This document shows positions 1-29,128 of a stretch of DNA of 29,128 nt, one piece after another. The translations under genes and the position numbers were made by a program. The notes beneath the pieces are model-generated. The model was given only the letters and a program-made list of their open reading frames with translations, was not told the origin of the DNA and did no database searches. Every line of letters starts with the position of its first letter. The first letter of the stretch is position 1. Source of the DNA: a virus; the IMG/VR virus record IMGVR_UViG_3300042691_036448, positions 1 through 29,128 of that record. One strand, given 5' to 3'.

Positions 1-653
1 GCTTCAACCTGATCCAGCGTGCCCGCTACAACAAGGACTTCGAGATCTACATCGAGTTCCTGAAGGAGCTGGGCCAAGCCGAGGGTCAGAGCGGCAACTA
101 CATCTATGACTTCACGGGCTTCAACGCCGTGATTCAGAACTACCAGGAGCAGATCAACGCCGAGGGTCTGACCGAGATCTCCTTCGACCTGATGTCCCGC
201 GCACGTCCGGTCTTCGGCCGTTACGACGCTGGTAGCAGCAGCCTGAGCTTCGGTAAGGTCCAGTCGAGCCTGCTCTTCCTGGCTTCCGGCACTCGTCAAG
301 CCGCCGTCAGCCCTGCCGACAACGCAACTGCGGTTGTGGTGGGCAACAACGTCACGGTCACCTACACGACCAACGGCACGGTTGCGCTCACGCAACTCGC
401 CCTCGGTCAGACCGACGGTTCTGGCTTCAGCCTGGAAGTGGCCTCGACCGGCGTCAAGGTACCCGCTGCGGTCTCCCTGGCCAGCAACGTGGTCACCATC
501 AACCCCACCGCGGACCTGTCTGCAGCCACGATCTACCGTCTGCGCGTCGCCGACGGTGCCATCACCCAGGCTGTGGACGCCGCTGGCGCCGCTTCGGCCT
601 CGGGCATCAAGCGCCCGCTGCAGGGTCTGACCACGACCTTCCGCACCGCCTGA
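1..653 (+). CDS. Major tail protein, C-terminal part (tail tube subunit with Ig-like domain)
   Basis: The reading frame is open from base 3 and ends at TGA 651-653, so the N-terminus lies outside the window. The GTG at 129 is an internal codon, since clear protein sequence continues upstream of it (FNLIQRARYNKDFEIYIEF, then GNYIYDFTGFNAVIQNYQEQ). The last 115 residues or so look like a bacterial Ig-like domain of the Big_5/SbsA type: they begin AAVSPADNATAVVVGNNVTV and end TTFRTA. Such decoration domains are known at the C-termini of siphovirus tail tube proteins and sit on the outside of the tail. The assignment to tail tube rests on position just before the G/GT chaperone and tape measure, as in lambda (V-G-T-H), and on the C-terminal domain. 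A strong terminator follows, which fits a very highly expressed structural gene. Confidence 0.75.
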   Translation, partial: FNLIQRARYNKDFEIYIEFLKELGQAEGQSGNYIYDFTGFNAVIQNYQEQINAEGLTEISFDLMSRARPVFGRYDAGSSSLSFGKVQSSLLFLASGTRQAAVSPADNATAVVVGNNVTVTYTTNGTVALTQLALGQTDGSGFSLEVASTGVKVPAAVSLASNVVTINPTADLSAATIYRLRVADGAITQAVDAAGAASASGIKRPLQGLTTTFRTA

Positions 654-680
654 TCCACCGAGACCGGCAACTACAACAAC

Positions 681-703
681 GGCCCCTTAACCGGGGCCTT
701 TTT
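681..703 (+). terminator. Rho-independent terminator after the major tail protein
   Basis: A perfect 6-bp GC stem, GGCCCC (681-686) and GGGGCC (693-698), encloses the loop TTAACC and is followed directly by five T residues (699-703). It sits 28 bases after the tail protein stop and only 6 bases before the next start codon. It would cut down transcription of the following tail assembly genes relative to the tube gene. Confidence 0.85.
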
Positions 704-709
704 CATGCC

Positions 710-943
710 ATGACGCACGACCTGTTGATCGATCCACTGAACACGGTATTTGCGGTGAATTGTCGGGTTGAGGACACCACCCTCCACTGCGGCGCCCTCT
801 TCCTCGAACCCCTCGTCCAGAGCCAGTTTATACGCCTAGCGTATGCCGGCGCTACGCTTGAGGTTGAAATACCTTCTGAGCTGGTGAACAGCCCAACGCC
901 TTACAGGGCGTGGGACGTGACGCTCCCCATTCGTGATGAGTAA
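710..943 (+). CDS. Small hypothetical protein between tail tube and tail chaperone
   Basis: This is a 77-residue protein with no recognised family. It is acidic to neutral with no membrane segment and reads like a small beta-rich globular protein (for example TLEVEIPSELVN). The start ATG lies immediately behind the T-tract of the upstream terminator and I see no good Shine-Dalgarno sequence, so initiation is probably weak or coupled to read-through. Its end overlaps the start of the next gene: the GTG/ATG pair at 933/936 lies before its TAA at 941-943, which supports translational coupling. Its position between the tube gene and the chaperone suggests a tail assembly role, but this is inference from location only. 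Confidence 0.6.
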   Translation: MTHDLLIDPLNTVFAVNCRVEDTTLHCGALFLEPLVQSQFIRLAYAGATLEVEIPSELVNSPTPYRAWDVTLPIRDE

Positions 944-1484
944 GTACAGCAGCCTCCTTTTCGCCCCCGAGAAGTACCACGAGATTGGCCCGTTCAGGTT
1001 CCCGGTGTACCACGACCTCGTTCCTGGTGAGGCCAAGGGCATCGAGGTTATTTCGCGTAAACAGTCTCGATCCACTTTTAGCTCAATCAAGCTTGCTCAA
1101 CGCATTGCCAAGGACAAAGGCATTAGCACAAAAGAAGCTGTCGAACTCCTTAGCAATACCAACGAAGAAAACCAAGACCTTCTCTACGACTACGCCGGTG
1201 AGCTCGAAGAGCTCCAGCGGAACACCGTAGGCGCCGTGGAGCAGCAGATCGCCTTCGTGACGCTGTTCATGCAGTACCGCGGCGAGGTCAAGCTGCCCCG
1301 TGCGAAGGACTGGCAGCGGATGGAGGACTGGACGGACGCCGACACCGAGGCCATCCCCACCAAGATCATGGAAGAGATTTTCCGCTTGATCGGGTGGGAG
1401 CGCGACGGATGGCCTGAGCCCGAGGGAAAGTCCTCGGGGACCGAGGAGGAGCAGGAGTTCAGCCCTCCCCCGAACAGATCCTGA
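936..1484 (+). CDS. Tail assembly chaperone, short form (lambda gpG-like)
   Basis: The zero-frame product is 182 residues from ATG 936; GTG 933 is an adjacent in-frame alternative. It overlaps the end of the upstream gene. The protein is mainly helical and charged, with a central stretch LLYDYAGELEELQRNTVGAV, and ends in a low-complexity acidic and proline-rich tail (GTEEEQEF, then SPPPNRS). There is no strong sequence signature; such chaperones diverge quickly. The call rests on location between tail tube and tape measure and on the -1 slippery heptamer GGGAAAG at 1424-1430 near the end of the gene, which joins it to a second frame exactly as in lambda G/GT. The part at about 1030-1180 is more AT-rich than its flanks. 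Confidence 0.75.
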   Translation: MSKYSSLLFAPEKYHEIGPFRFPVYHDLVPGEAKGIEVISRKQSRSTFSSIKLAQRIAKDKGISTKEAVELLSNTNEENQDLLYDYAGELEELQRNTVGAVEQQIAFVTLFMQYRGEVKLPRAKDWQRMEDWTDADTEAIPTKIMEEIFRLIGWERDGWPEPEGKSSGTEEEQEFSPPPNRS

Positions 1485-1915
1485 CGGCTTGCGAGAGCCA
1501 GCTTCGCAGCCCAGAAACGAACTGGGACGAGGTTTACGTCCGCATCCGGATGTCGCCGCTTGGCTCAGACTTCCCCCGAGAGCGGTTCCTACGCACACCC
1601 GTGAGCACGATCCGCTGGGTGCTGGCTCAGCTGAGTGATCGTGAGCAGGCGGAGGCGAACCTGAACGCGCTTCCTGTTGCTCGGTTGACGCAGATCCTCA
1701 TTCAGATCGCCCATGGGTTCTCAGGCTCGAAGCGTCAAGCGCCGAAGCTGGAAACCAAGGAGTTCTTGCCCTACCCGAATTGGCGCCCAGCAAACGCCGA
1801 GGCCGATGGACCAAGTCAGCCCACGCGTTTTGTGCTCACCGAGCTCGCCAAGCGTCACGCGTTGCCGATGCATGTGTTCGCGGCGCTGATGACCCCTGCT
1901 GAGCGTCGGCCGTAA
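936..1915 (+). CDS. Tail assembly chaperone, frameshifted long form (lambda gpGT-like)
   Basis: Reading 936-1430 and then re-reading base 1430 in the -1 frame (1430-1915) gives a protein of about 326 residues. The second frame is open from just after a TGA at 1415-1417, so the shift must lie between 1418 and 1484, and GGGAAAG sits in that interval in the correct phase (G GGA AAG). The T-like part begins VLGDRGGAGVQPSPEQIL and continues through TNWDEVYVRIRM to FLPYPNWRP and LPMHVFAALM. The coding-like sequence extends well upstream of the ATG at 1550, and that ATG has no ribosome binding site, so T is better read as an extension than as a separate gene. In lambda the GT form recruits tube subunits to the tape measure. 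Confidence 0.8.
1424..1447 (+). promoter_or_regulatory. Programmed -1 ribosomal frameshift site
   Basis: The slippery heptamer GGGAAAG (1424-1430) is in phase X XXY YYZ with the upstream gene and has the same sequence as the lambda G/GT slip site. Directly behind it is a perfect 6-bp hairpin, TCCTCG (1431-1436) and CGAGGA (1442-1447), with loop GGGAC. A stimulatory hairpin usually starts several bases further on, so its role is inference; the heptamer and frames are seen directly. Confidence 0.85.
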
Positions 1916-1942
1916 CATAGGGTTAACGGATAGGGCGGAGCA

Positions 1943-4900
1943 GTGGCTGATTTTCAGCTCAAAGTAGTAGCTGAAACGCAGAGAGCGGAGAAGGATCTCC
2001 AACGCCTAGACAAGACAGCAAATGAAGCAACAAAAGAAAGAAAGATAAAGCTTGACGTACCATCAATAGGTCAGGTATCAAAGAACTTTTCTGACTTAAG
2101 CAAGAACCTAGAAACCGCTGCTAACGATATCAAGAAGTTCTATGGTGTTGCACGACAACTTCCAGGGATAGGGCAGCAAATACAGAGCTACGAGAAAGCT
2201 GTAACAGGAACAGCAAAAACAGCCAATGCATTAGCCAGCAATACTAAAGCCGGAGAGATCCTGGCTCACAGCTTTGAGAAAGCAACAAGCGCAGCTGGAT
2301 CACTTGTTAACGACCTAGCCAAGGTTGGATTTGCGCTATTTGGCATCAAAGAAATTGTCGGAGTTCTTCAGAATGCATTTGGGGGGTTGTTCAATCAGAC
2401 CATAGGTAGAGAGATAAAGCTTCGCGAAACGATTCTAAAAACACAGACAACACTTGCGTCCACAGCAAAAGTATTTAAGAATGGCACGGAGATCACAGAT
2501 CCATACCAGAAAATTGTCAGCTTAACAGGTGCAGTTAGAAAAAACATCGACTCGATCCGCGAACGGTCGATCGCTCTGGCAGGAGTCACATCAGGAGAGG
2601 TCATCGAAGTCTTTGGCATCGTGGCCTCGCAGATCAGTCAAATTGGTGGCGGATTAAAGGAAGCCGAAGACCTAGCAATAAACTTTGCAGCCGCACTCGG
2701 TACTTTTGGCATTCCGCTGTACCAGGCTCGCCAGGAAATTGGATCGATCCTCCGCGGTGACATCACGACGGACTCCTACCTAGCAAAAGCGCTAGGTATC
2801 ACCAACGAGGACGTTGCCAAAGCCAAAACACAAGCTGGAGGTCTTGTCAAATTCCTCGAAGACAGGCTAGCTGCTGCAGTGGCAGGTCAAAAGATTGCAG
2901 CACAGGGCTTCTCTGGGATTGTTTCTAATATTAGAGACCTCGCTGAATTGCTCGGGCAGCGATTTGGAGCAGCGCTCCTTGATCCACTACTAAATGTACT
3001 AGCCGCAGTATTTGAAAACCTGTTCAGAATTAAAGAGCAAATTTTTGCAATTGCGGATGGTGCAGGTCAGGTAATTGGGCGTGTGTCCGCAGTCGGACGC
3101 GAGATCCGTTCTCGGGCGGGCATGGTGTCCCTAGGCGAGATTGGCCTTAAAGACGACTCGGGCCAGAAAGCACTAAACAACATCCAAGATGCATTCCAAG
3201 ATGTCACTGTCTTGATTGAAGGAGCGGCCCAACGCGCAATTGGGGCAATCGCCCAAGCAATAAACACACTGAAGCCATCGGTGCGAACGGTTGCCGATGC
3301 CTTCATCCGTTTGGGCAAAGTATTTATTGAGATCAAAGTAGATACGTTCGAGGCACTGGCAAGAGTGCTAGCCAACCTAATAACAGCGGCCACACCGCTA
3401 CTGGCGACATTCACAACGCTGTTTAATCTGTATAGCCGATTCCTAGATTTACCTGTAATTCAAGAATTTGCAAAGCTAAGCGCAACGATGGGATTGTTAA
3501 AGCGTGCAGGTATGGACCTAGTAACGAATGCGATCTTAATCGGCAATACATTATTTAGGGTTGTAATCCCAGCTGTCGGCGCTCTTGGGACCACCTTTGG
3601 TGTCGTTGTTGGTGGCGTTGGGGCAGTTGTCCTAGCACTCGGCAAGCTCACTCTCACGCTGGCTGGATTGACCGCCGCTATGGCGGGAGTACCAGGCATC
3701 GCGGCTGGTGTTGCAAAGGCCCTCGTTGATGTATCAAAGAACCTGAGTCAGTCAGGTCAACAAAGTATTGAGGCAGGCAACAACATCAATACCGTGGCTG
3801 GCGGGTTCAAGAATCTCGGCGAGACCGCCAAACTAGCCGGTCTAAACATTGTTAAGTCGTTGGGTTGGACGCTTCTTATTCAGGCCGCGGTAACAGTCGC
3901 TGTAAATGCAGTTGGTGAATTCCAGAAAGCATCCGAGGACATCACCCGTCAGAAGCGGGCGGAGCTAGCACTGACAAGACTCAGCAGTGTCTATAGGAAT
4001 GTGGGCGACGACGCCGATTACGCGACGAAGGCAGCACGCGACTTTGAGCAACAGCTTGCCCAGGCTGAATATGGCCGTGTGATCGAACGACTTGAAGAGA
4101 TAAGGAAAAAACTAAATGACATGCGTTATGAGGCTCAGATTAGTATTCAGACCTGGGGTGAGTTCTTCCGGTTATTTGATATAGGCAGGACGCTGCAAAG
4201 GGCGCGCGGATTGAGCCCAGACTCGGTCGATGCAGCCAAACTGATCGGTGAGGAGCAACGTCTCCGCGACTATAAGCGCAAATACGAAGCCGAACAAAAC
4301 AAGAAAAGCGCCGAAGAGAATATTCGACTAGAAGCTAACAATAGAAAGAATATGGAGCAGGAGATAAAAGACATCCGCCTGCGCCAAGAAAACGAGCTCT
4401 TCTCAAAGCGCCAGGAACTCGCACAAAAGGAAGTCGACATCTTCCGCGCTGCCGGCGAGCTCCGCATCTTCCAGATGGAGCAGGCCAACAAGAAAATGAT
4501 GGAGGGGCAGGAAGGTGCGTCCGCTGCAGCGATGGACGCGCTCAACACCTACCTCAGCATCCGAGAGCGGGGTGAGCTGGAGATCGAGGCCGCCAAGAAG
4601 CAGCTGGTCGTTGAAGTTGCAAATATGGAGCGTGAGATCGAGAATTATAAACTCGAAAACGCTAAAACAATCGCAAAGATCCGCAAAGAGTCAGCTCAAT
4701 ATGAGGAGAATGTAGCCAAAAATGTTGAGGCCATCAAACGGAATGGCGCCCAAGCGCAGGCGTCACCAGCCCCGACAGAGGGCTTCAGAGTAGGCAGCAC
4801 GGGGCGTTCCACAGGGCCACACCTGGATATTCGTAGCCCAACTGGGGACGCAAATGCTGTAATCAACGAAGCCATGACGATTGTCAAGGCGTGGCAGGCC

Positions 4901-6685
4901 ATGGGAATCGCTTATATCCAGCTAAGCAACACTGGTGAAAATGTCAAAGGAGTATCCGATGACGCCAGGCTACGGGCTGCATTGAAGCGTGAGCAACAGG
5001 CGCACGCCACTAGAGCACGTGGCGGTGCAATCGATATCGCAGTACCTTCTGGAACACTCGTCCCTAGACGGACTGGCACGCCTTCCTGGGATGGCGGCGG
5101 GGGCGGGTGGATGGCAACATCCCTCGACACCGGAAACATATTCCTGCATGGACTGCAGAGTTCCATAGCGAGTAGGGGATCGGCACCAACACCGGTCTCG
5201 ACACAGGCGCCGAACTTCGACGCCATCGGGACTCCCGCGGTGGACAAATACGCCGCAGCAGTGCGCAACGTCTCATCCGCCATGGAGCGCCTGCGCGCAC
5301 TGCAGGCCGCACTTACTGAAGCCAAGACCAAAGCGGCCTTCGAAGAAATCGCCAAGGCCGCCTTCCCGCGAGCGCAGGTTGAGCAGTACAAGGATCAACT
5401 GATCGAGGCCCAGCTCTCGCTGAAGGCGTTCGCGAGCTCGAAATCGGACGCCTACGACCCAGATCGCGCTGCAATTGAAGTCCGCTATCAGAAAGAGCTT
5501 CTGATCATGGACCGCGAGCGCAAGGAGATCCAGGAAGCCGCCGCCAAAGCCGAGGGCGTCAAGAAAGCAGAGCTCGTCGAACTAGAGAAGAAGATCACGG
5601 AACAGATTGAAAAGCGCAAGAAAGACCTCACCGAGATCAAAAATCTCGAAGGGCAGATCCTCGCCATCACGCGAGCTCAAACAGTAATTGAAAGTCTGCG
5701 CAAGTCATTCAAAGACAATACGAAAGACATTCGCAACCAACAGAACGACCTAATGGTCGGTACGCGTATGCAGCTTGAGGGCTTTAGCCCTGAACAGATT
5801 GACACTCAAATGAAGGTCATCGCCGCGGCGCGGGAATACGATGCCAAGAACACTGAGATACAAAAAGACATTGCAGTAGCCGAGGACGCTATTGCAACAA
5901 AACGGGCAGCCGGTACTGCAGTAACCGCTCAGGAGATCCAGACCCTCAACAACCTCAAAAAGAGCCTGGAGGACGCCCGTGTCGAGTACAACTCCAACAT
6001 CCTGGCGATTCAAGGCTTCGCTGCCGCTCAACAGGCAGCAAAAACCGCGCTCGCGTGGCAGGTCGACAACCGCTGGGAGTCGGCCTGGGGTGGGATGAAA
6101 CAGGGCCTGGAGGAGTACGCCGCCAGCCTCGGCACCCTCAAGAGCCAGATGCAGGACTTCACCAAGAACACCCTCGGCGCGATGTCCAACGCGTTCGTCG
6201 AGCTGCTGACGACAGGTACGACGAACTTCCGCCAGCTCGCCGCCAACATCCTCACCGACCTGACTCGCATCATCTTCCAAACGATGGTGCTGAAGCCGTT
6301 GCTCAAAGCCCTTGCGTCACCCCTTGGCGGTGGCTCAATGTTCGGCTTCGCCTCCGGCGGCATCATGACCTCTAATGGTCCGCTGCCCCTGCGCTCCTAC
6401 GCCGGAGGCGGAATCGCCAACAGCCCCCAGGTGGCGCTCTTCGGCGAGGGCTCCAAACCCGAAGCCTTCGTACCGTTGCCAGACGGCAAGAGCATCCCGG
6501 TCAGCTTCGATCGCTCCGGCGCCACGAGCTCGGGCAATGTCAGCGTCAACGTCAACGTCGATGCCAAAGGCACCCAGGCCCAAGGGGACTCGAAGAAGAG
6601 CGAGCAAATCGGCAAGGTCATCGCCAGCGCTGTACAGGAGGAGATTCTCCGCATGAAACGGCCGGGTGGCCTACTGGCTAGCTGA
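1943..6685 (+). CDS. Tail tape measure protein with lambda gpH-type C-terminus
   Basis: This 1580-residue protein starts at GTG 1943 behind a purine-rich GGGCGGAG. Length sets tail length in siphoviruses. Residues 1-60 are charged and helical. Hydrophobic stretches occur near 110-150 and strongly at about 533-590 (GVVVGGVGAVVLALGKL), and long coiled coils lie at about 690-940 and 1090-1400. The C-terminus has the lambda tape-measure signature: FRQLAANILTDLTRIIFQTM, then FASGGI and IANSPQVALFGEGSKPEAFV. An insert at residues 947-1070 looks like a cell-wall peptidase remnant: STGRSTGPHLDIRS resembles the M23 loop where HLH is usual, but reads H960-x-D962, and HATRARGGAIDI (H1021, D1031) recalls M15 without its exact spacing. 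The first 2.3 kb is clearly more AT-rich than the last 1.5 kb, which suggests mosaic origin. Confidence 0.92.
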   Translation: MADFQLKVVAETQRAEKDLQRLDKTANEATKERKIKLDVPSIGQVSKNFSDLSKNLETAANDIKKFYGVARQLPGIGQQIQSYEKAVTGTAKTANALASNTKAGEILAHSFEKATSAAGSLVNDLAKVGFALFGIKEIVGVLQNAFGGLFNQTIGREIKLRETILKTQTTLASTAKVFKNGTEITDPYQKIVSLTGAVRKNIDSIRERSIALAGVTSGEVIEVFGIVASQISQIGGGLKEAEDLAINFAAALGTFGIPLYQARQEIGSILRGDITTDSYLAKALGITNEDVAKAKTQAGGLVKFLEDRLAAAVAGQKIAAQGFSGIVSNIRDLAELLGQRFGAALLDPLLNVLAAVFENLFRIKEQIFAIADGAGQVIGRVSAVGREIRSRAGMVSLGEIGLKDDSGQKALNNIQDAFQDVTVLIEGAAQRAIGAIAQAINTLKPSVRTVADAFIRLGKVFIEIKVDTFEALARVLANLITAATPLLATFTTLFNLYSRFLDLPVIQEFAKLSATMGLLKRAGMDLVTNAILIGNTLFRVVIPAVGALGTTFGVVVGGVGAVVLALGKLTLTLAGLTAAMAGVPGIAAGVAKALVDVSKNLSQSGQQSIEAGNNINTVAGGFKNLGETAKLAGLNIVKSLGWTLLIQAAVTVAVNAVGEFQKASEDITRQKRAELALTRLSSVYRNVGDDADYATKAARDFEQQLAQAEYGRVIERLEEIRKKLNDMRYEAQISIQTWGEFFRLFDIGRTLQRARGLSPDSVDAAKLIGEEQRLRDYKRKYEAEQNKKSAEENIRLEANNRKNMEQEIKDIRLRQENELFSKRQELAQKEVDIFRAAGELRIFQMEQANKKMMEGQEGASAAAMDALNTYLSIRERGELEIEAAKKQLVVEVANMEREIENYKLENAKTIAKIRKESAQYEENVAKNVEAIKRNGAQAQASPAPTEGFRVGSTGRSTGPHLDIRSPTGDANAVINEAMTIVKAWQAMGIAYIQLSNTGENVKGVSDDARLRAALKREQQAHATRARGGAIDIAVPSGTLVPRRTGTPSWDGGGGGWMATSLDTGNIFLHGLQSSIASRGSAPTPVSTQAPNFDAIGTPAVDKYAAAVRNVSSAMERLRALQAALTEAKTKAAFEEIAKAAFPRAQVEQYKDQLIEAQLSLKAFASSKSDAYDPDRAAIEVRYQKELLIMDRERKEIQEAAAKAEGVKKAELVELEKKITEQIEKRKKDLTEIKNLEGQILAITRAQTVIESLRKSFKDNTKDIRNQQNDLMVGTRMQLEGFSPEQIDTQMKVIAAAREYDAKNTEIQKDIAVAEDAIATKRAAGTAVTAQEIQTLNNLKKSLEDARVEYNSNILAIQGFAAAQQAAKTALAWQVDNRWESAWGGMKQGLEEYAASLGTLKSQMQDFTKNTLGAMSNAFVELLTTGTTNFRQLAANILTDLTRIIFQTMVLKPLLKALASPLGGGSMFGFASGGIMTSNGPLPLRSYAGGGIANSPQVALFGEGSKPEAFVPLPDGKSIPVSFDRSGATSSGNVSVNVNVDAKGTQAQGDSKKSEQIGKVIASAVQEEILRMKRPGGLLAS

Positions 6686-6687
6686 AG

Positions 6688-7389
6688 ATGAGCGATTTTC
6701 ATCTGCCACCATTCGCCCCCATTTATCCGATCCGCAAGGTGGTGCGCCCCCGAGTGCGGGGGAGTCGCCGCCCAGCGTGGGGAATTGAACAGCGCGCCAC
6801 GGTTGGCCTGAACCAAACGTCACCTGAGTGGGACGTCCAGTGGCTGCTGCCGTTCACCGATGCCAACACGCTCGACACCTTTTTGGCGACTCGGGCCGCG
6901 CAGAACGAGTGGTTCCTCTGGACACCGCCCAATGGGGTACAGGGGTACTACCGATGCGATGACTGGACGAAGACCGTCAGTAATCACAAAGTCTTCGAGC
7001 TCCGAGCTCGGCTGAGGCAAGTCTTCGGCTTCGACCTGCCGAGCATGGCGCCGGGTGTCGGGTCCGTGCAAGTTGCATTTAAGGAATTCAGAATTCGTCG
7101 TGACTATGTGATGGCAGTCGATTTAGGGACGATTGCTGTAAGTGGTGTTGATAGCTACTTCCAGATCGACATTCCTATACCCGTAGACACAGGTTCGTAT
7201 AGCATCACAGGCGCTGATGCCACTTTCTACAGAGGCTTGTTGCTACTGAGTGAACTCGGCACAATTAGCACAACAGGAGCATCAGCTACGCTGATCTATT
7301 TCAGCTTAAGTAGCAATTACTTCGGCAGCATGAGCGATCAGCTCTATGGGTGGGACCGTGACTTCCAAGTAGATTGGTGGGGTGATTAA
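6688..7389 (+). CDS. Minor tail protein, lambda gpM-like (first copy)
   Basis: The protein has 233 residues. Residues 1-115 match the lambda gpM family (Phage_min_tail): a Pro-rich start FAPIYPIRKVVRPRVRG, then TSPEWDVQWLLPF, an aromatic block NEWFLWTPPNGVQGYYRCDD, and FELRARLRQVFGFDLP. The remaining 100 residues form an extension with a degenerate repeat (DTGSYSITGADATFYRG against ELGTISTTGASATLIYF), a type of repeat seen in phage tail-tip proteins. gpM acts in tail tip assembly between the tape measure and gpL. It follows the tape measure by two bases. The N-terminal domain is paralogous to that of the gene at 12116-13888, with the same WD-x2-WLL core and the same R-x-RCD(D/E)WT motif. Confidence 0.85.
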   Translation: MSDFHLPPFAPIYPIRKVVRPRVRGSRRPAWGIEQRATVGLNQTSPEWDVQWLLPFTDANTLDTFLATRAAQNEWFLWTPPNGVQGYYRCDDWTKTVSNHKVFELRARLRQVFGFDLPSMAPGVGSVQVAFKEFRIRRDYVMAVDLGTIAVSGVDSYFQIDIPIPVDTGSYSITGADATFYRGLLLLSELGTISTTGASATLIYFSLSSNYFGSMSDQLYGWDRDFQVDWWGD

Positions 7390-7395
7390 ACGGCC

Positions 7396-7755
7396 ATGAC
7401 AGCCCCTAACCTAAAGGCCCCTGCGACAATCACGGGGAAGACAGCAACGTACTCGTGCACGAGTACGTTGGCGGCCGCGCTTAGCAATGGGGCTAGTAGC
7501 AATAAAGTACTGAAAGTCAATACGATTCGCGCGGCCAATATTGACACAACATCTGCTTTTTCTGTTGATATTACGGTTTACCGCAGCGCTGCTAATACTT
7601 ACATCGCAAACGCTATTTCAGTTCCAGTTAATTCAACCTTAGTTGTACTATCAAAAGAAGAATATATCTACTTAGAAGAAGGCGACGCGATCTATGCCAA
7701 GGGCAGTACCAGCGGCAAGATTGATCTGACCATCAGCTACGAGGAGATTTCCTGA
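7396..7755 (+). CDS. Small conserved virion-type protein (unknown function)
   Basis: This 119-residue beta-rich protein has a conserved-looking centre (KVLKVNTIRAANID, then NSTLVVLSKEEYIYLEEGDA) and end (ISYEEIS). I recognise this type as a small structural protein found in many cyanophage virion gene clusters; its exact role is unknown. It has no signal peptide or membrane segment. It sits six bases after the first M-like gene, and its stop TGA overlaps the next ATG as TGATG, which implies coupling to the LamG protein. Codons for residues 17-25 lie inside a 26-bp perfect palindrome at 7445-7470. Confidence 0.7.
   Translation: MTAPNLKAPATITGKTATYSCTSTLAAALSNGASSNKVLKVNTIRAANIDTTSAFSVDITVYRSAANTYIANAISVPVNSTLVVLSKEEYIYLEEGDAIYAKGSTSGKIDLTISYEEIS
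7445..7470. repeat. 26-bp perfect palindrome inside a coding region
   Basis: The half-site CAACGTACTCGTG (7445-7457) is followed without a spacer by its exact reverse complement (7458-7470). The next pair outwards (G7444, G7471) does not match, so the symmetry is exactly 13 bp per arm. It would form a strong hairpin in mRNA or a cruciform in DNA. A NotI-like GCGGCCGC lies just downstream. No function is known to me. Confidence 0.9.
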
Positions 7756-10700
7756 TGAAGCGCCTTGAGGGCGGCTACCTGGGCGGTCGGCCTACTTGGA
7801 GCCTGGCAAGCAATCCTGGCGTCTGGGCGATGGAGCAAGTGTTTGCTCGTCGTGCGGCCGGCCTGTGGCCAGTTGGTGCCGGTTCTTTTGACGAGTTCTA
7901 CGAATATGTGACGTTGCTGCTGCATATGGATGGTAGCAATGGAGCAACAGCATTCGCAGATAGTTCGCTCCGCAATCTTGCTGTAACTGCCGTCAGTTCT
8001 TCGATTACAACAAGTCAATCAAAATTTGGTGGTGCCTCGGGTAATTTTGTCCGCGCCAGCGGTGGTCGGCTAAATGTTGCAACCACTAAAAATGAATTTG
8101 TGTTTGGAGCTGGTGATTTTACAATCGAAGCCTGGGTATACCTCAACAGCCTGCCAACGAGTGGCTATCCAGGATCTTTCTGGATATGCGGATGGGGGCC
8201 AGCAAATGCCAACCCAGGGTTTGATTTTTACTTAACAAGCACAAATATCGTTGTTAATATAACTGACTTTAGCTCTGCAACGGCGACTGGCGTGCATGGC
8301 ATGTCAACTGGACAGTGGTATCACATTGCGGCTAGCAGAAGCGGAAGTGCTGTAAAAGTTTTTGTAAACGGCCAAGAAAAGGGATCTGGCAGTTCAACAG
8401 TTGATGCTGTCGCGCCATCATACGGCAATGCTATTGCTATTTCGGCCGCCGAACCGACTGGTGCTTCTACTGGTGGTAACTTTGATGGCTTTATTGACGA
8501 GCTGCGAATTACGAAGGGTTACTGTCGCTACACATCGACTTTCTCCGTCCCAACCGCAGCGTTTGAAAATGATGGAGCTTCCATTGCTGATCCCTTCTAT
8601 AACTATGTGAGCTTGCTACTGCCCTTGAATGGCAGCAACAACAGCACGACGTTCACAGATCGATCGCCTGGCGCGAGAACGGTGACGTCAAGTGGCGACG
8701 CCAAGCTCAGTACGGCGGACAAACGCTACGGAGTATCCAGTGCCTATTTCGATGGTACGGGCGATTTTCTCACCATCGCAGACACAAATAGCGGATTCAC
8801 TTTCGGCACTGGTGACTTCACCTACGAATGGTGGTTCAAGTCGAACGCCACGAATAACTATGCAGCGATGCTTACACGTCCGTATAGCGGCGCTGGCGGC
8901 ATCCTGATCTCGCTCAACGGAGCAACTGGTGACGGCGCTCCTGAGGTTTATTGGCGTGAGTGGAGCAATAGTCTTTTCTTCAAAAGTAGTGTTACCGGTC
9001 TCAATGATAACAAGTGGCATCACTTCGCATTTGTGCGCAGTGGCACCACTGTCTACATGTTTATTGACGGTGTGCAGGCTGCTTCAAAGGCAAGCGTGTC
9101 TACGTCAGTGGGCAGCTCTTCCGTAATCATCGGCCAAGACATCGAGTACGCAGGACGCACCTACACCGGTTATATCGACGATGTTCGCATCACAAAAGGC
9201 GTAGCCCGCTACATTGCTAACTTCATCCCGCCGCTGCCCCACGCCGACTACGGCACTCTGGCCGACCCCTACCTGGGCGCCAGCACCCTCTGGATGCCGA
9301 TGGAGGGGCCGAACAACAGCACCGGCTTCTTCGATCGCGCTGACCGCCTACCTGTCACCACCTACGGCAACGCCAAGATCAGCAACGCGCAGTACAAGTG
9401 GGGGCTGACGAGTGCAGCGTTTGACGGGAGCGGGGATGGCCTGACAATCCCTACGGCGGATGGCTTTGATTTTGGAACCGGTGACTTCACTGTTGAGCTT
9501 TGGATTAATGCAACAGCATGGAGCGGCGTCGATAGGGGCATTGTGACAAAGGGATGGACGTCAGGCGCGTATGGAGCTTGGCTTATTTACTACGACGGCC
9601 CCAATAACCGTATTGCTTTTTACTCAAGTTCAAACAACACGTCCTGGGATATAGCCAGCCAAGTCGTAATGCTGCCTGCGCCACAGGCAAACAGATGGTA
9701 CCACTTGGCAGTTACTCGTTCCGGAACCACATTCCGAACATTTGTTGACGGGGCTCAGACCAACACTTTCACAAGCTCTGCATCACTTGTAGTCAATGCT
9801 GCGCATAACATCGGTATTGGCGCAGATCGCACCGGAGTTACAGCAGGGTTTGCCGGCTACATCGACGATCTCCGCATCATCAAGGGCCACGCCCGCTATA
9901 CCACCAACTTCACCCCTCCCACTGCTCCGATCAACGCCGACACCAGCAGCGACCCCTACCTGAGTAACGTCTCGCTGCTGCTGAAGATGGATGGAGCTAA
10001 CAACTCTACCACTTTCACGGATAGTTCGCTGACGCCGAAGGCAGTGTTCGCCAATGGCGATGCGAAGATCAGCACGGCGGAGTCGAAGTTTGGCGGCGCA
10101 AGTGGCGCGTTCGATGGGTCAGGCGACTATCTGACTTGCACGATTGCCGCCTTTGGTGCCAATGACTTTACGATTGAAACGTGGGTGCGAATGAGAAGTT
10201 ACGCAACTTACCGAATGCTCTATGAGTCCCGCACCAGTGATGGCGACGGCTCTGGTTTTGTTTGGGGGGTCAACTCCATTGGGCAATTATTCATATATTT
10301 GGCCGGATTTAATTTGGTCAGCACTGATATTTTGCCGTTAAACACATGGGTTCACGTAGCACTGACGCGAGCGGGCAGCGCTTGGCGCGTATTTGTAAAT
10401 GGCACGGTTCAAAGCGCTAGCTATAGCAACGCCGGAAATTTAACACGAACCGCTGTTCGTATTGGCATGGACTGGTCATCGACCGGCTATGGCATGGATG
10501 GGTATTTAGACGACTATCGGATTACGAACGGAGTCGCCCGCTACACCACTAACTTCCTGCCGCCCACCATTGCCCATCCCGTCTGGTCCGAGACCGACGC
10601 CAGCTTCAGCTCGGTCTCGCTACTGCTGAACGGCAACGGCGCCAACGCGAGCACGGTCATCGCAGACCGCAGCAGCAACGGCCTGACGCTGGCGCCCAAT

Positions 10701-11900
10701 GGTAACGCTCAGATCAGCACGACGCAGAGCAGGTTCGGCGGGTCGAGTTTGTATTTCGATGGGACGGGGGATTGGCTTTATAGTTCTCCAAATACGCCCC
10801 TAGACCTGCCTGGTGACTTTACATTTGAATGTTGGGTTCGTTGGAATACAGTAACAAATGGAGGGATTTTCCATCTATATCCTGGCACGCCTCCAAGCTC
10901 AACCGCTGGCATTGCCCTTGGCTACGATGGCAGCAATTTTGCAATTTATTCAGGCAACACGCCTTATTTGAGGGCGTACACTGTAACCGGTGGTGTTTGG
11001 TATCATATAGCGCTAGTAAGAGCATCCAGTTCTTTAACATTGTATGTTAATGGAGTCGCGCAGGGCGCATCAATTAGTGATTCCGTAAATTATGCAAGCA
11101 ACGGGCTCAACATTGGGCTTTACTACAGCACCAGTTTTACGTTCAATGGCTACATCGACGACCTCCGTATCACAAAAGGCGTAGCCCGCTACACCGCCGC
11201 CTTCACGCCTCCCGTCGCCCCACACCCGATCCCCGTCATCGACCCCAACTTCGGCGCTGTCTCGCTACTGCTCCACATGAATGGAGCAAACGCAAGCACG
11301 TACTTCCCTGATCACAGTTACAACGCCCTGGCGGTCACAGCCAACGGCAACGCGCAGATCTCGACGGCGCAGAGCAAGTTTGGGGGCGCGAGTGCGTTGT
11401 TTGATGGGACTGGCGACTATCTATCATGCAGCTCTACCAGTTTGTTATTTGGCATTGACAATTTCACCATAGAGCTTTGGTTTAATGTATCAGTTGCCTT
11501 TTCAGGGACCTCCCAAACTTTCGCTGGCGTTTGGAGTGCGTCGAATTACGCGTGGTTGTTGCAAGCAACGTCTACTTCAGTTGTTTGTGCGTTTGGCAAC
11601 GGTTCGGCTTATGCAACCCAAATAACAGGAAACTGGACTGCGCCCTCTACTGCGACGTGGAATCATCTAGCCGTGACCAGAAGTGGCACAAACGCATATA
11701 TATTCTTAAATGGTACACAGCTAGCTACAACTACAGTCTCGACAAATATCTCTGGCACTGGTGCGATGTCTATAGGCCGGAATGCTGATGGTGATCAGCA
11801 ATATATGACTGGCTACATCGACTCCCTCCGCATCACCAAGGGCATCGCCCGCTACACCGCTGCCTTCACCCCGCCAACGGCCCAGTTCCCGAACTCGTGA
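7755..11900 (+). CDS. Giant multi-LamG tail adhesin (six concanavalin A-like domains)
   Basis: This 1381-residue protein is built almost wholly of six tandem LamG/concanavalin A-like domains (Laminin_G_3 type), starting near residues 46, 279, 504, 733, 948 and 1163. Each has the order VSLLL-x-M-(D/N)G-x-N-x-ST-x-F, then KFGG-S-x-x-FDG(T/S)GD-Y-L, FTIE-W-(V/F), W-HLA-x-x-RSGT, and GYIDDLRITKG-ARYT-x-FTPP. This fold is a jelly-roll that often binds sugars, so a role in binding cell-surface polysaccharide is likely, exposed on the tail. There is no signal peptide, as expected for a virion protein. The gene overlaps the upstream stop (TGATG) and is placed between two M-like genes. Domain boundaries are GC-rich and similar at DNA level, while domain interiors are more AT-rich and diverged. 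Confidence 0.85.
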   Translation: MKRLEGGYLGGRPTWSLASNPGVWAMEQVFARRAAGLWPVGAGSFDEFYEYVTLLLHMDGSNGATAFADSSLRNLAVTAVSSSITTSQSKFGGASGNFVRASGGRLNVATTKNEFVFGAGDFTIEAWVYLNSLPTSGYPGSFWICGWGPANANPGFDFYLTSTNIVVNITDFSSATATGVHGMSTGQWYHIAASRSGSAVKVFVNGQEKGSGSSTVDAVAPSYGNAIAISAAEPTGASTGGNFDGFIDELRITKGYCRYTSTFSVPTAAFENDGASIADPFYNYVSLLLPLNGSNNSTTFTDRSPGARTVTSSGDAKLSTADKRYGVSSAYFDGTGDFLTIADTNSGFTFGTGDFTYEWWFKSNATNNYAAMLTRPYSGAGGILISLNGATGDGAPEVYWREWSNSLFFKSSVTGLNDNKWHHFAFVRSGTTVYMFIDGVQAASKASVSTSVGSSSVIIGQDIEYAGRTYTGYIDDVRITKGVARYIANFIPPLPHADYGTLADPYLGASTLWMPMEGPNNSTGFFDRADRLPVTTYGNAKISNAQYKWGLTSAAFDGSGDGLTIPTADGFDFGTGDFTVELWINATAWSGVDRGIVTKGWTSGAYGAWLIYYDGPNNRIAFYSSSNNTSWDIASQVVMLPAPQANRWYHLAVTRSGTTFRTFVDGAQTNTFTSSASLVVNAAHNIGIGADRTGVTAGFAGYIDDLRIIKGHARYTTNFTPPTAPINADTSSDPYLSNVSLLLKMDGANNSTTFTDSSLTPKAVFANGDAKISTAESKFGGASGAFDGSGDYLTCTIAAFGANDFTIETWVRMRSYATYRMLYESRTSDGDGSGFVWGVNSIGQLFIYLAGFNLVSTDILPLNTWVHVALTRAGSAWRVFVNGTVQSASYSNAGNLTRTAVRIGMDWSSTGYGMDGYLDDYRITNGVARYTTNFLPPTIAHPVWSETDASFSSVSLLLNGNGANASTVIADRSSNGLTLAPNGNAQISTTQSRFGGSSLYFDGTGDWLYSSPNTPLDLPGDFTFECWVRWNTVTNGGIFHLYPGTPPSSTAGIALGYDGSNFAIYSGNTPYLRAYTVTGGVWYHIALVRASSSLTLYVNGVAQGASISDSVNYASNGLNIGLYYSTSFTFNGYIDDLRITKGVARYTAAFTPPVAPHPIPVIDPNFGAVSLLLHMNGANASTYFPDHSYNALAVTANGNAQISTAQSKFGGASALFDGTGDYLSCSSTSLLFGIDNFTIELWFNVSVAFSGTSQTFAGVWSASNYAWLLQATSTSVVCAFGNGSAYATQITGNWTAPSTATWNHLAVTRSGTNAYIFLNGTQLATTTVSTNISGTGAMSIGRNADGDQQYMTGYIDSLRITKGIARYTAAFTPPTAQFPNS
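7890..11900 (+). repeat. Six tandem LamG-domain repeats of about 645-700 bp
   Basis: Repeat starts are at 7890, 8589, 9264, 9951, 10596 and 11241, giving units of 215-233 codons. The linkers are the best conserved DNA: an identical 25-base stretch occurs at 9189-9213 and 11169-11193, coding for the ITKGVARYT linker region. Such short identical linkers can serve as recombination points for gain, loss or exchange of domains. Confidence 0.85.
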
Positions 11901-12112
11901 TGGAAGAGGCGTCCCAGACAACCTGCTGCGACTCTGAACCGTCTGCAAGCACGGGGCTGGTTGTACTCGGCCAAGTAGCCCGAGAACGACTCACAATCTG
12001 TAGGTCCTGCGCCCGCCTACGCCCCTACATCAACCAGTGTGGCGCCTGCGGCTGTTTTGTCTACGTCAAAGTGCGTTTTCAGCAGTCAAGCTGTCCGTTG
12101 AGCAAGTGGTAA
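11900..12112 (+). CDS. Small zinc-ribbon-like protein
   Basis: The product has 70 residues from ATG 11900; GTG 11897 is an alternative. It overlaps the stop of the LamG gene. The C-terminal half is cysteine-rich: ICRSCARLRPYINQCGACGC, followed by FVYVKVRFQQSSCPLSKW. The pattern C-x2-C-x9-C-x2-C-x-C, then SCP and a final KW, fits a type of small zinc-ribbon protein I have seen in tailed phages, including cyanophages, whose function is not established. The Cys pairs should bind one zinc ion. It ends three bases before the second M-like gene, so it is firmly part of the tail operon. A role as an assembly factor for the neighbouring adhesin or tip protein is inference only. Confidence 0.75.
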   Translation: MEEASQTTCCDSEPSASTGLVVLGQVARERLTICRSCARLRPYINQCGACGCFVYVKVRFQQSSCPLSKW

Positions 12113-12115
12113 GCC

Positions 12116-13888
12116 ATGGCGACATTTCCCGCGATTAACCCGACCTATCCAGCGAGTAAGCGCTCTGATCAGGAACGCATCACAACTGCCCTCGGTGATG
12201 GATACGAGTCCTCGTTGGTATTCGGTCTTAATACCCCGAGGTCGGAGTGGGACCTAACTTGGCTACTGGAGCTAGAAGCAGTACAAGAAGTAGAAACCTT
12301 TCTTCAGGCCCGCGCCGATGCAGGCGAATGGTTTGAATGGCAGCCACCTGATTCGGTGACTGCGCTTCGTTTTCGCTGTGATGAGTGGACGATAGAGCAA
12401 GACAACCCTATTACCTATCGTTTAAGTGCAAGTTTTCGTCGCGTATTTGAACTATACATTCCAACTCTTAGCCCTGCTCTTGCATCATGCCAATCAGACA
12501 TATTATGCGAAGGTGATTACGGAGACATTGGAACCGATTTCTGGGTGTCAGTAATGACAGCCCCATTCGCTAACGCCCCTTGGCTGTACAATCCCAATTT
12601 CGTAGGTGCCGTTACATCATCGAGCCTGGTCACAGACGCGATGGGCAATTCTTATAGCCTAATGTCAACAACCACTGAGAAGTTTGCAATAACAAAGCGA
12701 AGGCTTAACGGGGAAGTTATATGGACAAAGGAGCATGCTTTTAATGATATCTTTCAAACTACGCAACCACTTGGTGATTACATTGATGAAACATTGATTT
12801 GTGACATAGGAAACAACAAAGAAAGCATTGTTTGTTTTCTTCCTTCGTACTTTGGCTACGGGCACGATAAGTTCGCTGTGTACGACACAAACGGAGAATT
12901 TAAGCTGGGCATGGGCATACCTGGTAATACCGTTACGCAGGGCCATACAATCGGCATGGAATATATTCGACTTCAGAAATACATCATGATGGTTCGACAT
13001 GAGCTTGGGTATTTAACTTACGATATCGTCAACGCAAACACAGGAACTTTAGTAACATCGTGGAACATCAGCTATGGTGGACTGTATTACCTTAGCGTTT
13101 GGACGGCCAATTCTTCGGCTTTTATTCAATTCGACGATGGTACATCGTTACTATTCGACAAAAGAGCCGCATATCTTCTAGTCATTCGCTTAGACGAAGA
13201 TTTTGTACCAATATCCAATAGTTTTGATAGGTACAACGCAAACGGGTCGGGCGTTGCCGTCGTTCGATACGGGACTGGGTGCCTTGTCGCCACACCTGAA
13301 TGGCTTTTCTATTTTGATAAATCTGGAAACTTCATTAGTCAAACCGCAATAGCGCAACCAATTGTCAAGGAAATTGCCATTCTAGATGACGGAATTTATC
13401 TTTACTCCAACGGATCCTACCCGCAGCCAAACGCTTCGATGAAGTCTTCCAAATATAGCTTTGATCTCTCTACGCTTATCACTGAGAATATAATCGCCGG
13501 AAGCAATACAAATTTTGTGTCCAACGATTCATATGGCTGGCATTCTGATCGCGGCTATCATCTTCCCACTAACAGGGTTGTCGCCTCAAGAAACGCATTC
13601 TCTAATAATGCCTATATCAACACAGGCACTTACCCAGTCTTTCAGGCTTTTGGCGGGAGAGCTTCAAAAGTTGGTGGCTACACAACGCTAGCGACAAATA
13701 TCTACACGGCATCAGCTCAGGGATTTTCGCGGAATACACCGTTAACAACGTATTATTCGCCAGTAGGAAAAGTGACTATGAATGGTGCATCCACCTTAAG
13801 GCCAGTAGTGCCTTTTTATTTTTCAAGAACAAGTGTAGATGCGTCCAGTACTTATCAATACAACTTATACACAACTGACCTAGTGTGA
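12116..13888 (+). CDS. Second gpM-like minor tail protein fused to a large beta-rich domain
   Basis: The 590-residue product has an N-terminal domain of about 125 residues that is a paralogue of the gene at 6688-7389: RSEWDLTWLLELE, then GEWFEWQPPDSVTALRFRCD and RLSASFRRVFELYIP. The remaining 460 residues are unlike it. They are rich in beta-strand patterns with recurring turns such as NGEVIWTKEH, DTNGEFKLG and DKSGNFISQ, which recall beta-propeller blades, so a propeller-like adhesin domain is possible. This C-terminal part is clearly more AT-rich than the flanking genes (about 12480-13890), which suggests separate acquisition. The gene stands just before gpL, the usual place of gpM, so this copy may be the functional tip protein and the first one a duplicate, or the two may have divided roles. 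Confidence 0.78.
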   Translation: MATFPAINPTYPASKRSDQERITTALGDGYESSLVFGLNTPRSEWDLTWLLELEAVQEVETFLQARADAGEWFEWQPPDSVTALRFRCDEWTIEQDNPITYRLSASFRRVFELYIPTLSPALASCQSDILCEGDYGDIGTDFWVSVMTAPFANAPWLYNPNFVGAVTSSSLVTDAMGNSYSLMSTTTEKFAITKRRLNGEVIWTKEHAFNDIFQTTQPLGDYIDETLICDIGNNKESIVCFLPSYFGYGHDKFAVYDTNGEFKLGMGIPGNTVTQGHTIGMEYIRLQKYIMMVRHELGYLTYDIVNANTGTLVTSWNISYGGLYYLSVWTANSSAFIQFDDGTSLLFDKRAAYLLVIRLDEDFVPISNSFDRYNANGSGVAVVRYGTGCLVATPEWLFYFDKSGNFISQTAIAQPIVKEIAILDDGIYLYSNGSYPQPNASMKSSKYSFDLSTLITENIIAGSNTNFVSNDSYGWHSDRGYHLPTNRVVASRNAFSNNAYINTGTYPVFQAFGGRASKVGGYTTLATNIYTASAQGFSRNTPLTTYYSPVGKVTMNGASTLRPVVPFYFSRTSVDASSTYQYNLYTTDLV

Positions 13889-13892
13889 TCTC

Positions 13893-14642
13893 ATGACCAT
13901 CACCGCCCAGGTTCGCACCGAGCTCGCCAGTCTTCACCCGAGTGCGCTGATCGAACTCTTCGAAGTCAAAACCTCCCCACGTCTCCACGGCGCCTGCGAG
14001 GTCTACCGCTTCCACTCCGGCGTCAACGCCAAGGCCGTTTCAGGCCACGTCGTCTGGGGTGGCGCAACTTACTACGCCTGGCCAGTCGAAGCTGACGGCT
14101 TTGAGTACTCCGGCCAGGGCTCGCTCCCTCGCCCCAAAATCCGCATTGCCAACGTCGACGGAACCATCACCGCCGTCCTGCTGGAGATCAACCAGATCAC
14201 AGCCAATTCCGACCTCGTCGGTGCCGAGGTCAAACGAATCCGCACCCTTGCGCGCTTCCTCGACGCCGTGAATTTCGAGGGAAACACCAATCCGTTCGGG
14301 ACCCCGGACTCCACGGCGTCCCTCCCAGACGAGATCTACTACATCGACCGCAAGGCCACCGAGACACGCGACCTCGTGGAATTCGAGCTCGTCGCTGCGT
14401 TCGATCTCGCCGGTGTCCGGGCCCCCAAGCGCCAAACTATTGGCAACATCTGCCAGTGGCAGTACCGCAGCACCGAGTGTGGCTACGTCGGCACCGCTTT
14501 CTACGACGAGAGCGACAACACGACCCCCTCGGAAAGCCTCGACGTCTGCGGCAAACGAGTGACCAGCTGCGAGAAACGCTTCGGGGTGAATCAATCACTC
14601 CCCTTCGGAGGCTTCCCCGGCATCGGTCAGTACACCGTCTGA
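13893..14642 (+). CDS. Minor tail protein L (lambda gpL-like, Fe-S tail tip protein)
   Basis: The 249-residue length fits the gpL family (lambda gpL is about 230). The N-terminus has the typical LHPSALIELFEV, and the middle has PRPKIRIANVDG. The C-terminal domain carries four cysteines, C187, C196, C219 and C226, in the arrangement CQWQYRSTECGYVG, then DVCGKRVTSCEKRFG, ending LPFGGFPG. In lambda gpL and relatives such cysteines hold an iron-sulfur cluster. It follows the second M-like gene after four bases, and its TGA overlaps the ATG of the K-like gene. The codon use is GC-rich, unlike the AT-rich end of the gene before it. Confidence 0.93.
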   Translation: MTITAQVRTELASLHPSALIELFEVKTSPRLHGACEVYRFHSGVNAKAVSGHVVWGGATYYAWPVEADGFEYSGQGSLPRPKIRIANVDGTITAVLLEINQITANSDLVGAEVKRIRTLARFLDAVNFEGNTNPFGTPDSTASLPDEIYYIDRKATETRDLVEFELVAAFDLAGVRAPKRQTIGNICQWQYRSTECGYVGTAFYDESDNTTPSESLDVCGKRVTSCEKRFGVNQSLPFGGFPGIGQYTV

Positions 14643-15370
14643 TGAACGACGACACCCGCGCTGCCGCCCTCGCTCACGCCCGCGCTGAACATCCCCGAGA
14701 AGCTTGCGGCCTCGTAGCCATCGTCAAAGGCCGTGAGCGCTACTTCCCCTGCCGCAACCGGGCTGCCAACGCCTCGGAGATGTTCATCCTGGATCCTGAT
14801 GACTACGCCGCCACCGAGGACGCCGGCCAAATCATCGAGGTCTTCCACAGCCACCCGTACACCGCCGCCAGCGCCAGCGAAGCTGATCGCGTCGGTTGCG
14901 AAAAGTCCGGCCTTCCGTGGTCCATCTGCAACCCGGACCTAAGCACCTGGGACCACATCGAACCGTGTGGCTTCCGCGCTCCGCTCGTCGGCCGCGAATG
15001 GGTCTGGAGCCTGACCGACTGCTGGGCCCTGGTGCGTGACTGGTACGCCGAGAACGGCGTTCACATCCGTGACTGGGACCGTCCCATCGACCCCCTGGAA
15101 TTCGAGCGAAAACCCTTTTTCGACGACTGTTGGCAAGAAGCCGGATTCACCCGTGTCCCCGAGGACGACGAACTAAAACGTGGCGACGCCATCTTGCTCT
15201 CACTAAACAGTACGGGGCTCGACCATATTGGTGTCTATGTAGGCGATCAACTCTTACTACATCATCTACGTGGTCGTCTTAGTAGCTGTGATCTATACGG
15301 TGGCTGGCTCCAGAAATGTACCGGAAAAATCATCCGCCATTACGATTGGACAAAGCTCCAGCGCGGCTGA
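14642..15370 (+). CDS. Tail assembly protein K (JAMM metallopeptidase plus NlpC/P60 domain)
   Basis: The product has 242 residues from ATG 14642, which overlaps the L stop; the frame is open further upstream inside L, but that extension is not meaningful. Residues 1-110 are a JAMM/Mov34 domain: E20 in REACGLV and the zinc motif H69-S-H71-P with S79 and D82. Residues 120-242 are an NlpC/P60 peptidase domain with C127 (SLTDCWALVRDWY), H195 (LDHIGVYVGD) and a following LLHHLRG. Both active sites look intact. In lambda-like phages this protein is needed for tail tip assembly, and its NlpC/P60 domain can cleave peptidoglycan peptide bridges. It is placed between L and I as in lambda. Confidence 0.93.
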   Translation: MNDDTRAAALAHARAEHPREACGLVAIVKGRERYFPCRNRAANASEMFILDPDDYAATEDAGQIIEVFHSHPYTAASASEADRVGCEKSGLPWSICNPDLSTWDHIEPCGFRAPLVGREWVWSLTDCWALVRDWYAENGVHIRDWDRPIDPLEFERKPFFDDCWQEAGFTRVPEDDELKRGDAILLSLNSTGLDHIGVYVGDQLLLHHLRGRLSSCDLYGGWLQKCTGKIIRHYDWTKLQRG

Positions 15371-15373
15371 ACT

Positions 15374-15946
15374 ATGCGCCTCATACGTGTCTACGGACGG
15401 TTGGCCAAAGAGCTCGGGCAGCACACCTTCCGCGCTGACGTGTCATCTGTAGCCGAGGCCGTCCGCTTCCTGATCGCCAATTTCCCCCACCTCGAAGTGC
15501 ACATGGTCGAGCAGCACTACCGCGTGCGCGCCGGCCGCCACATCCTCACCGAGGACGAAATCCACTACCCCGTGGGCGCCGAGGAAGTTATCACCATCAC
15601 CCCAGTGCTCTCCGGCGCCGGAGCCATCGGTCGCATCATCGTCGGGGCCCTCCTGGTCGCCGCTTCCTTTTTCATCCCCGGCACCGCGCTCCTGGCTGGG
15701 ATTGCACTCAAGAGCATTGCCTTCGGCATCGGCGCCAGCCTCGTTCTCGGGGGTGTTGCCCAGCTGCTGGCACCTACACCACAGACATCTCAGGAACAGA
15801 AAGACCCGAAGCAGAAGTCCTACAGCTTCTCCGGCATCCAAAACGTCAGCCGTGCTGGCCTCCCCATCCCCATCGTCTACGGCGAAACCGTCGTCGGCAG
15901 CATCGTGGTTAGTGCCGGCGTCTCCACCGAGCGCGTCAAGTCATGA
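15374..15946 (+). CDS. Tail assembly protein I (lambda gpI-like)
   Basis: The 190-residue product matches the lambda tail assembly protein I family. Residues 1-80 form a ubiquitin-like fold (MRLIRVYGRLAKELG to EEVITITPVLSGAG). Residues 85-135 hold two hydrophobic glycine-rich segments (IIVGALLVAASFFIPGTALL and IAFGIGASLVLGGVAQLLAP). The C-terminus NVSRAGLPIPIVYGETVVGS is the most typical part of the family. gpI is needed for tail tip assembly but is not known to remain in the virion. It starts three bases after K, and its end overlaps the J-like gene as ATGA (15943-15946). Confidence 0.92.
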   Translation: MRLIRVYGRLAKELGQHTFRADVSSVAEAVRFLIANFPHLEVHMVEQHYRVRAGRHILTEDEIHYPVGAEEVITITPVLSGAGAIGRIIVGALLVAASFFIPGTALLAGIALKSIAFGIGASLVLGGVAQLLAPTPQTSQEQKDPKQKSYSFSGIQNVSRAGLPIPIVYGETVVGSIVVSAGVSTERVKS

Positions 15947-18054
15947 CAATCATCGGTGCCGGCGGCGGGGGTAAAGGCGGTGGTGGCTCCTACAGCCCAT
16001 CCACTGATGAGGACAACCTTGATTCGCGGGCCTACGCCCGTGTCATCGACCTGATCAGCGAGGGCGAGATCGAGGGCTTCCCATCCGCACGCGCCTACAC
16101 CCGTGGCAGCGCCGACTACGACAAGGCGATGCTGAAGGACATCTACCTCGACAAGACGCCTATCCTCCAAGCCGCGGCTAAGATCAGCGACCTGAATAAG
16201 ACCGACTACAACTTTCAACGCGTAGACGATAACGATCTTAAAGTTCGCTGGGGCACACAAAACCAGGAATACATACCAGGATTCACTGCTGTTGAGCGCG
16301 AAGTCGGCGTCGATGTCGAGGTCAAAGAGAAAGCACCCGTCACCCGCCAGATCAATGACACAAACGTGGACCGAGTTCGGGTCACTTTGACTTGGCAAGC
16401 TCTGCAGAGGCTAGAGGATAACGGCGACATTGAAGGGCTCAAGGTCAAATACAAAATCCTTATTGCGTATTCCGGTGGTAGTTTCCAACAAGTAGGTGAC
16501 ACACACGCGGTAAGCGGACGTTCAGCAGACCCATTCCAAAAAAGCCACAATGTACCTATAGACGGAGCGTTCCCGGCCCAAATCCGTGTCGAACGTCTCA
16601 CGGACGACACAAGCAACGTCAAGGTTCAAGACGACTTCAAATGGACCAGCTACACCGAAATTGTTGATGCCAAACTGACCTATCCGAACAGCGCGATGGT
16701 CGCTTGGGAGATCAACGCCAAAGAGTTCTCCTCGATTCCTTCGCGGTCTTATCGCATCCGCGGAATCAAGGTCAAAATCCCCTCGAACGCCTCCGTTAAC
16801 CCCGAGAACGGAGCTTTGATCTACTCCGGCACATGGGACGGAACTTTCAGTGCCGCCCAGTGGTGCGCCGATCCCGCCTGGTGCCTATGGGATCTGCTGA
16901 CAAACTGCCGCTACGGATTTGGTCAACACATTCATTCAATCAATCTGGACAAGTGGTCGTTTTACGCCGCAAGTCTGTACTGCAACACCCTGGTACCGTC
17001 CGGTCTGTACAACAGCAACAACGCGCCTATCCTCGAGCCTCGCTTCCTGTGCAACATCTCAATCCAGAATCAAGACGAGGCGTACAAGCTCATCAACGAT
17101 ATGTGCTCGGTGTTCCGAGCCATGCCCTACTGGAGCGCCGGCTCCCTGACCATTTCTCAGGACAGTCCCTCTGCCCCTCTCTACGTTTTCAACCAGACCA
17201 ACGTCGGCGAGGAAGGCTTTCAGTACAGCGGAAGCAGCCTCAAGACGCGGCACTCCGTCGTCGTGGTCGGTTACCTGGATACCAATCTCCAGGAGACAGC
17301 CTTTGAATCTGTCGAGGACCCAGCTGCCATCGCGCAGTACGGAGTGGTAACAGCCGAGGTCACCGCTTTCGCATGCACCAGCCGAAGCCAAGCCCGCCGC
17401 GTCGGTGAGTGGCTCCTCTACACCGAGCAACACGAGACCGAGGTCGTCAGCTTTACCACCAGCATCGACGCCGGCATCTCGGTCCGACCCGGCACGATCA
17501 TCGCCGTCTCCGATCCCCTGCGCTCGGGCGCCCGCCGCGGTGGCCGAATCAAAAAAGGTGGCTCCACCTTCATCTTGATTGACGCGCCGGAGGCCACCGA
17601 CCTCCCCTTGACCGGCAACCCCACGGTCCACGTCACCCTGGAGAACGGAGGTGTCGATGTCCGATCCGTTTCTGCCGTCAGCGGCAACCGCATCACAGTG
17701 AGCACGGCATTCACTGCCACTCCCCTCACCGGGGGCGTCTTCATCTACAACAACGACAGCATGCGCAGATCCCTCTGGCGCGTGCTGAACATCCAAGAAC
17801 AGAACGGCACCGAGTACGTCGTCACAGCAGTCGCCCACAACCCCAGCAAGTACGATTACATCGAACGGGACGTCCCACTAAATACTAAGACGTATCTACC
17901 TCTCACAGTTAGCAAGCCCAGTGACCCCAAAAACGTCACCGCGTCAACAGCGACTGTTTCGACTAACGGTCAAGTCACCAACAAACTTTATCTCAGTTGG
18001 CAAGATGATCCCACCGCTCTCCAGTACGAAGTTCGTTACCGCCTCGTAAGCTAA
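15943..18054 (+). CDS. Tip attachment protein J, N-terminal part (host specificity protein)
   Basis: The 703-residue product is typical of gpJ. It has a glycine-rich start IIGAGGGGKGGGGSYSP, LDSRAYARVIDLISEGEIEG at residues 28-47, the conserved WCADPAWCLWDLLTNCRYGFG near residue 310, and the linked tail hub domains (Phage-tail_3 type) to about 650. It builds the ring at the end of the tail and carries the central fibre. The last residues enter a fibronectin III-like domain (LYLSWQDDPTALQYEVRYRL) and stop at TAA 18052-18054 in mid-domain. The rest of the domain continues in the next gene in another frame, so J is split here. It overlaps gpI by ATGA. Confidence 0.92.
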   Translation: MTIIGAGGGGKGGGGSYSPSTDEDNLDSRAYARVIDLISEGEIEGFPSARAYTRGSADYDKAMLKDIYLDKTPILQAAAKISDLNKTDYNFQRVDDNDLKVRWGTQNQEYIPGFTAVEREVGVDVEVKEKAPVTRQINDTNVDRVRVTLTWQALQRLEDNGDIEGLKVKYKILIAYSGGSFQQVGDTHAVSGRSADPFQKSHNVPIDGAFPAQIRVERLTDDTSNVKVQDDFKWTSYTEIVDAKLTYPNSAMVAWEINAKEFSSIPSRSYRIRGIKVKIPSNASVNPENGALIYSGTWDGTFSAAQWCADPAWCLWDLLTNCRYGFGQHIHSINLDKWSFYAASLYCNTLVPSGLYNSNNAPILEPRFLCNISIQNQDEAYKLINDMCSVFRAMPYWSAGSLTISQDSPSAPLYVFNQTNVGEEGFQYSGSSLKTRHSVVVVGYLDTNLQETAFESVEDPAAIAQYGVVTAEVTAFACTSRSQARRVGEWLLYTEQHETEVVSFTTSIDAGISVRPGTIIAVSDPLRSGARRGGRIKKGGSTFILIDAPEATDLPLTGNPTVHVTLENGGVDVRSVSAVSGNRITVSTAFTATPLTGGVFIYNNDSMRRSLWRVLNIQEQNGTEYVVTAVAHNPSKYDYIERDVPLNTKTYLPLTVSKPSDPKNVTASTATVSTNGQVTNKLYLSWQDDPTALQYEVRYRLVS

Positions 18055-19346
18055 TGAGCTACAACTGGCAGACAGTCACAACCAAGTCCCCGACACTCGA
18101 CCTCGCTGGCATCGCACCTGGCCTGTACGAGATCGAAGTCGTCGCGATCAACGGTCTCGGTGTGCGCTCCGACGTCACCTCCGTCCAGCAGTACGTCAGC
18201 CCCCAAGCCAACGTCCCCCTCACCATCAGCGGTGCCTCCATCACCCCGCTCGATGAAACCACTGGCCTACTGACCTGGGACCGCACCGATGACGTCAACG
18301 TCACGGTGGGCGGCCAAGTCATCATCAATCACTCCCCCAACCTCGAAGCCTCGGACTGGAACTACAGCACCGAGATAATCCCCCGCGTCTCCGGAGCCCA
18401 GAACACTGCAGTCGTCCCCCTGTTGCAGGGCACTTACCTCCTCAAGTACAGCAGCAGTACTGGTGTTCGCTCCAGCGCCGCGGCGATCACCACAATCAAG
18501 CCGCCTAGACCCCAACGCCGCCTGACCGTTCAGGACGTTCAAGAAGACACCGCAGGGTTCCTGGGCGATCTCACGGGGCTTAACTACGACGCAGGGCGAG
18601 GCGGGCTGGTCCTCAAATACGACTTTGACTCTCTCGCCCTTGACGGAAACTTTGACGGGCTCGCCGAGCTCGACTCCCTCGGCGGGGTCAAAACATCAGG
18701 AAGCTACGCCTTTGACGCTCTAATCGACCTCGGTGCTGTCTACGACCTGAACCTGACCCGCCGGCTTGCGGTCGAGCCGTTCAACATCATCACGGCGATG
18801 GACGAGAACATCGCCTACATCGATACATGGGGCGACTTTGACGGTGTCGACATTACCGACGCCAACGCCGGGCTCTACGTCCGCACCACCGAGAGCGGCA
18901 CCATACCCGTACTCGTCGACAGCAACACCGCCCCCATCGATGAGTGGCCTGATTTTGATTACGGCTCAAGCTGGAGCGCCTGGCGCGTCTGCACCAACAA
19001 CCTCCTCCGAGGACGGGTGTTCGAGTTCAAAGTCGCCCTAACAAGCGCCCAAATCAACCAGAACCTTGTCGTGACCGAGCTCGGTGTCACAGCTGAGCTT
19101 CAGCAACGAGTCGCGCACTCCACTGTGCTGACCAGTAGTTCCACCACTTACACAGCGACATTTGAAAATGCGTTTTACCAAGCACCCGCCGTTAATATTA
19201 CTCCTATCGATCTTAATAGTGGTGATCACTTCACCCTTGCCTCGATCAGCGCAAGTGGCTTCCAGCTAACCTTCTATGACAGCGGTGACAATCCTGTGAA
19301 CCGCGACTTCACCTACACCGCAGTCGGCTACGGAAGGAGGTACTGA
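18054..19346 (+). CDS. Tip attachment protein J, C-terminal part (separate ORF)
   Basis: This 430-residue ORF starts at ATG 18054 in a TAATG overlap with the previous stop. Its first 45 residues (NWQTVTTKSPTLDLAGIAPG, then LYEIEVVAINGLGVRS) complete the fibronectin III-like domain begun in the upstream gene. A second FnIII-like domain follows (about 55-150), then a J-type C-terminal region with FLGDLTGLNYDAGRGGLVLK, ITAMDENIAYIDTWGDFDG and an end FTYTAVGYGRRY typical of fibre tips that meet the receptor. It is either a natural two-gene J with reinitiation at TAATG or a J gene broken by a single-base indel (real or a sequencing artefact). The frame of the downstream part is -1 relative to the upstream part. 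Confidence 0.85.
   Translation: MSYNWQTVTTKSPTLDLAGIAPGLYEIEVVAINGLGVRSDVTSVQQYVSPQANVPLTISGASITPLDETTGLLTWDRTDDVNVTVGGQVIINHSPNLEASDWNYSTEIIPRVSGAQNTAVVPLLQGTYLLKYSSSTGVRSSAAAITTIKPPRPQRRLTVQDVQEDTAGFLGDLTGLNYDAGRGGLVLKYDFDSLALDGNFDGLAELDSLGGVKTSGSYAFDALIDLGAVYDLNLTRRLAVEPFNIITAMDENIAYIDTWGDFDGVDITDANAGLYVRTTESGTIPVLVDSNTAPIDEWPDFDYGSSWSAWRVCTNNLLRGRVFEFKVALTSAQINQNLVVTELGVTAELQQRVAHSTVLTSSSTTYTATFENAFYQAPAVNITPIDLNSGDHFTLASISASGFQLTFYDSGDNPVNRDFTYTAVGYGRRY
19334..19341 (+). promoter_or_regulatory. Full-length Shine-Dalgarno for the first fibre gene
   Basis: AAGGAGGT is a complete match to the anti-Shine-Dalgarno sequence and lies 7 bases before ATG 19349, inside the last codons of the J C-terminal gene. 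It is much stronger than any other ribosome binding site seen in the tail-tip genes and suggests high independent translation of the fibre. Confidence 0.8.
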
Positions 19347-19348
19347 CC

Positions 19349-20128
19349 ATGGCGCAACACGATTACATCATCGATAACGCCAGCGGCGCCGCCGTACGCG
19401 CCGACCTCAACAACGCCCTCGCCGCTGCTGTATCGCTGAACAGCGGAGCCACCGCCCCGACCACGACGTATGCGTACCAGCCTTGGGCTGACGTCACGAC
19501 GGGTCTGCTGAAGCTGCGTAACGCCGCCAATACCGGATGGATCACTATCGGGACTCTGGCAACCACCAACCTGGGCCTGCTGGTCGCCCCTACAGCTTCT
19601 GGCACTGCTGATCAAGTCGTAGCAACAGATGGTTCCGGCACTCAGAGCTGGGTCGACCGCGCGCGCATCATCCGTGCAACCGCACAGGCCAGCACAAGTG
19701 GCGCATCAATCGATTTCACCACCATTCCAAGCTGGACAAAGCGAATTACTGTCATGTTCGCTGGTGTCAGTACAAGTGGCACGTCTAATCTGCAGATTCA
19801 ACTGGGCACATCTAGCGGTGTAACAACAACTGGCTATACCTCAGGAGCTTTCACGTCGACAGCATCTACAGCCAACTCAACAACAGGTCTGCTGGTAACC
19901 GCAGCGCGAGCCGCTACTACCATTTCCCACGGAGAAGCATCCATTACCCTCATCAACGCGAATCAGTGGGTGATGTCATCAGCAACCGGTAGTAGCGACA
20001 CTGCCCAGGCTTCCTGCGCTGGGGGCAGTGTCACCCTGGCAGCTGTTCTTGACCGCGTGCGCATTACAACTGTTAACGGTACCGATACCTTCGATGCTGG
20101 TGCAGTCAACATCGTGTACTCCGGTTAA
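19349..20128 (+). CDS. Tail fibre protein with cyanophage-type N-terminal module
   Basis: The 259-residue product opens with HDYIIDNASGAAVRADLNNA and continues ATAPTTTYAYQPWADVTTG and LLKLRNAANTGWITIGTL, a module I recognise as very common in cyanophage tail proteins and probably an attachment domain. Residues 110-259 form a second beta-rich module (SIDFTTIPSWTKRITVMFAG and SNLQIQLGTSSGV) also common in phage fibres. It is low in charge and rich in Ser, Thr, Ala and Gly, as usual for trimeric fibres. The start is decided by the full Shine-Dalgarno sequence 7 bases upstream. It stands directly after J, as the fibre genes of lambda do. Confidence 0.85.
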   Translation: MAQHDYIIDNASGAAVRADLNNALAAAVSLNSGATAPTTTYAYQPWADVTTGLLKLRNAANTGWITIGTLATTNLGLLVAPTASGTADQVVATDGSGTQSWVDRARIIRATAQASTSGASIDFTTIPSWTKRITVMFAGVSTSGTSNLQIQLGTSSGVTTTGYTSGAFTSTASTANSTTGLLVTAARAATTISHGEASITLINANQWVMSSATGSSDTAQASCAGGSVTLAAVLDRVRITTVNGTDTFDAGAVNIVYSG

Positions 20129-20164
20129 TCATTCTCTGTAGCTTGGATCAGTCGCCGCTAAGCG

Positions 20165-20308
20165 TTGGCCACCAAGAGCAAGACCGGAATCTCTAGCCTC
20201 CGCCGCGAATTCCAGTCCGGCCCCCCGAAAACAACAGCGCAAGGGCAAGGTCAACATTCGCGCCCAGCCCGCCGAGGACGCAAAAAGACCCGCGGCCAAG
20301 GTCGCTGA
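20165..20308 (+). CDS. Small very basic protein (47 residues, TTG start)
   Basis: A TTG at 20165 opens a 47-residue frame beginning with (start)ATKSKTGISSLRREFQSG and ending RRGRKKTRGQGR. It is rich in Lys, Arg, Gln and Gly with no hydrophobic core, so it is probably unstructured and nucleic-acid binding or virion-associated. I recognise a similar class of short genes in cyanophages, beginning with MATKSKT and ending in RGQG. Two features support it: the frame fills a gap otherwise free of genes, and the composition is coherent. The weak start codon and poor ribosome binding site are against it. Confidence 0.6.
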   Translation: MATKSKTGISSLRREFQSGPPKTTAQGQGQHSRPARRGRKKTRGQGR

Positions 20309-20365
20309 GCTGCAACCCTCTAATCGAAACACCGATACCCTGAGGTTGTCGCCTTCGCCTTAGTC

Positions 20366-20638
20366 GTGGTTGAGGTCATTGCTGCAGCCCTCGGGGCCTC
20401 AATCACTGTGGGCGCTATGGGATTGGGTGCCATGGGAAGCCGCTCACGTGAGGGTCGCGATGCTGTCATCCGGCTGACAGCCGCCGTCGAGAACGTCGCC
20501 ACTCGCCTCGAAACACTCCACGTCGACATCAAAGCCGATCGACGCGAAACACTCAGCCGTCTTGGCAGCATCGAACAACGAGTATCAAAGCTAGAAGTCA
20601 TTCCGCCGGCTACCAGATGTGGGGTAAACAATGAATAA
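20366..20638 (+). CDS. Membrane-anchored coiled-coil protein, holin-associated candidate
   Basis: The 90-residue product starts at GTG 20366; no other start codon lies between it and the upstream stop in this frame. Residues 3-25 (EVIAAALGASITVGAMGLGA) form one membrane segment, followed by a charged helical region with coiled-coil spacing (AAVENVATRLETLHVDIKAD, then RLGSIEQRVSKLEV). This layout recalls XhlA-type haemolysin/holin partner proteins but with the membrane segment at the other end, so the likeness is loose. It overlaps the next gene by 8 bases. The pairing with a second small membrane protein suggests a lysis role, by inference. Confidence 0.6.
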   Translation: MVEVIAAALGASITVGAMGLGAMGSRSREGRDAVIRLTAAVENVATRLETLHVDIKADRRETLSRLGSIEQRVSKLEVIPPATRCGVNNE

Positions 20639-20888
20639 TCCTGCTGCCTTATCCCTTGTCTTCAAGCTGCTCGTCGGCTGTTATTCATACATGCTAGTAA
20701 TGGCCTCCGCCAACGTCCTCAGCTGCGAACTGCGTCGCCCAGGTCAATGCGGAAACCAATGGACGCAAGCCTTCACTGTCGCCGGCGGCGCTGCCTCGAC
20801 AATGTGGGCGTACATCACAGAGTCGCCCAGCCAAACCTCCTCCACCCGAGGACGGTCTCGCAGCACCCCACCGCCATCAGACTCATGA
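20631..20888 (+). CDS. Probable holin
   Basis: The 85-residue product has two hydrophobic segments, LSLVFKLLVGCYSYMLVMAS (residues about 7-27) and AFTVAGGAASTMWAYIT (about 46-63), joined by a short loop with two cysteines (LSCELRRPGQCGNQW), and a hydrophilic, basic, Ser/Pro-rich tail. Size and topology fit a class II-like holin, which forms membrane lesions and times lysis. The gene overlaps those on both sides (ATG 20631 before the stop at 20636-20638; its TGA overlaps ATG 20885). The endolysin itself is 5.4 kb away on the other strand, so the lysis functions are split. Another small membrane protein cannot be excluded. Confidence 0.65.
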   Translation: MNNPAALSLVFKLLVGCYSYMLVMASANVLSCELRRPGQCGNQWTQAFTVAGGAASTMWAYITESPSQTSSTRGRSRSTPPPSDS

Positions 20889-21154
20889 AAAAGCTCTTCC
20901 TGCGTGTCAGCAAGCTGCTGTTGCGCGCCGCGCTCGATGAGAGCCTCCGTCGTGTCCTGCCGTATATCTACAAGCGACTCGACGCGGAGCTTCCCGAGCT
21001 GCTCGTTCGCAACGCACCCCCTGCCAAGGTGGAAGGAGTCATCGCGAGCGCGGTGAACGACGCCCTCGGCAAACGCGCCACTGACGCGCAAATCCAAACG
21101 GTCATCACCTTGTATGACCCGGTCAAAGCGGCATTGCGCAATCTTGTTCGCTAA
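20885..21154 (+). CDS. Small helical hypothetical protein
   Basis: The product has 89 residues from ATG 20885, which overlaps the holin candidate stop as ATGA. The frame is open further upstream but that stretch lies inside the holin gene. The protein is helical and amphipathic (MKKLFLRVSKLLLRAALDES, then RRVLPYIYKRLDAELPELLV) and ends in DPVKAALRNLVR. It could associate with the membrane through its basic, leucine-rich N-terminus. I do not recognise the family. The tight coupling with two membrane proteins suggests a lysis or membrane function. Confidence 0.6.
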   Translation: MKKLFLRVSKLLLRAALDESLRRVLPYIYKRLDAELPELLVRNAPPAKVEGVIASAVNDALGKRATDAQIQTVITLYDPVKAALRNLVR

Positions 21155-21178
21155 GAGCCGAGCTCGATAAACTGCCCC

Positions 21179-21184
21179 AGGAGG
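21179..21184 (+). promoter_or_regulatory. Strong ribosome binding site for the gene at 21193
   Basis: AGGAGG lies 8 bases before ATG 21193 in the 38-base gap after the lysis-type cluster, and marks a fresh translation start for the following virion genes. Confidence 0.75.
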
Positions 21185-21192
21185 AGCTCGTC

Positions 21193-21534
21193 ATGATTCA
21201 GCCTGGGGTCTACAACATCAAATTGCAGCGCCGCGCTGATTACAGCGTCATTTTGGAGTTCAAAGATAGCAATAATAACCCGATAAATCTTACAGGCAGT
21301 ACCGTCGCCGCCCAGATCTGGGATATTAGCCGCACGACCAAGCACGCCGATTTCACCGTCGAGTACATCAGCCGCCCTCTTGGCAAAGTCCGCTTGAAGT
21401 TGATGTACACAACGACATCGAGCCTTCCGAACGAAGCGGCGTACGATGTCCTGGTCATCAATGCTTCTGGCGACCGCGATTACTACCTCGAAGGCTCCGT
21501 GACCGTGGCTGAGGGCTATACCGCAGTCCCATGA
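21193..21534 (+). CDS. Virion accessory protein with BppU-like N-terminal fold
   Basis: This 113-residue beta-rich protein begins MIQPGVYNIKLQRRADYSVI and continues LEFKDSNNNPINLTGSTVAA. The pattern of a polarity switch D/Y-x-x-I-L-x-F-x-D followed by PI(D/N)LTG is like the Ig-type N-terminal domain of baseplate upper proteins (BppU) and similar fibre holders. It likely supports the fibre proteins encoded next to it. Its TGA overlaps the following ATG (21531-21534). Confidence 0.65.
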   Translation: MIQPGVYNIKLQRRADYSVILEFKDSNNNPINLTGSTVAAQIWDISRTTKHADFTVEYISRPLGKVRLKLMYTTTSSLPNEAAYDVLVINASGDRDYYLEGSVTVAEGYTAVP

Positions 21535-21794
21535 ACCAAGTCGTAGTTACGGTAGACAAAGTCGATATAACTGTCACTGACGAAGCCAACTCATCTGTTG
21601 TTGTCACCTCTGCCGGCGTTACAGGTACTGTTGCGCTTGTCACCGAAGGGCAGCAAGGCCCTCCAGGCAATTTCAACATCAACGATACGAACAAAACAGA
21701 TAAAAGCCTTATTTATTACGATGGAGCCGCTGGCATTTACAAAGTAGATAGCACTATAACCAAAGAGACTATTACCGACGGTGGGAACTTTTGA
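21531..21794 (+). CDS. Small virion protein with short collagen-like motif
   Basis: The 87-residue product has a Val/Thr-rich beta N-terminus (NQVVVTVDKVDITVTD), a short QQGPPGNFNINDTNKTDKS segment and an end YKVDSTITKETITDGGNF. The GPPG piece followed by NFNI and DKS occurs in many cyanophage fibre-region proteins that I recall. It starts in an ATGA overlap with the upstream gene, so the two are probably co-translated parts of one fibre complex. The C-terminal DGGNF echoes the VDCGTF end of the next protein. Confidence 0.65.
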   Translation: MNQVVVTVDKVDITVTDEANSSVVVTSAGVTGTVALVTEGQQGPPGNFNINDTNKTDKSLIYYDGAAGIYKVDSTITKETITDGGNF

Positions 21795-21842
21795 AATCGT
21801 AGACCAGCGATAAGCTGGGGCTAGCTTCAGCCTTAGGCCGCC

Positions 21843-22688
21843 GTGCCGAACACGATCAGAATCAAACGCTCAACCGCTACGGCAGCGCCTTCAACGCTGG
21901 CCAATGCAGAGCTGGCCTATTCGGAGAACAGCTCCAAGCTGTTCATTGGCGTTGGAACCGGGGGAGCAGGGGGCTCAGCCACCAGTGTTGTTGCCATCGG
22001 CGGCAGCGGCGCCTACATCACGCTGGACACATCGCAGACAATCAGCGGCAATAAGACGTTTACCGGCACCGTTGATCTCAGTAGTGCCACCATCGCTTCG
22101 TTCAGCACTACAGGCAATATCACTGTCGGTGGTGATCTGACTGTAAACGGCACGACGACAACGATCAACTCAACCACGATCACAGTTGACGATAAAAACA
22201 TTGTTCTTGGGGACACTGCTAGTCCCACTGATGCCGGTGCGGATGGCGGTGGCATTACGCTCAAGGGCACCACGGATAAGACCTTCAACTGGGTTGATGC
22301 CACGGATGCCTGGACTAGCAGCGAGCACCTGAATCTTGCTAGCGGTAAGGCGTTCTACATCAACGGCACCAGCGTGCTCAGCGGCAGCACTTTGGGCAGT
22401 GGGGTCACCAGCTCCAGCCTCACCAGCGTTGGCACCATTGGCACCGGTGTGTGGCAGGGCACGGCAATTTCCGTGGCCTATGGGGGAACGGGTGCCACCA
22501 GCTTGACGGGCTACGTCAAAGGGTCCGGCACTGCAGCGCTGACAGCGAGTGCCACTATCCCCAACACGGACATCAGTGGGTTGGGTACCCTTAGCACGCA
22601 AGACGCCATAAACGTCACAATTACAGGTGGGTCAATCACAAACCTCACCACGTTTGATGGTATCACCGTGGATTGCGGGACGTTCTGA
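21843..22688 (+). CDS. Tail fibre protein with Mtd-like N-terminus
   Basis: The 281-residue product starts at GTG 21843. The N-terminal PNTIRIKRSTATAAPSTLAN, then AELAYSENSSKLFIGVG, matches the beta-prism domain seen at the N-terminus of the Bordetella phage major tropism determinant and many cyanophage fibres. Residues 60-150 (SGNKTFTGTVDLSSATI, then GDLTVNGTTTTINSTTITVD and DKNIVLGDTASPTDAGADGG) form a repeat-rich beta-helical shaft common in cyanophages. The end GVWQGTAISVAYGGTGATS is typical of self-trimerising fibres. The product is probably a host-binding fibre component. Confidence 0.82.
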   Translation: MPNTIRIKRSTATAAPSTLANAELAYSENSSKLFIGVGTGGAGGSATSVVAIGGSGAYITLDTSQTISGNKTFTGTVDLSSATIASFSTTGNITVGGDLTVNGTTTTINSTTITVDDKNIVLGDTASPTDAGADGGGITLKGTTDKTFNWVDATDAWTSSEHLNLASGKAFYINGTSVLSGSTLGSGVTSSSLTSVGTIGTGVWQGTAISVAYGGTGATSLTGYVKGSGTAALTASATIPNTDISGLGTLSTQDAINVTITGGSITNLTTFDGITVDCGTF

Positions 22689-22690
22689 AC

Positions 22691-22900
22691 ATGGCTAACA
22701 CGCTGAGGTTACGGCGCGGTAGCACAGTACCGAGCGCAGTATCGTTTGTTGAAGGTGAACCAGCTTGGGACTCAACCAATGGTCGGTTGTACGTGAAGAA
22801 TGCAGCTGGCAGCATGGTGAAGATCAACAACATCACTACCAGTACTACCGATCCCACTGGTGGGATCGACGGCGACATTTGGATCAAGTACACCGCCTGA
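22691..22900 (+). CDS. Short Mtd N-terminal-like protein
   Basis: The 69-residue product starts at ATG 22691, two bases after the preceding gene; upstream in-frame codons lie within that gene and are not used. ANTLRLRRGSTVPSAVSFVE, then GEPAWDSTNGRLYVKNAAGS, is a second copy of the beta-prism N-terminal module found in the previous fibre, here standing alone with a short DPTGGIDGDIWIKYTA end. It could act as a free capping or adapter module for the fibre encoded next. The codons for DPTGGID form a 9-bp inverted repeat at 22849-22868. Confidence 0.7.
   Translation: MANTLRLRRGSTVPSAVSFVEGEPAWDSTNGRLYVKNAAGSMVKINNITTSTTDPTGGIDGDIWIKYTA
22849..22868. repeat. Short inverted repeat near the end of a coding region
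   Basis: CGATCCCAC (22849-22857) and GTGGGATCG (22860-22868) are exact reverse complements separated by TG. There is no T-tract, so it is not a standard terminator. The symmetry may only reflect codon choice. Confidence 0.6.
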
Positions 22901-22908
22901 GGTAAAGC

Positions 22909-25356
22909 ATGGCTACTCTGTACATCGATTTCGAGAACGGTAATGATAATTATGCTGGTACCAGTTTTGCACCGCTAGCGCAAGGAACAAATGGTCGCAT
23001 CACCAGTACGACATTCAGTAGTGTCGGAGCGTCATTTCCAAACGACGGATCTCTGATTGGCCAGTACCTAAGTATTTTTAATGGCGCAATTTATGCGGTT
23101 TACCGAATTGGAGCCTGGGTATCTTCTACTTCGCTTACGATTGCTGCAATATCTGGAGGCACGGGACTGGCGAACCAATCCATAGATCGTCAATACTATA
23201 TTGGTGGTCGCTGGAGAACCTTTGCGAGTGGTGCCACGCTAGTAAGGACAATACCAGGTGATACTATTCGCGTAATAGCAAGTCCAGATCCAACAAGTTT
23301 AGGTCAAAATGGCGTATGGACAAGTCAAATTCAGCAGGCGGCAAAAGCCATTAGCAGCAGCACTAATACTACGCCAATTTCAGTTACATGCAACGCGCAC
23401 GGCTATAGCACAGGTGACACTATTGTAATCACTGGGCATTTAACAAATACCAACGCTAACGGTACCTGGGAGATAACCAATACCGGTTTGAACACATTTA
23501 CACTTACCGGCAGCGCAGGAAATGGTGTAGGCAGTAGTGGTACAGCGCGACTGTGTAACAATATGCGCGTTCTCTTGACCAGTGCCGTTACCGCAAATAT
23601 CGCTAGTACTGGTCCTGGCCGTGCGGCATGGACTTCGGCGGGTGGGGCCAACGTCACCGCTTCACTAAATACCGTTAATACAAAAGAACACGCCCGAAGC
23701 GACCAGATTACCATTGCTGCAGGCTTTACAACAGGTCGTGCAGCTTTCTGGGCGACAGGCACTCTTGATTTGTCTGGCTATCAACAAGTAAGTTTTTGGA
23801 TACAACAAACTGGCGGCACTATTGGAGCGGCTGGTGCTATTGATTTACGTTTATGCTCAGATACGACTGGCACGACAGCCGTTAATACTATTAGTGTCCC
23901 AAGCCTGGCTGCCATAGGACGTTGGATGCCAGTAACAGTAAATTTGAACACAAATCTAGGCAGCAACATTCAAAGTATCGCACTTTATGTCAATACTGAT
24001 AATGGTGCGCAAACTTTCCTGTTATCCAATATTATCGCCTGCAAAGCCAGTAGTGCTGACGATAGCCTGACGCTTACTAGCTTAATTGGCAAGAATACGG
24101 CAACTGAAACATTTTGGGGCATTCAAAGTATTAATGGTACTCGCGTCATGCTGGATGCTGAGACAAATATTATACCCAGCATTTCTTCATTGCGTGGATA
24201 CTATGGCATTAGCGAAACGATAACAACATGGAAAAGAGAAACAATTAAAATTGGACCCTCGGCATCGGCAAGTACAGCGGTTATATCTTTATTAGAAAGT
24301 GGCGTTGAAGGTAGTCCTACGACTTATAGCGGCGGCTGGAATCGAACAGATATGAGTACTAAAACTTCTGAAACCTGGCTTGATGGCGTGAATGGCAATG
24401 GAAACGGAATAGTAGCGGACAGCAGAAACTGGATGGTAATACAAGGATTTGCCCTTACTCGATTTAATAACAATATAAGCTCAAATATTGGCTCTTGGAT
24501 TGTTTATGATATTATTGCGTCGAATAATTCAACAAACAGTGCCATCTTTACAAGTCAAGTTAGCTACGGCACTTATAATATTGGCTTTATAGTCTCAGCG
24601 GGTGGCCCGAGTATATCGGGACTACGTCCAAATGTTACCGTAAGCGGTGCCTTTGTTAGTAATTTCAGCGCCATGTTCATTAGCGGAAATATAGCTTATG
24701 TAAAAGGGGCTAATTCGTCAATTTTATTTGCAAATAACGGCAGCTACGGGCTCAACCTGTCCTCTGGAACTGCATATATTTCCAGCTTGATTTTCAAAGA
24801 TAATCCTACCTCCGATATATATACTGGTCAGTCGGGCTTCCAATATCTCAAAGACGTCGCTCTGAATTCGCCTACTCCAGTTACAGGCTTTGGTTCATAT
24901 TCGGATTACTTAGTAACATCTCAAAATGATAACCAAACAGCTAATAGTCACAGAATATTTATGCACGGTGCCATAGTCAGTTCCGCTACGGATCAACGCA
25001 ATACCAATAATGGAATTAGCTGGAAGATTCAACCGACCAACACCGAGCGTAGTGCAAACTGGCCGGTAACACTTAGTCTTGCCAAAGTCGCCTGCGCTGC
25101 CAATTCCCTGGTAACCGTCAAAGCATGGATGCGACGCGATAATGCTGGCCTGACAATGCGCCTAGTCTGCAAAGGCGGTCAGATCGCTGGGGTTGTCAAT
25201 AACGTAACATCATCGGTAGTTGCTGTCAACGCCTGGGAAGAGGAAACTGTCACCTTCACCCCGACTGAAACCGGCGTAGTTGAAATTACTGCTGAAGCTT
25301 TTGGCGGCACCACCTTCTCTGGGTGGGTCGATGACCTAACCATCTCGCAAGCCTGA
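22909..25356 (+). CDS. Large receptor-binding tail fibre (beta-helix type)
   Basis: The 815-residue product begins ATLYIDFENGNDNYAGTSFA, an N-terminal module that I recognise from several cyanophage fibre proteins, followed by PNDGSLIGQYLSIFNGAIYA. Residues about 150-215 hold HGYSTGDTIVITGHLTNTN and NGTWEITNTGLNTFTLTG, a small repeat-type domain common in tail proteins. The remainder is rich in Ser, Thr, Asn and Gly and beta-strand patterns, in keeping with a right-handed beta-helix. The C-terminal 130 residues look like a carbohydrate-binding jelly-roll (LAKVACAANSLVTVKAWMRR, ending FSGWVDDLTISQA). The gene is AT-rich compared with its neighbours, particularly 23760-24960. The product is likely the main adhesin. 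Confidence 0.8.
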   Translation: MATLYIDFENGNDNYAGTSFAPLAQGTNGRITSTTFSSVGASFPNDGSLIGQYLSIFNGAIYAVYRIGAWVSSTSLTIAAISGGTGLANQSIDRQYYIGGRWRTFASGATLVRTIPGDTIRVIASPDPTSLGQNGVWTSQIQQAAKAISSSTNTTPISVTCNAHGYSTGDTIVITGHLTNTNANGTWEITNTGLNTFTLTGSAGNGVGSSGTARLCNNMRVLLTSAVTANIASTGPGRAAWTSAGGANVTASLNTVNTKEHARSDQITIAAGFTTGRAAFWATGTLDLSGYQQVSFWIQQTGGTIGAAGAIDLRLCSDTTGTTAVNTISVPSLAAIGRWMPVTVNLNTNLGSNIQSIALYVNTDNGAQTFLLSNIIACKASSADDSLTLTSLIGKNTATETFWGIQSINGTRVMLDAETNIIPSISSLRGYYGISETITTWKRETIKIGPSASASTAVISLLESGVEGSPTTYSGGWNRTDMSTKTSETWLDGVNGNGNGIVADSRNWMVIQGFALTRFNNNISSNIGSWIVYDIIASNNSTNSAIFTSQVSYGTYNIGFIVSAGGPSISGLRPNVTVSGAFVSNFSAMFISGNIAYVKGANSSILFANNGSYGLNLSSGTAYISSLIFKDNPTSDIYTGQSGFQYLKDVALNSPTPVTGFGSYSDYLVTSQNDNQTANSHRIFMHGAIVSSATDQRNTNNGISWKIQPTNTERSANWPVTLSLAKVACAANSLVTVKAWMRRDNAGLTMRLVCKGGQIAGVVNNVTSSVVAVNAWEEETVTFTPTETGVVEITAEAFGGTTFSGWVDDLTISQA

Positions 25357-25358
25357 CC

Positions 25359-25541
25359 ATGACCTATCACGTCCATGCTGTTGAACAGGACCTCGCTGGC
25401 AAGTGGTACGCCCGTGTCGTGCTCACCAATACTGAAGCGCAGTTCTTCAAGTTCAACGACTACCCAACCATGGATGCCATTCAGGAGGCAGCAGCAGCCT
25501 TTGTCGCCGCACAGGAGGTAGCCAATGCCCCTGCCGAGTAA
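25359..25541 (+). CDS. Small hypothetical protein after the main fibre
   Basis: The 60-residue product (TYHVHAVEQDLAGKWYARVV, then NTEAQFFKFNDYPTMDAIQE) starts three bases after the fibre stop. It has a beta-hairpin-like first half and a helical, Ala-rich second half. It is acidic and soluble. The next gene begins inside its last codons (ATG 25525), so the two are coupled. I do not recognise the family; the position suggests a fibre chaperone or accessory protein. Confidence 0.6.
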   Translation: MTYHVHAVEQDLAGKWYARVVLTNTEAQFFKFNDYPTMDAIQEAAAAFVAAQEVANAPAE

Positions 25542-25803
25542 TACCGATCTGACATCGCTAGACGTTGCCTACCTCGGCCAGCCTTTTGTTCAGGTTGAGG
25601 CCAAGGCACTCACAACCACATCCCTCGATGTGGCGTATCTAGGCCAGCCGTTTGTTGCGGTTGGCCCTGCTACGGGCCTCAACGTCTGGGTGAATGTTGC
25701 CGGCACTTGGAAACAAGCCAGCGCCGCCTACGTCAAGGTCAGCGGCGTGTGGAAGTCAGTGAGCAGCATCAGCACCCGCGCCAGCGGGGCGTGGAAGAGC
25801 TAA
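25525..25803 (+). CDS. Small virion protein with internal 13-residue repeat
   Basis: The 92-residue product carries TSLDVAYLGQPFV twice (residues about 10-22 and 32-44). The second half has WVNVAGTWKQASAAYVKVSG and VWKSVSSISTRASGAWKS, a run of short beta-strands each ending in W-K, a pattern seen in many phage tail and fibre proteins. It overlaps the previous gene by 17 bases in another frame. The repeat looks like an internal duplication. It is probably a structural or fibre-tip protein; function unknown. Confidence 0.65.
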   Translation: MPLPSNTDLTSLDVAYLGQPFVQVEAKALTTTSLDVAYLGQPFVAVGPATGLNVWVNVAGTWKQASAAYVKVSGVWKSVSSISTRASGAWKS

Positions 25804-25926
25804 AGGAGCCACCACTGGCCAGCAGATCCAAGACGCTGTAACCAACTAGAGCCCCGCATAAGTAGTAGCTATGTAGCTCTCAGGCTGGGCTTCTTAGACT
25901 ACCGCTAAACCCAGGGCTACCCATAA
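25804..25926. other. Intergenic gap without clear feature
   Basis: This 123-base gap is the longest plus-strand break among the fibre genes. It has several short direct and inverted AGCT/GTAGCT copies (about 25866-25880) and scattered GGGCT/AGCCC pieces, but no convincing terminator, promoter or ORF. It may carry a weak promoter for the gene at 25927. Confidence 0.4.
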
Positions 25927-26334
25927 ATGGCCATCTTTAACCGCTTCAACTCTCTGGTTGAAGCCCTCGCTGAGAAAAAACACGATCTCGGTGCTGATCA
26001 ACTCGCTGTGGCCCTGAGCGCGACAGCTCCAGTCGCCACCAACTCGACACTTAGTAATATCACGCAAATCAGCTACACCAACCTAAGCAGCTGCAACATT
26101 ACTACCATTAGCTCTGGGCAAACGTCTGGTATCTACAAGCTCGTACTCCAAGACCTAGTACTCACTGCTTCCGGCGCTGTAGCAACATTCCGCTATATCA
26201 CCCTCTACAACAGCACCGCCCCTAGCCAGGAACTTTTGGGCTGGTACGACTACGGCTCGAACGTCACCCTCGCCTCAGGCGAAACCTTCACAATCGACTT
26301 CGACGGCACCAACGGCGCCCTGACGATCAGCTGA
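25927..26334 (+). CDS. Conserved phage virion protein of unknown function
   Basis: The 135-residue product matches a family I recognise in many phages: N-terminal IFNRFNSLVEALAEKKHDLG, then ADQLAVALSATAPVATNSTL, then LVLQDLVLTASGAVATFRYI and C-terminal GWYDYGSNVTLASGETFTID, then FDGTNGALTIS. It is beta-rich and probably a tail or head decoration subunit. It is the last plus-strand gene of the structural cluster; its TGA (26332-26334) directly abuts the reverse-strand stop of the endolysin. Confidence 0.75.
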   Translation: MAIFNRFNSLVEALAEKKHDLGADQLAVALSATAPVATNSTLSNITQISYTNLSSCNITTISSGQTSGIYKLVLQDLVLTASGAVATFRYITLYNSTAPSQELLGWYDYGSNVTLASGETFTIDFDGTNGALTIS

Positions 26335-27480
26335 TCAGTACAGCCACTCCGCCGCAGGCGCAGCCCCCGCACCCGGTACAAATCCTCCACCCCCGCGGGT
26401 GTCCAGGTGAATGAACCCCCGAGCGCGGCCATCCCCGAGCCCACCGCTCCACCGCGCTCGGATCCACCGGTAGAACTCCTCCATGCTCCGGTTCGTCGGA
26501 TAGATGTCCATCGCCTCGCCCGTGGTGTGGCGCGAGCCCGGCACCCCACCAACCTGACCGTTGATCGGCTCCGGCCGGTAAAAACTGGTCACTCCCAGCG
26601 GCTGCCCCCACGCCTCGCGAACCTGCTGGAACGCCGCGGCAGTGCGCAGCAGGCGCGCTCGCACCGACGAGTTCGGTCCCGGAATCCGGCGCTTATCCCA
26701 CTGCAGCACCTCACCCACCGTCAGGTTCGGCGTAACCAGACACCCGAAGTCCGCCCAATCCACCGAGGCCGGCATCGCCTCGCCGCTGGCCTGCACCTTC
26801 GACCAGTGCGGCTCATACACATACCAAGTCCCGGCCCCCGCAGCCAGCTCAACCTTCGCGTGAGCGTCTTGAACACTTTCGTTATACGCGCATACCCCAT
26901 AGGTCTTGCCCTTCACCACGGCAACCTTCTCGGAATCCCCGAGCTCGGTGGCCGGCTTCGGCTCCTTCTTAAGCCAGGTGGCCTGGTGCGCCTCGATCTG
27001 GAACAGCAGCGCCTTCGGCTTGGCCTTCGTCACCACCGTCGGCTCGCCCACCTCCGGTAGGTGCTCGTTCATGAGCTTGATCAGCTTCTCTGCGTAGCGC
27101 GGGTCTGTGGCGTAGCCCTGCTTGACCAGCTCCTTCGCCGCCGCCGCCCGCGTCGGTGCCCGGTTGACCCCCTCGTACTGGTCCCAGTCCTTGTACCAGC
27201 GGGTTACGAGGTACCGCACGCACTCCCCGAGGTCGGCGAAGTCCATGAACTCCGCCTCGATATGCACCCGTGCCCCGTTGACGTACTCAGTCGTGAGCCG
27301 AGTCGTGCCGCTGCCCTTGAGCCCGAAGTAGTTGTACTCACCGCTGGTGTGCTGACCGAAGCCGCTCTCCAGTGCCCACTGAGCCGCCACGAGCTCGGGG
27401 AACTTCGCCCCGGCGTCCTTCGCCGCTGCCAGCACCCCCAACCAGTTGTTGGTGTACCCCTTCGGCTTGGAGCTGGCCAT
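26335..27480 (-). CDS. Endolysin with glucosaminidase-like and M15 peptidase domains
   Basis: The 381-residue minus-strand product degrades peptidoglycan at lysis. Residues 1-145 resemble a GH73-type glucosaminidase: FPELVAAQWALESGFGQHTS with the likely catalytic E38, then YNYFGLKG and a closing GYATDPRYAEKLIKLMNEH. A linker region of about 130 residues follows (possibly cell-wall binding). The C-terminal domain (about 235-375) is a peptidase of the M15 family (VanY-like D-Ala-D-Ala type): VTSFYRPEPINGQVGG, zinc ligands H318 and D325 in GSRHTTGEAMDIYP, and H358 in GFIHLDTRG. All key residues are present. There is no signal peptide, so it needs a holin. It is the only clear minus-strand gene, with its own promoter needed near 27481-27540. 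Confidence 0.9.
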   Translation of the reverse strand: MASSKPKGYTNNWLGVLAAAKDAGAKFPELVAAQWALESGFGQHTSGEYNYFGLKGSGTTRLTTEYVNGARVHIEAEFMDFADLGECVRYLVTRWYKDWDQYEGVNRAPTRAAAAKELVKQGYATDPRYAEKLIKLMNEHLPEVGEPTVVTKAKPKALLFQIEAHQATWLKKEPKPATELGDSEKVAVVKGKTYGVCAYNESVQDAHAKVELAAGAGTWYVYEPHWSKVQASGEAMPASVDWADFGCLVTPNLTVGEVLQWDKRRIPGPNSSVRARLLRTAAAFQQVREAWGQPLGVTSFYRPEPINGQVGGVPGSRHTTGEAMDIYPTNRSMEEFYRWIRARWSGGLGDGRARGFIHLDTRGGGGFVPGAGAAPAAEWLY

Positions 27481-27538
27481 GTGCCTAACCTGACTGGTAT
27501 GAGTTAAGGCTAAATACTGTTCATGTTTTGGATCACGC
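27481..27538. promoter_or_regulatory. Divergent control region between endolysin and HNH remnant
   Basis: This 58-base gap separates divergent genes and must hold the start signals for the endolysin. It contains AT-rich TTAAGGCTAAATACTG on the plus strand and, at its right edge, the 8-bp palindrome CACGCGTG (27534-27541), which overlaps the GTG start of the HNH gene. No clear -35/-10 pair could be fixed on either strand. Confidence 0.35.
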
Positions 27539-27833
27539 GTGACTGCTGAACAGTGGCGACCCGTCGTGGGCTGGGAGCATCTGTATGAGGTCAGCGATCT
27601 CGGGCGCGTGCGCAGTCTTCCTCGTTACATCCCGGCGGTGAACCGAGACGGGACCGGTCGCCTTAATCGATGCCGAGGCCAATTACTGAAAGGCACCCCC
27701 GACCGCGACGGGTCTCGATGTTTGCCACGGCCCAGCCGGGACTGCCGACAACAGTCGGCGCAACCTGCGGTACGACAGCCGTTCCGCCAACGAAGCCGAC
27801 AAGCGACGTTGGCCTAGCAGGCCGTCTGCTTAA
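27539..27833 (+). pseudogene. Decayed NUMOD4/HNH homing endonuclease (internal deletion)
   Basis: The GTG start at 27539 leads to an excellent NUMOD4 DNA-binding motif (WRPVVGWEHLYEVSDLGRVR) and a following RCRGQLLKGTPDRDG. The frame then runs into nonsense (CLPRPSRDCRQQ). The proper C-terminal part is found in another frame from about 27711: GLDVCHGPAGTADNSRRNLR followed by YDSRSANEADK, the usual end of the HNH domain, stopping at TAA 27831. The roughly 25-30 residues that normally lie between (strand with RTYRVHRLVL-type sequence, including first catalytic histidine) are missing. The short GACGGG at the joint suggests deletion between small direct repeats. It is likely inactive as a nuclease. 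Homing endonucleases of this kind are frequent mobile passengers in phages. Confidence 0.8.
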
Positions 27834-27850
27834 ATAACGCCATCGACGGG

Positions 27851-27872
27851 GGCCTCCTACTAGGCCATTTTT
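27851..27872 (+). terminator. Likely Rho-independent terminator after the HNH remnant
   Basis: GGCCT (27851-27855) and AGGCC (27862-27866) form a stem with loop CCTACT, followed by ATTTTT (27867-27872). The stem is short (5 bp) but GC-rich and the T-run is good. It shields the tRNA fragment and integrase from upstream transcription. Confidence 0.6.
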
Positions 27873-27910
27873 AGGCCAACCCCAGGAGACCACCCCCCGA
27901 GATCCCAGTC

Positions 27911-27953
27911 CGGGGCGTAGCGCAGCTTGGTAGCGCACCACTTTGGGGTAGTG
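27911..27953 (+). other. tRNA-Pro(GGG) 5' half: putative attP core
   Basis: The 43 bases run from the acceptor 5' strand CGGGGCG, through TA, the D arm GCGC-AGCTTGGTA-GCGC, A26 and the anticodon arm CCACT-TTGGGGT-AGTG. The anticodon read from the 7-base loop is GGG (proline). The match to a real tRNA stops at 27953: no variable loop, T arm (no TTCGAAT) or CGCCCCG acceptor strand follows. A tRNA fragment next to an integrase is the standard mark of a phage attachment site, with the host tRNA-Pro gene as attB. Phage genes on both sides indicate attP rather than attL or attR. The host sequence is not available here, so identity to a host tRNA is inferred. Confidence 0.75.
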
Positions 27954-28038
27954 CCTACTCCATCTACGCCACCAGAAGAAAAATTCCAGGCCAGCACTCG
28001 GATTCTTTGCAGCGCAGTGCTTTTAGGCCCGTGGCGGC

Positions 28039-29128
28039 TTGCTTAATTCAGCCAGGCTCGACCAAAACAGACCTAAGCTGACGGGGAAAGTAGTCCAGGT
28101 TTTAGTCCAGACCTTGGCCCTCGACGCTGCCCTACAAGAGCTGAACGCCCGCCTGAAGGCCGGGCACCAGAAGTGCGTTGTCGAGCTGCGCGGGGCCTCC
28201 CTGCACCTCAGGGCAACCCTGCCAACGCGTGACGATCCGTCGCAGCGACGCCAGCAGCGCATTGCCCTCGGACTGCCCGCCGAGTTCTCCGCCCTCCCCG
28301 AAGCCGAACGCAAAGCCGTCGAGCTGGGCCACCAGTTACGCACCAGCACCTTTACGTGGACTGCGTGGGAAGCTCCTGACGCGTCCGTCATCACCGTGTC
28401 GGACTTCCACGCTGCCGCCCAGGGCCTCCACGCCAGCAAGTACGCCAAAGCCCCCGAGCGCGGCACCGCCGCCTGGTCGAAGAAGTGGGCGCCGGCCCTA
28501 CGCAAACTGCCGCCCTCGGGGGTCATCACTGAGGGGGTCCTGCTCCGCTGCATCCGAAAGCTCCCCGAGGGCACTGCCGCCCGGCGCGACCAGGGCAACC
28601 TGCTGGCCCAGGTGGCCCGCTCCCTCGGCCTCGATCACGAGCCACTGCTCGCCGCCTGCCGCGGCTACGGCGTCGACAAGCTCACCGAGCGCGACATCCC
28701 GTCGGACGAGGCAATCGAGGCCGCGCTCAAGCAAGTCACTCTGCCGCACTGGCGCTGGACCTTTGCCATGTGCGCGGCCTACGGCCTCCGCCCCCACGAA
28801 TGCGCCGAGCTGATCTGGCTGGAGGACGACTGGATCGAGGTGGCCGACGCCACCAAGACCGGCAGCCGGCGGGTCACTCCCTGCCCGAGAGCGTGGGTAA
28901 GCCAGTTTGATCTTCACAATTTGTGTCGGCCGAGTCAGTCCGCCCAGGGCCTCAGCAAGGCGTTTTCCGACGCCCTCGCCAGAGATCAGGTGACGATCAA
29001 GCCGTACAACCTGCGGCACGCCTACGCGTTGCGCCTGATGAGCAAGGGTGTGGCCGCGGACCTGGCCGCCCGACTGATGGGGCACAGCCTGTCCGTGCAT
29101 CAGTCGACTTACCAGCGGTGGATCGAAG
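28039..29128 (+). CDS. int: Tyrosine recombinase integrase (partial at the 3' end)
   Basis: The frame is open from TAG 28024-28026 to the window end and has no ATG before 28768; TTG 28039 or TTG 28114 are the likely starts, so the start is uncertain. Catalytic residues of the tyrosine recombinase family can be read in order: Arg I (codon 28789) in AAYGLRPHE, Lys (28855) in ATKTGSRRV, Arg II (29014) in YNLRHAYALR, His in LMGHS, and Tyr (29110) in VHQSTYQRW. The usual first His of HxxR is Tyr here, a change I have seen in other cyanobacterial and cyanophage integrases. About 350 residues are present, so the protein is nearly complete. It lies 85 bases downstream of the tRNA-Pro fragment on the same strand, and integrates the phage there, by inference. 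The composition is very GC-rich. Confidence 0.9.
   Translation, partial: MLNSARLDQNRPKLTGKVVQVLVQTLALDAALQELNARLKAGHQKCVVELRGASLHLRATLPTRDDPSQRRQQRIALGLPAEFSALPEAERKAVELGHQLRTSTFTWTAWEAPDASVITVSDFHAAAQGLHASKYAKAPERGTAAWSKKWAPALRKLPPSGVITEGVLLRCIRKLPEGTAARRDQGNLLAQVARSLGLDHEPLLAACRGYGVDKLTERDIPSDEAIEAALKQVTLPHWRWTFAMCAAYGLRPHECAELIWLEDDWIEVADATKTGSRRVTPCPRAWVSQFDLHNLCRPSQSAQGLSKAFSDALARDQVTIKPYNLRHAYALRLMSKGVAADLAARLMGHSLSVHQSTYQRWIE

Follow-up and report, generated by a model that had tools for sequence, protein, structure and literature searches.

tRNA genes are the commonest docking sites for phages, and carriage of the 3' half of the target gene is usually explained by the sparing of the tRNA promoter. 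The stretch of viral DNA analysed here (29,128 nucleotides, hereafter the window) carries instead the 5' half of a tRNA-Pro(GGG) gene close to an integrase gene, which raises the question of how such a phage would integrate and what would become of the host tRNA and its promoter once it had done so.

An attachment site with the front half of tRNA-Pro(GGG)

The segment at 27911-27953 (+ strand), CGGGGCGTAGCGCAGCTTGGTAGCGCACCACTTTGGGGTAGTG, corresponds to positions 1-43 of tRNA-Pro(GGG) and matches exactly, over all 43 bases, at least 116 genome stretches, nearly all of them cyanobacterial and ranging from Prochlorococcus to filamentous genera. Comparison of the flanks showed that the identity between host and phage ends precisely at tRNA position 43: the hosts continue with GGGGTCG and the tRNA 3' half, and the phage with CCTACTCC. 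The segment is therefore the phage part of a common core. A sequence-only reading had taken it for an attachment site in tRNA-Pro(GGG), a claim that depended on host tRNA genes sharing the 43 bp, and the exact matches bear it out; the front half of this gene is thus confirmed as the docking site of a cyanobacterial virus. Neither ARAGORN nor Rfam called a complete tRNA in the window, as expected for half a gene, and we rejected a phage-encoded tRNA at 27911-27953. Two long relatives of the phage encode a tRNA with a CAT anticodon (Met or Ile2; L214, G003:36872-36944, and L215, G002:6626-6698), which is unrelated to the proline attachment site.

We found eight IMG/VR contigs with an identical 5' half, whose left flanks also agree (GATCCCAGTC or GATCCCAGTT). 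Five (L120, L121, L122, L124 and L125) share the right flank of the window and are called type A here; the other three (L118, L119 and L123) have a different right flank, type B. All 43 core bases are unchanged across both types. Since the core has phage DNA on both sides in all eight contigs, they represent attP sites and not integrated junctions. All viral records used here are linear and possibly fragments. INPHARED contained no phage record similar to the window region.

The tRNA half lies on the same strand as a tyrosine integrase gene (int; 28114-29127, + strand) that runs off the window. Its match to Pfam Phage_integrase (E 3.8e-5) scores below the gathering level, the ORF being cut by the contig end, and complete integrase relatives in the same place are 66-89% identical. 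On the other side, a lysin gene (glucosaminidase plus peptidase M15; 26335-27480, - strand) adjoins attP directly in most relatives that carry the 3' half of the tRNA. In both 5'-half types, a NUMOD4/HNH homing-endonuclease ORF stands between lysin and attP, directly upstream of the latter and on its strand. In the window it is a remnant (27539-27817, + strand) with a 98-bp deletion relative to L129, and longer versions exist in type A relatives and in type B (L129, 142 aa; L119). As one 3'-form phage (L135) also seems to carry an endonuclease-like ORF to the left of attP, the link is not exclusive and we discarded this gene as the cause of the 5' form. Between types A and B, identity is about 94-96% in a C-rich leader with no -10 element, placed directly before the tRNA half (27876-27910, + strand); in the HNH ORF it is for the most part 56-88%, and the right flanks cannot be aligned.

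Polarity of the core and integrase arm sites

The nearest relatives (L130-L139 and L190-L213) have the usual 3'-half form. In eight of them (L130-L133, L135-L137 and L139; integrase ~70% identical) the 3' half occupies the same place and is followed by a terminator and int, and a pattern scan for the 3' half of tRNA-Pro(GGG) retrieved 25 viral contigs, nearly all of them devoid of the 5' half. The contrast drawn by the sequence-only reading between a 5' half here and a 3' half in most other phages was thus upheld by related phages and prophages. One viral record (L207, IMGVR_UViG_3300020465_000013, ~5897-5960, minus strand) contains what seems to be a whole tRNA-Pro(GGG) whose 5' half has diverged.

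Integrases of the wider family are also found immediately behind an entire tRNA-Pro(GGG) in four host genomes, G203 (a contig of Vulcanococcus limneticus), G032, G293 and G253. Three of these (G253, G203 and G032) have in addition an attR-like partial copy, consisting of phage DNA followed by CTTTGGGGTAGTG and the 3' half. In G253 this copy is 80 kb away on the same contig; in G203 and G032 it is on another one, so that the junctions of two of the three prophage pairs are on different contigs. In the 3'-half attP/attR comparison, the point at which left-side identity begins ranges from CTTTGG to ACCACTTTGG (a range also given as CTTTGGGG to ACCACTTTGGGG). The overlap of this identity with the 5'-half identity (positions 1-43) is a segment of the anticodon stem-loop, CACTTTGGGGTAGTG (27939-27953, + strand), from which we infer that the anticodon arm is the crossover interval also for the integrase of the window. 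About 15 bp are enough for crossover in the 3'-half relatives, compared with the 43 bp kept in the 5'-half types.

The whole attP is larger than the 43-bp element first described and spans about 27861-28109. To the left, two direct repeats of TAGGCCA (27861-27867 and 27872-27878, + strand; TAGGCCA-N4-TAGGCCA, spacing 11) lie at -80 from CTTTGGGG; to the right, two direct repeats of TAGTCCA (28091-28097 and 28103-28109, + strand; spacing 12) lie at +150, and int probably starts directly after them, at a TTG at 28114. This scaffold of 7-bp direct repeats one helical turn apart, with one pair ~80 bp to the left of CTTTGGGG and the other ~150 bp to its right, recurs across the family. Left pairs with at least 6 of 7 bases matching were found at 18 of 22 related att sites and right pairs at 17 of 18, against 3.5% at control offsets. 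The motif itself differs by phage (TAGGCCA/TAGTCCA in the window; CGGTCCA, TAAGCCA, TAGGCAA or CGTGTGA in others), and within each phage it is exact or near-exact at both ends, the two ends of integrated prophages included; in G253, G203 and G032 the motifs of attL and attR agree. The repeat pairs behave as arm-type integrase sites. Their positions are unchanged between 5'-half and 3'-half att sites, which indicates that the attP of the window is normal for its integrase family, with only the polarity of the tRNA reversed.

A weak terminator-like hairpin at 27851-27866 (+ strand), in the stretch 27851-27876 previously proposed as a terminator, overlaps the left arm pair (27861-27878) and does not exceed what shuffled sequences yield (one found, 0.8 expected). 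The left arm sites are also surrounded by an inverted repeat, GGGGGCCTCC / GGAGACCACCCCCC (27848-27902), identical in types A and B, with a folding z-score of -2.7. A further integrase, 55% identical to that of the window (L142, G177:C49), has arm repeats (TAGTGAAGG) and no tRNA-Pro core upstream; as the tRNA-Pro of G177 is intact elsewhere, the att site of L142 appears to have changed or been lost.

We therefore consider it likely (probability of about 0.8) that a temperate tailed phage of picocyanobacteria has its attP at 27861-28109, with crossover in the anticodon arm of tRNA-Pro(GGG) and with the phage supplying the 5' half. The 43-bp identity, the arm geometry and the in silico restoration of the tRNA (see below) are direct observations, and the crossover interval comes from real 3'-half prophages. 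Junctions in host genomes were seen for 3'-half relatives; 400 Cyanobiaceae genomes, searched without mismatches, gave none for the 5'-half type, and no integrase hit was more than 55% identical to that of the window. An integrase of ~390 aa, 31-36% identical to the latter, is present in 381 of the 400 and is possibly a resident recombinase. This lack of 5'-half lysogens would fit a tRNA half captured by chance or kept as a relic, with the integrase using some other site, but the core lies exactly between the arm pairs, spaced just as it is in the 3'-half relatives with real prophages, and the 5' half has been kept on two integrase branches; we regard such an origin as very improbable.

Possible transcription of the rebuilt tRNA and of the integrase gene

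When the window was joined in silico to the host gene, ARAGORN recognized a tRNA-Pro(ggg) at attR, made of the phage left arm and the host 3' half, and none at attL. Equivalent junctions gave a tRNA-Pro only at attR for the 5'-half phage L118 and only at attL for the 3'-half phage L139. The earlier expectation that a full tRNA is restored at the right junction, behind phage DNA, and not at the left one was accordingly reproduced. In the course of events that we propose, the phage tyrosine integrase would cross over in the anticodon arm of the single tRNA-Pro(GGG) gene of the host. The junction on the int side would then consist of host promoter, tRNA 5' half, phage right flank and int, recognizable as host DNA and tRNA 5' half followed by CCTACTCC or ATTGCCCC; the far junction would consist of the lysin/HNH end of the phage, left arm sites, leader and complete tRNA-Pro, recognizable as GATCCCAGTY followed by tRNA-Pro. 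Since the tRNA is restored only at attR, a 5'-half phage would move the working gene away from its host promoter.

What could transcribe the rebuilt gene is less evident. The absence of a visible promoter in 27873-27910, remarked upon before, holds for the whole of 27400-28300, where we found no sigma-70-like promoter. The 45 nt preceding the tRNA half in the window contain no -10-like motif, and the same loose pattern occurs in 125 of 133 host upstream regions. Nor does the leader derive from the host tRNA upstream region, an origin that we rejected for lack of any similarity. The rebuilt tRNA may be expressed at a low level, or may depend on a phage or HNH transcript that comes from upstream.

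It is quite possible, if short of probable, that the rebuilt tRNA-Pro gives practically no product in the lysogen, with wobble by tRNA-Pro(TGG) and tRNA-Pro(CGG) covering the proline codons and the 5' half being kept as part of the left attP scaffold and not for restoring a working gene. The leader has no promoter-like site, and the one host genome checked possesses TGG and CGG isoacceptors in addition to a single tRNA-Pro GGG gene, so that a partial loss of tRNA-Pro(GGG) could be tolerated. However, the phage copy starts exactly at tRNA nucleotide 1 and none of its 43 bases varies in types A and B despite the much shorter identity that suffices in the 3'-half relatives, which points to selection for a functional tRNA. 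Such a function might be served by a promoter of the phage itself, either through read-through of the same-strand HNH transcript or from a -10-like TGCTTAAAT at the HNH 3' end (near 27827-27835), reading across the leader. The presence of an HNH ORF on the same strand just upstream in both 5'-half types and the conservation of TCTGCTTAAAT and the leader in A and B speak for this source, but there is no sigma-70 match, TGCTTAAAT is in part coding, the weak terminator-like hairpin intervenes in type A and the window has only a disrupted HNH gene; we find it possible but rather unlikely.

On the int side, the sequence-only reading had suggested that the host tRNA promoter could drive int in the lysogen, a suggestion that is borne out in part. 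The geometry fits, and type A phages have no convincing terminator in the right flank between the core and the right arm sites (27954-28090, + strand), the best hairpins followed by T-runs amounting to -3.2 kcal/mol in the window and -6.3 kcal/mol in a type A relative. The facing of promoter and int is nevertheless not peculiar to the 5' half, since tRNA and int are also co-oriented next to the 3'-half prophages of G203, G032, G293 and G253. In that layout, a terminator standing between core and int (about -15 to -20 kcal/mol; present in 9 of 9 3'-half phages tested) insulates int, and type B phages have one of -23.5 kcal/mol. It is therefore only in type A, with no terminator in between, that transcription from the host promoter may enter int, and a supply of int from this promoter in the lysogen is plausible for that type alone.

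Type A also has, just past the core (27954-27974), a CTACGCC-ACCA that can pair with the GGCGTAG of the tRNA half to form a tRNA-like end. A function of the type A attP as a compact tRNA-like RNA, built on this 7-bp complement followed by ACCA, is hard to credit: the RNA folds, but unexceptionally so (z about -1.5 to -1.7), it has no T arm and no ARAGORN or Rfam match, and the arrangement is absent from type B, which has a terminator there instead.

The integrase tree places type A with the 3'-half phage L210 (75% identical) and type B with the 3'-half phage L135 (84% identical, fully supported). The 5'-half label requires two changes on this tree, the starred branches forcing at least two, and independent cases are few. 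This leaves an exchange of the left block from one integrase lineage to another or two separate switches, and the conserved leader favours exchange or a shared constraint. The last 15 nt of the leader, CCCGAGATCCCAGTC (27896-27910), match the tRNA-Pro trailer of the 3'-half phages L198 and L203; the match scores 30, with a best score of 31 in 200 shuffles, about 1 in 200 being as good. It is only suggestive of a trailer having been joined onto the tRNA front when the 5' form arose. A broader proposal, which we consider unlikely and advance tentatively, is that the left block (arm sites, leader and tRNA 5' half) can be swapped as a unit, turning round the att polarity inside a single integrase family while keeping the intasome spacing; integration would take over the transcription of the sole tRNA-Pro(GGG) and, in type A, hand the host tRNA promoter to int.

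Comparison with known systems

In tRNA-dependent lysogeny, a core of roughly 10 bp goes together with a requirement for a phage-encoded cognate tRNA (PMC10865867). The likeness lies in related phages differing in how they handle the disrupted tRNA; the mechanism itself is ruled out here by a 43-bp core that restores the tRNA and by the absence of a phage tRNA-Pro, none being found in the window and only the CAT tRNA in G002 and G003, records that are possibly incomplete. The integrated element ICEKp1 offers a parallel on the int side, as its int is driven by a tRNA-Asn promoter when integrated and is attenuated by a terminator-like structure in the 5'-UTR (PMC13023037). Here too the host tRNA promoter would face int after integration; in contrast with ICEKp1, no attenuating structure is evident in type A, where expression of int from that promoter is a prediction. 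Archaeal pTN3-like integrases use the 5' half as attB and have the recombinant tRNA expressed from the integrase promoter, an arrangement described as seldom seen in bacteria (PMC8371274). The int of the window differs in lying on the other side of the core, reading away from it and not being split, so that the integrase promoter would not serve the tRNA.

A close likeness is with the anticodon-loop sites of tyrosine integrases (Williams 2002 class; Islander type A) in their usual 3'-half form, which share the integrase type, the core in the anticodon arm and a tRNA restored at the junction; the phage of the window has the 5' half instead, so that the tRNA would be restored away from int and lose the host promoter. 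Sites with the 5' half are already documented but rare: islands with 5' fragments make up 159 of 3919 (4%) in Islander (PMC4383910) and 9 of 88 in S. meliloti (PMC11476347), and, as in the window, the 5' half is in the element and the intact tRNA lies behind element DNA. The att sites described here provide a defined set of attB and attP for freshwater and marine picocyanobacteria, whose temperate phages are poorly known. What distinguishes the window from those islands is that its 5' form belongs to an integrase family which otherwise has the 3' form and shares its arm geometry. The two polarities are thereby directly comparable and, with one tRNA gene and equal arm spacing, provide matched pairs for studying what the loss of the tRNA promoter costs and how terminators insulate int.
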